Assembly (NCBI RefSeq): GCF_020524355.2
Contig: NZ_CP129019.1
Span: 1,736,001-1,800,000 of the forward strand
DNA length: 64,000 nucleotides
Reading direction: 5' to 3'
Origin: Mesobacillus subterraneus
GTDB lineage: Bacteria; Bacillota; Bacilli; Bacillales; Cytobacillaceae
Part shown: positions 1 through 64,000 of the stretch, one piece after another
Position numbering within the stretch: position 1 is the first letter of the stretch
Layout of the letters: each line of letters starts with the position of its first letter
Translations under genes and position numbers: made by a program
The notes under the pieces: generated by a model
Database searches by the model: none
What the model was told of the DNA's origin: nothing
The model's input: the letters and a program-made list of their open reading frames with translations, nothing else

Positions 1-90
1 ATGGTGAATGAAGATCTTCTCAAATCGATATTTCTACGCGGAAAAAATATTAAAATCTTTGAACCATTTTTTATATTGGCCGTCTTATAA
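1..90 (+). CDS. Possible 3' end of an upstream gene
   Basis: The frame starting at base 1 stays open to a TAA at 88-90, 33 bases before the ABC ATPase start. It gives 29 residues ending in a hydrophobic stretch (FFILAVL). I cannot identify a family. It may be the tail of a gene entering from the left or chance reading. No terminator separates it from the ABC genes, so it could share their operon. Confidence 0.3.
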   Translation: MVNEDLLKSIFLRGKNIKIFEPFFILAVL

Positions 91-122
91 AAAAGTGCTA
101 TTTGATAACAGGGGGTAACAGA

Positions 123-1034
123 ATGTCGCAAAGTGTAATCGAACTGGATGCAGTTTCAAAATATTTCGGTGACCAAGTGGTACTTAGCAACGTGTCAATG
201 AGTGTTAAAGAAGGGGATATTGTTGGCCTTCTTGGTCCAAATGGTTCTGGGAAAACTACTATGATTCGACTTATGAATGGTGTGATCAACCAAACAGCTG
301 GTAAGTTGTCAATCCTTGGCATGGACCCGGGAATCGAAGGAGACACAGTTCGGAAAGACACAGGAATTCTAACTGAAAATGCAGGTCTCTATCATGAAAT
401 GTCCGGTCTTGATAATCTAATCTTCTTTTCAAAACTATATGGACAGTTTGATCTGAAACAAATCCACCTTTACATAGAGGAATTTGAACTTACACAGCAT
501 ATGCATAAGAAAGTAGGTGCTTATAGTACGGGGATGAAGCGCAGGTTGGGAATCATCAAGGCGATTCTCCATAAACCTAGACTCCTTTTTCTTGATGAAC
601 CTACGAATGGGCTTGATCCAGAAGGAATAAAACTGGTGCTTAAGTTTCTCAAGGATTTAAACGAGAAGGAAGGAACAACCATATTTCTTTGTTCGCATAT
701 CTTGCACCAGCTAGAGCATGTGTGTAAAGAGTACTTTTTTCTAAATGACGGTAAAATTTCAGATTACGGGACAATAAATCAACTGCAAAAAAAGTACGTG
801 AGACAAATAAAATTGAAAGTTTTTACTAATTTAATGCCCACAGAACCTATATGGGAAGGTTATCCAGTCTTAGTGAAAGATTATCATACTTTGCAGTTTG
901 TATTGCCTTCGAGTGAACATATAACTCCATTGCTCCAAAAAATCATCAGTAAATTTTGGGTTCACCATGTGGAAATTGAAAATAACGATTTGGAATCCTT
1001 ATATTTTAAGATCAGGAGTGGGGTCAATGAATAA
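123..1034 (+). CDS. ABC transporter ATP-binding protein
   Basis: ATP-hydrolysing subunit of an ABC-2 type exporter, 303 aa, acting on the inner face of the membrane. Walker A GPNGSGKTT is at about residues 38-46, the signature loop (YSTGMKRR, an LSGGQ variant) at about 134-141, and Walker B LLFLDEP at about 154-160. The ATG at 123 is chosen over the upstream ATG at 102 because GGGGGT at 111-116 is correctly spaced from it. The gene overlaps the permease downstream by 8 bases, so the two are translationally coupled. The substrate cannot be told from sequence. The family also includes Na+, bacitracin and drug exporters. Confidence 0.9.
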   Translation: MSQSVIELDAVSKYFGDQVVLSNVSMSVKEGDIVGLLGPNGSGKTTMIRLMNGVINQTAGKLSILGMDPGIEGDTVRKDTGILTENAGLYHEMSGLDNLIFFSKLYGQFDLKQIHLYIEEFELTQHMHKKVGAYSTGMKRRLGIIKAILHKPRLLFLDEPTNGLDPEGIKLVLKFLKDLNEKEGTTIFLCSHILHQLEHVCKEYFFLNDGKISDYGTINQLQKKYVRQIKLKVFTNLMPTEPIWEGYPVLVKDYHTLQFVLPSSEHITPLLQKIISKFWVHHVEIENNDLESLYFKIRSGVNE

Positions 1035-1857
1035 AAAGTTAATATGGCTTATAGCTGCTAAAGATATCAGGGGAATCACCAGCTCGGCTCAGGTGTGGCT
1101 GGGGATGATCTTATTGCCACTGATTTTTTCGGTGATATTTCCGCTGGCTTTTATTCTCTTGGTTAAAAATGTTCCACTTTCTTCACCAGAGTTGCTTGAT
1201 TTAGTGGACAATGTAGTAAAAGGTCTAAAGGGTACAAAGAGCGGGGAAATAATAGGCAGTCTCCCGAGTTTGGAACACCAAATTATATTCGTGGTTGTGA
1301 ATTACCTGCTTGGTTCGATCTTTTTACTAATACCAACCATCAATGCTATGATGATTGCTCTTCATAGCTTTGTAGGGGAAAAAGAAAAAAGGACCATGGA
1401 AACACTGTTGTTTTCTCCGATTACAGTGAAGGAATTATTTATTGGGAAAGTTCTTTCAGCCTTCATTCCATCAATCATGATTACTTGGGTGAGTTTCTTA
1501 CTGTTTGGAGTCATCACAGTAAGCTTTACTTATAATATGTTTGGTTATTTCATTTTCCCTAATGCGAATTGGCTTATCCTGATGTTATGGGTTGTCCCTG
1601 TCATTACCATCCTCACTATCCTCGTGAATGTGTTCGTCTCTGCCAGGTCAAAAGGATTTCAGGAGGCACAGCAGCTCGGGGGAATCGTAATACTTCCGAT
1701 CATGGCACTCTTTATAGGCCAGGCAACGGGTTTTTTAATCATTAAGCCTTATTTACTTGGTTTAATAGGTCTTATCGTATTATTTTTTAATTTAATCCTA
1801 TTAAAAATGATGACTAAATATAATGATCGAAATACTTTATTTGAAAAGCAAATATAG
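1027..1857 (+). CDS. ABC-2 type transporter permease
   Basis: Membrane partner of the preceding ATPase, 276 aa with about six predicted membrane spans. A typical ABC-2 cytoplasmic motif (VGEKEKRTMETLLFSPIT) follows the second span. The start is the ATG at 1027, inside the end of the ATPase gene, with AGGAG at 1014-1018. The protein ends in a run of hydrophobic residues and a short basic tail. No clear hairpin terminator follows directly. The exported substrate is unknown. Confidence 0.88.
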   Translation: MNKKLIWLIAAKDIRGITSSAQVWLGMILLPLIFSVIFPLAFILLVKNVPLSSPELLDLVDNVVKGLKGTKSGEIIGSLPSLEHQIIFVVVNYLLGSIFLLIPTINAMMIALHSFVGEKEKRTMETLLFSPITVKELFIGKVLSAFIPSIMITWVSFLLFGVITVSFTYNMFGYFIFPNANWLILMLWVVPVITILTILVNVFVSARSKGFQEAQQLGGIVILPIMALFIGQATGFLIIKPYLLGLIGLIVLFFNLILLKMMTKYNDRNTLFEKQI

Positions 1858-2011
1858 TTTTAGATAGTACAGAGTCATCACACCCGGTCAAAGGACTGCT
1901 CAGTTAACTGATTAGAGTAGAATATCGAAGGCATCACTGAATCTAAAATGTATAGATTGTTTAACTTTGGAAAAATCTAATCCTATCGATCACATCACAG
2001 GGGGATAGGGT

Positions 2012-2359
2012 ATGACTGTTATTGTTTATCAAACCTTTGAAATAAAACAGGATAAATTTCCGGACGGAATTAAAAACTTACGTTTAATCCAAAACTTCCG
2101 TAACGAGCAATATGATCACAGAGTGGAGCTTTTGTCGCCAATATCTGGTGATGACCACACTTATGCACTGATTTCAACGTATGAGGGACTTGCCGAAATG
2201 GAGCTGCAAAACAAAAAGATGTTTGAGGATGAGGAGTACAAAAAGCTCATCGGGGAATTCTTTCTTGAAAACATAGTGCAAGGAAGTATGTACACCCAGA
2301 TGTATCGCACAATGACTGGTCTAAGTAAGGACTCCGAATCAGAAAAGAGCAAGAAATAA
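2012..2359 (+). CDS. Hypothetical protein, possible dimeric alpha/beta-barrel
   Basis: A 115-aa soluble protein preceded by GGGGGAT eight bases before the ATG. It alternates short beta-type and acidic helical stretches (HTYALISTYEGLAEME, then FEDEEYKKLIGEFF), a pattern seen in NIPSNAP/antibiotic-biosynthesis-monooxygenase-like dimeric alpha/beta barrels. That fold is inference; no catalytic residues are recognised. The tail is highly charged (Asp/Ser/Glu/Lys). It stands alone, closed by a terminator at 2364-2398. Confidence 0.7.
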   Translation: MTVIVYQTFEIKQDKFPDGIKNLRLIQNFRNEQYDHRVELLSPISGDDHTYALISTYEGLAEMELQNKKMFEDEEYKKLIGEFFLENIVQGSMYTQMYRTMTGLSKDSESEKSKK

Positions 2360-2363
2360 GATG

Positions 2364-2398
2364 AAAAAAAGTCGACTCCCCAGGATTCGGCTTTTTTT
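2364..2398 (+). terminator. Rho-independent terminator
   Basis: An A-rich arm ending in GTCG pairs with CGGCTTTTTTT across a short loop, with one G-T pair. It directly follows the 115-aa gene. Confidence 0.75.
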
Positions 2399-2454
2399 AT
2401 TGCTTATAAAAATTATAAAACATTCTTGTGGTGGATAACAAAATGAGTTATCTT

Positions 2455-2825
2455 AATCCAGCTCCAGCGCCTAGCCCCTCGAGTCCCTTGTCCAGCTGCG
2501 GCTCCTAACTCTTCGAGACGCTTCGGTCCTGCCTATGAAGTCAAAGAACGACTTCACTGTCAGGCCCTCCAGCGCTTGTTGGAGTTGGGCAGTCGCCTCC
2601 GCTTTTCGAATTGTCTAGTGTCACCTCTTAGAAACTCCGAAACTTCAACTCCGCCGGCAGAACCAAAAAGCGCTTCTTTGTCGGAGTCTCCAGTTTCTCC
2701 GTTTCTGGACAGTCGGCTATACATTTCAGTTTCGGTCCGCTCAGGTGAAGTCAAAGAACGCCTTCACCGGTCGGCTCTCCAGCGCTTGTCGGGGCTGAAC
2801 GGTGAGCTTGCTCTTTTTGTTCTGC
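2455..2825. repeat. Intergenic repeat family A, composite copy
   Basis: GC-rich non-coding repeat starting TCCAGCTCCAGCGCCTAG, with an internal GAAGTCAAAGAACGACTTCA hairpin and ending near a run of Ts. Here two copies appear fused: one at about 2455-2610, then a diverged linker, then a second 3' half at about 2735-2820 that contains the same GTCAAAGAACG and CCAGCGCTTGTCGGGGCTGA blocks. Other copies in this window are at 8624, 10468, 46241 (inverted) and 53974. The open frames running through it are chance. It fills the 535-base gap between the two genes. Confidence 0.8.
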
Positions 2826-2894
2826 CTTGACTGATAATACATAAAAAGTATTAGATTCTCGAATGATAATACTTGTTGAGAAGGGGGTGCATCA

Positions 2895-4250
2895 ATGGAT
2901 TATTTTCTGCCATCATCAAAGTCGGGAAGTAGTAGTGCAAAAGAAGGGGATTTAAAGTGGTGGCAACTGTCACTGATTGGTGTAGGATGTACAATTGGAA
3001 CTGGCTTCTTTCTGGGATCAGCCATTGGAATCAAAGTTACAGGACCATCAATTGTTTTTTCTTTCATCCTCGCCTCAATCGGCACATACGTGGTATATAA
3101 TTTACTGGCAAAAATGACAGCAGTAGATCCTCAGGACGGCTCGTTTTGCTATTATGCCAAAAAAGCATATGGTCAATGGGCTGGATTCAGCTGCGGATGG
3201 AATTACTGGAGCTCCAATATTCTCATTATGGGAAGCCAGCTTACAGCTCTTTCAATTTTATCTCAGTTTTGGTTCCCTAACATCCCTTTATGGCTCTTCT
3301 CTACTGGTTATGCCATTCTTTCTATTGCGGTGGTCCTGACAGGAAATAAGGGCTTTGACAAGGTAGAAGATTTATTGGCGATTATTAAAACTGCGGCAAT
3401 CATCATGTTTATATTAATAGCAGCAGCAGCCCTTTTTGGATTGTTCAACTTTGAAACAAAACAGGTGGTAGTGCCAAATTCTGCTCAAAAACTGTTTCCT
3501 GAGGGGTTTAAAGGTTTCTGGTCATCATTGATTTATGCATTTTACGCCTACGGAGGGATTGAAGTAATCGGACTTATGGCGACAAGGTTGAAGAATAAAG
3601 AAGATGCTCCAAAAGCTGGAATCATCATGCTGATCTTACTGGTCATCATTTACGTACTAGCTTTGGGATTAGCAGTCGTCATGGCAGCTCATGGTGCTTT
3701 TCATCATAAAGAAAGTCCCTTTGTCACAGCACTCAATCCGTATAATCTGGCTTTCTTTCCACATGTGTTCAATGCAGCCATCATCGTTGCAGGCTTCTCG
3801 ACTATGACAGCATCGTTGTTTGGTGTAACTACCTTGCTTGTTGCACTGGCGGAAGATGGAGATGCTCCAAAAGTTTTCTCCAGGAAAATTGAAAAACTAA
3901 AAGAATTGCCCCTTCCATCCCTGGGACTTGCTGTTGCTGGGTTAATTGCTTCCATTATAACAGCACTGCTGCTGCCGGGAAAAATTTATGAGTATATTAC
4001 CACGGCCGCAGGCATCCTGATTTTATTCAATTGGGCTTTCATCATAATCTCTGCTCTAAAATTACTTGAATTAAAAGCATGGGGAAAGTTCATTTCCTTT
4101 ATCGGGATTGTGCTTATCCTGGCTGCTGTCAGCGGGACGATTATGGAAAAGAGTATACGTATGGGTTTCTTTATTAGCATAATCGTTGTCTTGCTTATTG
4201 GGATGATTTCGTTAGTATTGCAGAAAAAGGTATGGAATAAAGCTAGTTGA
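2895..4250 (+). CDS. APC-superfamily amino acid permease
   Basis: A 451-aa integral membrane transporter with about 12 spans. The N-terminal span carries the APC substrate-binding helix-break motif (GVGCTIGTGFFLG, about residues 29-41). Members import or exchange amino acids using a cation gradient; the specific amino acid is not evident. The start follows GGGGGT in AGAAGGGGGTGCATCA. Its terminator lies at about 4293-4317 but has been split by an IS1182 insertion, leaving a complete palindrome copy next to this gene. Confidence 0.88.
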   Translation: MDYFLPSSKSGSSSAKEGDLKWWQLSLIGVGCTIGTGFFLGSAIGIKVTGPSIVFSFILASIGTYVVYNLLAKMTAVDPQDGSFCYYAKKAYGQWAGFSCGWNYWSSNILIMGSQLTALSILSQFWFPNIPLWLFSTGYAILSIAVVLTGNKGFDKVEDLLAIIKTAAIIMFILIAAAALFGLFNFETKQVVVPNSAQKLFPEGFKGFWSSLIYAFYAYGGIEVIGLMATRLKNKEDAPKAGIIMLILLVIIYVLALGLAVVMAAHGAFHHKESPFVTALNPYNLAFFPHVFNAAIIVAGFSTMTASLFGVTTLLVALAEDGDAPKVFSRKIEKLKELPLPSLGLAVAGLIASIITALLLPGKIYEYITTAAGILILFNWAFIIISALKLLELKAWGKFISFIGIVLILAAVSGTIMEKSIRMGFFISIIVVLLIGMISLVLQKKVWNKAS

Positions 4251-4299
4251 GCAAAAGTAGAAGAAAAGTAACAGTTCAAAAATTAAGGATACTAAAAAA

Positions 4300-4317
4300 A
4301 AGCTGCAATCGCAGCTC
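4300..4317. repeat. Left target duplication of the first IS1182 element
   Basis: The 18-base AAGCTGCAATCGCAGCTC occurs here and again at 6059-6076, flanking the element. It contains the palindrome AGCTGC-AATC-GCAGCT, the stem-loop of a terminator. Joining the flanks restores a poly-A, stem-loop, CTTTTCTTT terminator between the permease and the convergent PAP2 gene. Confidence 0.85.
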
Positions 4318-4318
4318 C

Positions 4319-4369
4319 AGACTGTAGACAAACTCGATGGAAATCGAGCTTGTCTACAGTCTTTTTTTG
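4319..4369 (+). terminator. Hairpin terminator at the IS left end
   Basis: A 20-bp stem with one mismatch and a GGAA loop, followed by seven Ts. It contains the left inverted repeat of the element and would block read-through transcription into the IS. Confidence 0.8.
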
Positions 4370-4388
4370 GTTGGTGCTGGAATGGGGG

Positions 4389-4525
4389 CTGTTGATTTCC
4401 GTTCCAGGCGCTTCGCTTTCCGCGGGGCTGGCGGTGAGCCTCCTCACCGCCGTTGGCGTCTGCGGGGTCTCACCTGTCCAGCTGAGCCCGCAGGAGTCTA
4501 CGCGCCTTCCACTCCAATCAACAGG
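4389..4525 (+). repeat. Repeat family B copy within the first IS1182
   Basis: GC-rich block bounded by GTTGATTTCC and an inverse CCAATCAAC, with inner GCGCTTCGCTTTCCGCGGGG and GCAGGAGTCTACGCGCCTTCC. Further copies are at 12337-12520 (solo) and 53743-53876 (inside the second IS, same orientation relative to its transposase). No coding potential is seen. Confidence 0.8.
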
Positions 4526-4599
4526 ACTTCCAAACTTAACGTGGAACTAACCATAAGTCTATTTTAGTATAGATATATATAACGCTTGAGGTGATAAAC

Positions 4600-5959
4600 A
4601 TGCTTTCGAAAAATAATCCAATCCAACGAGATCAATTAGAAGTGGTTGCTTTAGACCAACTGGTTCCTCAGGAACATTTAGTCCGTAAGATGGAAGCTGC
4701 CCTAGATTTTTCTTTCATTTATGACTTGGTGAAAGATGTGTATTCGGAAGTAGGCCGCCCAAGCATTGACCCTGTTATTCTGATTAAACTCTCATTCATT
4801 CAATATACATTCGGCATCCGTTCCATGCGCCAGACCATTGCCGAAGTAGAAACGAACATGGCCTACCGCTGGTTTTTGGGTTATGGATTCCATGATAAAG
4901 TGCCCCACTTCTCCACCTTCGGGAAGAATTACGAACGCCGTTTTAAAGACACTGATTTGTTTGAACAGATCTTCTATCGAATTCTTAAGACCGCAGCTGA
5001 TAAGAAACTTATTAGTGCAGAACACGTCTTCATTGATTTAACCCACGTAAAAGCCAGTGCGAATAAACATAAATTCGAGAAAAAAGTGGTGCGTAAGGAA
5101 ACACGGGCGTATCAAGAGAAACTCCAGGAAGAGATCAATCTGGATCGGGAAGACCATGGGAAGGAACCTTTTCCACCTGATAAGTTCGATAAGGAAGAAA
5201 CGAAGGAAATCAAGGAAAGTACGACCGATCCTGAGAGTGGATACTACGTCAAGGACGAACGGACAAAGCAGTTTGCCTACTCTTTCCATGCGGCATCAGA
5301 TCGTAACGGATTTGTCCTGGGGACAATTGTGACACCTGGTAACACGCATGACAGCCTGATTCTTGAGCCACTGGTAGAACAAGTGATAGAGAAAGTTGGA
5401 AAGCCTACTGCTGTTGCGGTACGACGCAGCCTATAAAACACCAGCGATTACGAAGTTTCTGATGGAAAATGAAATGACCCCGGCTTTGCCTTATACCCGA
5501 CCACGAACGAAGGATGGCTTCTTCCGTAAATATGACTATGTATATGACGAATTTTACGACTGTTACTTGTGTCCTGCCGGTGAAATCTTGAAGTATTCAA
5601 CCACCACTAAAGAGGGATATCGTGAATATAAATCCCCAAGCATATCTGCGCCAACTGCCCGTTTTTAGCGCAATGCACAGAAAGCAAGGACCACCAAAAG
5701 GTGGTAACGCGCCATATCTGGCAAGAGTACGTAGAAGAGGTAGACCACTTGAGACACAAACCAGAAGTAAAACAAATCTATGCGAAGCGCAAAGAAACCA
5801 TTGAGCGCGTTTTCGCAGATGCAAAAGAAAAGCATGGCATGCGTTGGACAACCCTAAGGGGACTTAAAAAAATTGTCGATGCAGGCGATGCTTACTTTCG
5901 CTGCATTGAACCTGAAGAAGATGGCCAACTGGACATGGAGAAGTCCAGTAATGGCCTAA
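4600..5959 (+). pseudogene. IS1182-family transposase, three frameshifts
   Basis: DDE transposase of the IS1182 family. The start is the ATG at 4600 behind GAGGTGATAAAC. The reading frame breaks three times: an extra base near 5422 (GTA-c-GAC), a missing base near 5636 (AAATCC-CC-AAG) and an extra base near 5870 (in the A-run of CTTAAAAAAATTG). After correction the product is continuous to the TAA at 5957-5959, about 452 aa. The catalytic Asp (IDLTHVKAS), second Asp (VDAAYKT) and Glu (IERVFADAKEKHG) are all still present, so decay is recent or the shifts are sequencing errors. The zinc-like CxxC motifs (CANCPF) lie in the C-terminal third. Confidence 0.85.
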
Positions 5960-6008
5960 AAGTATAGCAAAGAGAGTCTATTTCCTTAGAAAAATTCGAT
6001 GAAATCCA

Positions 6009-6046
6009 AAAAGGGGTTCGGAATGAGAGCATTCCGAACCCCTTTT
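6009..6046 (+). terminator. Terminator after the first IS1182 transposase
   Basis: A perfect 17-bp stem (AAAAGGGGTTCGGAATG and its complement) with an AGAG loop, ending in TTTT. It is inside the IS, just before the right inverted repeat. Confidence 0.8.
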
Positions 6047-6058
6047 GTCTACAAACTG

Positions 6059-6076
6059 AAGCTGCAATCGCAGCTC
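6059..6076. repeat. Right target duplication of the first IS1182 element
   Basis: Second copy of AAGCTGCAATCGCAGCTC. With the following TTTTCTTT it still forms a working terminator stem-loop for transcription from the left, and with upstream A residues could serve the convergent PAP2 gene. Confidence 0.85.
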
Positions 6077-6095
6077 TTTTCTTTGAAGAGATCCT

Positions 6096-6740
6096 TCAGT
6101 CTTTTACATAAGCCGTTTTAGATTTTTCAGTAACATTAATTTCAAAAAGTTCGAAAACAATGCCATAGATAAACGAAGTTAAAAACATGGATGCGAACAT
6201 ATCGAGGATATAATGTTGTTTAACAAACAAAGTAGAAATTATAATCAAAGAGCCCATCACCGGTACGAAGAGTGAATGGATGATATGTTTATTGCGAATA
6301 TTGATATTTCCAAGAATGATGGCAAATGTAGTTAGTACATGAATGCTCGGGAAAGCGTTAAATGGTTGATCATGACTGTAAATCATGCCGACCAGTTCAA
6401 TAAGGATCCCATCACCAGCAAGGATTGGGCGAGGTACAGTTGTTTGGAAGAAAAAGTAAATGAGAAAGCATACTAATTCTCCAATAACAATCATTGTCAG
6501 TGTTTTTAAATATACACGAGTATCCTTATACCAAAAATAAACTAAATAACCCAATATAAAAGCGTACCAAATGATATACGGTAAAATGAAGACTGGAAGG
6601 AAAGGAATTTTATCATCAATATTGGTAGAAAGGATGACCGCATCTCGAGGGTTGTTATTCAAGATTTTATAAATTAGACCTAATACTGGCATCACCAGCA
6701 GAAATAATAAATAGGGTAACTCTTTTATTTTGGTTTTCAT
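6096..6740 (-). CDS. PAP2-family membrane phosphatase
   Basis: A 214-aa multi-span membrane protein of the phosphatidic-acid-phosphatase/inositol-phosphorylceramide-synthase type. The family's histidine phosphatase motifs are recognisable: PRP at about 103-105, PSIH at 131-134 and KQHYILD at 174-180, the latter with the catalytic His and Asp. It probably dephosphorylates a lipid phosphate or isoprenyl diphosphate at the outer membrane face; the substrate is inferred. The start at 6740 is preferred over one 15 codons upstream because AAGGGGC is well spaced from it. It is convergent with the IS insertion and the permease. Confidence 0.85.
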   Translation of the reverse strand: MKTKIKELPYLLFLLVMPVLGLIYKILNNNPRDAVILSTNIDDKIPFLPVFILPYIIWYAFILGYLVYFWYKDTRVYLKTLTMIVIGELVCFLIYFFFQTTVPRPILAGDGILIELVGMIYSHDQPFNAFPSIHVLTTFAIILGNINIRNKHIIHSLFVPVMGSLIIISTLFVKQHYILDMFASMFLTSFIYGIVFELFEINVTEKSKTAYVKD

Positions 6741-6993
6741 GTTAATGCCCCTTTTGCTAAATTGCTTGTTGTGTATAAATACCACAAATAAGCTTTTTTA
6801 TTCCAAAAACAAATAATTGATATATTAATAGAATAAAAACTTTCTTCACTAATAATAGACGTATCCAAAATTGGTTTAGTTCCATTTTACTAACAGTTTC
6901 TTGATGTTCTGTTATCAAAATAAATGTTTAGAATGGAAATGGGGCCTGAAAATGTTTTGTGGGATGCAGAAATAAGGAAAATTAGTAACAATA

Positions 6994-7026
6994 AATAAAA
7001 AAACCTTGATATAAAATCAAGGTTTT
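6994..7026 (-). terminator. Terminator of tRNA-Arg
   Basis: Reading the minus strand, AAAACCTTGAT pairs with ATCAAGGTTTT across a 5-base loop and continues into a T run, a few bases past the tRNA 3' end. Confidence 0.8.
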
Positions 7027-7029
7027 AAG

Positions 7030-7103
7030 CGTCCCAGAAGAGATTCGAACTCCCGACCTACAGTTTAGGAAACTGTTGCTCTATCCTGCTGAGCTACTGG
7101 GAC
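7030..7103 (-). tRNA. tRNA-Arg (anticodon CCT)
   Basis: The minus strand folds as a full cloverleaf: acceptor GTCCCAG/CTGGGAC, D arm GCTC/GAGC, anticodon arm ACAGT-TTCCTAA-ACTGT with anticodon CCT reading AGG, and TTCGAAT T-loop. The discriminator base is G and CCA is not encoded. A plausible promoter (TTGAAT, 18-base spacer, TATAAT) lies on the minus strand at about 7235-7265. Confidence 0.95.
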
Positions 7104-7299
7104 ATGACTATTGAGAGATTGAGAAAGTAAAAAATCCCGTCCTCATCTCAGAATGTAAATCAGGAAGCGGCTCGATGAGTACGCTGAAGAAATTTTAAAA
7201 TGATTTTTGTATCACTCGTATTGCAGCGACTCAATTATTATAAGATGAATCTAAAAAAAAATTCAAGATAAATTTTCCTCTAATTAAAGAAAGTAACAA

Positions 7300-7325
7300 G
7301 AAGAAGCTGAGTACACAGCTTCTTA
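7300..7325 (-). terminator. Possible terminator of the first YitT gene
   Basis: AGAAGCTG and CAGCTTCT form a stem overlapping the stop codon of the minus-strand gene, followed on that strand by a weakly T-rich CTTGTTACTTT. Confidence 0.45.
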
Positions 7326-8150
7326 GTGTTGCTTTCGGTGAAAAAGCCCCATAACTTCCAGTGTTTCGGTGATATTCACAAAAGCTTCCGGATCAATTTC
7401 TTCTATTAGTGTTTTGACCTCTGTCAGCTCATATCGTGAAATGACTGTAATGATTACGTTGCTCTTCTCATTTGAGAAACCGCCAACAGAGTCGATTACC
7501 GTTACCCCCCGGTAGACATTTTTCAATAAATGCTGCTTTACTTCTTCACCTTTTCTGGTAATGATCATCAATGTTAGCTTAACGTGATGTGTGTGAATTT
7601 TATCGATCACTTTCCCGAGAACAAAGATGGATACAAGAGTATTTAACGCAGCGTCCCAGCTAAACAAAAATCCAGATAACAAAATAACGACTGAATTCAT
7701 AGCGAATAACAGTGTTCCCATAGGAAAGTCTTTGCGTCTTGCCAAAAGCATCCCAATTATATCGAAGCCCCCAGATGAACCGGAGGAACGGAAAATAATC
7801 CCGATACCTAATCCAACAATTGCACCGCCAAATATTGAAGAAAGTATCGGATCTTCAGCAAGTTTAAACACTGGAATAGCATAAAGAGTGATAGAAATTG
7901 TAATGACAGAAAGGATTGTATAAAAAATAAATTTACGTCCCAGTTTCATGTACCCTAAGACTAATAGGGGGAAATTCAAAAGAAAATTGTAAATACCGGT
8001 ATTAATCGATGTTAGCATTGACAAAATGATGGAAAGACCGCTGATCCCGCTGCTCATGATTCCGTGGGGGATTAGGAAGAGATTAAATGCAAATGAAACA
8101 ATGATTGAACCAATGATAATTCCTGCTGACTTCAAGATCGCCGCCTCCAA
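7323..8150 (-). CDS. YitT family membrane protein (DUF161/DUF2179)
   Basis: A 275-aa protein with five to six N-terminal membrane spans (DUF161, about residues 1-190) and a soluble C-terminal DUF2179 domain (about 215-270) with the typical RGVTVIDSVGGFS turn. YitT-family proteins are conserved in Bacillaceae; their molecular role is not established. A second, diverged member is at 9465-10358. The start is the ATG at 8150, behind GGAGGCGGC in the upstream minus-strand sequence. It is divergent from the DUF1292 gene. Confidence 0.88.
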   Translation of the reverse strand: MEAAILKSAGIIIGSIIVSFAFNLFLIPHGIMSSGISGLSIILSMLTSINTGIYNFLLNFPLLVLGYMKLGRKFIFYTILSVITISITLYAIPVFKLAEDPILSSIFGGAIVGLGIGIIFRSSGSSGGFDIIGMLLARRKDFPMGTLLFAMNSVVILLSGFLFSWDAALNTLVSIFVLGKVIDKIHTHHVKLTLMIITRKGEEVKQHLLKNVYRGVTVIDSVGGFSNEKSNVIITVISRYELTEVKTLIEEIDPEAFVNITETLEVMGLFHRKQH

Positions 8151-8315
8151 AAATAACAGTGTGTAAAAAATATTATATAGATGAAAATAAAGAAATGAAT
8201 TTAAAAGTTTATTTTAAATTCATTAAGAATTTTGATTTGGAGTGCCCTTAAACTAAAGAGTCATATTAAGTTTGCTGAAGGGAAAGATAAAAATGACGAT
8301 TTGTTGGAGGTGAGC

Positions 8316-8576
8316 ATGTTGAAAAATGATTCAATCAGGGATCTGGTTACAGTTACAGATGGTAGTGGGAAGGAGAGGCAGTTTGAGGTAGAAGCTTTAT
8401 TCGAAATGAATGGAGAATCCTTTGCGATGCTTAGGGACGAAGAAGGAACAGTATTAATGAGGGTAGAGGAGCAAGGCGGTGATCAATACCTCGTTGGCCT
8501 CGAGAGCGAGATGGAGAAATCAGATTTACTCGATGCATATCAAATTGCTGTTGATGCCGCACCAGCAGAAAACTGA
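8316..8576 (+). CDS. DUF1292 family protein
   Basis: An 86-aa acidic protein of the DUF1292 (YrzB-like) family: a beta-rich core (LVTVTDGSGKERQFEVEALFE) with the family's hallmark pattern of glycine turns and alternating hydrophobics. Function is unknown. The ATG at 8316 follows a strong GGAGGTGAGC; an upstream in-frame ATG at 8232 lacks such a site. A terminator at 8577-8605 closes the unit. Confidence 0.82.
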   Translation: MLKNDSIRDLVTVTDGSGKERQFEVEALFEMNGESFAMLRDEEGTVLMRVEEQGGDQYLVGLESEMEKSDLLDAYQIAVDAAPAEN

Positions 8577-8605
8577 GAAAAGCCGTCCAACGGGGCGGCT
8601 TTCTT
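8577..8605 (+). terminator. Terminator of the DUF1292 gene
   Basis: AAAGCCG pairs with CGGCTTT right after the stop codon, followed by CTT. Confidence 0.75.
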
Positions 8606-8623
8606 AATGAATAAGAAAGGGAG

Positions 8624-8770
8624 TATAAAATTTTTGTACCTTAGATTAGTGTCCAGCTCCAGCACCTAGTCCCTCTAGTCACTTCGGTCCGCCCAACGAA
8701 GTCAAAGAACGACTTCACCGGTCGGCTCTCCAGTGCTTGTCGGGGCTGAACAAGGCGCTTGCGCTTTTCG
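8624..8770. repeat. Intergenic repeat family A, copy 2
   Basis: Begins with the conserved AT-rich leader TATAAAATTTTTGTACC-TTAGATTAGTGT, then GTCCAGCTCCAGCACCTAG, the GAAGTCAAAGAACGACTTCA hairpin, and ends in CAAGGCGCTTGCGCTTTT. Copy 3 at 10468-10611 has the same leader and orientation, so the two frame the GNAT-YitT segment as direct repeats. Confidence 0.8.
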
Positions 8771-8834
8771 TAAAAGGAATTTTAATGCATGATATAGAAA
8801 TTAATAGAATCATATTATTAAATTTGGGGGACAT

Positions 8835-9368
8835 ATGGTATTTCCTATTTTAGAAACAGACAGGCTCACTCTCAGGGAAATTACGGAGGAGGATACTAGG
8901 GATTTATTTATCAATTTTTCACATGCTGAAGTGATGAAACACTATGGGTCTGAACCGCTCGAAAACATTGAAGAAGCACGAGGCCTCATTCATTCTTTCC
9001 AAGCAGGCTTTAATGAAAATAAAGGGATAAGATGGGGAATCCAATTAAAGAACCAAGAAACACTCATTGGCACTGTTGGCTTTCATGCTCTGTCAACAAA
9101 ACATAGGAGAGCAGAAATAGGCTATGAGCTTAACCCATACTATTGGGGAAAAGGCTTAGCAAAAGAAGCTGTTGGTAAAGCTGTTGAGTATGGCTTAAAG
9201 GGGATGAATTTAAAAAGAATTGGTGCAATTGTATTTCTTGAAAACAGAAGATCAAATGAACTGCTCCTAAAACTCGGATTTGAAGACGAGGGAATTCTGA
9301 GAAATTATATCGTACAAGCAGGAGTATCCTATGATACCAATGTATTCTCTCTATTAGCACCTAACTGA
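8835..9368 (+). CDS. GNAT-family N-acetyltransferase (RimJ/RimL-like)
   Basis: A 177-aa protein opening with the characteristic ETDRLTLREITEEDTRDLF and carrying the acetyl-CoA-binding segment YYWGKGLAKEAVGKAVEYG at about residues 101-119. This subfamily acetylates protein N-termini, amino groups of small molecules or antibiotics; the acceptor is not evident. GGGGGA precedes the ATG. A bidirectional terminator separates it from the convergent YitT gene. A related paralogue is at 54399-54956. Confidence 0.88.
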   Translation: MVFPILETDRLTLREITEEDTRDLFINFSHAEVMKHYGSEPLENIEEARGLIHSFQAGFNENKGIRWGIQLKNQETLIGTVGFHALSTKHRRAEIGYELNPYYWGKGLAKEAVGKAVEYGLKGMNLKRIGAIVFLENRRSNELLLKLGFEDEGILRNYIVQAGVSYDTNVFSLLAPN

Positions 9369-9421
9369 AAATAAGCATCCTTCTTATTACATATACTGAA
9401 GAATTTCATCTGGATAAAGAC

Positions 9422-9449
9422 AAAAAAGCTCAGATTTCTGAGCTTTTTT
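9422..9449. terminator. Bidirectional terminator between GNAT and YitT genes
   Basis: AAAAAAGCTCAG-ATTT-CTGAGCTTTTTT, a perfect 12-bp stem with A and T runs on both sides, between two convergent genes. Confidence 0.88.
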
Positions 9450-9464
9450 GTTTTTCACAGTATA

Positions 9465-10358
9465 CTAGTGGATATTCCGTTTTTTGAATCTGCCACCACG
9501 CACTTCGGCAATATTTCCAACAGCAAGGAAGGCTGATTCATCCAGTTCCTCGACGATGGATTTCAATTTAGCTTCCTCAAGACGGGTTATGACGCAAAAA
9601 ATCACCTTTTTATCATCGCCCGTATATGCACCTTCGCCCGTTAAATAGGTGACGCCGCGGCCAAGACGTGCCATGATGGCTTCGCCTATTTGCTTATGCT
9701 GATCACTTATAATCCACGCAGCTTTCGATTCATCAAGGCCGGCAATGACTATATCAATCGTCTTGAATGCGATGAAGTAGGCAAGGAGGGAATACATTGC
9801 ACGGTCCCATCCGAAGATAAATCCTGCCGTACCAAAAATGAATATATTGAAAAACATAATGACTTCTCCGACAGAGAAGGGCAGCCTCCTGTTAGCCAGG
9901 ATTGCGAGGATTTCAGTTCCGTCCAGTGACCCGCCATATCTAATGACAATTCCCACTCCAGCTCCTAATACTATTCCTCCGAATACAGTGGCAAGAAGCA
10001 AATCTTCTGTAAATACAGGCCAATTATGAAGGAAGCTAGTGGTTAACGATAAGACAGTGATTCCCAATAGAGTGGATAGTGCAAATGTTTTTCCGATTTG
10101 CTTATAGCCGATGAAAAAGAAAGGAATGTTCAGGACAAAAATAAAGAAGCCGAGGCGCCAGCCTGTTAAATGTGAGAGGATGATTGAGATACCAACAATA
10201 CCGCCATCAAGAATTCTGTTCGGGACAAGGAATTCCTCAATTCCAACGCCCATCAGGACAGCACCTAATATGATGAAAAAAATTCTTTTTGCGAGTTTGG
10301 TTTTCGTTATGCCCTTATGCTGCTGCTGGACAAGGGCCTGTTCTGGAATGCTGATCAT
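9465..10358 (-). CDS. YitT family membrane protein (DUF161/DUF2179), second copy
   Basis: A 297-aa membrane protein of the same family as the one at 7323-8150 but clearly diverged, with an extra polar N-terminus of about 25 residues. DUF161 spans fill the first two thirds; DUF2179 is C-terminal with RGVTYLTGEGAYTG in place of the usual turn. The start is the ATG at 10358 behind AAGGGGGAAGAA rather than the upstream one at 10385. Function is unknown. Confidence 0.87.
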   Translation of the reverse strand: MISIPEQALVQQQHKGITKTKLAKRIFFIILGAVLMGVGIEEFLVPNRILDGGIVGISIILSHLTGWRLGFFIFVLNIPFFFIGYKQIGKTFALSTLLGITVLSLTTSFLHNWPVFTEDLLLATVFGGIVLGAGVGIVIRYGGSLDGTEILAILANRRLPFSVGEVIMFFNIFIFGTAGFIFGWDRAMYSLLAYFIAFKTIDIVIAGLDESKAAWIISDQHKQIGEAIMARLGRGVTYLTGEGAYTGDDKKVIFCVITRLEEAKLKSIVEELDESAFLAVGNIAEVRGGRFKKRNIH

Positions 10359-10467
10359 TTCTTCCCCCTTATAAGAATCTTCCAATAATTTTGTATAACT
10401 AATTTTATCATAATTGTTAAACCTAACTAAATAAAAGACCTTTGTTTATTTTACTGAATAAGAAAAT

Positions 10468-10611
10468 ATAAAATTTTTGTACTTAGATTAGTGTTCAGCT
10501 CCAGCGCCTAGCCCCTCGAGACGCTTCGGTCCTGCCAATGAAGTCAAAGGACGACTTCACTGTCAGGTCCTCCAGCGCTTGTCGGGGCTGATCAAGGCGC
10601 ATGCGCTTTTC
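10468..10611. repeat. Intergenic repeat family A, copy 3
   Basis: Same leader (TATAAAATTTTTGTAC-TTAGATTAGTG) and body as copy 2, with GACGCTTCGGTCC and a GAAGTCAAAGGACGACTTCA hairpin variant, ending GCATGCGCTTTT. It occupies most of the gap before the antiporter gene. Confidence 0.8.
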
Positions 10612-10697
10612 TTAATTTTCCAGTGTTGATTTTGTTGTAAATGGGTAGTAAAAAGGAAAGTTAATGCTTTTAAAAATTTAAAAGGTGTTGTTGCAGA

Positions 10698-11843
10698 TTG
10701 AATTTGCCTTTAGTCATTGGACTGTTTCTTTTAGTGCTTTTCTTTATAGGGATGATTGGAATCAAATTAATAAAAATACCAGATATATTATTATATATTT
10801 TGCTTGGTCTCATTTTATCCTTGGTTATTAAAGAATCTAAAGTTATTGAAGTGGCCGGAGAAATTGGATTAGTTTTATTATTTTTTATATTAGGTATGAA
10901 GTTTCCTATCAACAGGCTTATTACTAATAGCGCCAAAGTATGGAAAGGCGGTTTGCTGGATGCTTTTCTTGGAATTGTTGTCACTGCAGGAATTAGCCTG
11001 CTGTTCGGGCTGGATTGGATATCATCATTAATTGTCGGTGGTATTGTCTACGCTACAAGCTCATCTATTACAGCAAAACTGCTTGTAGATAAAAAAAGGG
11101 ATGAAGACAAAGAATCAGAATTCATGCTTCTTATCCTTGTTTTCGAGGATCTAATTGCTCCAATTCTTGTAACCGTACTGATTGGACTTTCTGGAGAGGG
11201 ATTTACGGTAACCGATTTTGTGATGATCCTATTAAAAATTAGTCTTCTCGCAAGTGTTGCTGTGTTCTTTGCAAGAGTGGTCTTTAAAAAGGCAGAATCA
11301 ATATTAAAAGAGATTAAGCAGGATGATATCTTTATTGTATTGATCACCGGGATTGCGTTAACTTACGGAGGCGTAGCAATGCTGCTCGGTTTGTCAGAGG
11401 TAATTGGTGCCTTTCTTGCAGGGATGATGCTTTCTGAGCTTTCCATTAAGGACAAGGTTGAAAAGGCAGCATTACCTGTAAGGAATATTTTCCTTCCTTT
11501 TTTCTTCTTGAACTTCGGTCTTCATATTGAAATGACAACCGACATTCCCTATTTAGGGCTATTGATAGTTCTCGTCCTTTGGTCATTGATTCATAAGTTG
11601 ATTGTTGGATATATTGGAGGACAATGGTACGGACTTTCAAGAAGTGATTCCTTGAAGGCAGGTCTATCTCTTACTCAAAGAGGTGAATTCTCTGTAATTA
11701 TAGCTGCACTGGCAACTGGAGAACTGAAGATTTTTGCGAGCGTTTATATTTTAGTAATTGCCATCATCGGGACGATCATGTTCCAGCTCGCACCGAGGTT
11801 GAATAAGCTGATTGTCGAAAAAGTGCAAGAGAAAACAAGTTAA
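10698..11843 (+). CDS. Cation:proton antiporter (CPA2 family)
   Basis: A 381-aa protein with about 12 membrane spans matching the Na+(K+)/H+ exchanger domain of KefB/KhtU-type CPA2 transporters, including the SSSITAKLL region and the VIGAFLAGMMLSE membrane helix. There is no C-terminal RCK/TrkA-N domain and no khtT-like regulator gene beside it. It likely exchanges K+ or Na+ for protons; the ion is inferred. The TTG start at 10698 follows AAAGGTG about 10 bases upstream. A strong terminator follows at 11842-11875. Confidence 0.87.
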   Translation: MNLPLVIGLFLLVLFFIGMIGIKLIKIPDILLYILLGLILSLVIKESKVIEVAGEIGLVLLFFILGMKFPINRLITNSAKVWKGGLLDAFLGIVVTAGISLLFGLDWISSLIVGGIVYATSSSITAKLLVDKKRDEDKESEFMLLILVFEDLIAPILVTVLIGLSGEGFTVTDFVMILLKISLLASVAVFFARVVFKKAESILKEIKQDDIFIVLITGIALTYGGVAMLLGLSEVIGAFLAGMMLSELSIKDKVEKAALPVRNIFLPFFFLNFGLHIEMTTDIPYLGLLIVLVLWSLIHKLIVGYIGGQWYGLSRSDSLKAGLSLTQRGEFSVIIAALATGELKIFASVYILVIAIIGTIMFQLAPRLNKLIVEKVQEKTS

Positions 11844-11875
11844 GCATTAAAGGACAGTTCTTTAATGCTTTTTTT
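11842..11875 (+). terminator. Terminator of the antiporter gene
   Basis: AAGCATTAAAG pairs with CTTTAATGCTT and continues into seven Ts. Confidence 0.85.
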
Positions 11876-11876
11876 A

Positions 11877-11924
11877 AGCTCTTTTCTCAAACTTAAAACT
11901 AAAGCTTAATATGAGAAAAGAGCT
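11877..11924. other. Long hairpin
   Basis: A perfect 13-bp inverted repeat, AGCTCTTTTCTCA and TGAGAAAAGAGCT, around a 22-base A+T-rich loop, directly after the antiporter terminator. No T tract follows. A second small stem, AAAAATCCT-CTAT-AGGATTTTT at 11967-11990, follows and could act as a bidirectional terminator. Nothing else is seen up to 12098. Confidence 0.5.
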
Positions 11925-12098
11925 TGCGCATTTAATTCGGAACTTCAAACTGGCTTCTTACCACAATAAAAAATCCTCTATAGGATTTTTACAACAATCT
12001 TTACGAAATCAGTCTTTTTTAAGTCAAAACTACCTTTCTGCGTACTTTAACCTGCATTCTAACACAGTATAGAAGAATCAATAGGATAAAATCTCTAT

Positions 12099-12305
12099 CT
12101 ACTCCAAAATCTCCTTTACACGACCAACTTGTCCATCCTCAAGCCTTACTTTAATGCCATGTGGATGAGTGCTTGAATTCGTAAGGAGATCTTTTACGAT
12201 GCCTTGAGTAAGTTTTCCTGTTTTCTGGTCACCTTTCAGAACAATATTCACCTTTAAGCCGGGTTTAATGTCATTTCGGTTTCTTCCACCTTTTTTATTG
12301 GTCAT
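12099..12305 (-). CDS. ywbE: YwbE family protein (DUF2196)
   Basis: A 68-aa basic protein matching B. subtilis YwbE: RNDIKPGLKVNIVLKGDQKTGK followed by LTNSSTHPHGIKVRL. The family resembles a small KOW/SH3-like barrel; its function is not known. The ATG is preceded by GGAGGG. The upstream side of the gene (12306 onward) is occupied by a solo copy of repeat family B, which may separate it from an older promoter. Confidence 0.88.
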   Translation of the reverse strand: MTNKKGGRNRNDIKPGLKVNIVLKGDQKTGKLTQGIVKDLLTNSSTHPHGIKVRLEDGQVGRVKEILE

Positions 12306-12336
12306 AAATAACCCTCCACTAATTTACTTTTCTTTT

Positions 12337-12520
12337 GGCTCTATTAAATTTGGCTGTTGATTTTCGTTCCAGGCGCTTCGCTTTCCGCGGGGTTGGCACT
12401 GAGCCTCCTCGTCGTTTCACTCCTGCGGGGTCTCATCTGTCCAACTGATCCCGCAGGAGTCTACGCGCCTTCCACTACAATCAACAGGATTAAGAATCAA
12501 CATTGGGCTTTAACAGAGTC
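12337..12520. repeat. Solo copy of repeat family B with terminal inverted repeats
   Basis: The GC-rich family B core is flanked by outer inverted repeats: GGCTCTATTAAATTTGGCTG on the left and, on the complementary strand from the right, GACTCTGTTAAAGCCCAATG, both running into TGTTGATT. No transposase is present, so it resembles a small non-autonomous element. From 12521 to 12729 nothing else is recognised. Confidence 0.7.
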
Positions 12521-12729
12521 TTTCTTTTAAATAATATAAAACGATCGATGAGTATTCAATTCTACCATTTTTTACATTATTATAAAGTAGGGCTTCATTC
12601 ATGAACATGTTGCCCTGTTATCATTAAAAGTAATATTCATTAATTAATATTTGATTTTGAATGAGGATCAGGTGGTTCTACCAGCATCAACAAACCGCAA
12701 AAAGCTTATTTTAAAGGCGAGGGATACAA

Positions 12730-13446
12730 TTGAAGTTTTGGAAGTTGGCTGTATTCATTATTTTCATTTTGATTTTGGCAGGCGGATTTTTTTATGTTCA
12801 AAAGAAACAGGAGAAAAAATATCACGGACTTACCATTATACCTGAGCGCACAACCGATATTCCTCTTTATAGTGGTTTGAAACCCGCCAGCCCGGTCTAT
12901 GTTACAGACGGTGATCACTGGGAAGAAATCTATCATTTTTATGAAAAGGAGCTCCCAAAAAACGGATGGAGTATGAGAATGTCACAAGCTTCATCAAATA
13001 GTAAGGAGGATGGTGCTGGATTTATTTCTTATTGGGAAAAAGAAAACAAATCCTGGTTATTATCAATAAGTGGAGGGTATTTCAAGAGTTCCAATCAAAC
13101 AGAAGTTATATTTGATAAAAGAAAAAAACTGAAGGCTGATTCTTGGCTTGATAAGGAAGTTTCTGAAATATGTATCAATGAACAGCCTGATCGAAGCGCT
13201 GAGTGCTTCAGAATGACCGACAGGCAATCAATTGAAGAGATAGTCAATTTAATTAATGGAGCATTAGAAACGGAATCAAAACAAGTTTATTATAATGGGA
13301 AAAGTGTGATCGATTTTGGCACTATAACCATTGATGTTTACTACGACTTCGAACAAGGTATCTATTTTGTTTCTGATAAAGGAATAAAATGGATGAAACC
13401 AGAGAGGGAATTTTTCGAGTTGACGAAAATATCTAAGGAATATTGA
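12730..13446 (+). CDS. Hypothetical membrane-anchored protein
   Basis: A 238-aa protein with a single N-terminal hydrophobic segment (residues 6-22, LAVFIIFILILAGGFFY), then a charged extracytoplasmic domain rich in Lys, Glu and aromatic residues. No Cys at a lipobox position, so it is probably anchored rather than lipidated. No family is recognised. The TTG start follows AGGCGAGGG. It is monocistronic as far as can be seen; no clear terminator follows. Confidence 0.7.
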   Translation: MKFWKLAVFIIFILILAGGFFYVQKKQEKKYHGLTIIPERTTDIPLYSGLKPASPVYVTDGDHWEEIYHFYEKELPKNGWSMRMSQASSNSKEDGAGFISYWEKENKSWLLSISGGYFKSSNQTEVIFDKRKKLKADSWLDKEVSEICINEQPDRSAECFRMTDRQSIEEIVNLINGALETESKQVYYNGKSVIDFGTITIDVYYDFEQGIYFVSDKGIKWMKPEREFFELTKISKEY

Positions 13447-13703
13447 TTTTATTAAGTCTTTGTCCCTGTCCGCTTGAATTATGAAACAACAGGAGTATTA
13501 TTAACCTAGGACAACTTATTTATTTGCTTGTAAATGCATACTAAAAGAAGATTAACTATTGTTAAAGGTGTATCCTATTATTAAATAAAGTGAAAGTTTA
13601 AAAAAATATAAATTCTGTTACAAACATTAAGGAAACAATAGTCACCGATTTTCGTTGTTATTTTTTTAACAACATAAGTAAAAAGAAAAAGGAAGTGACC
13701 TTT

Positions 13704-14528
13704 GTGAATCCAACTTCAGCAGTAGCAAATGAACTACGACAAAATTCCGAAACAATCGCAAAGGAAATGGTAAGTTCCATATCAGAACTTATTGGTGTGA
13801 ACATACCAAAGCAGGAAATTGAACAGGCAATCGTAGTTTATACTGAATACCTTAAATTTCTAGGTGACTCTATTATGAATAAAGATGAAACGACTTCTCA
13901 GGGGCTTTTTGAATGGAGCAAGCAAAATGGGGAGCGTGAAGCAGCTAAAGGCGGCAGGGTTTCAGACTTCCTATTCAGATATCCTCCTACAAGAATTATT
14001 TTCATTGATAAAATGGCAGAAATTAGTTTAAAGCATGATGTTAGCACCAAAGACTTTATATGGATAAATAAAAAAGTGAACAATATTCTTGATATAAGCA
14101 TTAATGAAACCGTATTTGCTTTTGAGCGGCAAGCTTCGAAATTGATGAAGGAAGTCCAGGATGAAATGGATATATTATCGACTCCAGTCGTCCCGGTACA
14201 GGAACACGTATCAGTGTTGCCCTTAGTAGGAAAAATGGACCATGATCGAGCCAGGCTGATAATGGAAAGGGCAATTCCGTTGGTAGCAAAGCAGAAAATA
14301 CAATCTTTAATCATTGATTTTTCAGGAATTGTCACAATAGATGCCACGATCGCCAAGCACATTTTTGATATTCATAATGTATTAAGGCTCTTAGGGGTGG
14401 TTTCCATTGCCACTGGAATGAGGCCAGAGCTTGCCCAGGCAGCAGTAGAGGGTGGAGTGGACTTTTCAAATATCAAAACCTTTGCCACCGTAAAACAGGC
14501 GATTGATAGTATCAATAATGAAATGTAA
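13704..14528 (+). CDS. RsbR-type STAS domain protein
   Basis: A 274-aa cytoplasmic protein with an N-terminal helical sensor domain (about 1-150) and a C-terminal STAS domain (about 165-270; SLIIDFSGIVTIDATIAKHIFD). This is the layout of RsbR co-antagonists, which form stressosomes controlling sigma-B activation through RsbS and RsbT. The Thr in IVTIDAT lies near the position of the regulatory phosphothreonines of RsbR. No rsbS or rsbT gene is adjacent, so it is a distal paralogue. GTG at 13704 is chosen because AAGGAAGTG precedes it by about 8 bases. Confidence 0.82.
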   Translation: MNPTSAVANELRQNSETIAKEMVSSISELIGVNIPKQEIEQAIVVYTEYLKFLGDSIMNKDETTSQGLFEWSKQNGEREAAKGGRVSDFLFRYPPTRIIFIDKMAEISLKHDVSTKDFIWINKKVNNILDISINETVFAFERQASKLMKEVQDEMDILSTPVVPVQEHVSVLPLVGKMDHDRARLIMERAIPLVAKQKIQSLIIDFSGIVTIDATIAKHIFDIHNVLRLLGVVSIATGMRPELAQAAVEGGVDFSNIKTFATVKQAIDSINNEM

Positions 14529-14549
14529 AGCAACTATAGGAGGATGAAG

Positions 14550-15296
14550 TTGATTAATAAAAAGCCAGTCATCAAACTAATTGCATTGGATATGGATGGA
14601 ACACTTCTCGATGAGCGGCATGAGGTGTCTGAAGAAAATAGATTAGCTATCAAAGAAGCTGAAAAAAGAGGGGTGCGTGTTGTGTTAAGTACAGGACGCA
14701 GTCTCAAAACAGCAAGGGATTATGTAATATCGCTAAAACTGTCTTCCTACCTTGTAACGATCAACGGGGGAGAAATCTGGGGACCAGATGGTGAGCTAGT
14801 GCAAAGAAGTATCGTAGATACCGAACACGTCCAATGGATGTATGAACTTTCACAAAAGCACCAGACTGGTTTTTGGGCGACAAGCAGTGAAAACGTCTGG
14901 CGCAATGATATGCCAGAGGACCTGTTTTCCCAAGAATGGATTAAGTTCGGCTTTCATATTGAAGAAGACGAAATAAGAGAAAGTGTGCTTAAAGAGTTGG
15001 AAGAAAAAGGACTATTCGAGATCAGTAATTCAAGTCTGAAAAATATTGAAGTCAATGCCCTTGGCATCAATAAGGCCGTGGGATTGCAAAAGGTTTGTGA
15101 TTTATTGGTAATTTCCATGGAAAATGTCATGGCAGTCGGAGACAGCCTGAACGACATTGCCATGATTACTGAGGCAGGTCTTGGAGTAGCGATGGGAAAT
15201 GCCCAGCAAACTGTCAAGGAAGCTGCCGACGATATTACTAGCACTAATAGAGAGAGTGGGGTAGCCGAGGCCATCCAAAAATGGGTACTATCATAA
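14550..15296 (+). CDS. HAD-superfamily Cof-type phosphatase
   Basis: A 248-aa hydrolase of the HAD-IIB (Cof) type, acting on small phosphorylated metabolites in the cytoplasm. Motif I DMDGTL lies close to the N-terminus, motif II STGR follows, and the C-terminal GDSLNDIAM carries the Mg2+-binding acidic residues. The cap domain (about 80-180) is shorter than usual. AGGAGG at 14538-14543 abuts an ATG at 14544, which leaves no spacer; the TTG at 14550, six bases away, is the more likely start. It follows the STAS gene by 21 bases and may be cotranscribed. Confidence 0.86.
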   Translation: MINKKPVIKLIALDMDGTLLDERHEVSEENRLAIKEAEKRGVRVVLSTGRSLKTARDYVISLKLSSYLVTINGGEIWGPDGELVQRSIVDTEHVQWMYELSQKHQTGFWATSSENVWRNDMPEDLFSQEWIKFGFHIEEDEIRESVLKELEEKGLFEISNSSLKNIEVNALGINKAVGLQKVCDLLVISMENVMAVGDSLNDIAMITEAGLGVAMGNAQQTVKEAADDITSTNRESGVAEAIQKWVLS

Positions 15297-15297
15297 C

Positions 15298-15326
15298 GAA
15301 GGAAGCAGCTTGTACTGCTTCCTTTT
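15298..15326. terminator. Bidirectional terminator
   Basis: GAAGGAAGCAG-CTTGTA-CTGCTTCCTTTT between the convergent HAD and beta-helix genes. Confidence 0.82.
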
Positions 15327-15328
15327 AG

Positions 15329-16996
15329 TTATACTTGCGGATGTCCCAATACCACCTGCTTGAATCCTGTTGATTCAATATCCTTCACCAGTGCTTTATT
15401 ATCTGCCAGTTCCACTACGGTATGTCCATTGACAGCTTCTGCGAATACATGTTCAACTGATGCTTTTGTGACTCCCTTACCGATTTGAATTGCTTTAGGT
15501 GCGGAGTGTTTTACCAGAACATCTCGAATTTTAACGTAATCAGCACGATTGCTGCCGCCAAAAATCTTTATATCAGATCCTGCATTTGTAAACCCGCTCA
15601 ATCCCACACTTTTCAAAATTACATTCCTGGAACGATACTGTATGGCGATCGCTGGTTCCCCACCATAGTCATAGGAAGGATCGCCGATGACCGTAAAATG
15701 GTTAATAGCTACATTTTTATATGCTGAAATTACCATTGCCCTTGGCGAAGAATTCGCATATAACTCTGTGTGAACCGGTTTATACGAGATAATATTTGCT
15801 GCCCGTATGTTGATGGCTGTTTTTGACTCTGGGTCATTTTCCTTGTGATGGCTGATATGCCTGAAATTATATGATCGATTGTCATTTACAGATAGATGTC
15901 CTATGATAACAACATTATGAGCTGCTGAAGAAGTATGATGAGCTTTAATTTCTACTCCGCCAAAGCATCTTGCGGTTGAGTTGTTTAATAACCATACATT
16001 TCGCGATCCATCATCTATTTCAATTCCATTGGAATTTGAAAAACCTTTTTTATGGGTTTTTCCGCTTGGATCGCTCATGTGGCAATTTGAAATAAAAATA
16101 TTATCACTGTGATGAGTGGTAATGCCATCGTCGCCGAAACCATATCCATTAAGGTTGTCTAGCCAGATAAATTCACATCCCCCACGGGCTCGATAGCCAT
16201 CGCCATAATAATTATAAAGTGGAGATGAAATATCAAAGCAGTGAAGCCCTGGATTAACTCCTTCGACATCCTTCACCCATCCATATTTTACGTTGGCATA
16301 TAGCAGGCAGCTGGAATGATTTCCCCACGTACTGGTCTTTTCAACATTTCCCAATCGTTCGACATTCCAATCCAGCGTCATTCCTTTAACAGATACATTA
16401 CGATTTCCGGTACGATGATTTTTATTGGTTATAAGTCTCCTGCCTTTGGGGGCTGAATCATGAAGTTGGATGACCGTTTTCCTTTTACCAGCACCCACCA
16501 AATAGGTGAAAGAAGGCAACTTTATTTCTTTTACCACATAAACACCTTCAGGAATATTTACTTTCACACGACCTTTTCCTAGAGCCATTCTAAAAGCTTC
16601 AGTGCAATCAGTTTTGCCATCACCGATTGCACCAAAATCTTCAATATGAACCTCATGGTTAATTTCCTTCAGTAAATGTTTATATTCTTCATGCAATTTT
16701 TCCATCCACTCGGGAAAGACATTGCCATTAAGATCGCTCATGGTTTCATAGATTTGGGAGTTATCGAATGCTGATTTAGTATGGATTATTTTCCTTAGAC
16801 TTGCACCAAGATTACTGAAAAAAGAAGATATGCTTTTAGTGTTATACGAATTCAAAGGTCTGTAGTCTTCACTTGCTTCTTTGAATAATTCATTTGTCTC
16901 TTTAACCAGTTCAGTTATATTTAAATTTTTCTTTGATAACTGTGAAATCAGCTCAGCATTTTTTTTAGGATCATGACTTCTATCTAACATTATCAT
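15329..16996 (-). CDS. Pectate-lyase-like right-handed beta-helix protein
   Basis: A 555-aa protein. An N-terminal charged, helical region (about 1-115) has no signal peptide. At about 117 it enters a domain beginning IEDFGAIGDGKTDCTEAF, the hallmark of the pectate_lyase_3/GH28-GH55-type beta-helix fold, followed by repeated Asn/Asp/Gly-rich coils to the C-terminus. Relatives include polysaccharide lyases and hydrolases, phage tailspikes and spore surface enzymes. Candidate catalytic acids include GFGDDGITTHH. Substrate and location are unknown. AAAGGTGGGAAC precedes the ATG. Confidence 0.8.
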   Translation of the reverse strand: MIMLDRSHDPKKNAELISQLSKKNLNITELVKETNELFKEASEDYRPLNSYNTKSISSFFSNLGASLRKIIHTKSAFDNSQIYETMSDLNGNVFPEWMEKLHEEYKHLLKEINHEVHIEDFGAIGDGKTDCTEAFRMALGKGRVKVNIPEGVYVVKEIKLPSFTYLVGAGKRKTVIQLHDSAPKGRRLITNKNHRTGNRNVSVKGMTLDWNVERLGNVEKTSTWGNHSSCLLYANVKYGWVKDVEGVNPGLHCFDISSPLYNYYGDGYRARGGCEFIWLDNLNGYGFGDDGITTHHSDNIFISNCHMSDPSGKTHKKGFSNSNGIEIDDGSRNVWLLNNSTARCFGGVEIKAHHTSSAAHNVVIIGHLSVNDNRSYNFRHISHHKENDPESKTAINIRAANIISYKPVHTELYANSSPRAMVISAYKNVAINHFTVIGDPSYDYGGEPAIAIQYRSRNVILKSVGLSGFTNAGSDIKIFGGSNRADYVKIRDVLVKHSAPKAIQIGKGVTKASVEHVFAEAVNGHTVVELADNKALVKDIESTGFKQVVLGHPQV

Positions 16997-17179
16997 CTTG
17001 TGTTCCCACCTTTTTTAAAAAGCTGCTTGAATATTATTTCCCGTATGATAGAGAGGATAATCTTTTCGCACCTTATAATACCAATCCTTTAACGTTCAGA
17101 ATGATTGATACATGTTTTATTCCCTTAAAGAAGGTTATGTTAAAATATAAGCGTTCTCATTAGAGAGTGAGGGGTTTAA

Positions 17180-18262
17180 ATGATAACTTTAGGTCCAAGA
17201 GTATTAAAAACTGGAGTGGCCGTTGCACTTGCTTTATACATAACAGAATGGATTGGATTGGAGCCCCCGGTCTTTGCTGCAATCGCAGCAACCTTTACTA
17301 TCCAGCCATCGATTTATCGATCATGGAAGCAAGTGTTAGAGCAGTTCCAGGCAAATACACTCGGTGCGGTCATCGCGATAGCATCCATTTATTTATTCGG
17401 AAACAACCCGATTGTCATAGGGCTCGTAACTGTAATCGTTATACTCATAAGCTTGAAGCTTAAAATGGAAAGTTCCATATCATTAACGCTAATTACCGTT
17501 CTGATCATGATGAGTTCACAAGAATTTAACGGAGTTATAACAGCGGCAAACAAATTTATCATTGTCCTTGTTGGGATGGGCTCTGCTTTCCTTGTTAATT
17601 TAATCGTCTCGCCACCAAATTTCAACAAGAATTTTACTGAAACAATGAACAATAGCTTTAGAACTATGTCCTTGCTAATCAGGACAGCAATATCCAATGA
17701 ACTGACAGAAAAAACATTTCAGGATCAATGGAGTCAATTAAGAAAGGACGTAGCCAAGCTTGAAGATCTTTATAAAATCCTCGATGAGGAAAGAAAGAAA
17801 ATTTCAAAGGTAAAGCCTCTCGACGTGAGGGAATTGGTGGTGTTTAAGCAAATGCTTGCCTGCCTTCAGCAAGGCTTGAGACTGTTGGATATCGTTGAGG
17901 ACCATTTCTTTCAAAGCCGGCTTGAAAGGGAGGATACAGATGAATTTGATGAACAATTCGAAGAACTGATTCAATACCATGAAATGATTCTTCTAAAATA
18001 TTCTGGGAATATCAGAGAGCTAAATACGGATAGTTTTTTGCGACAAAGCGGGGAATTTCTTGAATCAATCATGGAAGACAGGGCAATAGACCGCAATGAT
18101 CGATTGCGTTTAACAATCATTGGTTCTGCAATTTATGACTACGCTTTTCAGCTTGACCGACTGAATGAGTTGATTGATCAGTATCAAAATAGAAAAGTGG
18201 ATACTGAAAACTCCAAAAGACTTTTTAAAGAACTTAATTTTTTAAAAAGGAAACGAAATTAA
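17180..18262 (+). CDS. FUSC/aromatic acid exporter family membrane protein
   Basis: A 360-aa protein with about five or six N-terminal spans (residues 1-145) containing AIAATFTIQPSIYRSWKQ, typical of the YgaE/YqjA-like aromatic-acid-exporter (FUSC-type) family, followed by a long helical cytoplasmic domain (about 150-350). A role in efflux is suggested by the family; the substrate is unknown. The gene starts at the ATG after GAGTGAGGGG. It stands alone between the divergent beta-helix gene and the protease gene. Confidence 0.8.
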   Translation: MITLGPRVLKTGVAVALALYITEWIGLEPPVFAAIAATFTIQPSIYRSWKQVLEQFQANTLGAVIAIASIYLFGNNPIVIGLVTVIVILISLKLKMESSISLTLITVLIMMSSQEFNGVITAANKFIIVLVGMGSAFLVNLIVSPPNFNKNFTETMNNSFRTMSLLIRTAISNELTEKTFQDQWSQLRKDVAKLEDLYKILDEERKKISKVKPLDVRELVVFKQMLACLQQGLRLLDIVEDHFFQSRLEREDTDEFDEQFEELIQYHEMILLKYSGNIRELNTDSFLRQSGEFLESIMEDRAIDRNDRLRLTIIGSAIYDYAFQLDRLNELIDQYQNRKVDTENSKRLFKELNFLKRKRN

Positions 18263-18416
18263 GCATATTTTCTTAATGAAGTATTTTCCTATGCCAGATA
18301 ACGGTATAAGACATTTAAAAGGTAAAATAAGGTCTTTATTCCTATAAAAAACATCTATTCCAAATAATAAAAATCTCCTATAATCTATATAGTTGCGATT
18401 AAGGAGACATTGGGAA

Positions 18417-19799
18417 ATGACAGAAGAAACGTTAGATGAGAAAAACCTGGTACATAAAAATGAGAATAAATATTTCTGGATTGTATTAAGTATTAGTATT
18501 GCTTCTTACATTCTTTTTGCTTTATCCATTGTTGGAATATTCATTATTGCAGCATTCATCTTGATTTCACTGGTGCTTCATGCATTGATGATTGGACAAA
18601 TTCGACTTAACGCGGTCAAAATCGGCGCTAATCAATTTCCGCTTATCCACTCTAAGGTCGAAGAACTATGTGTCAAAATGGGAATAAAGCGCATCCCTGA
18701 TATTTACGTGCTCCAATCTGGCGGAGTAATGAACGCTTTTGCGACACGTTTTTTCGGAAGGAATATGATCGTTGTATACTCCGAGATTTTCGACCTTATC
18801 GAACAAGGTGCCGAAGACGAACTTCAATTTGTGCTGGCGCATGAATTGGCTCATATAAAGCGAAATCACCTCGGAAAAATGATGTTCATCCTTCCTTCCA
18901 TGTGGATACCAGGGATTGCCGAAATGTATTTGCGAGCTTGTGAGTATACATGTGACCGCTATGCGGCCTTCTATACTGGCAATCCTGCAGCGGCAAAAAA
19001 CGCCCTTACCATGCTAGCAATAGGAAAAGTCTTATTTAGAAGCGTGAACAAAACAGAATATCTCGATCAAATCAATAAGGAAAAAGGATTTGTGGTCTGG
19101 CTGGCAGAGATCTTATCAACGCATCCCCCGCTTCCAAAAAGAATAAATGAAATTAGCGCATTTTTTGATGAAACTGATTCAGTCATTGTTCATTCCAAAA
19201 AATCAAGGGTGTTGTTTGCTGTTTTGACTGCTTCAGTTATTTTTACAAGTTTGGCCATGGTTGGGGGAGTTATGGTCTTTAAAGAATTCAGTTCAGCTTT
19301 CTTTGCAGAAGACGAATTTTTCGAAGAAGACATAGAAGCATCTGCATTAACTGATGCAGTTATTAGTGGGAATGCGAAGAAGGTTGCGAGTTTGATAGAA
19401 GATGGAGAAGATATCCATCAAATAGACTATTTTGGATACTCAGCTTTGGACTGGGCTATTATGGATGATAACCTCCAGATGGTTCAATTGCTTTTAGATT
19501 TAAAAGCCGACCCAAATTTCGAATCCGATTATGGCATGACACCGTTCATGACTGCCTCAGAAAAAGGATCTGAATCAATAATTAAGATCTTGCATGATGC
19601 TGGAGGCAATCCAAACTATCAAGAAATGAGTTCTGGTTATACAGCATTGACCTACGCTGTATTCAGTGGAGAAATTGAAACAGTAAAACTATTGATAGAG
19701 CTGGGGGCAGACAGCCAGCTGAAAGATTATTCGGGTATGACTGCGAGAATGCACGCTTTACAATCAGGTAAGCAGGAAATCGCAGATTTTTTAAAATAA
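18417..19799 (+). CDS. M48 metalloprotease fused to ankyrin repeats
   Basis: A 460-aa protein. Two N-terminal membrane spans (about 19-60) precede an M48/HtpX-like domain with zinc motif HELAH at 142-146 and the third ligand Glu in EYTCD at 176-180. A third span (about 274-300) leads to an acidic linker and four or so ankyrin repeats (about 320-458, e.g. GYSALDWAIMDDNLQMVQLLLD). HtpX enzymes cleave membrane proteins; a C-terminal ankyrin module is unusual and may select substrates. Start ATG at 18417 with AAGGAG upstream. An RDD gene follows 28 bases later. Confidence 0.87.
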   Translation: MTEETLDEKNLVHKNENKYFWIVLSISIASYILFALSIVGIFIIAAFILISLVLHALMIGQIRLNAVKIGANQFPLIHSKVEELCVKMGIKRIPDIYVLQSGGVMNAFATRFFGRNMIVVYSEIFDLIEQGAEDELQFVLAHELAHIKRNHLGKMMFILPSMWIPGIAEMYLRACEYTCDRYAAFYTGNPAAAKNALTMLAIGKVLFRSVNKTEYLDQINKEKGFVVWLAEILSTHPPLPKRINEISAFFDETDSVIVHSKKSRVLFAVLTASVIFTSLAMVGGVMVFKEFSSAFFAEDEFFEEDIEASALTDAVISGNAKKVASLIEDGEDIHQIDYFGYSALDWAIMDDNLQMVQLLLDLKADPNFESDYGMTPFMTASEKGSESIIKILHDAGGNPNYQEMSSGYTALTYAVFSGEIETVKLLIELGADSQLKDYSGMTARMHALQSGKQEIADFLK

Positions 19800-19827
19800 A
19801 TGAAAGAACAACTAGGAGGAAAAATCA

Positions 19828-20250
19828 ATGAATAGACCAGCTGGCTTTTGGGTAAGATTAGGTGCAGGAATTTTAGACGGGATAATTATCGGAGTGCCAC
19901 TTTTGATCATTAGTTACTTAGTAACCGGTAGTGCGGAAGAAAATGTTTTTACGTCCTCACTGAACCTGTTATACACTCTGCTTGTTCCTGTTTTATGGTC
20001 AGGATATACAGTAGGAAAGAAAATTGTGGGTGTAAGAATCGCTAAAGTGAATGGGGAAAAGCTAGGCTTCGGTACGATGTTAATGCGTACAATCGTGGCG
20101 GGACTGGTATACGTACTTACCTTAGGGATCGGTTTTATCGTCAGTGCCTTCATGGTAGGCATACGTGAGGATAAAAGAGCGATTCATGATTTCATAGCTG
20201 GAACTTATGTAACTTATGAAAAACCTAATGAAATTCACTATGAACAATGA
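19828..20250 (+). CDS. RDD family membrane protein
   Basis: A 140-aa protein with about three membrane spans. It starts with the RDD signature region (AGFWVRLGAGILDGIIIG, residues 5-22) and ends with the conserved REDKRAIHDFIAGTYV. Function of the family is largely unknown, though some members are linked to ion transport. AGGAGG lies 9 bases before the ATG and 28 bases after the protease gene, so the two very likely form an operon ended by the terminator at 20266-20293. Confidence 0.86.
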   Translation: MNRPAGFWVRLGAGILDGIIIGVPLLIISYLVTGSAEENVFTSSLNLLYTLLVPVLWSGYTVGKKIVGVRIAKVNGEKLGFGTMLMRTIVAGLVYVLTLGIGFIVSAFMVGIREDKRAIHDFIAGTYVTYEKPNEIHYEQ

Positions 20251-20265
20251 ATTAGAGCATTTTCG

Positions 20266-20293
20266 GACACCTGGATTGCCAGGTGTCTTTTTG
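20266..20293 (+). terminator. Terminator of the protease-RDD operon
   Basis: GACACCTGG pairs with CCAGGTGTC and continues into TTTTTG. Confidence 0.85.
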
Positions 20294-20336
20294 TGGGAAA
20301 ATTTGGTGATTAAATTGCTGTTTTTATGTTATATTG

Positions 20337-20510
20337 TTAAAAAGAAAAAGCAGAATGAGTAATTGGGTCCAATTTCATTAGCGTTCTAGCGACCTTCTTT
20401 TTGCCTTCAACTTTTTCCTGAATCAACAATATATCCGGTGCTTTGCTATGTCCCATATCTAAAAATGGATGGTTATAGAAGGTTTTGTATCTTTCAGGTA
20501 AAAATTTCAT
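20337..20510 (-). CDS. Possible 57-aa small protein
   Basis: A minus-strand open frame from ATG (20508-20510) to TAA (20337-20339), starting MKFLPERYKTFYNHPF and rich in Lys, Asp and Glu like a real protein. No Shine-Dalgarno sequence is seen upstream of the ATG on that strand. It could be a real small gene, a remnant, or chance. It fills the gap between the RDD terminator and the Clp-N/GNAT gene. No family is recognised. Confidence 0.25.
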   Translation of the reverse strand: MKFLPERYKTFYNHPFLDMGHSKAPDILLIQEKVEGKKKVARTLMKLDPITHSAFSF

Positions 20511-20525
20511 TTAAGGGGGGCTAGA

Positions 20526-21371
20526 ATGGTGTTAAAGGATGGTTTGCTTACCAAACAAATGTCAATAGCCTTCGGCAAAGCAGAGCAAGAGTGCAAACAG
20601 GCGGGAAGCCCTTTCCTGATGCCTGAGCATCTTTTGATTGGCTGCTTGGATGATGGCTCCTCCACAATGAAAGAAGCAAAACAAAAATGCGGAATCGATA
20701 TTGATGTTTTAAAGAAACAATATTTCTTAAGTTATGAAAATCTTTCTTTTGAACGCTGTGAACCTCTTGAAATTCCAATTAGTGTAACTACAAAGCTAGT
20801 GATTGAACAAGCAATCAGCTACATGAGAAACTACAATCAGATTTATCTTAACGAAGGACATGTCCTGAAAGCTTTAATCATGACCGGACAAACTGAAAAA
20901 ATATTGACTCAGGCTCAGAATAACATTCTACTCAGTGTTGCTACAGTATCCAGGGACATGTACTTGGATTTAACAACCTACAAAAAACAAAAAGACGTGT
21001 TATCGAATATAAAAATGGTTAACGATCGGGACGCTGAAGGACTAGTCCGGTTCATAATCAAAGAATTTGGTTCCCGTTGGACGGAGTCAATCAAACTTGA
21101 GTTCAGGAAGCCTCAATCCTCCATCTTTATTTGCAAAGATCAAGAAGGTGATATCGTGGGATTTGCTGCCTTTGACATTCATCAACCAGGTCATTTTGGT
21201 CCGATGGGTGTCGCGAAAAACAAGAGAGCTGAAGGAATTGGTGAATCATTGCTGCATGTGTGCCTGGTAAGAATGCAAAAACGAGGTTATAAGGAAATTG
21301 TCATCGATAATGCCGGACCTATCGAATTTTATGAGAAAACTTGTAACGCTAAAGTCGTTCCTATTAAATAG
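20526..21371 (+). CDS. Clp N-domain fused to a GNAT acetyltransferase
   Basis: A 281-aa protein with two parts. Residues about 8-135 resemble the double Clp_N repeat of ClpC/ClpA chaperones (LTKQMSIAFGKAEQECKQAG then FLMPEHLLIGCL; second repeat near NEGHVLKALI). Residues about 150-280 form a GNAT domain with acetyl-CoA loop KNKRAEGIGESLL. No AAA+ ATPase domain is present. In ClpC the N-domain binds adaptors and phosphoarginine; here it may recruit an acetyltransferase to such targets (inference). RBS AAGGGGGGCTAG. A terminator follows at 21515-21543. Confidence 0.82.
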   Translation: MVLKDGLLTKQMSIAFGKAEQECKQAGSPFLMPEHLLIGCLDDGSSTMKEAKQKCGIDIDVLKKQYFLSYENLSFERCEPLEIPISVTTKLVIEQAISYMRNYNQIYLNEGHVLKALIMTGQTEKILTQAQNNILLSVATVSRDMYLDLTTYKKQKDVLSNIKMVNDRDAEGLVRFIIKEFGSRWTESIKLEFRKPQSSIFICKDQEGDIVGFAAFDIHQPGHFGPMGVAKNKRAEGIGESLLHVCLVRMQKRGYKEIVIDNAGPIEFYEKTCNAKVVPIK

Positions 21372-21514
21372 ATAATACCATGCAGATTCTATAGCCATCA
21401 GAAAGGAGTAAAGTTTTGCTGATAACGCAAAGACAATATAATAATAAAAGGAATTGTAATTGGGAAACTTGAGAAAGAGATAGAGCAAGCTAAATAAAGC
21501 GGATTCGAATTGGT

Positions 21515-21543
21515 AAAGGCTTCTTTTTGGGGGAAGCCTTTTC
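21515..21543 (+). terminator. Terminator
   Basis: AAAGGCTTC pairs with GAAGCCTTTT around a T/G-rich loop. It is 145 bases past the Clp-N/GNAT stop; in the rest of the 21372-21734 gap I see nothing beyond A+T-rich sequence leading to the ppc start. Confidence 0.7.
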
Positions 21544-21734
21544 ATTGATATGATGTACTTCTAAGAGCATTTAGGTGGAAAATAAAATGCGGAGAATCTA
21601 CACTAATAATAAGGTATGTTACATAAAATTCACTCAAAAAAAACCCCATGATATGCTTATCACTTCACAATCTCGGCACTTTTATGATATATTAATATTT
21701 AAAATATTCTTACAAGTTTTAGGAAGGTGACAAA

Positions 21735-24497
21735 ATGACATCAGGAATTGAAGTGAACGATAGCAGTTTGCCATTGCGCCGGGATGTAAAAATGCTTGGA
21801 AACATCCTAGGTGATATTCTAGTCTACCATGGCGGAGTGGAATTATTCGAAAAAGTAGAAAAAATCCGAGCAATGTGCAAAACATTAAGGAGTGAACATG
21901 AACGAGATACATACCCTGCTTTAAAAGAGGAAATATCAGGCTTGTCTGTCCCTATGAGAAGAAATATTATCCGGGCATTTTCAGTATATTTTCACTTAAT
22001 TAACGCTGCTGAACAAAATCATCGGATCCGCAGGCGCCGCGACTATCTGCTCAAGTCTGAAACCAGCTCACAGCCTGGCTCTATTGAAGCAGCCATCCTT
22101 TCTTTGAAAGACAATTATATATCCTCAGATATCATTCAAAATGTACTGAATACCATTTCATTGGAATTGATTATTACAGCTCATCCTACGGAAGCCACTA
22201 AACGTTCAATCCTTGAGATCCAGAAAAGGATAGCAGGTAACCTTAAAAGTCTGGACAATCCACTCTTGTCCAAGAAAGAGCGTGATAGGATCGAAGAAAG
22301 CTTATTTAATGAGGTTTCTGTCCTGTGGCAGACTGATGAATTGAGGGATCGTAAGCCGACTGTCATTGATGAAGTCAGAAATGGACTTTATTATTTTGAC
22401 CAGACATTATTCGATGTCCTGCCTGAAATCCATCAGGAAGTTGAAACTAGCCTGAAAGGCCATTATCCAGAGCATGAATGGAAAGTACCTCACTTCCTAA
22501 GATTTGGTTCATGGATCGGCGGTGACAGGGATGGGAATCCAAATGTTACTCCAGCTATTACATGGGAAACATTGCAAAGACATAGGCGTCTTGTACTCAA
22601 AAAGTATAAAGCCGTATTAGTTGATTTGATGAAGCGTTTCAGCCATTCAACAACAAGGGCATCAGTTAGTGAAGAGTTAATCTCATCAGTTATTAAAGAT
22701 GAAGAAAGATATTTAACGGCTGATCAAAAATGGAATATTGAAGGCGAGGTTTATCGCCGCAAATTTGCTATTATCATTCAAAGACTTAAAGAAGCTGGAA
22801 AATCTGATATTGGCTATAAATCATCAGAGGAAATGCTTGAAGACCTTCTTGTCATAAAAAATAGTATTTATCAGCATCATCCTGTTCATCATGAACTCAA
22901 AACTTTGCAAAAGTTGATCAGGCAAGTCCAGTTGTTCGGATTCCATCTTGCTACATTGGATATTCGTAACCATAGCGGTGAACATGAAGCTGCAATCGCT
23001 GAAATACTGAAGAAGGTTGGAATCAATCGGGATTATGCTTCCCTTTCAGAAGATGAAAAGCAGGAGTTACTCGTCAAAATTCTTGAAGACCCACGTCCAT
23101 TGCTTCTTCTTCATGAGGATTATTCGAAAGAGACTCAAGAAATGCTTCAAGTTTTTGAGATGATCAAACGGGCACACAATGAATTCGGGAAGCGTTCAAT
23201 TTCTGTTTATCTAGTGAGTATGACTCAATCCGCGAGCGATTTGCTTGAAGTGCTTGTCCTTGCTAAAGAAGCTGGCATTTACAGACTCCATACGGATGGA
23301 ACGTTCGAGACCGACCTGAACGTCGCTCCTTTGCTAGAAACAATCGATGATTTAACAGCGGGTCCAAAAATTATGGAAACATTATTCAAGTTGCCAATTT
23401 ACCGCAATCATTTGAATAAAATGGGGGACCAGCAGGAAATCATGCTAGGGTACTCAGATGGAAGCAAGGATGGCGGAACTTTGACAGCCAACTGGAAGCT
23501 TTACAAAGCCCAGCTTGAAATCAATGAAATGGCGAAGAAATATCATATCGGTTTGAAGTTTTTCCATGGCAGAGGAGGTTCACTAGGCCGTGGAGGCGGA
23601 CCATTGAATAAAAGCCTGCTTTCCCAGCCTGTCGAAACTCTTGGTCAGGGAGTCAAAATTACTGAGCAAGGTGAAGTTCTTTCATCTCGTTATCTGTTGA
23701 AGGATATTGCCTATAGGAGCCTTGAGCAGGCTACATCTACGATGATGAAGGCTGCAGCAAATGTTCTGAAGGAATCTGAACAGGGTCATTTGCGTGACCA
23801 AAGATGGGTGGATGCAATCGAGCAAATTTCTGCTGTTTCCTTAAGAAAATATCAATCGCTTGTTTTTGAAGATCCAGATTTTATCACCTATTTCAACCAA
23901 GCTACACCGTTGAAAGAACTAGCTGAACTGAATATCGGTTCACGTCCGATGAGCCGTAAAAACAGTGCTAAATTCGAGAATCTTCGTGCTATACCATGGG
24001 TATTCGCCTGGACACAAAGCAGGCAGCTCCTCCCTGCATGGTATGCGGCTGGAACCGGCTTGCAGAGCTTTGCACAGGAAAGGCCCGATAATTTAAAGGT
24101 CTTGCAGGAAATGTATGAAGAGTGGCCCTTCTTCCGAAGTACTGTTGATAATCTGCAGATGGCTTTGATGAAAGCCGATATCACAACAGCACAGGAATAT
24201 ACTTCACTTGTAGAAGATAAAGCAATTGCTGACCGCATCTTTGGCAACATTCTAGAGGAGTATGAACGAACCAAGAATATCCTTTTGCAAATTACAGAGG
24301 ATGAAGAACTTCTTGACCATACACCGAATATCAAAGACTCTGTCCATAGACGAAATCCATATGTAGATCCGCTTAACTTTATTCAAGTGGAATTGATTAA
24401 AGAACTTCGAGAAGATGAAGATCCGGATGATGAGTTATTGACTCAGGTCTTATTAACTATCAGCGGCGTTGCTGCAGGATTAAGAAATACAGGTTGA
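21735..24497 (+). CDS. ppc: Phosphoenolpyruvate carboxylase
   Basis: A 920-aa enzyme that carboxylates phosphoenolpyruvate with bicarbonate to oxaloacetate, replenishing the citric acid cycle. Full length for the bacterial family. The catalytic-His region TAHPTEATKRSI is at about residues 153-164, and the glycine loop FHGRGGSLGRGGGP at about 615-628. GSWIGGDRDGNPNV, another conserved block, is present. The C-terminus ends in ...GLRNTG, the standard family ending. GGAAGGTGACAAA precedes the ATG. A strong terminator follows. Many Bacillus species use pyruvate carboxylase instead, so ppc is an additional anaplerotic route here. Confidence 0.97.
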   Translation: MTSGIEVNDSSLPLRRDVKMLGNILGDILVYHGGVELFEKVEKIRAMCKTLRSEHERDTYPALKEEISGLSVPMRRNIIRAFSVYFHLINAAEQNHRIRRRRDYLLKSETSSQPGSIEAAILSLKDNYISSDIIQNVLNTISLELIITAHPTEATKRSILEIQKRIAGNLKSLDNPLLSKKERDRIEESLFNEVSVLWQTDELRDRKPTVIDEVRNGLYYFDQTLFDVLPEIHQEVETSLKGHYPEHEWKVPHFLRFGSWIGGDRDGNPNVTPAITWETLQRHRRLVLKKYKAVLVDLMKRFSHSTTRASVSEELISSVIKDEERYLTADQKWNIEGEVYRRKFAIIIQRLKEAGKSDIGYKSSEEMLEDLLVIKNSIYQHHPVHHELKTLQKLIRQVQLFGFHLATLDIRNHSGEHEAAIAEILKKVGINRDYASLSEDEKQELLVKILEDPRPLLLLHEDYSKETQEMLQVFEMIKRAHNEFGKRSISVYLVSMTQSASDLLEVLVLAKEAGIYRLHTDGTFETDLNVAPLLETIDDLTAGPKIMETLFKLPIYRNHLNKMGDQQEIMLGYSDGSKDGGTLTANWKLYKAQLEINEMAKKYHIGLKFFHGRGGSLGRGGGPLNKSLLSQPVETLGQGVKITEQGEVLSSRYLLKDIAYRSLEQATSTMMKAAANVLKESEQGHLRDQRWVDAIEQISAVSLRKYQSLVFEDPDFITYFNQATPLKELAELNIGSRPMSRKNSAKFENLRAIPWVFAWTQSRQLLPAWYAAGTGLQSFAQERPDNLKVLQEMYEEWPFFRSTVDNLQMALMKADITTAQEYTSLVEDKAIADRIFGNILEEYERTKNILLQITEDEELLDHTPNIKDSVHRRNPYVDPLNFIQVELIKELREDEDPDDELLTQVLLTISGVAAGLRNTG

Positions 24498-24499
24498 TA

Positions 24500-24529
24500 A
24501 AAAGACCCGCCACTTGGCGGGTCTCTTTA
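24500..24529 (+). terminator. Terminator of ppc
   Basis: GACCCGCC-ACTT-GGCGGGTC followed by TCTTTAA directly after the ppc stop. Confidence 0.88.
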
Positions 24530-24575
24530 ATTAATATGGCAGCAAATTTTGCTTAACAGGATCGAAAGGGCACTA

Positions 24576-25037
24576 CTAGAAAGTCAGTTTCATTTGCCTT
24601 TCGAAAGTAACATGAGTTAAAATTTCATGGTTAAGTGTTTTAGCCATTTTCATAGTAAGATTCAGTATTTTCTGAATGCCTTCTTGGTGACCGTTTTTAA
24701 TCGCAAGCCCGTCACATTGAATTTCACTTTCTATGCTCAATTGTTGTTCTAGCACCGGATATTCAATATGACCAAGTTCATGCCAGATAATTGCTTCTTT
24801 TATTTCTTTGTCAGCGCAGAAAGTTGGATAGTCATAGACAACGATGAACCAATCGAATTCAGCTTCATAAGATTTATAAAATAAGGTAAGGATCCTGGAA
24901 TCGATATCCCATATATCAAGCCATTTCCCATTCCTAAGCCCGAAAGTCCTTAATACTGCCTCCTTATTTTCTATGATGGCAATTTTTCCATTGACCTCGT
25001 AATTCTCCTGATTTAAAAGTTCACCGATGCATTTCAA
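24576..25037 (-). CDS. Putative zinc metallopeptidase-like protein (HExxH)
   Basis: A 153-aa protein with HELGH at residues 86-90 preceded by a hydrophobic helix (EAIIWHELGH), the zinc-binding motif of many metallopeptidases and of ImmA/IrrE-like proteins; a downstream acidic ESEIQCDGLA could give the third ligand. The rest is not recognised, so the family is uncertain and activity is inference. TTG at 25037 is the start, with GAGGAGGAATTAT upstream. It is convergent with ppc. Confidence 0.68.
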   Translation of the reverse strand: MKCIGELLNQENYEVNGKIAIIENKEAVLRTFGLRNGKWLDIWDIDSRILTLFYKSYEAEFDWFIVVYDYPTFCADKEIKEAIIWHELGHIEYPVLEQQLSIESEIQCDGLAIKNGHQEGIQKILNLTMKMAKTLNHEILTHVTFERQMKLTF

Positions 25038-25137
25038 ATAATTCCTCCTCTAAACGAAGTCTTGTTATTATTGTTAAATATATTAGGTATTGTTAAACAA
25101 CATGAGTAAAATAAAAACAGAAGGGAGGGAGCTGTGA

Positions 25138-25419
25138 ATGCTCTGTTCGCACAGTTATTGGAAAGTAGACCGCAGGATTGAAGATAATGAACAAGTTTAT
25201 GAAGAAATCGAACAATTCATAAAAATGTATCATGACAGGATCACCACAGCTTCTGACATTTTTCATCTGCGCGATATATTGGATATTACATTTAAAAAAA
25301 TGTCAGGAGGGATGGGATTTCTTTATTTGCATACAACAAGAGGAGTGTATTCCTTCTGTACGGATGCGAAGCCGGATCGTCTTATCGAGATGTATAAAGA
25401 AATCAAACATCAAAATTAG
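25138..25419 (+). CDS. Hypothetical 93-aa protein
   Basis: A small protein beginning MLCSHSYWKVDRR with a mixed alpha/beta composition and no membrane segment. No family is recognised. GGAGGGAG lies close upstream of the ATG. It is divergent from the HExxH gene, so the two may share a regulatory region. A strong hairpin begins 27 bases after its stop and may serve as its terminator. Confidence 0.65.
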   Translation: MLCSHSYWKVDRRIEDNEQVYEEIEQFIKMYHDRITTASDIFHLRDILDITFKKMSGGMGFLYLHTTRGVYSFCTDAKPDRLIEMYKEIKHQN

Positions 25420-25444
25420 CCCAATTTACATATCTAACAGCAAA

Positions 25445-25477
25445 AAATCACACTCTATATACAAAGGGTGTGATTTT
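25445..25477 (+). promoter_or_regulatory. Hairpin covering the next gene's ribosome binding site
   Basis: AAAATCACACTC pairs with GGGTGTGATTTT across a 10-base loop (one T-G pair). The right arm contains the only Shine-Dalgarno-like sequence (AAAGGGTG) for the ATG at 25478, and ends in TTTT. It can be read as a terminator of the 93-aa gene, a translational lock on the following gene, or both. Confidence 0.6.
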
Positions 25478-26086
25478 ATGCTTTCTTCAACGCTTGGTGC
25501 AATTGGATCCCAATTGAATGATATCATGATGATTTTAAACTCCATTTCTCTCCAGGAACTATTAGATGCTGAGGCCAAATATCATAAGGTATTAAGGACG
25601 TATTGGTATGAAAATAACTTCCTTACTTATAAATGGTGGTTTCTCTTGGTTCTTTCCATCGTCCCGGCCATTATCTGGTGGGTACGGGTTGATAAGACAA
25701 AGCTTATTGAAAATACTGCGTTTGGCTTATTTTATGGTGTAACAGCTATCTTTCTGGATTCAATCGGCAGCAATGCTATGGTATGGACATATCCAGTCAG
25801 GCTCACACCATATTTAAATCCGCAGCTTTATCCGTATGATGTGGGAGTAGTGATTATCCCTTTTATGATGGTCTATCAAAAATTCAGCAGTTCATTAAAG
25901 AAATTTTTTATCGCTACAGGTATGTTATCTCTTTTTCTCGCCTTTATTGCAGAACCTTACATGGTCTACCTGGGGATTTATAAAGAAATTACCTGGAAAC
26001 ATATTTATTCATTTCCAATTTACTGGTTGATAGGTCTAATGTGCTGGGCAATCATTAAAAAGTTTAAATCTTATTCTAAAAAGTGA
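25478..26086 (+). CDS. CBO0543 family membrane protein
   Basis: A 202-aa protein with about five membrane spans and the Trp-rich KWWFLLVLSIVPAIIWW segment typical of the CBO0543 family, found mostly in spore-forming Firmicutes. Its function is unknown. The first 45 residues are soluble and helical. The start ATG sits immediately after a stable hairpin that includes its ribosome binding site. A terminator follows the stop codon. Confidence 0.8.
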   Translation: MLSSTLGAIGSQLNDIMMILNSISLQELLDAEAKYHKVLRTYWYENNFLTYKWWFLLVLSIVPAIIWWVRVDKTKLIENTAFGLFYGVTAIFLDSIGSNAMVWTYPVRLTPYLNPQLYPYDVGVVIIPFMMVYQKFSSSLKKFFIATGMLSLFLAFIAEPYMVYLGIYKEITWKHIYSFPIYWLIGLMCWAIIKKFKSYSKK

Positions 26087-26089
26087 ATC

Positions 26090-26116
26090 ATCCCTGGCTT
26101 AAGGTCAGGGATTTTT
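26090..26116 (+). terminator. Terminator
   Basis: ATCCCTG pairs with CAGGGAT and runs into TTTT after the CBO0543 gene. Confidence 0.78.
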
Positions 26117-26191
26117 ATGATATATTGGTTTTGTAGAGGCTCTTTTACCAATCATTTTTTCGAAAGCCTTTGTAGTAAAGGAAGTGGAATA

Positions 26192-26536
26192 TTGACCAGT
26201 TTTACTAATAACGTAATAAGAATCATTCAGACAATCCCATACGGGAAAGTGATGACATATGGACAAATAGCAAGAGCTGCTGGAAGTCCCAGATCAGCAA
26301 GACAGGTTGTCCGAATACTTCATTCTATGTCAGAAAAATACGACCTTCCATGGCATAGGGTAATTAATTCAAAAGGAGAAATTGGCATTCGTGATGAAGA
26401 AATGTACATTACCCAAAAAATGTTGCTGGAATCTGAAGGAATCCGATTCCAAACAGAAAGATCCTTGCCGCTTAAAAGCTATTCATGGAATATTGATTTG
26501 GCGCAGGTAGAGATTGATTTTCATAAGAATCCCTAA
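26192..26536 (+). CDS. Alkyltransferase-like protein (ATL; MGMT family)
   Basis: A 114-aa member of the O6-alkylguanine-DNA methyltransferase family in which the active-site PCHR is replaced by PWHR (Trp54). Such ATL proteins bind O6-alkylguanine without repairing it and are thought to flag it for nucleotide excision repair. The helix-turn-helix (YGQIARAAGSPRSARQV) and Arg finger are present. The TTG at 26192, behind AAAGGAAGTGGA, gives the usual ATL length; an upstream ATG at 26117 would add 25 residues with no homology. Confidence 0.86.
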   Translation: MTSFTNNVIRIIQTIPYGKVMTYGQIARAAGSPRSARQVVRILHSMSEKYDLPWHRVINSKGEIGIRDEEMYITQKMLLESEGIRFQTERSLPLKSYSWNIDLAQVEIDFHKNP

Positions 26537-26728
26537 AAATTTCAATGTATTTTAGAGCAATTTTCTTTCTTCTGATAAAACATTTCCTCACCCTTTACTT
26601 TTAGGCTAACTTGTTAAAACAGGTAGAAATCGCGGCTCTATTTAGTTTTAGTTCTAAATTAAGTAGGACGTAGTCGTGGTTTTGCCAGTACTGGGTTAGG
26701 GAAGAATTAAAGAGGAGTTAATTACATA

Positions 26729-27008
26729 GTGAGGTATAATATGGAAGGAGCAGTGCTTGAAAAAGAAATAAGTGTGTTTATTGGGGAATTATTAAGAGAT
26801 AATTTTGGCTGCGGACCAAGCAATGTATTTTGCACCATCTCAAGGCTGTTGGTATCAATCTATATTACGAATTTTCTATCACCGATGGAGAATACTCTCC
26901 TAACTAATCATCAAAGCGTTTTATGTCCAAAAAACAAGAGATTTAAACGCAAAAATAACAGATTACTTTGTTGACTGGAATTTTGATAGTGACAAAAGCT
27001 ACACTTAG
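26729..27008 (+). pseudogene. Decayed DUF2294 gene
   Basis: The first part (KEISVFIGELLRDNFGCGPSNVF, then ITNFLSPMENTLL) matches DUF2294 proteins. Near 26920 the frame shifts; a second frame then gives KITDYFVDWNFDSDKSYT before a TAG at 27006-27008, matching the family's C-terminal DWN motif. The middle of the domain is also shortened. The gene is therefore truncated internally and frameshifted. AGAGGAG lies upstream of the GTG start. Confidence 0.7.
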
Positions 27009-27183
27009 TTTATACTTAATCCCTGATTGACGAGCCTATTGATTTACTGATGATAAAATGTTATCATACTCAAAGGGTAATAGTTAAAACTCTTAACCTT
27101 GCTTTCCAATATAGGAACGAACTTTAAAATGAAAAATTAATATTATAATCTGATAGCATTGAATGGGCATAGAACCAAATCAT

Positions 27184-27231
27184 AAGTCAGAAGAGGATTT
27201 ATCGCGTATGAATCCTTTTCTGGCTTTTCTT
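27184..27231 (+). terminator. Hairpin terminator
   Basis: AAGTCAGAAGAGGATT pairs imperfectly with AATCCTTTTCTGGCTT and ends in TTTTCTT. It lies between the DUF2294 remnant and the next small gene; nothing else is seen from 27009 to 27281. Confidence 0.6.
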
Positions 27232-27281
27232 ATTGTGAATTATTGGATAATTAGATTGGAAAGGAATGATCATTCATTAAA

Positions 27282-27554
27282 ATGACTATAAACAATACTG
27301 CGATCGGTTCATATATTGATACTTTTGTACAAGATAAACAACAATTAATCTCGGATCTACCTAATTCTATCAAGAAGAATGAAATTGAGTCTTATTTAGA
27401 AGAATATGCTATAAAACATGGAATTGCTTTCGATAAAAAGTCGGAGTCTACCAAAACTGTCTACTTTATTACCGTTGGAGGAAGACAGACGATTGTGGAA
27501 TTTTTCTATAGGTATAGCCATTACTATACTAGACATTCAATAACTCATAAATAA
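27282..27554 (+). CDS. Hypothetical 90-aa protein
   Basis: A soluble small protein (MTINNTAIGSYIDTF...) with an acidic helical N-terminal half and a beta-type end (TVYFITVGGRQTIVEFFYRYS). No family is recognised. The putative AAAGGAATG ribosome binding site is rather far (about 14 bases) from the ATG, so translation may be weak or the start differ. It lies 45 bases upstream of the DUF454 gene. Confidence 0.5.
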   Translation: MTINNTAIGSYIDTFVQDKQQLISDLPNSIKKNEIESYLEEYAIKHGIAFDKKSESTKTVYFITVGGRQTIVEFFYRYSHYYTRHSITHK

Positions 27555-27599
27555 ATCCTGCAAAAGTTTAATGTGAATATATTTTAGGGGGGATATACG

Positions 27600-27968
27600 G
27601 TGAACATCGCAGTTAAAGCTATATTAATCACTTTAGGGACACTGTCAATAATACTGGGAGTAGTCGGAATCGTGGTTCCTCTTTTGCCAACCACACCGCT
27701 GATTCTGCTGGGTGCAGCCTGTTATGTAAAGGCATCTGAAGAGCTTTACCAAAAGCTAATAAAAAATAAATGGTTAGGCGGATATATAAAGGATTTTCGC
27801 GAGAAAAACGGAATTACCTTAAAAAATAAGGTTCTAAGTCTTAGTCTGATGTGGATCTCGATATTGGGCTCGATATTATTTTTAAAAATTCACTTTTGGC
27901 TTGCTGCTGTTCTTATTGTTATTGCTGTTACGGTAAGTGCTTATATTTTATCATTTGATACTATTTGA
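27600..27968 (+). CDS. YbaN family membrane protein (DUF454)
   Basis: A 122-aa inner membrane protein with about four spans. The DUF454 signature GIVVPLLPTTPLILLGAACYVKASE is at about residues 22-46, and the basic loop following it (WLGGYIKDFREKNGI) is typical. Function is unknown. The GTG start at 27600 is preceded by AGGGGGGAT, about 8 bases upstream. No clear terminator follows. Confidence 0.85.
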   Translation: MNIAVKAILITLGTLSIILGVVGIVVPLLPTTPLILLGAACYVKASEELYQKLIKNKWLGGYIKDFREKNGITLKNKVLSLSLMWISILGSILFLKIHFWLAAVLIVIAVTVSAYILSFDTI

Positions 27969-28080
27969 TGCAGATTGAAAACCGCCTTTTTTATTCTTGA
28001 CTTTAAACTTATTCTGCCTCAACAGTTTTGGTGAAAACTAAGATTTGTATACATTGGCAAAGCTGACTTATTTTCGGTTC

Positions 28081-28127
28081 TTGACATATACAGCTTTAGT
28101 TTATACAATTATCTTGAATTCAAGATA
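28081..28127 (+). promoter_or_regulatory. Sigma-A promoter with MhqR-type operator
   Basis: TTGACA at 28081-28086, a 17-base spacer and TACAAT at 28104-28109 form a near-consensus promoter. Directly after it the perfect palindrome ATCTTGAATTCAAGAT (28111-28126) resembles the MhqR box of B. subtilis (TATCT-cgaattcg-AGATA), which represses quinone-stress genes such as mhqED. The downstream gene content (dioxygenase remnant and mhqD-like hydrolase) supports this. Confidence 0.75.
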
Positions 28128-28138
28128 TATTTGAACAA

Positions 28139-28378
28139 ATGTTTAAGGATCATATGGAAGGCTGGAGCACAACAGGCACAACAGCAAGAAAGAAAAAAAT
28201 AGTTGTTATCCATCATATATTAGCAACTGTAGGGAATCCACAAGAAGATGATGATTTATATTCAGGTGTTTTGGGCCCTGCGTGTAGTGAAAAAAACCGA
28301 ACAACTGAATCTCTAGGCTTTGCCATCAATGAATCCCATGATAGGATGGGTGAAAGGCTCATTCTTCCACAACAGTAA
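28139..28378 (+). pseudogene. Remnant of an MhqE/MhqO-type ring-cleaving dioxygenase
   Basis: The frame contains the VOC-type N-terminus IHHILATVGNPQEDDDLYSGVLG and then jumps directly to a C-terminal-like TTESLGFAINESHDRMGERLILP, matching the two ends of glyoxalase-fold ring-cleaving dioxygenases (about 310 aa) whose central two thirds are missing. It lies where mhqE stands relative to mhqD in the B. subtilis mhqED operon, just after an MhqR-type operator. The residual frame is open but cannot make an active enzyme. A possible start at 28154 has AAGGA upstream. Confidence 0.68.
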
Positions 28379-28471
28379 GAGAAACATCACACGGAGATAG
28401 TAAAATCATTAGATTCCAATGAAGTAAAAGAGTTTGATAAATAGAATATTAAAAATGTCAGGAGAGTTGAA

Positions 28472-29077
28472 ATGAAGCATATTTATAAAAAAGGTATGAA
28501 TGCATCCAAACCCACTTTATTATTGCTGCATGGGACGGGCGGAAATGAAAATGATCTGCTCCCGTTGGCGAACACGATCGATAAGGAAGCTTCTGTATTA
28601 AGTGTTCGAGGGAATATCCTTGAAAATGGAATGCCTCGGTTTTTCAGAAGGCTTGCAGAAGGTGTCTTCGATGAGAAAGACTTGATTTTTCGTACGCAGG
28701 AACTGCATGGTTTCTTGGATGAAGCATCGGAAAAATACGGTTTTAGCCGCGATAATATAGTAGCAATCGGTTACTCAAATGGTGCCAATATTGCTGCTAG
28801 TCTGCTTTTCCATTATAAGAATGATCTTAAAGGAGCAATCCTTCATCACCCAATGGTACCTAGAAGAGGGATTGAGCTTCCGGAATTGTCAGATACAGAG
28901 GTTTTTGTAGCTGCAGGAAAAAATGATCCAATCTGTCCCGCACAAGAATCAGAGGAATTGAAAACATTGTTATTAAGCGCAAATGCCAGTGTAGAAATGC
29001 ATTGGGAGAATAGCGGGCATCAATTGACACTCACTGAGGTTGAGGCAGCACGGGATTGGTATACAGCCAGATTTTAA
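28472..29077 (+). CDS. mhqD: Alpha/beta hydrolase, MhqD-like carboxylesterase
   Basis: A 201-aa phospholipase/carboxylesterase-family hydrolase. The oxyanion-hole segment LLLLHGTGGNENDL is at about 16-30, the nucleophile Ser102 in GYSNG, Asp152 in NDP and His183 in SGHQ form the catalytic triad. In B. subtilis MhqD acts in resistance to quinones and catechols, with a dioxygenase partner. Here the partner is a remnant, so the hydrolase is the only intact product of the unit. RBS AGGAGAG precedes the ATG. The naming relies on sequence type plus the upstream operator. Confidence 0.82.
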   Translation: MKHIYKKGMNASKPTLLLLHGTGGNENDLLPLANTIDKEASVLSVRGNILENGMPRFFRRLAEGVFDEKDLIFRTQELHGFLDEASEKYGFSRDNIVAIGYSNGANIAASLLFHYKNDLKGAILHHPMVPRRGIELPELSDTEVFVAAGKNDPICPAQESEELKTLLLSANASVEMHWENSGHQLTLTEVEAARDWYTARF

Positions 29078-29085
29078 TTTTTTGA

Positions 29086-29129
29086 CATAAGAAAGATATC
29101 AATGTGAGAACATTGATATCTTTCTTATG
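29086..29129. terminator. Long perfect hairpin between convergent genes
   Basis: A 20-bp perfect stem (CATAAGAAAGATATCAATGT and its complement) with a GAGA loop, right after the mhqD-like stop. There is no T tract, so termination efficiency is uncertain; it serves both directions by position. Confidence 0.6.
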
Positions 29130-29167
29130 CTATTTCACTAAGTTTTCGATAAGACAGTGACTCTTCT

Positions 29168-30673
29168 TTAGCAGGTTACCTTCTGTGTATGGGCTGGTTC
29201 TCTCATTAGTTCTACAAAGATGCTTGCAAACTCTGGATCCCATTGCGAACCCTTACCTTCTTCAATAATGATAAGTGCTTTATCAAACGCCATTCCATTA
29301 CGATATGGTCTGTTGGAAGTCATTGCATCAAAGGCATCTGCCACTGCAATAATTCTTCCGAAAAGAGGTATAGTGTTCCTTGAAATCCCTCTTGGATATC
29401 CGTGTCCATCATATCTTTCGTGATGAAACATGATGCCTTCAATGACTACATCCATATCTGTAAACCCTTGTACCTGCTGAACGATATTTGCACCAATTAC
29501 AGGATGCCTTTTAATCTCGGCAAATTCCTCATCTGAAAGTTTCCCGTCTTTTTGCAATATTTTATCTGATATGCCAATCTTGCCGATGTCGTGCAATATC
29601 GCAGATTTTCTTAACAGCGAAAGTTCATATTCCGATAATCCATACTTTTCTCCTATTAAAATAGAATAAGCTGCAACTCTTCCGGAATGTCCAGCAGTAT
29701 AAGGATCACGGGCATCCAATGCCGCTGATAAACTCTCGAGGAAACTCTCGAACATTAATTGGTTTTGTTTATCCCGAATGTTGATTGCATCAACCATATG
29801 ATTGAAACCGCTAACTAAACCTGCGAATTCATCGGAATATAATTCATCTGTTTTTGCAAGGTTCCCATCCTGTATATTTTTCATTGATTCTTGAAGTTGT
29901 ATTATAGGTTGGTTGACATCCAGAAATAATAGTTTTGAACCAAAATAGGCAAAAGCAAGGCCTATAAGGATAATAAAGGCAGCCCAGCTCCAATAGTTTT
30001 GGACAGACTCTCTTAATATATCAAGCTTTACTTGAGTTGCCAGACCAAATAATAAAATGGGGAAAACGGTTATATATAGAAAACTTAATTGGAATTTCCG
30101 CTTAATTGAAATAACCCTTTTACCCTCAAGAGATAGCGACTCGTTGAACCGTTGACCTGCTGTACTTGAAAGCTCCTTCAACAAAGGCTGTATCGCTTTG
30201 ATGGTAAGGAAAAATTCAATGATACCATGCATTCCGGCTACCAGGATTGCCCCAATCATTGCCAATAACACAAAAGAATAAGGAATTTTCAACAGTTCCA
30301 TCTTGATAAAAACGGTTGCTAAAATCACGGCTGGAGCAGATAATCCGATTAAATGGGGGACCATTATTCTTTTGAAAGTAAGTATGGGAAAACTGTGCAG
30401 CGTGGCAAATGCTAGTCGCAAAGAGTTCAAATTTAAGCAACCTTCTTCATAAACCTTCAAAATAGGCTTGATATCCTTTGAAAAAGCGAAGTACTCCATC
30501 GTGATCATAAAAATGAAAGAAATTACTAAGATAGCAGCCATGACAGAAAACTCAATTGCAGAGAGGGATAGAGTGAAGAAAATAAATATTCCTCCCACCC
30601 CTAGAACAGCTAAAGCCGAGCCAAAAATATAATTATTTAAAAGTTGTTTTCTAAAATTTATAAATGATTCCAA
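29168..30673 (-). CDS. HD-GYP domain protein, putative cyclic-di-GMP phosphodiesterase
   Basis: A 501-aa membrane protein. Several N-terminal spans (about 12-60, 105-165 and 195-250) are followed by a HAMP segment (about 250-300) and a C-terminal HD-GYP domain (about 310-490) with ILHDIGKIGI and HHERYDGHGYP, the residues that bind the metals and define this class. It likely hydrolyses cyclic di-GMP in response to a membrane or extracellular cue. TTG at 30673 is the start, 8 bases after AAGGAG; the ATG between them opens only a short frame. The window also holds a GGDEF protein at 61414-62952. Confidence 0.88.
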   Translation of the reverse strand: MESFINFRKQLLNNYIFGSALAVLGVGGIFIFFTLSLSAIEFSVMAAILVISFIFMITMEYFAFSKDIKPILKVYEEGCLNLNSLRLAFATLHSFPILTFKRIMVPHLIGLSAPAVILATVFIKMELLKIPYSFVLLAMIGAILVAGMHGIIEFFLTIKAIQPLLKELSSTAGQRFNESLSLEGKRVISIKRKFQLSFLYITVFPILLFGLATQVKLDILRESVQNYWSWAAFIILIGLAFAYFGSKLLFLDVNQPIIQLQESMKNIQDGNLAKTDELYSDEFAGLVSGFNHMVDAINIRDKQNQLMFESFLESLSAALDARDPYTAGHSGRVAAYSILIGEKYGLSEYELSLLRKSAILHDIGKIGISDKILQKDGKLSDEEFAEIKRHPVIGANIVQQVQGFTDMDVVIEGIMFHHERYDGHGYPRGISRNTIPLFGRIIAVADAFDAMTSNRPYRNGMAFDKALIIIEEGKGSQWDPEFASIFVELMREPAHTQKVTC

Positions 30674-30798
30674 ACATCGTTCTCCTTACTTAATGAGGTG
30701 TTTTGTTAATTATTAACTATACACATATATCTGTAAAGAAAAATTCAGTTCTAAAAAAGGATTATTCATTTTGTTCATGGAAATTATGAGGATAATCG

Positions 30799-30936
30799 AT
30801 GGCCTTGCTGCAGAGGGGGGCGGAAGAAATTATATTGAGCTGCACAGGGGCTATTGATAAAGAAGTAGGATGCCATTATATTGACACCACGTTGATTCAA
30901 GCTCATGGTGCAGTAGAAATGGCGCTCAAGATCTAA
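30799..30936 (+). pseudogene. C-terminal remnant of an aspartate/glutamate racemase
   Basis: A 45-codon frame beginning MALLQRGAEEIILSCTGAI and continuing to DTTLIQAHGAVEMALKI matches the C-terminal part of Asp/Glu racemases, including the catalytic-cysteine segment (ILxCTG/E). The N-terminal three quarters are absent and no ribosome binding site precedes it. A hairpin terminator follows at once. Confidence 0.65.
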
Positions 30937-30937
30937 A

Positions 30938-30970
30938 GAAAAATGGGCAGAGGCTCTGTCCCATTTTTCG
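30938..30970 (+). terminator. Terminator after the racemase remnant
   Basis: GAAAAATGGG and CCCATTTTTC enclose a second inner stem (CAGAG/CTCTG). It marks the old end of the racemase gene. Confidence 0.7.
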
Positions 30971-31029
30971 TTTACACCACTTGAGAAAAATTTTTCTTGA
31001 AAGAGAGAGTATGGAATTGTAAAAGCTGA

Positions 31030-31395
31030 CTATTTTTTATAAATAGACAGCATCCGAGAAGTGAAGGGACTTAGGGGCATGGGACGTAAATAAACATTGA
31101 TGGACTGAGGCATAAGGTAATCACTCTGAGCTTGCTTGAAGCAATTGTACATTGCTTTACCGCCTGTTGAGTTCGCAGAGTGTATCGTAATTCGATTGGC
31201 GAATAGCTGTTTCTCGACCATTATTTTTACAAGCATTAACCCATTTCTAGTATAGCTTGCCAGGTCATGGTCTAACGACAGGTGGTCGATTTCATAGTTT
31301 TTCAAGAGAATGAGACATTCATCTATAGTTTCTGCTAAAACATATCCTTCTGGCGCCTGGCGGTAGTCATCTAGGAAAACACTGATTTCATTCAT
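31030..31395 (-). CDS. Cyclic-phosphate processing receiver-domain protein
   Basis: A 121-aa single-domain protein starting ISVFLDDYRQAPEGYVLAETIDECL, with LSLDHDL at about residues 39-45, matching the cREC (cyclic-phosphate processing receiver) family. These receiver-like domains retain the acidic pocket (here Asp9, Asp10 and the Asp residues of LDHD) and are predicted to act on cyclic or 2'-phosphate RNA/nucleotide ends in repair or conflict settings; the biochemical role here is inference. GGAGAGCTAGAA precedes the ATG. Confidence 0.75.
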   Translation of the reverse strand: MNEISVFLDDYRQAPEGYVLAETIDECLILLKNYEIDHLSLDHDLASYTRNGLMLVKIMVEKQLFANRITIHSANSTGGKAMYNCFKQAQSDYLMPQSINVYLRPMPLSPFTSRMLSIYKK

Positions 31396-31659
31396 TTCTA
31401 GCTCTCCTTCCCAAACGGGGGGTGACTAAGAAAAGTCGAACAACCCTAGATATTTATTATTCTCTTAAGCCTAACACACTTTTAAACATAAAGGTTCAAA
31501 TATCACTTGGGAAATTCTTCTTTAAATTAAGAATGTATTAATCACTTAGTTTAGACCTGTATGGTAAAATTCGCTGCACAGTGCCTAGAAGTGATACACC
31601 TTAGTAAAAAAAAGCGACACTAAAGCAATATATAAATATAGATTTAACGGGGGGGACAG

Positions 31660-32148
31660 ATGCGAAAAGTTTATTTGGATCGAACAGAATTAACTGGAGC
31701 GATTAATGTGAATTTAAAAGATACGGAGATTAAATTTGCCGGTACAACCATTTATTCTATGAGTGTTAATGAAAGAAATGAAGCGTATAAAAAATATGCT
31801 GCCGATTATGATATTCAATTTATTTTTGACGATGATATTCCACATATAGAATTTTATACAGTTCCACATTTAGATATTATGGCAAAAGATAGTAAAGGTG
31901 GATTTATCGGAACCATTGATCAACAATGTGACCTAGAAAGTGACGCACCAATATATTATATCAATAAGGATTTAGAGTGCTTGATAATCTCTGAAAACGG
32001 AGAAGGTTTTCTGAGTAATATAGAATCATGGCAAGACAACTTGAAACCTTATGAAAAATTGACCGTTTATCGTTCAAAAGCAGAAGCAGAAATGGAACTG
32101 GAATTTATCGACTTAGCTGAGCTGGGAATAGTTGATGATAACTTATAA
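31660..32148 (+). CDS. Hypothetical 162-aa acidic protein
   Basis: A soluble, strongly acidic protein (MRKVYLDRTELTGAINV...) with alternating beta stretches (FIFDDDIPHIEFYTVPHLD, GGFIGTIDQQCDLE) and an acidic helical tail. No family is recognised; the composition would fit an immunity or anti-stress protein, but nothing in the sequence proves this. GGGGGG precedes the ATG by a few bases. A perfect terminator lies 150 bases downstream. The 264-base stretch upstream of it shows no other feature. Confidence 0.65.
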   Translation: MRKVYLDRTELTGAINVNLKDTEIKFAGTTIYSMSVNERNEAYKKYAADYDIQFIFDDDIPHIEFYTVPHLDIMAKDSKGGFIGTIDQQCDLESDAPIYYINKDLECLIISENGEGFLSNIESWQDNLKPYEKLTVYRSKAEAEMELEFIDLAELGIVDDNL

Positions 32149-32294
32149 CTCTTAATAAGCATATCAAAAAATTATTAAGTATGTCTTTTTATTCTGATAT
32201 TAGGTTATAGTGTCTCATTTAAAATTCAAATCAAGCATGTAAAACAATGCACTCAAAATATAGGGTGTTTTCGTGAACAAGCTTGTATTTCCAG

Positions 32295-32338
32295 ACCAAA
32301 AAGGATCAGATTAAGAGCTGATCCTTTTTGGTTTTTTT
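32295..32338 (+). terminator. Strong rho-independent terminator
   Basis: ACCAAAAAGGATCAG pairs perfectly with CTGATCCTTTTTGGT and continues into T residues. The intervening 32149-32294 stretch is non-coding. Confidence 0.85.
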
Positions 32339-32423
32339 ATGTAATTATTTTACAAGTTATACAGTATGCGGAATTATATATTCTCTCTACCAATCAAAAT
32401 AATCGATAGTGCAGTTAGGTTAT

Positions 32424-33072
32424 TTAATAACTTTTTAACACTCTAAAAAGAATGCCTGGATGTGCAAGACTGATTGGATGCGATTTCAAATGTAGCACCT
32501 GAATGAATCGCTTGTAAACATCTTCGTCATGGGAGCAAGCCGACACGACTCTTTTAACATACCATTGCAAAATGGGAAGGCCTATTGGTTTTCTCACCCT
32601 CGTTGTCCGGAATCGAAAGTCTTCTGTTAAAGCGATTAGCCAGGGAATATCGAGAATCCTGCTGACTTTTTTATAATAGTTTTTTGTTAACTGTTTCTTG
32701 TTTAATCCATCCATTAATAGTTCTCTTAAAGCCTTGGCTTCCATTGCAGCAAGGCTCATTCCCTGAGCATAAACAGGGTCAACCCGGCAAAAAGCGTCAC
32801 CAATCACAAGTAATCCGTAAGGGGAATTTATCCATTTCGAGATAATTCCTGAAAGATTCCCGGGAAAAGCTCCTCTATAATCTCTTCTCCGCTCTTCAGC
32901 AGAACGTGTCCCTGACTACCTTGCGGAACGCCTTTCCTATTAGTGATGCTATCCTTTTTCTATTAATATTACCTCTTTGAAAAACTCCGACAAAACGCAC
33001 GCAGCCAGCATGCCAGCAATACTGCCACCTACTACCACAGCTTTATTTCTGTTCCTATTTTTCGAAAACATC
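32424..33072 (-). pseudogene. FAD-dependent monooxygenase, degraded
   Basis: On the minus strand the first 39 codons (from 33072) encode a Rossmann start with VVVGGSIAGMLAAC and an ILIEKG end, followed by stop codons. Fragments then appear in two other frames (GVPQGSQGHVLLKSGEEIIEELFPG) before the intact C-terminal third from NSPYGLLVIGDAFCRVDPVYAQG onward, which ends normally at 32424. The middle (substrate domain) is largely deleted. This was a 2-polyprenylphenol-hydroxylase-like flavoenzyme. Confidence 0.78.
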
Positions 33073-33188
33073 CTTAGCCCCTATTCTCCTCAAAATAATA
33101 GATATGTTGAATTATCTGCCTTTAAGTTAAAATAAACCTATGTATGCTTAAAGCATAACACGGTAATTTTACCTAATGAGGTGCGGAA

Positions 33189-33794
33189 ATGAAAGAGCTC
33201 CAAATGGATAAATTGCTTAACATCAAAACAACTGGTGAACAAAGAGGGTTCATGAGTTCATTGCATTATCATCGCTATGAACCCACTCCATATAGTGCTC
33301 TTGAGTTATTTTTCAATGAATACATTTTGAGCAATCATGATCATATAGTCGACTTTGGATGTGGAAAAGGGCGATTGAATTTTTATCTTAACCACCATTT
33401 CAACACAAATGTCGTCGGAGTTGAAATGAATGAAATATTCTACATGGAAGCAATTGAAAATAAACAAAGTTACTTAAAGAAGTATCGAAACCGAGCAGAT
33501 AGAATTCAGTTTTCTTGCGTTCTGGCAGAAGAATATGAAATTTCACCTGATGAAAACAAATTTTACTTCTTTAACCCATTTACAGTTCAAATCTTGACCA
33601 GCGTCATAAAAAACATCTTGATCTCATTTGAAAAATACCAAAGGGAAATCGATTTAATTCTATATTATCCATCTGAAGACTATATATTTTATTTGGAAAA
33701 ACAAACTCCATTTGAGTTGGTATATGAACTTAACCTGCCTGAAAACAATCCAAACGAGAGATTCTTAATTTATAGACTAAATTCCTATAAGTAG
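33189..33794 (+). CDS. Class I SAM-dependent methyltransferase
   Basis: A 201-aa protein with methyltransferase motif I VDFGCGKGRLNFYL at about residues 54-67, followed by GVEMNE (motif II) and a NPF motif (FFFNPFTV) where the catalytic (N/D)PP-type motif would lie. The NPF sequence suggests an N-methyltransferase-like pocket, but the substrate is unknown. The ATG follows GAGGTGCGGAA closely. No partner gene is adjacent. Confidence 0.78.
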   Translation: MKELQMDKLLNIKTTGEQRGFMSSLHYHRYEPTPYSALELFFNEYILSNHDHIVDFGCGKGRLNFYLNHHFNTNVVGVEMNEIFYMEAIENKQSYLKKYRNRADRIQFSCVLAEEYEISPDENKFYFFNPFTVQILTSVIKNILISFEKYQREIDLILYYPSEDYIFYLEKQTPFELVYELNLPENNPNERFLIYRLNSYK

Positions 33795-33830
33795 ATTTTA
33801 GAAAGGTATGAAGGAGGGTGAGGTAAGGTT

Positions 33831-34031
33831 TCATCTGGCAACTAACTGCTTCTCATAAAGTCTTCTATAATGGAATGCTCCGGCAACAAACCGAGGCAAA
33901 ATAAATTTTATATCTACTTGCCAGCGGAACCTTTGCCAGTACCCCAAGGTGTTGGTTTTGGCTAGCAGGGAAGATACTCTCTGCAGGCTTACGGTCAAGA
34001 AGGTTTTAGGCGACCTGGATGGCACCTGCAT
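33831..34031 (-). CDS. Doubtful 66-aa open frame, possible gene remnant
   Basis: A minus-strand frame, basic and rich in Arg, Phe and Leu, without a recognisable ribosome binding site or family. It may be a C-terminal remnant of a larger gene or chance. Apart from it the 33795-34143 gap shows no feature. Confidence 0.2.
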   Translation of the reverse strand: MQVPSRSPKTFLTVSLQRVSSLLAKTNTLGYWQRFRWQVDIKFILPRFVAGAFHYRRLYEKQLVAR

Positions 34032-34143
34032 TCACATACAACCATTATATACTCCATGGAAGAAATTTGAATTATTTTAAAGGAATTCAATCAACAATCG
34101 AAGAATGTATTATACATAACGGATTGACAAGGGGGAAGCGCAT

Positions 34144-34626
34144 GTGGAAGAGAAAGTGTTGAAGGCCATCCAGGATGAATACCCGGAGGATTTTTCGTGG
34201 TGCTATGGATGCGGGAGGATGAATGAGCATGGACATCATTTTCGGACAGGGTGGGATGGGGACAAGACAATATCAATATATTATCCCGAAAAAGAACATA
34301 TGGCTCTGCCTGGTTTCGTTTATGGCGGTGTCATAGGCTCTTTTGTGGATTGTCATGGCACCGGTTCGGCTGCACTTTACCTTCATCGGAAAAATGGGTT
34401 TGAACCAGGAGACGGTAAAGAACCGCCAAGATTTGTAACAGCATCCCTGCATGTCGATTTTATGAAGCCGACTCCTCATGGAACAGCATTAAAAGCAATA
34501 GGAACCGTACATGAGATCCACCCTAAAAAATACCGTGTTGAAACAGAAGTGTATGCCGGGGAGTCACTGTGTGCTAAAGGAGAAGTTCTCGCTGTTGTGA
34601 TGCCAGATACGTTTACAGCAAAATAA
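34144..34626 (+). CDS. PaaI-family (hotdog-fold) thioesterase
   Basis: A 160-aa hotdog-fold protein. CYGCGRMNEHGHHF at about residues 20-33 is the conserved N-terminal Cys-x-x-Cys loop of this subgroup, and GFVYGGVIGSFVDCHGTGSA at about 57-76 is the central helix bearing the catalytic acid. It probably hydrolyses an acyl-CoA thioester. The GTG start at 34144 has AAGGGGGAAGC upstream. An ATG two bases before it is out of frame. Terminator at 34635-34675. Confidence 0.83.
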   Translation: MEEKVLKAIQDEYPEDFSWCYGCGRMNEHGHHFRTGWDGDKTISIYYPEKEHMALPGFVYGGVIGSFVDCHGTGSAALYLHRKNGFEPGDGKEPPRFVTASLHVDFMKPTPHGTALKAIGTVHEIHPKKYRVETEVYAGESLCAKGEVLAVVMPDTFTAK

Positions 34627-34634
34627 AAGTCAAA

Positions 34635-34675
34635 AAAATTAGACCCTGAACGTCAATCAGGGTCTTGATCTTTTT
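34635..34675. terminator. Bidirectional terminator
   Basis: GACCCTGA pairs with TCAGGGTC between convergent genes; A-rich and T-rich flanks on both sides. Confidence 0.78.
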
Positions 34676-35183
34676 ACTTAACAGGTTCAAGCATTGTGGT
34701 AGGAAGGTATCCTTCCTCCCCGGAATCTTTCATCTTTACCTTGGTTCGTCTAATATCTCTTTCTAAAACTTCTGCTTCACTGCCTTGCTTGATTTCCTTA
34801 ACTTTATTATCCTGTATGCTCTTGTCTACCCCTTCTACATCGTTAATTTCAATCAATTGATAGAGCTCATCATATCCTTCCGTAGTAAGGGCGAGTAGGG
34901 CATCTTTTTGTACAGTAGCCTGATCGCCTGCCTGGAGAGTGTTGTCTTTAACTTCTTGTTCACTTTCTTTATACGTATCCTTCATGTTCTGGATGATTCC
35001 CGGAGCCTCTTCTTTCACTTTATCGACTACTTCTTTTGATTTTTCCTCCGTAGCTTCAGCAGCATTCTTTGTTTCCTCTTCTAACTTTTTTGCACCTTGC
35101 TCTGCCTCATCGCTGTTGCAGCCAGTCATGAGCAATACTGCCAATCCTGCAGGTATAATGAATTTATTGAATGAAATTGACAT
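34674..35183 (-). CDS. Putative lipoprotein, charged coiled-coil type
   Basis: A 169-aa secreted protein. Residues 1-21 form a signal peptide ending in the lipobox LLMTGC (Cys21), so it is predicted to be lipid-anchored outside the cell. The following region (about 25-95) is almost all Lys/Glu/Ala helix, then a small folded end (about 100-168; YDELYQLIEINDVEGVDKSI). The second part resembles an SH3-like wall-binding or stress-sensing domain only weakly. The ATG at 35183 has GGAGGATATATTC upstream. Confidence 0.78.
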   Translation of the reverse strand: MSISFNKFIIPAGLAVLLMTGCNSDEAEQGAKKLEEETKNAAEATEEKSKEVVDKVKEEAPGIIQNMKDTYKESEQEVKDNTLQAGDQATVQKDALLALTTEGYDELYQLIEINDVEGVDKSIQDNKVKEIKQGSEAEVLERDIRRTKVKMKDSGEEGYLPTTMLEPVK

Positions 35184-35364
35184 GAATATATCCTCCTGAT
35201 TCAACTACTTTTATATTGTAGGATACCACTCAAGTTGTCCTATAAAACATTCTCAATGTTTTTTGCAAATTTTGTGTTATAAGAATAGGTCCAGTTAAGC
35301 TTAAGAATGTGATAATAAGCACAGTTTATCATTCAATCGATTCAATGAATGTACCATTATTCAT

Positions 35365-35826
35365 TCACGCTTTAAAAGAAAATATGAGCAATATAGCAGA
35401 TATCCCCTGGATACACAGACTGAAAAGGGCAAAGAAGATCACCATTTCTTGTTCGGAGGCAATGGTACCAGGAAGACCGCAAATAGCGGGGTTTTTTATT
35501 ATCACTCCCAGCATTGTTCCCATGATTGCGCTTAATCCACCGTTATAAATCCCAGCCATCAATGATTGGGCATTCAACATAGAGCCGTATGAAAATCCGA
35601 ATGTGATACCGAGTAAAATGTTAAGCACACCAACAATTTCGAGATGGTTAGGGAAAAGCAATACCAGATTTATGGAAGTAACTAGTCCCAGTGTGCTGCT
35701 GGCAAAAGAGGAAGCTGTATATGAGAACCTGTCACTAAATAACAATCTCGATTTACGGAGTACATAATATAGCCAGGCCCCAATGAAAATATTGATGGAA
35801 GTTATCGAAATTAATAATATATGCAT
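35365..35826 (-). CDS. Small membrane protein, paralogue of the upstream gene
   Basis: A 153-aa protein with about five membrane spans and little soluble sequence, ending in FSFKA. It aligns by eye with the neighbour at 35811-36269: both have FGSYGSMLNAQSLMAG/FGNLFDYQTLLSGYI-like glycine-rich membrane segments at the same place. ATG at 35826 with GGAGGGG upstream. It overlaps the upstream gene by 16 bases, so the pair is cotranslated. Function is unknown; its position divergent to the mnx operon suggests, but does not show, a linked role. Confidence 0.75.
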   Translation of the reverse strand: MHILLISITSINIFIGAWLYYVLRKSRLLFSDRFSYTASSFASSTLGLVTSINLVLLFPNHLEIVGVLNILLGITFGFSYGSMLNAQSLMAGIYNGGLSAIMGTMLGVIIKNPAICGLPGTIASEQEMVIFFALFSLCIQGISAILLIFSFKA

Positions 35827-36269
35827 AAAAGACCCCTCCAAACGAATGTATCAGGTTTTGTAAGCCGAAGCGCGGCCGCTATGCAAAAAGAACTGAGGAT
35901 AAAAATCTCAATCATGATTAAGAACAAAACACCTTCATATGCGGCAGCTCCAACCATCGGCGCCATGATCCCCATCATTAACCCAGTTATATAACCAGAC
36001 AATAAGGTTTGATAGTCAAAGAGGTTGCCAAACAAAACACCTGAAATACCACCTACGATCACCGAAAACAAGGTTGCCTCCAAAAAGTAAAAAGGATACA
36101 AGTTGATAAAAATAATCCCTGTCCCGAGAGCCAGACCTCCAGCAGTCACCATGGTTAAGTTCATTCCTAAATGAAAGCCGATCAGTTTTCTTCGATTGTA
36201 TAGATAGATATATAGAACGTATGCGGACAGGAAATTAATTGGGTAAAAAATCACTATCCATTCCGGCAA
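35811..36269 (-). CDS. Small membrane protein, divergent from the mnx operon
   Basis: A 152-aa protein with about five spans, starting at a TTG (36269) behind GAGGTGATGAG. It is a paralogue of the gene at 35365-35826 and overlaps it. The 132-base space between this start and the mnx operon start carries the mnx sigma-K promoter in the opposite direction. No family is recognised. Transport or membrane-anchoring roles for the Mn oxidation complex are possible but unproven. Confidence 0.75.
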   Translation of the reverse strand: MPEWIVIFYPINFLSAYVLYIYLYNRRKLIGFHLGMNLTMVTAGGLALGTGIIFINLYPFYFLEATLFSVIVGGISGVLFGNLFDYQTLLSGYITGLMMGIMAPMVGAAAYEGVLFLIMIEIFILSSFCIAAALRLTKPDTFVWRGLLCIYY

Positions 36270-36342
36270 AACTCATCACCTCTACTGTTCAATGTATTCA
36301 TAACTGAAGATGAGGTGTTTGAATTTTTTGCCAATTATAATG

Positions 36343-36370
36343 ACGTTTAAGATATTTGCCTCATATGATA
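36343..36370 (+). promoter_or_regulatory. Sigma-K type promoter of the mnx operon
   Basis: AC at 36343-36344, exactly 17 bases, then CATATGATA at 36362-36370, fitting the sigma-K consensus AC-N17-CATANNNTA. It lies 32 bases before the first mnx start codon, consistent with expression in the mother cell late in sporulation, as reported for the mnx genes of Bacillus sp. SG-1. Confidence 0.82.
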
Positions 36371-36401
36371 ATGGGAAATTTGTTCGAAAGGAGTCAAATC
36401 G

Positions 36402-37166
36402 TTGAGAACAGGTATGCGACATTCGGATTACTTAAAAAATCTTTTAGAGGATAGAAAGAATGAGCTTCGGCAAGTTGATCCCATTCATGAAATCGGTAAT
36501 CAAATTACTTCACCACCTGGTGCAACTTCACTTGAAGAGAATAAAATCATTGCCGAATACCTGGAACAAACAAACCTTCATACACTTGCGAATGCTGTTC
36601 CTGAATTTAAAAAAACGCTGATACTTAAGAAATTTTTTAAGATGAAACGAAATCAAGAGGTAATAGTCTATATTGACCATCAAGGGACTACAGAGGAACT
36701 CTCAGGGAAGGTCAATGCAATCGGTAGGGATTTTGTCATCCTGACGAATTTAAAGGACCGAATATGGATTCCGTATAAAACCGTTATATCGGCAAATTCT
36801 CCCGCAGGAGTGCCGACCTATGAGAACACTCATCAAAATTTTATCTATGATAATGATCTTAAGAGAAAACTAACAACGAATTTTGGTGAAACAGTTGCCA
36901 AACGCGATGTACTAATTCACCAATTTTTCGAAGAATCCCTTAGGGGCAACCTTGATAGATGGAATGGATTATGGATCAAAGCTATTACTGCTGAAGAAAC
37001 AGCCTGGGGGAAAATCGTCTCGGTGAGTGAAGAAAGTATCTTGTTACAGTCTTTTAACTCCAATCGAGAAATTGTCTTCAAAGATCTGTCACATCTCATC
37101 TCTGCCCGCTTTATTAACCGGGTGATTTTAATGGGGAAAACCGTTTTAACTACTTTATTCCGATAA
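36402..37166 (+). CDS. MnxD-position protein with two small beta-barrel domains
   Basis: A 254-aa protein, first gene of the mnx unit. After a helical N-terminus, two similar barrels appear at about 84-130 (GKVNAIGRDFVIL...IPYKTV) and 188-235 (GKIVSVSEESILL...), joined by a conserved NFGETVA (160-166) that recurs in the 297-aa protein after mnxG. It occupies the place of mnxD in the SG-1 operon, but identity with MnxD is inference. TTG at 36402 follows AAAGGAG by 8 bases. No cofactor site is seen. Probably a spore coat/exosporium assembly protein. Confidence 0.78.
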   Translation: MRTGMRHSDYLKNLLEDRKNELRQVDPIHEIGNQITSPPGATSLEENKIIAEYLEQTNLHTLANAVPEFKKTLILKKFFKMKRNQEVIVYIDHQGTTEELSGKVNAIGRDFVILTNLKDRIWIPYKTVISANSPAGVPTYENTHQNFIYDNDLKRKLTTNFGETVAKRDVLIHQFFEESLRGNLDRWNGLWIKAITAEETAWGKIVSVSEESILLQSFNSNREIVFKDLSHLISARFINRVILMGKTVLTTLFR

Positions 37167-37213
37167 GATTCTTAATTCCCAAGATTTCAGAAGAACGAGA
37201 AAGGGTGAAGCAA

Positions 37214-37546
37214 ATGCATGACTCTCAATTAAAATCATTATCTACTGTACCAAATGATACTAAAGTCAATGACCCGTTATTTGATTTTTTTAGCAACCAG
37301 ATGGGCAAACAAATTCTGATCGTTACGGAATCATCACAATTAAATATTTTAGGGCAAACCTTTAGACCGATTTTTTGCGGAAAGGTAGCTGAAGTTGAAC
37401 CAGGCCATTTAACACTTACACCAGTCACAATTAAAATTTTGAACGCACCATTCCATAAATTTCCAATACCTATATCCATTCCTTTTGAAAAAATTGCGCA
37501 TTTTACAACAGATGTCGATTGTTCTATGAGAATACCGTTAGTTTAA
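37214..37546 (+). CDS. mnxE: MnxE, small subunit of the manganese oxidase complex
   Basis: A 110-aa protein, the size expected for MnxE (about 12 kDa), which with MnxF forms the small-subunit assembly around the MnxG oxidase. Residues about 30-98 read as one small beta-barrel: GKQILIVTE, FCGKVAEVEPGHLTLT, then IPFEKIAHF. This is the same strand pattern as in the flanking operon proteins. Several Cys and His residues (Cys55, His65, His81, Cys103) could bind copper. ATG at 37214 with AAAGGGTGAAG upstream is preferred over the GTG at 37205. mnxF follows within 30 bases. Confidence 0.83.
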   Translation: MHDSQLKSLSTVPNDTKVNDPLFDFFSNQMGKQILIVTESSQLNILGQTFRPIFCGKVAEVEPGHLTLTPVTIKILNAPFHKFPIPISIPFEKIAHFTTDVDCSMRIPLV

Positions 37547-37575
37547 TCAGACAAGTAAGGGAGGTATCATTTCTT

Positions 37576-37869
37576 ATGTCACTAGATTACTCAAAAATGA
37601 CAAATGTAAATGAAATCCATGACTCTGCCATTATGGAACACTTCAGAAATGGAATTGGCCACAAGACGCTTGTGATTTCTCCATCCTATCCGTATATGTT
37701 CGTAGGCATAATCAAGGAATTGATCGGTGATACAGTAAGGATCGATGTGGAGACCACTCACTTTGCCCAATTAGAAAACCGCGATTGGTACATTCACATT
37801 CATAATATTGAAGTTTTCTATATTGAAAGGCCTGGTGCACCAAAAATACCAAAGCTTGAAGATTATTAA
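37576..37869 (+). CDS. mnxF: MnxF, small subunit of the manganese oxidase complex
   Basis: A 97-aa protein (about 11 kDa), matching the size and position of MnxF directly before mnxG. A single small beta-barrel runs over about residues 26-84 (GHKTLVISP, VGIIKELIGDTVRID, WYIHIHNIEVFYI). His15, His22, His29, His62, His74 and His76 make it His-rich for its size, compatible with the copper reported in MnxE/F. The ATG at 37576 lies about 10 bases after GGGAGG. An ATG 57 bases upstream would overlap mnxE and lacks a site. Confidence 0.83.
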   Translation: MSLDYSKMTNVNEIHDSAIMEHFRNGIGHKTLVISPSYPYMFVGIIKELIGDTVRIDVETTHFAQLENRDWYIHIHNIEVFYIERPGAPKIPKLEDY

Positions 37870-37893
37870 ATACCTATGAAGGGGGGGAAATCC

Positions 37894-40800
37894 ATGTTAC
37901 GAAAATATCATGTTGTCGGAATTTCAACGAGAATAGTAGTTAATACGTTCGGTGACCACAATCCCAATGGCAGAATTTATGTCTTGAAGGAAAATGAGTC
38001 AAAGATTAAGGACCTCGTGAAAAAAAATCCTTATAAGCCTATTGATCTTGTTCAACCGTTAACTATTCGTGCCAACGAGGGGGATATGGTTGAAATACTG
38101 TTTGAAAACCAGCTTCCTTTTTCAGCAGGTATGCACTTCCAGGAAGCTGATTATAATGTCCTGACATCCGACGGAGCGGATGCAGGTTATAACCCTGATA
38201 CAACGGTAGAGCCTGGAGGGGAGATTGTTTACCGGATTAATGCTAGTCAAGAAGGTATCTACTTCTTCACCGACATGGGCAATGTTTCAAGCACAGAACA
38301 AGGATCAAGTGTCCAGGGATTATTCGGGGCGCTGCTTGTCCAAAAAAGGGGATCCAGCTGGACTGATCCTGTTACGGGCGGACCTATCAATAGTGGGGTG
38401 TACGCTGACATACACCATCCTTTTCTTCCATCTTTCAGGGAGTACTCCTGGTTCTTTAATGATGAAATGGAAATCAAGGATCTAACTGGGAACCGACCCT
38501 TCAACCCAATGACCAACCAGGAAGCTGAATCCTTCCATGGAGTGAATCTTCGCTATGAACCGATGACGAACCGGAAAAGACTGATGGAGGCGGGAGTAGT
38601 ATGCCCGGATTGTGATTCAGAAGAAGTCCATCATGACTCATGGGTTTTTGGTGACCCTGCCACTCCAATATTAAGAGGATATGTGGGAGACCCGGCAGTC
38701 ATCAGGCTGATTCATGGCGGGGTAAAAGAAACTCATGTGTTTCACTACCATGTCCATCAATGGTTGGGTGATTCCAGCAATATTAATTCTGAAATACTTG
38801 ATGCACAATCTATAAGCCCTCAGACTCATTATTCACTTCAGCCACTTTATGGACTTGGAAGCCTGCATGGTGCTATTGGTGATTCCATCATTCACTGCCA
38901 TCTGTATCCACACTTCGGCATAGGCATGTGGGGAATCAACAGAGTTTTTAATACTCTCCAGGATGGAAGCCAGTGTTATCCAAATGGTGTTAGAATTAAT
39001 GCCTTAAAGCCGTTGCCAGACCGCCCGGCACCACCGAAGCCCACTCCTGAAAAACCCGGATTCCCAAATTTTATACCAGGGAAAGTCGGCTATAAAGCAC
39101 CAAGACCGCCACTAGGCATTGTCGGAGGCCGGGATATGACTGAACTGGAACGTAAGGCAGCGATTCCAAACCCCCGTCCGGGAGCAGTTTTCGTTGACCC
39201 TTGCATTGACCAAGATCCAGTAGTAGTCGAATTTAATGTTTCTGCTATTGAAATGCCAGTAGTTTATAACAAGCAGGGCTGGCATGATCCGAAGGCAAGA
39301 TTTTACGTCATGGACGAAGATCTCGATGATATCCTTGCTGGAAAAAAAGAGCCCGAGCCGCTAGTCTTCCATGTTTCTGCTGGTGCATGTATAAGAATGA
39401 ACTATACAAATCGGCTGCCTCATATTTTAGACGGTGACGCATTCCAATTAGTGACAAGGACGTATGAAAATGGTTTTCACATTCACTTTGTAAAATTTGA
39501 TGTCCTTGCCTGTGATGGAGGAAATGTAGGCTGGAATTATGATAGTGCAGTTCTTCCAGGACAGACGATACGTTATGAATGGTATGCAGAAACTGAATTA
39601 AAGGCGTTTTTTTTCCATGATCATTTATTTGCTAACTCCCATCAGCAGCATGGCGTTTTTGGAGCAGGCGTGATTCAGCCGCGATTCTCTAAATTCCTTG
39701 ATTCGAGAACAGGTGAAGAAGTGGATCATGGTACGCAGATTTCTGTACAACACCCTTTTATCCCGGATTATCGTGACCAGACACTTTTCGTCCATGACTT
39801 TGCCCTTTTATTCGATAAAAATGGCCGTCCAATCCAGCCCCCTAGGTATCCTGGTTCTGAGGATGACCCAGGTGTTTTTGGTGTCAATTATAAGTGTGAA
39901 CCTTTACAGTTCAGGCTTGGTGAAGATTGTGACCCTGCCTACTCCTTCAGTTCCTTTGTTCATGGTGATCCAGTCACTCCGATTCTCAGAGCTTATGAAG
40001 GAGACCCAATTAGAATTAGGCTCTTGCAGGGCGCGCATGAGGAATCTCACAGTTTTAATATCCACGGTTTAAAGTGGAAAGAAGAGAGGCCGGATTTGGG
40101 GTCATCAATGAAAGCCCAGCAGCATATCGGTATTTCTGAGTCGTTTACTTTTGAAACTGAAATTCCTTCATCCGGAGATTATCTTTGGGCTTTTGAGGAT
40201 GAGGAAGATGTTTGGCTTGGTACATGGGGTTTAATCCGGGCGTATAGCTCAAAAATGAAGGATTTAATCGTATTGGCAGACCGAGAAGCGCTTCCGGATG
40301 GAACCGCTGAACCTCCTAAGCCTACAGGGAAACCGCCTGAAAAAGCTCATCCTCTTGCCAGTCTTCCGCCAGAAGCTTATAAGGGTTCACCAGTCAAGAA
40401 ATTCGAGGTTGTCGCATTCCAGACACCAATTCAATACAACTCATATGGCGATCATGACCCATTTGGAATTATTTTCTCTTTAAAAGAGGATGCAGAAGAC
40501 ATTCTCTCAGGAAAAAAGAATCCGGTTCCTCTAATCTTAAGGGCAAATGTCGGAGACCTTGTAGAGGTAACCCTTACAAGTGAGCTGAAGAAAGAACTCT
40601 TTCCCTTTGAAGATGGAATCCACCCTTACCCGCCGGTAAAAGAACAATCCTTTTATCCTCCGTCACTAAGGATATCACTGCACACTAGCCTGCTGAATTA
40701 CGACGTAAAGACATCCAGTGGAGACACAGTTGGTTACAATCCGGACCAAACTGTCGGTCCTGGTGAGACAATCACGTATAGATGGTTTGTTGATGGCCAG

Positions 40801-41577
40801 TTTGGAATGTGTTCTATGTGGGACATGGCTGATTTGCGAAACCACCGTTCGTTTGGAACATTTGGAGCATTTATTGCTGAATCAAGATTTACAACATACC
40901 TTGACCCTCGCAGCCAGGAAAAAGTGAATACCGGTGAAAATGTCGTCCTTTGCCACCCCTTGCTACCTGCTACAAGAGAATTCGTCCTCATATTGCATGA
41001 TGGTGTGAGACTTGAGGATAAAAATGGAAAGGTCATCATTGATCCTATGGATGGGGTCATACCAGATACAGAAGTGCTCGAAGAAGTCGACACGTATGAT
41101 TATGGGTCAAGAGGATTTAACTACCGTAGTGAGAGATTAATCAATCGATACAAGGAACACCCAGTAATGCACGAGCTGTTTTCATCAGAAATTTTCGGGG
41201 ACCCTTCGACACCTTTATTCGAGGCATATCCTGGCGAGGCAGTGGTTATACGGATTACCACTCCTGCAGAAAGGCGCAGATCTCACACCTTCCACCTTCA
41301 TGGACATTACTGGAAATTTGACAGTAAAGATCTTGATTCGCGGATTCAGTCATTTTTAGGCCATATGGTTACGGGCCATACAGATGATTTGCGCTTGATT
41401 GGAGGAGCAGGAGGAGTATTCAATTTCCCAGGAGATTACTTGTACCGTTCCGGCAATATCCGCTGGGACATAGAATTGGGGATGTGGGGAATCTTCCGTG
41501 TTCATAAGGATCCAAAGGAATACCTGCCGCACCTTGAGGAAGTTGAAGGGAAGTGGAGCAATGAAGAAAAGGCATAA
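37894..41577 (+). CDS. mnxG: MnxG, manganese-oxidising multicopper oxidase
   Basis: A 1227-aa multicopper oxidase of the MnxG type (SG-1 MnxG is about 1217 aa), which oxidises Mn(II) to Mn(III/IV) oxide on the spore surface. Copper motifs are visible: HYHVH at 284-288, the type 1/type 3 motif HCHLYPHFGIGM at 334-345 with axial Met345, HIH at 529-531, HDH at 575-577, SFNIH ending at 724, and HTFHLHGH at 1131-1138. The repeated cupredoxin pattern (three similar halves each starting VVEF/EFEVVAF...) fits a six-domain, ceruloplasmin-like layout. No signal peptide. GGGGGGG precedes ATG 37894. Five-gene operon under sigma-K. Confidence 0.94.
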   Translation: MLRKYHVVGISTRIVVNTFGDHNPNGRIYVLKENESKIKDLVKKNPYKPIDLVQPLTIRANEGDMVEILFENQLPFSAGMHFQEADYNVLTSDGADAGYNPDTTVEPGGEIVYRINASQEGIYFFTDMGNVSSTEQGSSVQGLFGALLVQKRGSSWTDPVTGGPINSGVYADIHHPFLPSFREYSWFFNDEMEIKDLTGNRPFNPMTNQEAESFHGVNLRYEPMTNRKRLMEAGVVCPDCDSEEVHHDSWVFGDPATPILRGYVGDPAVIRLIHGGVKETHVFHYHVHQWLGDSSNINSEILDAQSISPQTHYSLQPLYGLGSLHGAIGDSIIHCHLYPHFGIGMWGINRVFNTLQDGSQCYPNGVRINALKPLPDRPAPPKPTPEKPGFPNFIPGKVGYKAPRPPLGIVGGRDMTELERKAAIPNPRPGAVFVDPCIDQDPVVVEFNVSAIEMPVVYNKQGWHDPKARFYVMDEDLDDILAGKKEPEPLVFHVSAGACIRMNYTNRLPHILDGDAFQLVTRTYENGFHIHFVKFDVLACDGGNVGWNYDSAVLPGQTIRYEWYAETELKAFFFHDHLFANSHQQHGVFGAGVIQPRFSKFLDSRTGEEVDHGTQISVQHPFIPDYRDQTLFVHDFALLFDKNGRPIQPPRYPGSEDDPGVFGVNYKCEPLQFRLGEDCDPAYSFSSFVHGDPVTPILRAYEGDPIRIRLLQGAHEESHSFNIHGLKWKEERPDLGSSMKAQQHIGISESFTFETEIPSSGDYLWAFEDEEDVWLGTWGLIRAYSSKMKDLIVLADREALPDGTAEPPKPTGKPPEKAHPLASLPPEAYKGSPVKKFEVVAFQTPIQYNSYGDHDPFGIIFSLKEDAEDILSGKKNPVPLILRANVGDLVEVTLTSELKKELFPFEDGIHPYPPVKEQSFYPPSLRISLHTSLLNYDVKTSSGDTVGYNPDQTVGPGETITYRWFVDGQFGMCSMWDMADLRNHRSFGTFGAFIAESRFTTYLDPRSQEKVNTGENVVLCHPLLPATREFVLILHDGVRLEDKNGKVIIDPMDGVIPDTEVLEEVDTYDYGSRGFNYRSERLINRYKEHPVMHELFSSEIFGDPSTPLFEAYPGEAVVIRITTPAERRRSHTFHLHGHYWKFDSKDLDSRIQSFLGHMVTGHTDDLRLIGGAGGVFNFPGDYLYRSGNIRWDIELGMWGIFRVHKDPKEYLPHLEEVEGKWSNEEKA

Positions 41578-42454
41578 AATTGAAATTCCAGTTGATGAGT
41601 CTTCAAGCCATGAGATGATGGAAAGCAGTTCCTCTTCTGCAACCGATCCGGAAGATGAATTGTGCTTACCGGAGGGCTGTCCCGATATCATCGAAACTCC
41701 AAAAATCCCTTCACCGACATCTTGTATGCCTGATGACCGGTTGCACGAATTAGAAGAAAAAATTGATAAAGCCAACCGTATGCTATTGGACCTCGGGCTA
41801 TCAAATGTGCAGTCTGAACTTGGACGGAGAATTTTATTCGATGGACTGGCAGGGGAAATGGTGAAGATTAAAATCAACTGTTCAGATTCTGGGGAGAGCT
41901 TTACAGAAGCTAGTCCACTAAAGCCAAAAGAGGAAGTTTTAAACAAGAAGACCAAGAAGCAAAGGTATCACAAGAAGAAACGGCTTGCCAAGAAGAAGCG
42001 CAAGCATAAATGTAAAAAAAATAAATTGAACAAAAATTTCCTTGAAGGCTTTGTCCAATTAGTAGGCAGTGATTTTGTCCAACTTCAGAAAAACAGAAAG
42101 ACATTCATTATACCTTTCAATAAGATCTGTCTGGTTTTATCCAAAAAGCCGTATCATCTACCGAAAGCCAAAGCTCCTTTAGTAGATATCGATCCATGTT
42201 TTCGGAGAGACCTGACCTATAATTTTGGAGAAACAGTAGCTCATGATCCTGAGCTGATCCAGATCTTTTTCAGGATTAAGTTATCAATGTACCTTAAAAC
42301 ATTTATGGATGAAAAAATAAAAATCTATACAAATTCTGAGAAGGTAATAGGTTCATTGGCAGGGCTAGAAAACGGAAACGTTATTCTTGTCAGCGAAAGT
42401 GCACAGGTTAAAGCAATACCATTTACGACGTTCTGCTACCTGAAAAAAGGTTGA
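41561..42454 (+). CDS. Lys-rich protein with two small beta-barrel domains, mnx operon
   Basis: A 297-aa protein whose start overlaps the end of mnxG by 17 bases. An acidic, Ser/Cys-rich N-terminus (1-60) precedes two barrel units: one at about 98-193 interrupted by a 35-residue Lys/Arg-rich insert (124-158; KKKRLAKKKRKHKCKK) and ending GSDFVQL...IPFNKI, the second at about 248-294 ending IPFTTF. NFGETVA (221-227) matches the first operon protein. The basic insert is like those of cross-linked spore coat proteins. ATG 41561 has GTGGAG upstream. Confidence 0.78.
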   Translation: MKKRHKIEIPVDESSSHEMMESSSSSATDPEDELCLPEGCPDIIETPKIPSPTSCMPDDRLHELEEKIDKANRMLLDLGLSNVQSELGRRILFDGLAGEMVKIKINCSDSGESFTEASPLKPKEEVLNKKTKKQRYHKKKRLAKKKRKHKCKKNKLNKNFLEGFVQLVGSDFVQLQKNRKTFIIPFNKICLVLSKKPYHLPKAKAPLVDIDPCFRRDLTYNFGETVAHDPELIQIFFRIKLSMYLKTFMDEKIKIYTNSEKVIGSLAGLENGNVILVSESAQVKAIPFTTFCYLKKG

Positions 42455-42468
42455 GTAACAATTAGAAG

Positions 42469-42490
42469 CGCCTGAGCATTTGCTCAGGCG
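42469..42490. terminator. Terminator between convergent mnx-region genes
   Basis: CGCCTGAGCA pairs with TGCTCAGGCG, then TTATTT. It overlaps the last codons of the minus-strand gene. Confidence 0.72.
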
Positions 42491-43005
42491 TTATTTCCTT
42501 CATCCTTTTCAAACCAATTGATTTTATCAAACGGAATCATCTTATATTTCTTTTTTGGGTAGTTACGGTTTCCCTTGTTTTTTTTGTGGATGACTAGCTC
42601 AACAAAATCTGTTCCAACAAAGGAAATACGACCATTGACTTTTTTAATCTTGCTGTCACATTCTGACCCTATAATAACTTTACATCCAATATAACCACGT
42701 AATACTGCTGCCATTTTGTGCCGCAAACCTCCCAAGCGGACGCTGAAATGCCTGCTGCATAACTCTCGATCAGTGAAATTATACCGGCGGTCGAAAATTA
42801 CCGGGACACAATCATCTTTATAGCTATGGCAATATCCATGATGTGAACTTGATTCCAGATCATCCATGGTTGGGCAATCTGAATGTGAGCTAAAGGTAAA
42901 GGCTGAATCAACATCATCGCATTGTGGATGGTCGCAGTCATGGTATTCTTGAGAATTCTGTTTGAAATAATCTCGACTTCTTGAAAAATAAGCCCCAATA
43001 TCCAT
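42484..43005 (-). CDS. His/Cys/Asp-rich small beta-barrel protein convergent with the mnx operon
   Basis: A 173-aa protein. The first 95 residues are rich in His, Asp, Cys and Ser (YHDCDHPQCDD; SSSHHGYCHSYKDDC), a likely metal-binding or coat-type region. Residues about 104-166 form a barrel of the same type as the operon proteins (GYIGCKVII, GRISFVGTDFVEL, IPFDKINWF) with a basic insert. It resembles DUF2642-like spore coat proteins by this pattern. GGAGGGAGGATAAAG precedes the ATG. Expression with the mnx genes is likely but its own promoter is not clear. Confidence 0.75.
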   Translation of the reverse strand: MDIGAYFSRSRDYFKQNSQEYHDCDHPQCDDVDSAFTFSSHSDCPTMDDLESSSHHGYCHSYKDDCVPVIFDRRYNFTDRELCSRHFSVRLGGLRHKMAAVLRGYIGCKVIIGSECDSKIKKVNGRISFVGTDFVELVIHKKNKGNRNYPKKKYKMIPFDKINWFEKDEGNNA

Positions 43006-43271
43006 CTTTATCCTCCCTCCTTATGGGTTTTAGAAATAGGTGCCTGTTTTCATTTTATTCCTGTAAAAAATTTTTGTATGAGCAAGATGCCCTGTCAGGA
43101 TTATGGTATCTTCAGGATTGCCGTTCCAAAGAAAGTTTCAACAAAGAACGCGAAGAACTATTTAGTCTGATTCTTGAATAAACTGACTATAGAGCCGTCA
43201 GTACTATCACTCTTCGACGATAAGGGCAGCTGTCTGCTTCAGGCACCATGACCTAGAAAAATCTAAAAATG
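43006..43271. other. Intergenic stretch, possible short remnant
   Basis: Between the barrel gene and the queC promoter. One plus-strand frame ending at 43181 (…SGLWYLQDCRSKESFNKEREELF) looks protein-like but has no family or ribosome binding site I can identify; a gene remnant is possible. Nothing else is recognised. Confidence 0.3.
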
Positions 43272-43300
43272 TTGACATAAAATAAGCTTTTCTTTTATAA
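43272..43300 (+). promoter_or_regulatory. Sigma-A promoter of queC
   Basis: TTGACA at 43272-43277 followed after 17 bases by TTATAA (43295-43300); a TATAAA one base further also fits. It lies about 50 bases upstream of the preQ1 riboswitch. Confidence 0.6.
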
Positions 43301-43350
43301 AATGTATGATAAAATAAAAAAGTCAAAATTACATATTCCGTTCTGACGGA

Positions 43351-43384
43351 AGAGGTTCTAGCTACCCTCTCAAAAAAACTAAGG
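43351..43384 (+). promoter_or_regulatory. preQ1-I riboswitch aptamer
   Basis: AGAGGTTCTAGCTAC, CCTCT and a run of A residues ending ACTAAGG match the preQ1 class I aptamer: the AGAGG/CCTCT stem, the C-containing loop and the A-rich tail that forms the pseudoknot. It sits in the leader of queC and should switch expression off when preQ1 is plentiful. Confidence 0.9.
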
Positions 43385-43386
43385 GA

Positions 43387-43421
43387 AAACAGTACTGCTG
43401 TCTTAGTGGTACTGTTTTTTC
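43387..43421 (+). terminator. Riboswitch-controlled terminator
   Basis: AACAGTAC pairs with GTACTGTT and continues into TTTT, three bases past the aptamer. Ligand binding would favour this stem, ending transcription before queC. Confidence 0.8.
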
Positions 43422-43442
43422 TGTTGTAAAGGAGCATTTCTT

Positions 43443-44102
43443 ATGAAAAATGAAAAAGCCGTTGTCGTATTCAGCGGCGGACAGGATAGTACGACTTGCC
43501 TGTTTTGGGCTATGAAGGAATTTGGAGAGGTTGAAGCAGTCACTTTCGATTACAACCAGCGTCATCGGACTGAAATACGATGTGCAGAAGAAATTGCAAG
43601 CGAGCTTGGCATTAAGCATCATGTTCTTGACATGAGTCTGCTAAACCAACTAGCTCCTAACGCACTTACTCGAAGTGATATCGATGTAAAGGATGGGGAA
43701 GACGGAGAACTGCCATCAACATTTGTGCCGGGGAGGAATCTATTGTTTTTATCCTTTGCTGGAGTTCTTGCAAGCCAAGTGAAAGCAAAGCACATCGTAA
43801 CAGGTGTTTGCGAAACGGACTTCAGCGGCTATCCAGATTGCAGGGACGTGTTCATAAAATCATTGAATGTAACTATTAACCTATCAATGGACGAGAACTT
43901 TGTCATTCATACACCATTAATGTGGCTGAATAAGTCACAAACTTGGAAGCTGGCTGATGATTTAGACGCTTTTGAATTTGTCAGGTCAAGAACACTGACT
44001 TGCTATAACGGAGTCATTGCAGATGGCTGTGGTAGCTGTCCGGCCTGTAAGTTACGAAAAAGAGGGCTGGATGAGTTCCTCGAAGGAAATCTTGATACCT
44101 AA
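43443..44102 (+). CDS. queC: 7-cyano-7-deazaguanine synthase QueC
   Basis: A 219-aa enzyme that converts 7-carboxy-7-deazaguanine, ammonia and ATP to preQ0 in queuosine biosynthesis. The PP-loop ATP motif FSGGQDSTT is at residues 10-18, and the zinc site [18 protein letters not shown] near the C-terminus holds the conserved Cys residues together with the Cys of LTCYNG. AAAGGAG precedes the ATG. It is under a preQ1 riboswitch. In B. subtilis it leads a queCDEF operon; here queD, queE and queF do not follow, and a transporter gene comes next. Confidence 0.95.
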
Positions 44103-44161
44103 TTTCAGTTTATGCGATCATGCAAAAATAGATAAAGATATTAATAGACGGAGGTAAGATA

Positions 44162-44701
44162 ATGAGAATCTTTTTATACTTAATTTCAATTGTTACTGCC
44201 AATGTGATTACAGCTGCTCTTGCGCCACTTCAATTTGGAATGTTCATTGTGCCGATGGGGACATTGCTGATAGGGGCTACATTCATTTTCCGTGACCTTG
44301 TGCAGAATAAGTACGGCCGGGCGAAAACTTATATGTTCATCGGTTTGGCGCTCGTTCTTTCTGCTATTGTTTCGTATATACTAGGAGATACACTTACGAT
44401 CGTTTTTGCTTCGGCATTGAGTTTTGCTGTTGCTGAGACGACTGATACTGAAATTTACACGAGGCTTAAGCTTCCAATGAGCTGGAGAATCTTCTACAGC
44501 GGATTAGTTGGCGGCCTCCTGGATTCAGTCATCTTTGTCGTAATCGGGCTAAGTCCATTAGGAGCAAACTTCCTTCCGTGGGAAGCTGTTCCTGCAGCGA
44601 TTTTAGGCCAGGTTATTGTTAAAACCATCATCCAGGGAATTGGCGCAATACTGCTTAACCCTATTAACAACATTTTCAATAATAAAGCAATGACACACTA
44701 G
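44162..44701 (+). CDS. VUT-family transporter, probable queuosine precursor uptake
   Basis: A 179-aa membrane protein with about five to six spans, of the VUT/YhhQ family (FRDLVQNKYGRAKTYM and the C-terminal GQVIVKTIIQGIGAILLNP are typical), whose members import queuosine precursors such as preQ0 or preQ1. It is 59 bases downstream of queC with GGAGGTAAG before its ATG, so the riboswitch probably governs both. The combination allows synthesis plus salvage. A terminator follows. Confidence 0.85.
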   Translation: MRIFLYLISIVTANVITAALAPLQFGMFIVPMGTLLIGATFIFRDLVQNKYGRAKTYMFIGLALVLSAIVSYILGDTLTIVFASALSFAVAETTDTEIYTRLKLPMSWRIFYSGLVGGLLDSVIFVVIGLSPLGANFLPWEAVPAAILGQVIVKTIIQGIGAILLNPINNIFNNKAMTH

Positions 44702-44704
44702 GAT

Positions 44705-44737
44705 AAAAAGGTGCCGATCTATTGATCGAGCACCTTT
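44705..44737 (+). terminator. Terminator of the queC-VUT operon
   Basis: AAAAGGTGC and GCACCTTTT enclose an inner GATC/GATC stem, directly after the transporter stop. Confidence 0.8.
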
Positions 44738-44935
44738 TGTTTGATTATGATGAATTTTACCGGAGTAATATTATCACTTTTTTCTTTCATATTCTCTTGT
44801 TTTTTTTCCTGAAACTCAGGCTGGATCGTTCAGTTTGCCTTTCCAAATTACCGATTATTTCATTCTTGATCACAATAACAAAGGTTGAAAATATTAAAGA
44901 TCAATCCCAAGGAACTGAAGGAGACTCACTGAGCA

Positions 44936-45084
44936 TGTTTAAGCCATATAGCATGTTTAGACCTCGTTACCCATTAGAAAATTTAATTTTAGTCACTGGA
45001 TGCATTATAACTTTAATTTTTTCAAAACGATTCTTTCAATGGTTTTCCAAGGGAAATAGTTTTTTAATTGAATCATGGTCTTGA
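44936..45084 (+). CDS. Doubtful 49-aa open frame
   Basis: From an ATG with AAGGAG upstream: begins MFKPYSMFRPRYPLEN and contains one hydrophobic segment, then overlaps the 3' end of the convergent SDR gene by 80 bases. It could be a small membrane peptide or chance. The rest of 44738-45004 shows no feature. Confidence 0.22.
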
Positions 45085-45835
45085 CACCTTTTCCAATGGG
45101 GTACCTTAGGTTTGGTGAGCTTTCATTTGAAGCAATCGTCACTGCAAGCCTGGCAACATCTAGTGGATCTCCATAGGAATCTTGCTCGGCTGTTAATGTT
45201 TTCATTATTGAATCCTTGAGCAAGTAATATGGTGAATCATTTGGCAGTGATACATTTTCGATGCTTTGCCAAATATTTGTTTTATAAGAACCCGGCTCGA
45301 CAAGAACCACATCAATCCCAAAAGGCTTGAGTTCGAGCCTTAAGCTTTCACTATAACCTTCAAGAGCATGTTTAGAAGAAACGTAGGGAGACAATCCGGG
45401 GAATCCAAATCTGCCGCTGATGCTGCTCATATTGATAATTTTACCTGATCCCTGCCTGCGCATGACAGGAAGGACAGCCTGTGTAACAGCAATAACGCCA
45501 AAAAAGTTCGTTTCAAATTGCCTTCGATAATCATCGACTGTGAGTTCCTCAGAAAATCCACCATGAGCATATCCCGCATTGTTGACGAGCACATCTACAG
45601 ACACAAGGGATTCTACAAACACTTTGTATTTCTCGATTGATTCTTCCATCGTAACATCCAATGGAAAAATGGTTATGTTATCTGTCACACTTTCAGCGGC
45701 AGCAAGTTTTAGCAGGTGTTCTTTTTTATAGAGGTTTCGCATTGTTGCGATCACCTGGAAACCTGATTTAGCCAATTCGACCGCGATCAATTCACCAAAC
45801 CCGCTAGAGGAGCCAGTTACAATGGCTGTTTTCAA
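45005..45835 (-). CDS. Short-chain dehydrogenase/reductase (SDR family)
   Basis: A 276-aa NAD(P)-dependent oxidoreductase. The cofactor motif TGSSSGFG is at about residues 6-13, NNAG at about 88-91, the catalytic Ser in INMSSISG and the YxxxK motif (YVSSK) follow. It is a classical SDR; the substrate is unknown. TTG at 45835 with AGAAGGTG upstream is taken as the start, removing about 20 unlikely N-terminal residues of the longer frame. Confidence 0.87.
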   Translation of the reverse strand: MKTAIVTGSSSGFGELIAVELAKSGFQVIATMRNLYKKEHLLKLAAAESVTDNITIFPLDVTMEESIEKYKVFVESLVSVDVLVNNAGYAHGGFSEELTVDDYRRQFETNFFGVIAVTQAVLPVMRRQGSGKIINMSSISGRFGFPGLSPYVSSKHALEGYSESLRLELKPFGIDVVLVEPGSYKTNIWQSIENVSLPNDSPYYLLKDSIMKTLTAEQDSYGDPLDVARLAVTIASNESSPNLRYPIGKGVKTMIQLKNYFPWKTIERIVLKKLKL

Positions 45836-45968
45836 ATATTTCACCTTCTTCACTGTCTTTTTTACTATATTACAGTAAAAAATTATTTTAAACATGAACT
45901 AATGTATCTTTCTAGCATTCATGGAAAAAATCTAATACTGTGGATTTTCCATGAAAAGGAGCATGCAT

Positions 45969-46241
45969 ATGACGAAGGTAGAAGCATTCAAAATCCTTAA
46001 TTTGATTGAAAAAGTTTATCCGCTTGTAACTTTAAAGAGTGAAACGATTCTTATGTGGTTGGCCAATTGTGAGTCAGTGGATTATGGAAAGGTGTTGAAT
46101 AAACTGGCCGTTCATATAAGGAGTAATCCATTTCCTCCGACAGTACAGGAAATCTTAGCAAAACCTTGTAATGAAGGCAAATATATCGAGTGGGAGGAGG
46201 AATATTCAATTAGACCGGCCGAAAAATTTTGTGGCAAATAA
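45969..46241 (+). CDS. Replicative helicase loader/inhibitor-like protein (G39P type)
   Basis: A 90-aa protein opening TKVEAFKILNLIEKVYP and ending with a FPPTVQEILAKP segment, the layout of the phage G39P-like helicase loader/inhibitor family (Loader and inhibitor of G40P). Phage G39P binds and delivers the replicative helicase. No other phage genes surround it, so it is an isolated copy. ATG 45969 with AAGGAG upstream is preferred over two earlier ATGs. It ends at an inverted family A repeat. Confidence 0.72.
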   Translation: MTKVEAFKILNLIEKVYPLVTLKSETILMWLANCESVDYGKVLNKLAVHIRSNPFPPTVQEILAKPCNEGKYIEWEEEYSIRPAEKFCGK

Positions 46242-46382
46242 GAAAAGCGCAAGCGCCTTGGTCAGCCCCGACAAGCGCTGGAGGGCCGACCAATGAAGTG
46301 GTTCTTTGACTTCAATGATCGGACCGAAGCGACTCGAGGGGCTAGGCGCTGGAGCTGGACACTAATCTATGTATAAAAATTT
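46241..46382. repeat. Intergenic repeat family A, inverted copy 4
   Basis: Reverse complement of copies 2 and 3, running from AGAAAAGCGCAAGCGCCTTGG to GGACACTAATCTATG-TATAAAAATTTAA, i.e. it includes the AT-rich leader. From 46383 to 46600 nothing is recognised in the A+T-rich sequence. Confidence 0.8.
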
Positions 46383-46604
46383 AATACATTTAGTAAAAAA
46401 ATTAGTGTATAACTAATTGTTGCATTTGATATTCGATAAGTATTGTAATTTTTCAGATGAAAATCAAGCTTCATTTGATAAAGAAGAACTTACAATAAAA
46501 TTCACCATTTAACTTTATTTTAAAAATATCAACAAATATTATTACCTGGTCTTAGTGGTGGAAACATTGATAAATCAGGGTTTTGAACAAGAACTTTACT
46601 GAAA

Positions 46605-46634
46605 CATGACATTTATCATGTGTCATGCATGACA
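46605..46634 (+). promoter_or_regulatory. DesR operator, two adjacent dyads
   Basis: CATGA-N6-TCATG at 46605-46620 and, directly after it, the perfect palindrome TGTCATGCATGACA at 46621-46634. This matches the tandem DesR sites upstream of des in B. subtilis. It lies immediately upstream of a TGCACA (46643-46648), 17 bases, TATAAT (46666-46671) promoter, as needed for activation by phosphorylated DesR. Confidence 0.85.
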
Positions 46635-46711
46635 CCTGCTACTGCACAGATTCATTTCCCTTATTTATAATTTGGTTAACTAACAAATCCGAAAGGGGAA
46701 TTTATAACAAG

Positions 46712-47746
46712 ATGGCAACTCACAACGCAAAGGAACTTAGAAAACAGGTCGCCCCTTATGAAAGTTCTAACATTAAAGATAGTATCATTCAAATAATCAA
46801 TACGGTCGTTCCATTTTTAGTTTTATGGTTTTTGACCTACCAAAGCATCGAGATTTCTTATTTGTTAACTATTGGAATCGCTGTTCTTGCAGCTGGTTTC
46901 ATGATCAGGATCTTCATTATCTTCCATGATTGTACGCACCATTCATTTTTCAAGAATCGTACAGCGAACAAAGTGGTTGGTACGCTCACAGGAGTATTGA
47001 CATTGTTCCCTTATAGCCAGTGGGGACATGAACATTCTGTGCACCACGCAACGAGCAGCAACTTGGACAAGCGTGGGACAGGGGACATCTGGGTCCTGAC
47101 AGTCGATGAATATATGGCTGCCCCTATGTGGACGAAACTCGCATACAGACTCTACCGTAACCCATTGGTGATGTTTGTACTTGGGCCGATTTATATTGTT
47201 TTGATTACGAACCGTTTTAATCGAAAAGGTGCAAGGACTAAGGAGCGCTTGAACACCTATCTAACGAATGTGCTGATTTTTGGAATTTCTGCTCTATTGA
47301 TTTGGGCAATTGGCTGGAAGGCATTCATAATGGTTGAAGGACCTATCTTCTTTATTGCAGGTATGTTTGGCATTTGGCTATTCTATGTACAGCATACATT
47401 CGAAGATTCATATTTCGAGGCTGATAAGGATTGGGAATACGTGAGAGCTGCGGTAGAAGGAAGTTCATATTATCAGCTTCCTAAGGTACTACAATGGATA
47501 ACTGGCAACATCGGATACCACCATGTACACCATTTAAGCCCGAGGGTTCCCAATTATAAACTTGAAGAAGTCCACAAGAATACGAAGCCTTTGCAGAATG
47601 TCCCGACCATAACACTTTCTACAAGCTTAACATCATTGAAATTCCGTTTATGGGATGAACGGAATAAGCAGTTTATCAGCTTCAAGGAAATGAAGGCATA
47701 TGAGCGAACAAATAAATTGACGGCTCAGACGAAGCCAGAACTATAA
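46712..47746 (+). CDS. des: Fatty acid desaturase (Delta5-type Des)
   Basis: A 344-aa membrane enzyme that introduces double bonds into membrane phospholipid acyl chains at low temperature. Three His boxes are visible: HDCTHH (about 71-76), HSVHHA (about 109-113) and HHVHH (about 272-276), which bind the di-iron centre; four spans surround them. It is followed by its own regulators desK and desR, and preceded by a DesR operator. AAAGGGG lies about 13 bases before the ATG, a long spacing. Terminator at 47751-47804. Confidence 0.93.
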   Translation: MATHNAKELRKQVAPYESSNIKDSIIQIINTVVPFLVLWFLTYQSIEISYLLTIGIAVLAAGFMIRIFIIFHDCTHHSFFKNRTANKVVGTLTGVLTLFPYSQWGHEHSVHHATSSNLDKRGTGDIWVLTVDEYMAAPMWTKLAYRLYRNPLVMFVLGPIYIVLITNRFNRKGARTKERLNTYLTNVLIFGISALLIWAIGWKAFIMVEGPIFFIAGMFGIWLFYVQHTFEDSYFEADKDWEYVRAAVEGSSYYQLPKVLQWITGNIGYHHVHHLSPRVPNYKLEEVHKNTKPLQNVPTITLSTSLTSLKFRLWDERNKQFISFKEMKAYERTNKLTAQTKPEL

Positions 47747-47750
47747 AATC

Positions 47751-47804
47751 AACTCCCCTTATTCCAGGATTGAATCACTCCAGGATTAAGGGGAGTAATT
47801 TTTT
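47751..47804 (+). terminator. Terminator of des
   Basis: ACTCCCCTTA pairs with TAAGGGGAGT around a large loop that has its own GGATT/AATCC stem, followed by TTTTTT. Confidence 0.8.
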
Positions 47805-47870
47805 GTAAGCTGACAAATTTTTCTTATGGTAAAATGAAAGTAGATATGTATAAAAAGCAGAGGTTTTAAT

Positions 47871-49010
47871 ATGATTAAAAAGTTTTTCAATTCGCTTAGA
47901 AGTACGGGTATCTCACCTTATATTTGGACGATCCTTGGCATATTGCCTTTTTACTTCATTTGGCAGATGCCAACAACAATCGGAAAAGTGGTAGGTATCA
48001 TATTGAGCCTATTGTTCTTTCTCGTATACTGGGTGGCTTTTGTCTCAAAAGGCTGGACAGTATATCTATGGACTTGTATATTAATCGGAATTTCTATAGC
48101 GTCGACAAGTCTTTTCAGTTATATATATTTTGCGTTTTTTATCGCATATTTTATTGGGAATATCAAAGACAGGCTTCCATTTCTTGTTTTATATTTCATC
48201 CATCTTATAGGGACGTCGATCGTCATTAACTTTGAAATTGTCCTCAAGGAAGACTTTTTCATCAGACAGCTGCCAATCATTGTGATTGTATGGATTGGTG
48301 TCATACTACTTCCGTTTAGTATCCATAACAGAAATGAAAGAGGAGAACTGGAAGAGAAGCTTGAGGATGCCAACAAACGAATTTCCGATTTGGTAAAAAT
48401 AGAGGAGCGACAGAGGATTGCCCGTGATTTGCATGATACCCTCGGTCAGAAACTTTCCCTGATAGGACTCAAAAGTGACTTAGCAAGGAAATTAATCAAT
48501 AAAGATCCAGAGCTGGCAAAAGAAGAACTGAAGGATGTCCAGCAGACGGCGAGAACAGCACTTAACGAAGTAAGAAAAATGGTTGCCGAAATGAGGGGAA
48601 TCCGGGTCCGTGATGAATTGGTCCATGTCAGCCAAATGTTAAAAGCTGCTGAGATCAAGTTTATCGGGGATGAAGAGGAATTCAATCTCAACAATGTGTC
48701 CTTGCTGTCAGAGAATATCCTTAGCATGTGTTTAAAGGAAGCAGTTACGAACGTAGTGAAGCATAGTAAGGCATCAATCTGCACCATCTCCATAAAGCAG
48801 ACAGAGAAGGAACTGGTTGCAGAAATTAGTGACAATGGGGTCGGGAAAATCTCAGATGAAGATCTATATAAAGGCAGTGGTCTACATGGTATGAGAGAAC
48901 GTCTTGAGTTCGTGAATGGTACCCTTGATATATTTTCAGAAGACGGCACGACATTATTAATCAAGATACCAAAGGTATTAAAACAATCTGGCAGGGAGGA
49001 CCTTATATGA
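47871..49010 (+). CDS. desK: Sensor histidine kinase DesK
   Basis: A 379-aa membrane thermosensor. Four to five N-terminal spans (about 18-155) lead through a coiled coil (about 155-180) to a HisKA_3 dimerisation domain with phosphorylated His in ARDLHDTLGQK (about residue 188) and a HATPase_c domain (DNGVGK, GSGLHGMRERL). It senses membrane thickening on cooling and phosphorylates DesR. GAGG precedes the ATG. The last codons overlap the desR start (ATGA), giving translational coupling. Confidence 0.93.
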   Translation: MIKKFFNSLRSTGISPYIWTILGILPFYFIWQMPTTIGKVVGIILSLLFFLVYWVAFVSKGWTVYLWTCILIGISIASTSLFSYIYFAFFIAYFIGNIKDRLPFLVLYFIHLIGTSIVINFEIVLKEDFFIRQLPIIVIVWIGVILLPFSIHNRNERGELEEKLEDANKRISDLVKIEERQRIARDLHDTLGQKLSLIGLKSDLARKLINKDPELAKEELKDVQQTARTALNEVRKMVAEMRGIRVRDELVHVSQMLKAAEIKFIGDEEEFNLNNVSLLSENILSMCLKEAVTNVVKHSKASICTISIKQTEKELVAEISDNGVGKISDEDLYKGSGLHGMRERLEFVNGTLDIFSEDGTTLLIKIPKVLKQSGREDLI

Positions 49011-49606
49011 TTCGGATTGTCATTGCTGAGGACCAGCGCATGCTGTTGGGGGCATTAGGCTCCCTTTTGAGTCTTGAGGATGATATGGAAGTTGTGGGAA
49101 AGGCGAGCAATGGGGAAGAAGCTGTCGCGCTTGCCAAAGAGCTCAAGCCGGACATCTGTGTGATGGATATTGAAATGCCGGGTAAAACCGGACTGGAAGC
49201 AGCTGAAGAATTGAAGGGATTGGGATGCAAAGTTATAATTCTAACAACGTTTGCGCGCTCTGGATATTTTCAGCGAGCGCTAAAAGCTGGTGTGAGCGGA
49301 TATTTGCTTAAAGATAGTCCGTCTGAGGAGCTTGCAAGCTCGATTCGCAGTGTGATGAGGGGCAGGCGAGTATATGCACCTGAACTTATGGACGATGTAT
49401 ACAGCGAAGAAAATCCACTGACTGAACGTGAAATGGAAGTGCTTGAACTAGTAGCCGATGGAAAAAATACGAAGGAAATTGCGGGGCAGCTAAGCATTAC
49501 AACAGGTACAGTAAGAAATTATATTTCAACGATCTTGGATAAGCTTCAAGTTACCAACAGGATTGAAGCAATTACACAATCAAAGGAAAAAGGCTGGTTT
49601 AAGTAG
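49007..49606 (+). CDS. desR: Response regulator DesR
   Basis: A 199-aa NarL-type regulator: receiver domain with phosphoacceptor Asp54 (CVMDIEMPG), LTTF at the conserved Thr, and a LuxR-type helix-turn-helix (about 138-195; LTEREMEVLELVADGKNTKEIA). When phosphorylated by DesK it activates des through the operator at 46605-46634. It starts within the desK stop codon region and is closed by a bidirectional terminator. Confidence 0.93.
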   Translation: MIRIVIAEDQRMLLGALGSLLSLEDDMEVVGKASNGEEAVALAKELKPDICVMDIEMPGKTGLEAAEELKGLGCKVIILTTFARSGYFQRALKAGVSGYLLKDSPSEELASSIRSVMRGRRVYAPELMDDVYSEENPLTEREMEVLELVADGKNTKEIAGQLSITTGTVRNYISTILDKLQVTNRIEAITQSKEKGWFK

Positions 49607-49607
49607 T

Positions 49608-49634
49608 AAAAAGAGCCTGAGATCAGGCTCTTTT
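49608..49634. terminator. Bidirectional terminator
   Basis: AAAAAGAGCCTGA-GA-TCAGGCTCTTTT, between desR and the convergent GIY-YIG gene. Confidence 0.85.
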
Positions 49635-50007
49635 ATTTATAAAATACCTTATCGATATTATATTTAGCTTTAAGAGTGTTGATTGCAAAGGTTTCATAAA
49701 TTTCTCTGTCTATCGGATCAACCACGGTAATGACAGCGATCTTGTTGACTTCATGACGGTGGTTTTTAATAGGGGAAACGCTATCCTCAAAATGTTTCTT
49801 AACGCGAGGTCTTAGTTTTCGTGCCTTCCCTACGTACATCAACTCATCGTCAGCGTCGAAAAACAATATGATTCCGCCTTTATCCCTTGGGATACGGTGA
49901 TAATCTGTAAAACCATATTCACTGCTGATGACCGCTTCAACCTTTTCTCCTAATTGCTTGCTTCGTGTAATGACTACATCTGGTGCTGGTAGTTCAATCT
50001 TAATCAC
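49633..50007 (-). CDS. GIY-YIG nuclease family protein
   Basis: A 124-aa protein with a GIY-YIG-like nuclease core: ILFFDADDELMYVGKARKLRPRVKKHF (about residues 47-73) contains the variant of the two-part motif (…LFF…YVGKA) and the catalytic Arg. Family members include single-domain nucleases of unknown substrate and the UvrC N-domain. GTG at 50007 has GGAAGTGATTATTA upstream. It is convergent with desR. Confidence 0.82.
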   Translation of the reverse strand: MIKIELPAPDVVITRSKQLGEKVEAVISSEYGFTDYHRIPRDKGGIILFFDADDELMYVGKARKLRPRVKKHFEDSVSPIKNHRHEVNKIAVITVVDPIDREIYETFAINTLKAKYNIDKVFYK

Positions 50008-50144
50008 TAATAATCACTTCCTATTCTTCAATTAGTAAATCGTACCACAGCCAAATATGAAAATCCACATATTATTATTTTACCCAATCAGAAAGAGCCT
50101 GACCCTAAATGAATAAATAAGAAGAAATTTTCTCAGTTCTCTTA

Positions 50145-50248
50145 TGGACACTTTTTAAAGAAACAGCCGTGAGATTGTCCGATAGAGAGGTTCTAATGGA
50201 CACTTTTTAAAGATAAAGCTGTGAGAATGTCTGTTAAAGAAGTTCTTT
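50145..50248. repeat. Tandem direct repeat, two 52-base units
   Basis: TGGACACTTTTTAAAG begins at 50145 and again at 50197. Each unit continues with a GCCGTGAGATTGTC / GCTGTGAGAATGTC block and ends in (A/G)GTTCT. A following CGGACAATCC is the inverse of the ATTGTCCG inside unit 1. The rest of the 50008-50444 gap shows no other feature. Confidence 0.8.
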
Positions 50249-50444
50249 CGGACAATCCTGGATGGGAAAATTGTTACAATAAAGAATAGAAGGACTGCCG
50301 GTAAAATAAAGACTGCTTGGATTAATCCGGAGTCACATTTAGGTAGTTGGATCAATTTTAAGCTTGATATTTTCCTCCTCAAAAAGCAATAATGAGAAGG
50401 ATGGTTGGTAATATCCAGCCTTTTAAAGAAAGCAGGGATTAAAT

Positions 50445-52019
50445 TTGAATCAATTTAGATCTTTAGGTATATCAGAACTACTTGCAGAAACGCTTAACCA
50501 GCATGGAATTTCGAAACCTACATCAATACAGGAAAAAGCAATACCATTATTGCTTGATGGCAAGGATGTTATTGCACAGTCGCAGACGGGTACAGGGAAA
50601 ACCTTTGCTTTCGTGCTGCCTATCCTGGAGAAAATCGATATCGAAAAATCAAATATACAGGCATTGATTGTAACACCTACAAGAGAGCTTGCATTACAGA
50701 TAACGAATGAAATTACCAAACTCATTGAAGGAATGGAAGGAATAAATGTTCTTGCTGTCTATGGAGGTCAGGATGTTGAATCACAGCTGAAAAAACTAAA
50801 GAAAAACATCCATATAGTTATTGGTACTCCTGGAAGATTGCTTGACCATATCCGCAGGGGGACTGTTGATTTTTCCAATGCAGCTACTCTTGTACTTGAT
50901 GAAGCAGATCAAATGCTTCATATCGGTTTCTTGAATGAGGTTGAAGAAATCATTAAACAAACACCTAAAACAAGGCAAACCTTACTCTTTTCAGCGACAA
51001 TGCCTGATGAAATTAAAAGGCTAGCCAAACAACACATGTATAAACCAGAATATATCCAGGTCGAGAAAACACAGGCCCCATTAGAAAACATCAAACAAAT
51101 TGCCATAAGTACAACCGACAGGGCCAAACAAAATGATTTAATTCAATCACTTGGATTGTATCAGCCGTTTTTAGGAGTGATTTTCTGCAGGACAAAAAGA
51201 AGGGTTAGCAAGTTGAATGACGCTTTGAAAGCGAACCATTTTAACTGTGACGAACTGCATGGAGACCTTTCTCAGGCGAAAAGGGAACAGGTGATGAAAA
51301 AGTTCCGTGACGCAAAGATCCAGTATTTGATCGCTACCGATGTCGCGGCAAGGGGTCTGGACGTTGAAGGTGTCACACACGTTTTCAATTATGATATCCC
51401 TTTGGATACAGAAAGCTACATCCATCGAATTGGCCGTACGGGCAGGGCAGGCAGTGAAGGGCTTGCTTTAACTTTTTATTCGCCAAAAGATAGACCATTA
51501 TTGGATCAGATTGAAACAGAGCTAAAAATTAGAATCGAAAAGAAAAACATGGGGAACGCCAAAAAAGGCGAATCTGAAACAGATGAATATAACTCAGGCA
51601 ATAAAAGCAAACAAAGATCAGGTGATTACAAGGGAAAGAATACCAGATCGAGAAGACGAGATGATAGGAAACCGGAAAGAGACCATCGTGGCGAAAAAAT
51701 AGGAAAAGAACCCGCTTCCCGGAGCAGGGCTGAAGATAGACGTGAAGCCAGGTACGAGGGGCCAGGACGAAGAGATAGGGAACAACCGTCTCCAAGGCGT
51801 GAGCGGAGAAGCTATCCTGAAGGGCAGCAAATAAGTTCCTCTCGTTCAGGTGGAAGAAGAATGGAAAAACCTTCAAGCCGTGGTAGTGAAGAAAGACCAA
51901 GAAGAAATACTGGAGAAAAACCAAATCAGGATACGCTAGGCAGAGAGAGAAGGAACTATAGCTCACCTGGAGGCAGAACCCAAAAAAGGAGCGGTTCAAG
52001 CAATCGCAGGAGCAGGTAA
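50445..52019 (+). CDS. DEAD-box RNA helicase with RGG/Arg-Ser-rich tail
   Basis: A 524-aa ATP-dependent RNA helicase. Two RecA-like domains hold Q motif (GISKPTSIQ), motif [15 protein letters not shown] (VLDEADQM), SAT (LLFSATM) and motif [12 protein letters not shown], within residues 1-365. From about 380 the tail is low complexity, rich in Arg, Ser, Glu and Gly ([17 protein letters not shown]), likely an RNA-binding, ribosome- or degradosome-associated segment as in CshA, but longer and more acidic. The gene's own terminator has been split by an IS1182 element starting 27 bases after the stop. Confidence 0.92.
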
Positions 52020-52038
52020 CTGGCACAAAAACAGACCG

Positions 52039-52046
52039 CAAATTGC
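52039..52046. repeat. Left target duplication of the second IS1182 element
   Basis: CAAATTGC, repeated at 53924-53931. Joining the flanks gives CACAAAAACAGACCGC-AAATT-GCGGTCTGTTTTTGTG, a perfect terminator of the helicase gene, so the element entered its loop and stem. Confidence 0.8.
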
Positions 52047-52094
52047 GAGGCCACTGAAAATCTGCCGATTTTTTAGATTTTCTTGATAACCAAA

Positions 52095-52145
52095 CAAAAA
52101 AGCCGATCCAATTCCATATTTTTGGAATTGGATCGGCTTTTTTTC
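52095..52145 (-). terminator. Terminator of the second IS1182 transposase
   Basis: AAAAAAGCCGATCCAATTCC pairs with its complement across a 9-base loop, with long T and A runs on both sides, so it works in either direction. Confidence 0.88.
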
Positions 52146-52168
52146 TAGTTTCTTGTCCCCTTTGGCCT

Positions 52169-53626
52169 CTATTGTTGCCCTTTCAGTTTTAAAATTCTCT
52201 TTAAATTGACCGTGAAAATGGACATGGCGCCTTGCATTTCCATGCCAATTAGACCCGAGGATGTGGCAACATCATACCCGTGTCTGTGTTTTAACTCGCT
52301 ATTCTTCGCTTCAATCTTATAGCGCTCCTTGGACTTCTGCTTAAAGTATTCACTTTCCTGAAACTCTGCCTGGTCTAGGTACTCAGTTGACTTTAAAGAA
52401 ACAGAATATGTCTTACTCTTCGCTCCTTCTTTATAACATCCAGCCCTAAATGGACATCGCTTGCATTTTTCAATATCAAAATAATAGGTTTCCACCTGAT
52501 TCCTTCCAGTGTTTTTCTTTCCGGTGCGAGCCTTTCTGATTGCGAGGTGTCCTGCTTTACAGACATACATCCCAGCGTCCTTATTAAATTCGAATTCGTC
52601 TTCCTTTGTGCGGAATCCCTGGGTAACACTTGGATTCAATTTTGCGACCAAGTTGATTTTGTTTGTTTTACTGTACTTAATATTGTCTTTTTCTGAATAC
52701 GCCGCATCGCCGATCACAGTCTCAACCTGTATACCTGCTTCTTCGCTTTTCTCAATAAGGGTTTGAAGTTGCTTGCCATCGTTTTTCTCGCCTGTCGTAA
52801 TAACAGCTGCCGTAATGATTCGTTCCTCGCTCATTGCCAGGTGGGTCTTGTATCCAAAGAAAGAGGAATCTGCCGTCTTGTGTCCCACTTTCGCATCATG
52901 ATCCTTTGAGCATTTGATCTGTTCGAGGTCATCTGCGACCGTCTCTTTCAATAGGTTCAGCTGTTCTTTTACTACCGGGTATTGAATCAGGGTCACTTCC
53001 TTTTCAATCACTTCAATGAGTTTCTGTGAATAGGCAATTTCATCCTCCAACACATCAGTCTTTGTCTTGGAAGGAAATTTGGACCTCATGGATTCATCGA
53101 TTTGGTAAATTGCCTTCCTTAGCTTCTTGGAACGCTCCATCAGGATTTCCTTTGGTTTCATCTGATTATAACGGGCTTTTGTATGAGTGGCATCAACAAT
53201 AATGGACTTGCTTTTGATGATCTCTTTTTCTAAAGCAATCTCCACCGTTTTATTAATAAGTAAATCCAGGAGGTTAATATCCTTTAACCTCAATTTACGG
53301 AATTTGGTCAGGGAGCTCGGGTCTATAACTTCCTCTTCTGGAGTCATGTCCAGAAAATATTTAAACGACATATCATACTTCGAACGCTCAACAATATCCA
53401 CGTCCGAAAGGTCATGGATGGTTTTTAATAATAGATATTTGAACATACGAATGGGATCGATTGCGTTCCTGGCGTTATCAAGGCAATACTTATCCTTGAG
53501 CTCTTCATAAACAAAAGTAAAGTCAACCAGATCATTAATCTGGCGCAACATATTATCCATTGGCACGATAAGGTCATAGAGACCCATATAAGGACTTAGT
53601 TTGATTGATTGTTGCATTGACATCAT
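52169..53626 (-). CDS. IS1182-family transposase
   Basis: A 485-aa DDE transposase, full length. The catalytic residues are Asp in VDATHTKARYN (about residue 145), Asp in GDAAYSEKD (about 295) and Glu in IEAKNSELKHRHG (about 445), the usual IS1182 spacing; a Cys pair (CKRCPFRAGC) lies between the last two. It shows no frameshift. ATG 53626 follows GGGTGG; a GTG three codons upstream is possible. It is not close to the first copy's transposase in sequence, so two IS1182 subgroups live in this window. Confidence 0.9.
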   Translation of the reverse strand: MMSMQQSIKLSPYMGLYDLIVPMDNMLRQINDLVDFTFVYEELKDKYCLDNARNAIDPIRMFKYLLLKTIHDLSDVDIVERSKYDMSFKYFLDMTPEEEVIDPSSLTKFRKLRLKDINLLDLLINKTVEIALEKEIIKSKSIIVDATHTKARYNQMKPKEILMERSKKLRKAIYQIDESMRSKFPSKTKTDVLEDEIAYSQKLIEVIEKEVTLIQYPVVKEQLNLLKETVADDLEQIKCSKDHDAKVGHKTADSSFFGYKTHLAMSEERIITAAVITTGEKNDGKQLQTLIEKSEEAGIQVETVIGDAAYSEKDNIKYSKTNKINLVAKLNPSVTQGFRTKEDEFEFNKDAGMYVCKAGHLAIRKARTGKKNTGRNQVETYYFDIEKCKRCPFRAGCYKEGAKSKTYSVSLKSTEYLDQAEFQESEYFKQKSKERYKIEAKNSELKHRHGYDVATSSGLIGMEMQGAMSIFTVNLKRILKLKGQQ

Positions 53627-53742
53627 TGGAACCACCCATTTCGACTAGATTAATTCTATTAAAATAAAAACCGCCCAAATCCCTTAAAAAAGTCAGGATT
53701 TGAACGGTTTATAGTTTGTCTAAATAAGGTTTAGTAGCACTA

Positions 53743-53876
53743 GGTTGATTGGAACGGAAGGTGCGTAGACTCCTGCGGGATCAGCGGGACAGGTGAGACC
53801 CCGCAGGCGCTTTAGCGCTGAGGAAGCTCACCGCACGCCCCGCGGAAAGCGAAGCAACCTGGAGTGGAAATCAACC
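53743..53876 (-). repeat. Repeat family B copy within the second IS1182
   Basis: Reverse-oriented copy of the GC-rich block at 4389-4525, with GGTTGATTTCCACTCCAGG at its outer end and GTTCCAATCAACC at the inner end. It lies between the element's left end and the transposase, in the same orientation relative to the transposase as in the first element. Confidence 0.8.
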
Positions 53877-53923
53877 GGTCCATTTTAACAAGGCCAACCT
53901 TTAAGGACTTTTTCAGTGGCCTC

Positions 53924-53931
53924 CAAATTGC
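53924..53931. repeat. Right target duplication of the second IS1182 element
   Basis: Second copy of CAAATTGC, followed by GGTCTGTTTTTGTG, the 3' arm of the former helicase terminator. Confidence 0.8.
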
Positions 53932-53973
53932 GGTCTGTTTTTGTGTCCCAGCCGAGCTTATCAAGGCGTATTT

Positions 53974-54151
53974 TCTAGCTCCAGCGCTTACCCAGTTTTT
54001 CATCCCTGAGAATGCTTCCTTTAGTATGTTGCGAAAAGCTTTAGCTTTGAGCAGCTCGAGACACTTCAGGCCGCCTGATGAAGTCAAAGAACGACTTCAC
54101 CGGTCGGCCCTCCAGTGCTTATCATGGCTGACCAAGGTGCATGCGCTTTTA
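53974..54151. repeat. Intergenic repeat family A, copy 5 with insertion
   Basis: Starts TCTAGCTCCAGCGCTTACCC, is interrupted by about 60 unrelated bases, then resumes with GCTCGAGACACTTCAGG, the GAAGTCAAAGAACGACTTCA hairpin and ends CATGCGCTTTT. It is followed directly by the DUF4023 stop codon. Confidence 0.75.
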
Positions 54152-54153
54152 AT

Positions 54154-54273
54154 TTAATGTTGTTTATTTGGAAGCTTATCACTCGGATTTTCTTTTCCCT
54201 GACGTTTTCTGTTTTGTTCATCTTTCTTCTGTTTATCGTGCAGTTTTTGAACAAATTCGTGGGTATTCTCCAT
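54154..54273 (-). CDS. DUF4023 family small protein
   Basis: A 39-aa, very basic and hydrophilic protein (MENTHEFVQKLHDKQ..., ending LPNKQH) matching DUF4023, a short protein conserved in Bacillaceae and of unknown role. AGGAGG lies 8 bases before the ATG. The stop codon abuts repeat copy 5. Its length and charge suggest a nucleic-acid-associated or stress small protein, but this is only inference. Confidence 0.78.
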   Translation of the reverse strand: MENTHEFVQKLHDKQKKDEQNRKRQGKENPSDKLPNKQH

Positions 54274-54398
54274 AATAGTACCTCCTGTAATAAATGGCTC
54301 GTCGTTACTTTTTCCTATCCTGAATCAATTCATTCATGTAATTCATGTACCAGTAGAGTAAAATAAGAGTTACACATCACATGTCAGGAGTGAAAGTT

Positions 54399-54956
54399 TT
54401 GAAAATAAAAGATATATATGGAAGTCTGCCGCAGCTTGAAACGGAACGATTGATATTAAGAAAAATCAGTCTAGAAGATATTGATGATATACATACTTAT
54501 GCTTCCAACCCTGAGGTAGCAAAATATGTTTTTTGGGGAGAGCATGAAACAAGAGCAGCGACCGAGGAGTATGTGAAAATGATTCTTGGTCTTTATGAGG
54601 AAGGGAAAATCGCTCCATGGGGCATCCACCATAAAGAGGACAACAAACTTATTGGCACTGTTGACTATGTGTCCTGGCAGCCTCAGCATAAAACTGCAGA
54701 AATCGGTTATGCACTATCAATGGACTATTGGGGGAAAGGGATTGCTACCGAGGCAGCTAAAGAACTGATCAGGTTTGGAATGAATGAAATGGACCTTGTT
54801 AGGATACAGGCAAAAAGCCTTGTGGAAAATAGAGGTTCAGAGCGTGTAATGGAGAAGGCTGGATTGGAATTCGAAGGCATTTTAAGGAAATTCATCTATA
54901 TTAAAGGTGCTCATTATGACGTTAAAATGTATGCAATCATAAAAGAAGACGCTTAA
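54399..54956 (+). CDS. GNAT-family N-acetyltransferase (RimJ/RimL-like)
   Basis: A 185-aa protein with the ETERLILRKI opening and the acetyl-CoA loop DYWGKGIATEAAKELIRFG at about 107-125; it is a paralogue of the one at 8835-9368. Acceptor unknown. The TTG at 54399, about 7 bases after AGGAG, is favoured over the ATG at 54381, which lies just before that site. Confidence 0.87.
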   Translation: MKIKDIYGSLPQLETERLILRKISLEDIDDIHTYASNPEVAKYVFWGEHETRAATEEYVKMILGLYEEGKIAPWGIHHKEDNKLIGTVDYVSWQPQHKTAEIGYALSMDYWGKGIATEAAKELIRFGMNEMDLVRIQAKSLVENRGSERVMEKAGLEFEGILRKFIYIKGAHYDVKMYAIIKEDA

Positions 54957-54972
54957 AGGTTAGCGCCTATAG

Positions 54973-55509
54973 TTATTCATTATCAAAAATATAAACTGTG
55001 GCATTTTCAGGCCTGTTAAATTTCGAGCCTGAAAAACCTCTTTTAAGTAACTCCTTCCTCATGAACATCATTATTCCTCCGTGACCTACAATCAAAATAT
55101 CTTCATCATGTACTAACGCTTCATCCAAAACCTTGTTAATCCGCCTAATGACTTCTTTTTTACTTTCCTTTTGTGAATTGTGTCCCAAAAACCAAGCAAG
55201 TCTTATTAAAGTGACATGGAGCCAGAGAGGAAGCCGCATTTGAGTTTTGACGACTGGGTAAAGAGACATCTCACGCAAGTCCTCCAAAAAAATAATATTT
55301 CCTTTAAAAGCCCTGGATGCCGTAATCTTCGCTCTCTCTAAATCACTTGAGTAACATTTGCTCCACTTTTGTCCCTGATGATCTATCACCACTTCCTCGA
55401 TTTTGGATTCATTATACTCCTGCTGCCAACTAAGAAGCTCCTGAGAAGTGACAAGCTTACGTGGATAACCCAATGTCACTTTAAAATGCCGTAACAATCC
55501 GATTTTCAA
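54973..55509 (-). CDS. Histidine phosphatase family protein
   Basis: A 178-aa protein of the histidine acid phosphatase/phosphoglycerate mutase superfamily. The N-terminal LLRHFKV carries the catalytic RH with Phe instead of the common Gly, and a second His is in IVGHGGIMMF near the C-terminus. It could be a phosphatase of small metabolites or nucleotides. TTG at 55509, after TAGGGTGATTAAA, is taken as start. A 64-codon frame follows upstream on the same strand and overlaps it slightly. Confidence 0.82.
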   Translation of the reverse strand: MKIGLLRHFKVTLGYPRKLVTSQELLSWQQEYNESKIEEVVIDHQGQKWSKCYSSDLERAKITASRAFKGNIIFLEDLREMSLYPVVKTQMRLPLWLHVTLIRLAWFLGHNSQKESKKEVIRRINKVLDEALVHDEDILIVGHGGIMMFMRKELLKRGFSGSKFNRPENATVYIFDNE

Positions 55510-55523
55510 TTTAATCACCCTAA

Positions 55524-55718
55524 TCATTGTAATATTCTTATTAATTCACCAGATGTCTCCCAAATACCTTCAAGAATCATTTGTGTTAGTTCAAGAAAAA
55601 GAGGAACCTTATAAAAAGGGCGTGTCTTCACTCCTAAGAGTAAACGTAGAAAATCAGAGTAATATCTAGAGTTAACTTGAAGGTTTCGGTCTTCAAGCTT
55701 TTCTTTTAATAGACCCAT
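55524..55718 (-). CDS. Hypothetical 64-aa protein upstream of the phosphatase
   Basis: A small hydrophobic/basic protein (MGLLKEKLEDRNLQVNSRYYSDFLRLL...) with no family recognised. No clear ribosome binding site before its ATG. It ends 14 bases before the phosphatase start, so the two may form a short operon. Confidence is limited. Confidence 0.4.
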   Translation of the reverse strand: MGLLKEKLEDRNLQVNSRYYSDFLRLLLGVKTRPFYKVPLFLELTQMILEGIWETSGELIRILQ

Positions 55719-55744
55719 GAGTTGAACTTTCTAATAGACAAGGT

Positions 55745-55797
55745 TGATATTATCCTAAAACCATAATATGATTAATTTGAACGTAAACGTTTACGTA
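55745..55797 (+). promoter_or_regulatory. Promoter and LacI-type operator of the malL region
   Basis: TTGATA (55745-55750), 17 bases, TATGAT (55768-55773) form a strong sigma-A promoter; the perfect palindrome ACGTAAACGTTTACGT (55782-55797) overlaps the transcription start. A second copy, GTAAACGTTTAC, lies at 56829-56840. This is the expected binding site of the LacI-family regulator encoded next, indicating autorepression. Confidence 0.85.
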
Positions 55798-55812
55798 AAG
55801 GGTTGGTCGTTA

Positions 55813-56820
55813 ATGAGTTATACAATAAAGGACGTTGCAAAAAATGCAAATGTCTCGATTGCTACTGTTTCAAGGGTCTTAAATGGTCAGGGAGGGTATT
55901 CTAAAGCAACTGAAGAAAAAGTTCTTCTTTCGATAAAAGTGCTAGGTTACCAGCCAAACGCATTTGCCCGCGGTTTAATCAGTAATAAATCCAATACAGT
56001 AGGAATTATTTTCCCTGAGGTTTCGAGCCAATTTTCTTCAAAGATCCTTCGAGGTGTTGAAGAAGCTGCGCATCGTTTAAATTCAAGTGTGATTGTCTGC
56101 AATACGGCTTCGCATGGACAGAGAACGATGAAGTACTTGCAGCTATTAACCGAAAAAAGGGTGGACGGTATACTGTTTGTCAGTGAATTGATAACCGAAG
56201 AGTATTATAAAAAGCTAGAGTCCATGGAGATACCGGTTGTCCTTATCTCGACGGAATCGTATCAATACTCTTTGCCTTACATTAAAGTTGATGATAAGCA
56301 TGCAGCGTTCACTGCGACTGATTATTTGATAAAAATGGGGCATAGTAAAATCGGAATGATCAGCGGAAATAGAGATGACATAATTGCTGGCCAACCGCGA
56401 ATAGACGGCTATAAACAAGCGTTGGCTCAAAGAGGACTGGACATAAATAGTGAACATATAATCCATTCACAAGGTTTCTCGTTTAAAGATGGTTTCATTG
56501 GTTTGCCGAAACTCCTTGAGCAATTTCCTGATTTGACAGCTGTCTTTGCCGCCAGCGATTCATTGGCACTGGGGGCGATATCTTCTGCTTATAAGCTTGG
56601 CATTAAAATACCGGATCAACTCTCCATAATCGGCTATGATAACTTGCCAATTGCTGAGATGGCGATTCCCCCGCTTACAACAGTAGCTCAGCCCTTGGAA
56701 GAAATGGGGTTGATTGCAGCAGATATGCTATTTACGATGATGAACCAGGGCAGAAAAGTAGAAAGCAGGATTATGTCTCACACTGTCATCGAACGGGAAA
56801 GTGTGAAAAAATTAAATTAA
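55813..56820 (+). CDS. LacI-family transcriptional regulator
   Basis: A 335-aa regulator: N-terminal helix-turn-helix (TIKDVAKNANVSIATVSRVLNGQGGYS, residues 4-30), the hinge with minor-groove Leu region, and a periplasmic-binding-like sugar domain (about 60-330). It probably represses the alpha-glucosidase gene that follows and itself, through the two operators around the gene. The effector is likely a maltose- or isomaltose-type sugar, from the neighbouring enzyme (inference). AAAGGG precedes the ATG. Confidence 0.88.
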   Translation: MSYTIKDVAKNANVSIATVSRVLNGQGGYSKATEEKVLLSIKVLGYQPNAFARGLISNKSNTVGIIFPEVSSQFSSKILRGVEEAAHRLNSSVIVCNTASHGQRTMKYLQLLTEKRVDGILFVSELITEEYYKKLESMEIPVVLISTESYQYSLPYIKVDDKHAAFTATDYLIKMGHSKIGMISGNRDDIIAGQPRIDGYKQALAQRGLDINSEHIIHSQGFSFKDGFIGLPKLLEQFPDLTAVFAASDSLALGAISSAYKLGIKIPDQLSIIGYDNLPIAEMAIPPLTTVAQPLEEMGLIAADMLFTMMNQGRKVESRIMSHTVIERESVKKLN

Positions 56821-56828
56821 CACGAAAC

Positions 56829-56840
56829 GTAAACGTTTAC
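56829..56840 (+). promoter_or_regulatory. Second LacI-type operator, upstream of malL
   Basis: GTAAACGTTTAC within AAACGTAAACGTTTACTT, 117 bases before malL. Together with the operator at 55782 it brackets the regulator gene. Confidence 0.85.
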
Positions 56841-56956
56841 TTAAATTGTAATCTCATTGATATTTCTGCCTGAATAGGAAATGAATGAATAGTCATGGAA
56901 GCACAAAGTTTACGAAAAGTACCTTTACTAAAGAAATTAGTTTGGAGTGGTTTTTT

Positions 56957-58639
56957 TTGAATAAACATTGGTGGAAAGAATCGGTCATTTATCAAATATA
57001 CCCTAGAAGCTTTATGGATTCCAATGGAGATGGGATTGGTGATATCCCTGGAATCATTACAAAACTCGACTATTTAAAAGAGCTGGGAGTAGACGTTATC
57101 TGGCTTTCACCAGTATACAAGTCTCCTAATGATGATAATGGATATGATATCAGCGATTATCGTGAAATCATGGATGATTTTGGAACGATGAAAGATTGGG
57201 ACCTTCTTTTAAAAGAAATGCATGACAGAGGAATGAAGCTGATCATGGACCTTGTCGTTAACCATAGCTCTGATGAACACGAGTGGTTTGTTGAGTCAAA
57301 AAAATCGAAAGACAACCCGTATCGTGACTATTATATTTGGAGACCTGGTAAAGATGGAGAAGAACCTAATAACTGGCAATCAACCTTCAGCGGCTCTGCC
57401 TGGCAGTACGATGAAAATACTGAAGAATATTTCTTGCATATCTTTAGTAAAAAACAGCCTGATTTAAACTGGGAAAACCCCAAACTTCGTCAGGAAGTAT
57501 ATGACATGATGAAATTCTGGCTGGACAAAGGCATTGACGGATTCAGGATGGATGTTATCAATTTCATTTCAAAGGTAGATGGACTTCCTGATGCGCCAAA
57601 TCCTGATGGTAAAAAATATGTTTCCGGAAGCAGATACTTCATGAATGGACCTAAAATTCATGATTATTTGCAGGAAATGCACAGAGAAGTGCTTGCGCAA
57701 TATGATGTGATGACTGTAGGTGAAATGCCTGGTGCCAATGTAGAAGAAGCTAAGCTTTACACCGATGAATCCAGGAATGAAGTCAACATGGTATTCCAAT
57801 TCGAGCACGTGGACCTGGACTCAGGCCCCGGCGGGAAATGGGACCTAAAGCCCTTGAAGCTAACTGATTTAAAAAATAACTTCACAAAATGGCAAAAGGG
57901 TCTCGAAGATATTGGATGGAACAGCCTTTACCTCAACAATCATGATCAGCCAAGGATGGTTTCACGATTTGGTAATGATAAAGAATACCGTGTGGAGTCG
58001 GCCAAAATGCTTGGAACTTTTCTTCATATGCTGAAAGGAACTCCGTATATTTATCAAGGTGAAGAAATCGGGATGACAAATGTACGATTTGATTCTATTG
58101 AAGACTACAAGGATATCGAAACCCTTAATATGTATCATGAGAAAGTGAACCAAAATGGAGACGAACCTGCGAAAGTAATGGAGTCAATCTATGTAAAAGG
58201 ACGCGACAATGCCCGAACTCCTTTCCAATGGAACGATGGCGAGCATGGAGGCTTTACGACGGGTACCCCATGGATTCAAGTAAATCCAAACTTTAAGGAT
58301 ATTAATGCCAATCAGGCTGTGGAAGATGAAAGTTCTATTTATCACTATTACCGAAAGCTAATCCAGCTTCGGAAAGAGCACCCAATCATTGTACATGGCA
58401 GCTATGACATCCTCGTACCAGAGGATGAGAATATTTATGTTTATACAAGAACATTGGATTCACAAAAATTACTTGTCTTGTTGAATTTCACCAAAGAGGA
58501 ACAGAGATTTGATGTTCCTGATGAACTGCAAGGTAAGAAACATGAAATATTAATATCAAATTACGATTCAAGCGCAGAATACGGTTCTGCAATTACATTG
58601 AAGCCGTATGAAGCAATTGTATACAAAATCCAGGATTAA
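56957..58639 (+). CDS. malL: Oligo-1,6-glucosidase / alpha-glucosidase (GH13)
   Basis: A 560-aa cytoplasmic GH13 enzyme hydrolysing isomaltose- and maltose-type sugars. After KHWWKESVIYQIYPRSF, the (beta/alpha)8 barrel carries catalytic Asp in GFRMDVINF (about 199), Glu in VGEMPG (about 255) and Asp in NNHDQPR (about 329), with a C-terminal beta domain. TTG at 56957 with GGAG 9 bases upstream gives the usual N-terminus; an ATG at 56885 would add 24 unlikely residues. Regulated by the adjacent LacI protein. Confidence 0.92.
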   Translation: MNKHWWKESVIYQIYPRSFMDSNGDGIGDIPGIITKLDYLKELGVDVIWLSPVYKSPNDDNGYDISDYREIMDDFGTMKDWDLLLKEMHDRGMKLIMDLVVNHSSDEHEWFVESKKSKDNPYRDYYIWRPGKDGEEPNNWQSTFSGSAWQYDENTEEYFLHIFSKKQPDLNWENPKLRQEVYDMMKFWLDKGIDGFRMDVINFISKVDGLPDAPNPDGKKYVSGSRYFMNGPKIHDYLQEMHREVLAQYDVMTVGEMPGANVEEAKLYTDESRNEVNMVFQFEHVDLDSGPGGKWDLKPLKLTDLKNNFTKWQKGLEDIGWNSLYLNNHDQPRMVSRFGNDKEYRVESAKMLGTFLHMLKGTPYIYQGEEIGMTNVRFDSIEDYKDIETLNMYHEKVNQNGDEPAKVMESIYVKGRDNARTPFQWNDGEHGGFTTGTPWIQVNPNFKDINANQAVEDESSIYHYYRKLIQLRKEHPIIVHGSYDILVPEDENIYVYTRTLDSQKLLVLLNFTKEEQRFDVPDELQGKKHEILISNYDSSAEYGSAITLKPYEAIVYKIQD

Positions 58640-58648
58640 TCTTTGAGA

Positions 58649-58672
58649 AGGCTGCTATTTTGCAGCTTTTTA
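58649..58672 (+). terminator. Terminator of malL
   Basis: AAGGCTGC pairs with GCAGCTTTTT soon after the stop codon. Confidence 0.75.
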
Positions 58673-58693
58673 TATCCTCAAACAATTGATTGA

Positions 58694-58810
58694 AAGTCAC
58701 CTTTTACTCTTCAGACTAATGAGGGCCCATATACATTGAACAACGGATGGAGGACTGCCTTCGGTCCTGACAATGAGGGTGAGGTGATTGAATTCCTTGA
58801 AGTCAACTAG
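58694..58810 (+). pseudogene. C-terminal remnant of a VOC/glyoxalase-fold protein
   Basis: A 38-codon frame without a start codon, reading SPFTLQTNEGPYTLNNGWRT then AFGPDNEGEVIEFLEVN and a stop, typical of the second half of VOC proteins (D-P-(D/E)-G-N-x-I-E-F metal-ligand strand). Upstream sequence is out of frame or stopped. Followed by a terminator at 58812-58862. Confidence 0.6.
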
Positions 58811-58811
58811 G

Positions 58812-58862
58812 AAAAAAATAAGGAATGGAAAGCACTTGGCTTTATCCATTCCTTATTTTTTT
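58812..58862. terminator. Bidirectional terminator
   Basis: AAAAAAATAAGGAATGGA pairs with TCCATTCCTTATTTTTTT, closing the VOC remnant and the convergent DUF2062 gene. Confidence 0.85.
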
Positions 58863-59323
58863 ATATCCCATTTCTTTATTAAAGAAAGGAAGCTTAACCG
58901 ATATTTTCTCATGATTGTATAAATTAGATAGTATACAACCATGCCGAAAAGAACGATATTAATGATCATGCCTATGAAAAAAACGGCACCTAAATGAATC
59001 CCGGCATCTAAACCATGAGAGGGGATGCCTCCTGCAGAAGGGAAGACACTATAAGGGAAAAGGGTTTCACCGACCATGACATTCAAATAAAATAAGAACG
59101 GGAAAAGCCAAATGAGTGCTACACCGCTAATGAAGCCGGCTATAGGATTCCCTTTGAAGATCTTGGCACCCACGGTCGAAAGTATAGTCCCCATGCCGAA
59201 AGATGGGATGAAGTGGATTAAAAAACCAAGGGTAAACCCTAGAGATACATTATGTGCGTTCTCTTTTATTCTAAATAGTTTTATAAGCAGGAATTTTAGT
59301 CTGCGCAAGTTCTTATTGATCAT
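58853..59323 (-). CDS. DUF2062 domain membrane protein
   Basis: A 156-aa protein with about three membrane spans and a basic start (MINKNLRRLKFLLIKLFRIK), matching DUF2062. The motif VSLGFTLGFLIHFIPSFGMGT is typical. Function is unknown, although the family is often fused to glycosyltransferases. GGTGAATT lies just before the ATG. It is convergent with malL and divergent from pssA. Confidence 0.84.
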   Translation of the reverse strand: MINKNLRRLKFLLIKLFRIKENAHNVSLGFTLGFLIHFIPSFGMGTILSTVGAKIFKGNPIAGFISGVALIWLFPFLFYLNVMVGETLFPYSVFPSAGGIPSHGLDAGIHLGAVFFIGMIINIVLFGMVVYYLIYTIMRKYRLSFLSLIKKWDIKK

Positions 59324-59571
59324 AATTCACCAGCCCCAAATTAGTATACAATTTGATGAATCATTTTGATAGCTTTTTTTACAAATTACTTCCATGAAGA
59401 TGCACCAGTTGAATTCTAGATAAGAATTTTCTTGGTAACCACTATTCAGAATGAGAAAAAATGATATAGTTAAACTATATTTTCGTCGATTCTATAATAA
59501 AATAAACATGATTATTAGCTGACTGGGGTAAAAATAGGCATAAGCAGAATTAGAAAAAAGTTCGGAGAGTG

Positions 59572-60276
59572 ATGCAACTGATGCGGTTTACAAAAATGAT
59601 TCCTAACATGTTCACACTTGGGAATCTGTATTGCGGTTTTCTATCAATTGGATTTGCGGCTAATGGCCAATTCAACAATGCAGCCATTTTAATTTTGATC
59701 GGCATGATGTTGGACAGCATGGACGGAAGGCTGGCGAGGATGTTGAAAGCGGACAGCCAGCTCGGAAAGGAACTTGATTCACTGGCGGATATCGTCACTT
59801 TTGGTGTAGCACCATCGTTCCTGGTTTATTATACATACTTTTACCAATTTGGATTATGGGGCTTAATGGTAGCGGGGCTATTCCCGTTATTCGGAGCTTA
59901 TCGCTTGGCGAGGTTCAATATCAGTACTGATAAATCTTCGCTAAATTATTTTATTGGGGTGCCGATTACTGCCGCAGGCGGAATTATGGCTATCCTCACT
60001 TTATTTGGTAACATGATTCCAAATATCGTTACTACTGTTGTTTTTACAGCACTGAGTTTCCTCATGGTCAGCAGAATTAGGATTCCAAGCTTCAAAGAAG
60101 TACCGCTTCCTAAATATGGTACAATCGTGACAATATTCCTTGGATCTTTACTTTTCGTCATATGGAAAGGGACATACAGCCAATTCCCTTACTTGATTTA
60201 TATCGCCACTCCGCTCTATGTAGCGTATTTGGCCTATCGATTCGTTAAAGGGAAAAATAAGAATCATATCGATTAA
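59572..60276 (+). CDS. pssA: CDP-diacylglycerol--serine O-phosphatidyltransferase
   Basis: A 234-aa membrane enzyme that makes phosphatidylserine from CDP-diacylglycerol and serine, the first step to phosphatidylethanolamine. The CDP-alcohol phosphotransferase motif D-G-x2-A-R-x8-G-x3-D-x3-D is present (DGRLARMLKADSQLGKELDSLAD, about 48-70). About six spans. No psd (decarboxylase) gene is adjacent. Start: ATG at 59572 with GGAG 4 bases before it, or the ATG at 59581; a weak promoter (TTAAAC, 17, TATAAT) lies near 59475. Closed by a perfect terminator. Confidence 0.9.
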   Translation: MQLMRFTKMIPNMFTLGNLYCGFLSIGFAANGQFNNAAILILIGMMLDSMDGRLARMLKADSQLGKELDSLADIVTFGVAPSFLVYYTYFYQFGLWGLMVAGLFPLFGAYRLARFNISTDKSSLNYFIGVPITAAGGIMAILTLFGNMIPNIVTTVVFTALSFLMVSRIRIPSFKEVPLPKYGTIVTIFLGSLLFVIWKGTYSQFPYLIYIATPLYVAYLAYRFVKGKNKNHID

Positions 60277-60325
60277 GTCCATGAAAAAAGCCTTTGCTAA
60301 GAAAGCAAAGGCTTTTTTCATGGAC
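60277..60325. terminator. Bidirectional terminator between pssA and CsbD genes
   Basis: A 21-bp perfect stem (GTCCATGAAAAAAGCCTTTGC and its complement) with a 7-base loop; A and T tracts in both arms. Confidence 0.88.
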
Positions 60326-60329
60326 TTTT

Positions 60330-60524
60330 TTAATCTCTGGACGAATCATTAAAAGCACGTGATACATTTTCTTTCATATCACCAGTAGTTTCTTTCAGTT
60401 TTCCTTTTCCCTTATCCAGGCGGCCCTCAGCTTCCATAGATTCATTATCGGTCAGTTTGCCGAATTGCTTCTTGGCTTCACCTTTAACCTGGTCAAATGC
60501 GCCTTCTGTTTGTTTGTCATTCAT
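60330..60524 (-). CDS. CsbD family stress protein
   Basis: A 64-aa highly charged, helical protein of the CsbD family (TEGAFDQVKGEAKKQFGKLTDNESMEAEGRLDK), a common sigma-B-controlled general stress protein whose molecular role is unknown. GGAGACC lies 8 bases before the ATG. A sigma-B promoter sits 34 bases upstream of the start. It is convergent with pssA. Confidence 0.88.
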   Translation of the reverse strand: MNDKQTEGAFDQVKGEAKKQFGKLTDNESMEAEGRLDKGKGKLKETTGDMKENVSRAFNDSSRD

Positions 60525-60557
60525 AATTTGGTCTCCTTTATTTGAGTATAATCTTTT

Positions 60558-60582
60558 ATACCCTTTAAGAATGAAAGCAAAC
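60558..60582 (-). promoter_or_regulatory. Sigma-B promoter of the CsbD gene
   Basis: On the minus strand GTTTGC (60582-60577), a 13-base spacer and GGGTAT (60563-60558) match the sigma-B consensus GTTTAA-N12/14-GGGTAT. The gene is known to belong to the sigma-B regulon in B. subtilis. Confidence 0.85.
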
Positions 60583-60593
60583 TATTAAGTGTA

Positions 60594-60852
60594 GGTTATG
60601 AAAGTGGGATATTTGCAAATGAGGATCAGATTATAACAGTTTTAAATCAAATTGAAAAAGAACATGAGGTAAAAATACTTTATACACGTGACGCTGGAAA
60701 CAGAGCGCTGGGATTGGCTTCAGCAGACAGTGATTATGATATCCGATTAATCTATATTCAAAACTATTAAAAACAGACGATCCTACAAAAAAACTTAACG
60801 AATTGTTCCGAGAAACTTTTAGAAAACCTGGGAGTAATATAGTTTTCTAGGT
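60594..60852 (+). pseudogene. Remnant of a YcgL/RlaP-type nucleotidyltransferase
   Basis: A frame (to TAA at 60768-60770) reads EKEHEVKILYTRDAGNRALGLASADSDYDIRLIYI, matching the N-terminal GSRAWG...DSDYDVRFIY motif of YcgL-like nucleotidyltransferases with G-S-R-A-W-G altered to G-N-R-A-L-G. A second frame continues as NELFRETFRKPGSN to 60852, resembling the C-terminal end. The middle (most of the usual 260 aa) is gone. Confidence 0.62.
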
Positions 60853-60898
60853 AGACCTGCGAAATCAAAAGGGTAAAACTGCTGAAGTTTAAAAGTAA

Positions 60899-60927
60899 AA
60901 AGAGCCGGCATCCAATGCTGGCTCTTA
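60899..60927 (-). terminator. Terminator of the c-di-GMP gene pair
   Basis: AAGAGCC-GGCAT-CCA-ATGC-GGCTCTT stem on the minus strand directly downstream of the 61421 gene. Confidence 0.75.
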
Positions 60928-60932
60928 CATAA

Positions 60933-61421
60933 TTAATAGCGCCCCACTTGCAGCTGTTTATATACCTCTTCGCGCACTTCCTTCAATGTGCCGGGATCAA
61001 GCAGCTTACTGGTGCTGATTCTTAAATATGTCTGCTCATCAATAATGCCTTCATGCTGCAGCTTATCGAGATGTGGCAGACGGAAGTTCCCAATTGGTAA
61101 ATAGGCAAGGTACATATTTTCGCCATTTTGTTTTAGAGATATTTTGATACCCTTAAGAACCGGGAAAAAATAAGATGAATAATCTTGCTCAATAACCAAG
61201 TCCTCCATTAACGAATTCTTTATATACGGTAAGGTAGTAGGCATTGAAATAAAGTAAATCATTTGGTCATAGGAATAATGCAGATCTGATACCTTGAAAC
61301 CGTATTGTGCAGTAACCCGGTTGGAATAACGCTTTCGTGAAAGGTTATATAAGGGTCTGCTTGTCAAAGCGGAAGTCATGAAAAAGAAAAGGGAAGCAAG
61401 AATAAATGCCAATTCAATCAA
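60933..61421 (-). CDS. Hypothetical membrane-anchored protein
   Basis: A 162-aa protein with one N-terminal hydrophobic segment (IELAFILASLFFFM, residues 2-15) and a soluble rest with Pro- and Tyr-rich, beta-like regions. No family is recognised. TTG at 61421, 10 bases after AAGGAG, overlaps the GGDEF stop codon by 8 bases, so the two are coupled. This suggests a role linked to cyclic di-GMP signalling, which is inference. Confidence 0.68.
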   Translation of the reverse strand: MIELAFILASLFFFMTSALTSRPLYNLSRKRYSNRVTAQYGFKVSDLHYSYDQMIYFISMPTTLPYIKNSLMEDLVIEQDYSSYFFPVLKGIKISLKQNGENMYLAYLPIGNFRLPHLDKLQHEGIIDEQTYLRISTSKLLDPGTLKEVREEVYKQLQVGRY

Positions 61422-62952
61422 TGTGCACAAACTCCTTAAAAGTAACAACTGTATTTTTACCTGCGCTTTTAGCTTTGTATAGTGCCTGGTCAGCAGCTTC
61501 AATCAATTCATTTTTAGTAAGTATTCCCGAATGGTCTGTGCATGCTAATCCGATACTTACGGTTAATGTGCCGTTGGGCTGGGTCTTTTCACCAGGAAAG
61601 CTTGCTTTCTCAATATTCGAGCGAATTGTTTCAGCTAATACTTCGGCTTGGTCAAGAAGTGTGCCAGGCAATAAGACAACAAACTCTTCTCCACCAAACC
61701 GGAAGGAAAAGTCCCCAGGCCTTAATGAGTTAACAATGACTTTGGCCAGCTTCATTAGTACTTCATTCCCAAGCAGGTGGCCGTTTTTGTCATTGAATAC
61801 TTTAAAGAAATCGATATCAAAGATGATCAACGATAGGGGATTAGAACCTTCACCGTTATACGGGAAGTGTTCATTAAGAATTGTCTGGAACGCCCGCTGG
61901 TTGAGAAGACCTGTCAAGCCATCGCGCAAAGCCATTCCCTCAATTTGTTCATAAAGATTAGCATGGTCAAGAGCGATTGCAGCCTGGTTCGCAAGAGGAA
62001 GGATATTTTCAGTATCCATCAAGGTAATGGTTCTCTTATTTACAATATTATCAATCATCAGAATTCCGATATTCTTTCCCTGGTTAATTAGCGGAATCAC
62101 TGCGAATTCTTCAGTTTGGAACAAGTCTTTAATTAGAACCTGTGACAGATCCTCTTTTGCGATCTTTTGAACGATAATTGGTTTTTGACTTGATAACGCT
62201 AACCCAAACACGTTATGTTCATCAATTGGTATATCCACTGAACGTAAAATATCATTCAACTCAGGGTCTGTAAAATTGCTGTCAAAGTTATGTTCAATTA
62301 AATCACTGAGTTTAAGTCTGTCTTCTGAAATCTTTTCCCAAACTTCATAGCCTTTCCTTACATCCATTGGGCCAACACCAACGATCCCCTTAAGGGACTT
62401 TGTTTCATTGGAGGCAAGAAAAATCATCGCCCGGTTAAACCCAAGGCCATGGCCGGCGGTTACAGAAGTCAAAATCACTTTCAAAAGCAAATCCTGCTGA
62501 AGGGTCCCCTGCATCGTTGTGCTTACTTGGCGAAAGACCTGTAAATGCTTAGATTGATCCATTAGCATGTACATCCAGAGATGGTGGTCTTTCTTTTTCT
62601 TGAGTAAATATTGAGAAATATAGCCTGCGCACAACCCGATCACTAAATAAACAGGGAGAACAGCGAAAGGGAAGCCTTCTGTATGTAAATAAACGACAAG
62701 AACACTAATAAGTGCAGCCAGTATACCCCCAACTAATTTAAAAGAATAGCCCGCTGTCGCGATGAATAAAAGTATCGTCCAGCTTAATTGATTGCTTCCA
62801 TAAAAATAAACTGCAATCTCAACCAGGATCAATGATGAAGCAGAGAAGATCAGTTGGTTTAAAAAAGCGCTTACATGAAATCTCAATAAATTTGCTGTCA
62901 GTGCTATTCCAATAGCTGCAATGATTAATAAAATTACGTTCAGCTTGCTCAC
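61414..62952 (-). CDS. Diguanylate cyclase with membrane region, GAF and GGDEF domains
   Basis: A 512-aa signalling protein. About five N-terminal spans (1-118) precede a GAF-like domain (about 155-320) and a GGDEF domain (about 340-505) with the active-site GGEEF and the GTP-binding IIFDIDFFKVFND. It should synthesise cyclic di-GMP; no I-site RxxD is obvious before GGEEF. The HD-GYP protein at 29168 could degrade it. The GTG at 62952 overlaps its AGGAG; a CTG at 62943, 8 bases downstream, is also possible as start. Confidence 0.87.
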   Translation of the reverse strand: MSKLNVILLIIAAIGIALTANLLRFHVSAFLNQLIFSASSLILVEIAVYFYGSNQLSWTILLFIATAGYSFKLVGGILAALISVLVVYLHTEGFPFAVLPVYLVIGLCAGYISQYLLKKKKDHHLWMYMLMDQSKHLQVFRQVSTTMQGTLQQDLLLKVILTSVTAGHGLGFNRAMIFLASNETKSLKGIVGVGPMDVRKGYEVWEKISEDRLKLSDLIEHNFDSNFTDPELNDILRSVDIPIDEHNVFGLALSSQKPIIVQKIAKEDLSQVLIKDLFQTEEFAVIPLINQGKNIGILMIDNIVNKRTITLMDTENILPLANQAAIALDHANLYEQIEGMALRDGLTGLLNQRAFQTILNEHFPYNGEGSNPLSLIIFDIDFFKVFNDKNGHLLGNEVLMKLAKVIVNSLRPGDFSFRFGGEEFVVLLPGTLLDQAEVLAETIRSNIEKASFPGEKTQPNGTLTVSIGLACTDHSGILTKNELIEAADQALYKAKSAGKNTVVTFKEFVHID

Positions 62953-63158
62953 TCCTAAATTTGAATCATACTTCTATTTTACTATTTTTTTGTAAAATAG
63001 ATAGATTGTTTTTATCGAAATGGATAATTTTAACTATTACCCGCTATGATTCTCAACGCTTAAAATTAACCTTTCATCTTTATTACAGGTAAATAATTAA
63101 ATAAATATGTGCAGGTTTAGGAAAGATAAAGATATCATCAGTGCATTGGGGTGTAAAT

Positions 63159-64000
63159 ATGGAGGACAAGACAAAAATCCGCCTTACTGCGGCTGAAATG
63201 TCCAGTTTGTGGACTCAATATATCAATGATACAGTCTCTATCTGCGTAATGGGGTATTTTCTCAACAACATAGACGATAAAAAGGTAAAAGAAATCGTGG
63301 AGTTTGCTCTTGGCGCATCGCAAAAAAACGTATCTCTGTTAAAAGAGATTTTTGATCGTGAAGACTTTCCCTACCCAATTGGGTTCACAAAGAAAGATGT
63401 GAATATCCATTCTCCACGCCTTTTTTCAGATACTTTCGTAATGATGTATCTAAGGCATATGTCGATTCTTGGAATGACGGCAAATACTGCGGCAATCGGT
63501 CTTGGCACGCGGCCAGATGTGATAAACTTTCATAAAAGTGTCTTGAAATCTGCAATTGGACTGCAGGATTTGACAAGGGAGGCAATGCTTGAGCAAGGGA
63601 CTTACATAAGGCCCCCGTTTATATCAATTCCAGATAAGGTTGACTTTGTCGAAAAACAAAAATTTTTATCAGGGATTAAAAGCAGGAGAAGGGCACTTAC
63701 CTCAATAGAAATGACGCATTTGTTCATGAATATACAAACCAACCAAATAGGAAAGGCCCTAATCATGGGATTCATCCAAGTGGCTCAGGACAAAGAGGTC
63801 AAGGGATATTTGCAGAGAGGAAAGAAAATCGCTCAAAAACACGTCGATTTATTCAGTGATATCCTTAAGAATAATGACATTCCGGCCCCCATGTTTTGGG
63901 ATTCAGCAGTAACTGACAGTACTACACAGGTATTTTCAGATAAACTTATCTTATTCCATGTCTCGACCATGATTGCAGCAGGGATAGGGAATTATGGTGC
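63159..64000 (+). CDS. DUF3231 family protein, partial
   Basis: At least 280 residues of a protein running off the right edge. It matches DUF3231, a family of about 330-aa proteins made of two repeated four-helix, ferritin-like units (unit 1 to about 150 with FFLNNIDDKKVKEIVEFAL, unit 2 from about 180 with QTNQIGKALIMGFIQVAQDKEVKGY). These occur mainly in spore formers; function is unknown. The ATG at 63159 has GGGGTG upstream. The C-terminus is missing from the window. Confidence 0.85.
   Translation, partial: MEDKTKIRLTAAEMSSLWTQYINDTVSICVMGYFLNNIDDKKVKEIVEFALGASQKNVSLLKEIFDREDFPYPIGFTKKDVNIHSPRLFSDTFVMMYLRHMSILGMTANTAAIGLGTRPDVINFHKSVLKSAIGLQDLTREAMLEQGTYIRPPFISIPDKVDFVEKQKFLSGIKSRRRALTSIEMTHLFMNIQTNQIGKALIMGFIQVAQDKEVKGYLQRGKKIAQKHVDLFSDILKNNDIPAPMFWDSAVTDSTTQVFSDKLILFHVSTMIAAGIGNYG

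Follow-up and report, generated by a model that had tools for sequence, protein, structure and literature searches.

The main finding of this work is the identification of what is probably a complete Mnx locus in a 64,000-nucleotide stretch (hereafter the window) of the Mesobacillus subterraneus genome, which consists of one contig of 4,786,507 bases. At this locus mnxDEFGH would be read by sigma-K, MnxE and MnxF would form a ring on MnxG, MnxD, MnxH and MnxI would act as connectors in the spore coat or exosporium, and mnxA and mnxB would keep an ancestral layout. What is new with respect to the known system is that the helper proteins, two unlisted ones among them, appear to share one small ring-forming fold akin to that of Hfq and of spore-coat proteins.

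Gene content and the MnxEFG oxidase core

A preliminary description of this DNA had proposed an operon of five genes, and all five open reading frames were found where it had placed them, with gene starts chosen to fit those of Bacillus sp. PL-12. They are mnxD (36402-37166, + strand; 254 aa, TTG start), whose product is predicted to form two tandem Sm-like barrels with helices; mnxE (37214-37546, +; 110 aa) and mnxF (37576-37869, +; 97 aa, one helix and five strands), encoding the predicted subunits of an E3F3 ring; mnxG (37894-41577, +; 1227 aa), encoding the predicted multicopper Mn(II) oxidase; and a gene here called mnxH (41561-42454, +; 297 aa), a paralogue of mnxD that encodes a putative tandem Sm-like barrel protein and overlaps mnxG by 17 bp. 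The operon is supported by the successive intergenic distances of 47, 29, 24 and -17 bp and by the hairpin of -20.7 kcal/mol, a likely terminator, that follows them (42467-42492, no strand assigned). As a gene list the description was correct for its five members and incomplete beyond them, since mnxI (42484-43005, - strand), which is convergent with mnxH across the hairpin and encodes a Cys/His-rich head and one predicted Sm-like barrel, travels with the locus. Comparisons between loci relied on a MnxG scan of genome contigs, from which the best 80 of 112 relatives were taken and 78 named loci obtained, SG-1 (L081) included; because of that choice, the 78 loci represent the closest relatives and not all of them. 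The lipoprotein and thioesterase genes at 34144-35204 were also considered as locus members and were rejected, each being present at 6 of these 78 loci.

The identity of the oxidase core is carried by its alignment with the Mnx complex of PL-12 (MnxE3F3G; PDB 9bxa, entitled 'Structure of Mnx H340A complex from Bacillus sp. PL-12'), to which the MnxE, MnxF and MnxG of the window are alike over their full length. MnxG aligned with 9bxa_A at residues 1-1227 (2777 bits), MnxE with 9bxa_B at 110/110 residues (213 bits) and MnxF with 9bxa_E at 96/96 residues (204 bits); the identities to PL-12, counted by eye, were 97/110 for MnxE and 91/96 for MnxF. This likeness covers MnxE, MnxF and MnxG, and the MnxA, MnxB, MnxD, MnxH and MnxI of the window were compared with other loci. 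Two Pfam domains, Cu-oxidase_3 and Cu-oxidase_2, and the motif HCHLYPHFGIGM were found in MnxG, whose earlier identification from length, gene order and motifs was borne out. The nearest named MnxG proteins among the matches listed, from which the record of the genome itself was possibly excluded, were 94-95% identical and came from Bacillus sp. ISL-55, Mesobacillus boroniphilus, M. selenatarsenatis and other ISL strains. A text search of the literature found no paper on 9bxa; a cryo-EM study of 2024 reportedly describes MnxG and its E/F cap as traversed by a tunnel.

Membership of MnxG in another multicopper oxidase family, named beforehand as the result that would speak against the identification, was checked and is not the case, given the full-length match to PL-12 MnxG. 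That the enzyme is a laccase-like oxidase acting on a substrate other than manganese seems to us very improbable: although the next sequence relatives in the PDB are mostly two-domain laccases, they score at most 39 bits against 2777 for PL-12 MnxG, and both MnxE and MnxF are present, encoded directly upstream of MnxG. NCBIfam family NF041487 (1894 positions), presumably the Pseudomonas-type MnxG, also describes a multicopper oxidase of that name; as an identity for the protein of the window it was rejected, at 283.8 bits against a cut-off of 3100, and is a different protein of the same name. Judged by its sequence, the locus is a genuine Mnx operon, an orthologue of the known system. According to a study of PL-12 (PMC5622069), mnxEFG of that strain yields an enzyme that oxidises both Mn(II) and Mn(III), a single MnxG is joined in the complex by six alternating MnxE and MnxF subunits, and manganese is oxidised by spores in these Bacilli; by orthology, spores of the present strain would be expected to form Mn oxide.

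A candidate sigma-K promoter

Upstream of mnxD, a strict match to a sigma-K-type promoter, AC-N17-CATATGATA, lies at 36343-36370 on the + strand. With spacers of 15-18 allowed, all three strict matches in the window lie on the + strand, and the match at 36343 is the sole one on either strand with a spacer of 16 or 17. To estimate chance occurrence, 2000 Markov sequences of 132 bp, the length of the gap in which the match lies, were scanned on one strand, and 0.55% of them held such a match. Among 21 relatives examined, the region upstream of mnxD held the exact N17 match in seven (L034, L036, L037, L046, L076, L077, L108), a one-mismatch promoter only in three and no sigma-K motif in 11; upstream of mnxA in SG-1, a one-mismatch match only was found, at -240. 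The sigK gene of the genome is uninterrupted (374.6 bits, cut-off 298.65). The sigma-K promoter proposed in the preliminary description is supported by the match and by the intact sigK, with the motif seen in about half of the relatives; we consider the promoter at 36343 credible as one of the sigma-K type, and the motif suggests that the operon is under sigma-K control.

mnxA, mnxB and the evolution of the layout

Two membrane proteins are encoded divergently from mnxD, and it had been suggested that they stand in the place of mnxA-C. This was right for mnxC, which was not found at the locus of the window, and wrong for the other two genes, because the divergent pair is mnxA and mnxB themselves: the 152-aa product of mnxA (35811-36269, - strand) matches SG-1 at L081:7061-7486 (49% identity over 69%), and the 158-aa product of mnxB (35365-35841, - strand) matches it at L081:7446-7964 (32% identity over 98%). 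The two genes are paralogous (hhalign 99.6%). At the SG-1 locus, the genes of which we take, by their order, to be the published mnxA-G, the order is A, B, C, D, E, F, G, H on one strand, with I on the other. The two loci are alike in having A, B, D, E, F, G, H and I, their MnxG proteins being 69% identical; they differ in that A, B and C are collinear with D in SG-1, whereas in the window A and B are inverted and C is missing.

Among the 78 loci (best 80 of 112 relatives), B and A together are divergent from D at 16 and A alone at 11, the layout is collinear at 27, and 24 belong to none of these three classes. A MnxG tree with 84 tips was rooted by two distant relatives that are counted among the tips (a further outgroup, L031, was left out, having a stop in the frame read); 32 tips were scored as divergent and 28 as collinear, and 24 stateless tips were ignored. 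Fitch parsimony placed the divergent state at the root, with two changes to the collinear one, so the divergent layout of the window would be the older and the SG-1 order derived; one of the collinear groups (8 tips) rests on a node of support 0.033, nested in a node of 0.995.

mnxH and mnxI travel with the locus

The SG-1 operon has been described as mnxA-G, and the word 'mnxH' was found by literature text search in a single paper, on networks. In our comparison (again the best 80 of 112 relatives), mnxH was present at 68 of 78 loci, SG-1 included, adjoining mnxG on the same strand at 53 of the 78; mnxI was present at 64, always together with mnxH, and the two genes were adjacent and convergent at 46. 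The same linkage is seen across 193 genomes of the family, of which 37 have MnxG at E 1e-50. In 28 of these the identity is at least 51%, and in nine there is only a distant relative (39-44% identity), encoded for the most part in frames of 1,300-1,500 residues. The mnxH profile (E 1e-6) matched exactly the 28 genomes of the first group (28/28) and was found neither in the nine with distant MnxG nor in the 156 without MnxG (0/165). A second, weaker match to this profile, which in the genome of the window is mnxD, occurs in 26 of the 28 (it is absent from G005 and G179), and MnxI was found in 24 of the 28 and in one genome without MnxG (G094). At three distant loci (L031-L033), D, E, F, H and I were not found within 1.5-kb flanks. 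mnxH and mnxI are thus linked to the Mnx locus.

As to what these proteins do, a Cys plus His content of 15.5% on average in MnxI, against 2.5-5.0% in the other families, is in line with an account in which the MnxEFG core is unchanged and MnxD, MnxH and MnxI are metal handlers, supplying MnxG with copper or its tunnel with Mn(II) and partly replacing the missing Sco-like MnxC. Such an account can also draw on the copper bound by MnxE and MnxF of PL-12 (PMC5622069) and on the distribution of mnxC, present within the flanks at 39 of the 78 loci (best 80 of 112 relatives) and not here, with two Sco proteins encoded elsewhere in the genome that are 41% and 35% identical to mnxC and may be ordinary Sco proteins. 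The 254 residues of the window's MnxD, however, include 7 His but no Cys, and the same study states that mnxEFG alone suffices for an active oxidase in a heterologous host (PMC5622069), and therefore D, H and I are unnecessary for loading in that host. We consider this account unlikely, but a metal-handling role may yet apply, to MnxI above all. The reading preferred here, in which MnxD, MnxH and MnxI are connectors of the oxidase, draws on their fold and on their linkage to MnxG.

A probable shared Sm-like fold among the helper proteins

The structure model of MnxF (pLDDT 91.6) has an N-terminal helix and a five-stranded barrel, and its nearest solved folds in Foldseek after 9bxa_E were Hfq and LSm, with MnxE and GerQ also near, at low significance. 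The model of MnxD (pLDDT 77.6) has two helix-plus-five-strand units and matches GerQ and Hfq, mainly through the second (residues 173-237 were mainly compared). The models strongly support an Sm/Hfq-like fold for MnxF and a tandem form of it for MnxD. The resemblance to Hfq, Sm and LSm rings lies in the helix and five strands of MnxF and in the E/F ring, six-membered in print; the differences are a sequence identity of 8-21% in the structure lists and the fact that Mnx is a hetero-ring on an oxidase.

Profile comparisons were made with alignments A1-A5 (52, 61, 37, 56 and 59 members, from sets thinned at 85% identity), the hhalign families being limited to proteins of 0.6-1.7 times the length of the window protein. 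At full length, hhalign gave 99.9% (E 1e-31) for D-H, 97% (E 1e-10) for H-I, 78% for D-I and 71% for E-F, with controls at 1.8% or less, and on the window's own genome the mnxH profile (E<=1) found H, D and I only, I at E 0.0017. From these comparisons MnxD, MnxH and MnxI are related proteins. The other full-length links of E and F were weak (D-E 3.9%, D-F 1.5%, E-H 30%, F-H 12%, E-I 2.0%, F-I 18%).

When single barrels were compared, values of 95% (H1-H2), 98% (H1-I), 96% (H2-I), 98% (D1-H1), 98% (D2-H2), 90% (D1-I), 79% (D2-I) and 12% (D1-D2) were obtained, and 19 of the 21 possible pairings of the seven Mnx barrels exceeded the best control (7.2%), taken from a set of 15 that included 12 fragments of a beta-rich protein; D1-F (4.4%) and H1-F (1.1%) did not. 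The DUF2642 profile was built from 11 of 20 loci and that of GerQ from 17 of 30, the others having a stop or no sequence at the expected place. DUF2642 paired with H2 at 94%, E at 66%, F at 2% and D1 at 0.3% (best control 3.4%), and GerQ with D1 at 76%, F and H2 at 1% each, D2 at 0.7% and I at 0.2% (best control 24%); DUF2642 and GerQ gave 1.4% with each other, and, H2-DUF2642, D1-GerQ and E-DUF2642 aside, the barrel pairs with either ranged over 0.2-62%. GerQ (8zra) differs from the Mnx barrels in being found in 61/61 family genomes and not tied to MnxG.

Against Pfam at E 0.1, the 61 H members gave 28 matches to the RimP C-terminal SH3 domain (best 2e-8), 11 to DUF2642, 10 to DUF6897 and 2 to GerQ, besides unrelated single ones, and LSM was matched by 2/61 and Hfq by 1/61 of the H relatives at E 0.004-0.02. 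The 52 D members gave 9 RimP_C, 4 DUF6897, 3 DUF2642, 2 CotO and 1 GerQ; the 56 F members gave 6 RimP_C, and 37 mnxI relatives gave scattered matches to Pfam and NCBIfam. The window's own MnxD, MnxE, MnxF and MnxI matched no Pfam family at E<=10, the scan for MnxE covering this one protein, and MnxH matched an unrelated weak one only. A 2017 paper describes MnxE and MnxF as without known homologs. A literature text search for 'DUF2642' returned no match, and Mnx, manganese and Hfq were found together in one review.

MnxD, MnxH, MnxI, MnxE and MnxF look like related small barrels of the Sm/Hfq type, some of the pairs being weak, and the support for an ancestor shared by E and F with D, H, I and DUF2642 is uneven. 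The resemblance might instead reflect convergence on a small barrel, with D, H and I recruited separately as coat proteins. This is what the weak links of F to D1, H1, DUF2642 and GerQ (1-4.4%) and the low Foldseek significance would lead one to expect, but it fits poorly with the values for E-F (88%), E-H2 (81%), E-DUF2642 (66%) and I-F (39%), set against controls of at most 7.2% (n=15), and we regard convergence as rather doubtful.

A model for the locus and its significance

In the reading that we favor, one of related helper barrels around a conserved oxidase, sigma-K in the mother cell would read mnxDEFGH late in sporulation from the promoter at 36343, as its motif suggests. As published for PL-12 and carried over here by orthology, MnxE and MnxF would form an alternating 3+3 ring capping MnxG, and MnxG would oxidise Mn(II) on the spore, with Mn(IV) oxide as the product. 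MnxD and MnxH, paralogous tandem barrels, and MnxI, a single barrel with a Cys/His-rich head, would most probably keep the oxidase in place in the coat or exosporium of the spore, a connector role proposed because of their fold, their strict linkage to MnxG and their resemblance to DUF2642 and GerQ. MnxA and MnxB would be a membrane-protein pair read from the opposite strand in the ancestral layout.

A bolder extension, which we offer tentatively and think less likely to be right than wrong by a good measure, is that one spore-coat Sm-like barrel was duplicated and now has seven encoded copies within 6.6 kb (D1, D2, E, F, H1, H2 and I). Three-copy, pseudo-hexameric rings of MnxD and MnxH would then be stacked on E3F3, in a column that fixes MnxG to the coat and gives manganese oxide or its precursors a path out of the enzyme, with MnxI as a metal-binding coat partner. 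If this is true, a scaffold of Hfq-like coat rings became a biomineralising machine.

The cycling of metals and of carbon is shaped by manganese oxides of bacterial origin. PMC5622069 counts Mnx among a small number of bacterial enzymes whose principal substrate is taken to be Mn(II). The ancestral layout proposed here would change which operon counts as the standard one. mnxH and mnxI are further genes that travel with Mnx, mnxH being nearly as constant a member as MnxG. If the helper subunits do share an Sm-like origin, this would explain the source of the odd E/F ring. Together with the fold that they appear to share, these two genes would offer targets for learning what attaches the oxidase to the spore and how the mineral is shed.

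In three Domibacillus loci (L039, L041 and L044), mnxF and mnxG are the sole mnx genes present, and the flanks hold none of mnxE, mnxD, mnxH and mnxI. A more distant type of MnxG, with 42-43% identity and a frame of 1,417-1,436 residues, is encoded at loci L031, L032 and L033, where mnxE, mnxF, mnxD, mnxH and mnxI were not found within 1.5 kb of the gene; this type is the only kind of MnxG in nine of the 193 family genomes searched. A relative of mnxI was also observed in a genome without MnxG (G094:C83:127088-127549, frame of 432 residues). In the window, the genes downstream at 43443-44701, which from motifs judged by eye we take to resemble queC and a queuosine-precursor transporter, lie outside the mnx locus.

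Both M. boroniphilus JCM 21738 (L076:9339-13020) and genome G072 (G072:C1:2336708-2340404) have an mnxG gene that is split in two, reflecting either a broken gene or a fault of assembly; mnxH is retained in G072, as it is in genome G070.

Among the 78 loci drawn from the best 80 of 112 relatives, several genomes carry an adjacent pair of mnxG genes, and three separate loci with mnxG are present in Mesobacillus foraminis (loci with a pair or belonging to the M. foraminis set: L038, L042, L049, L052, L069; L061, L101, L103). These extra copies hint at oxidases that have been duplicated or specialised.
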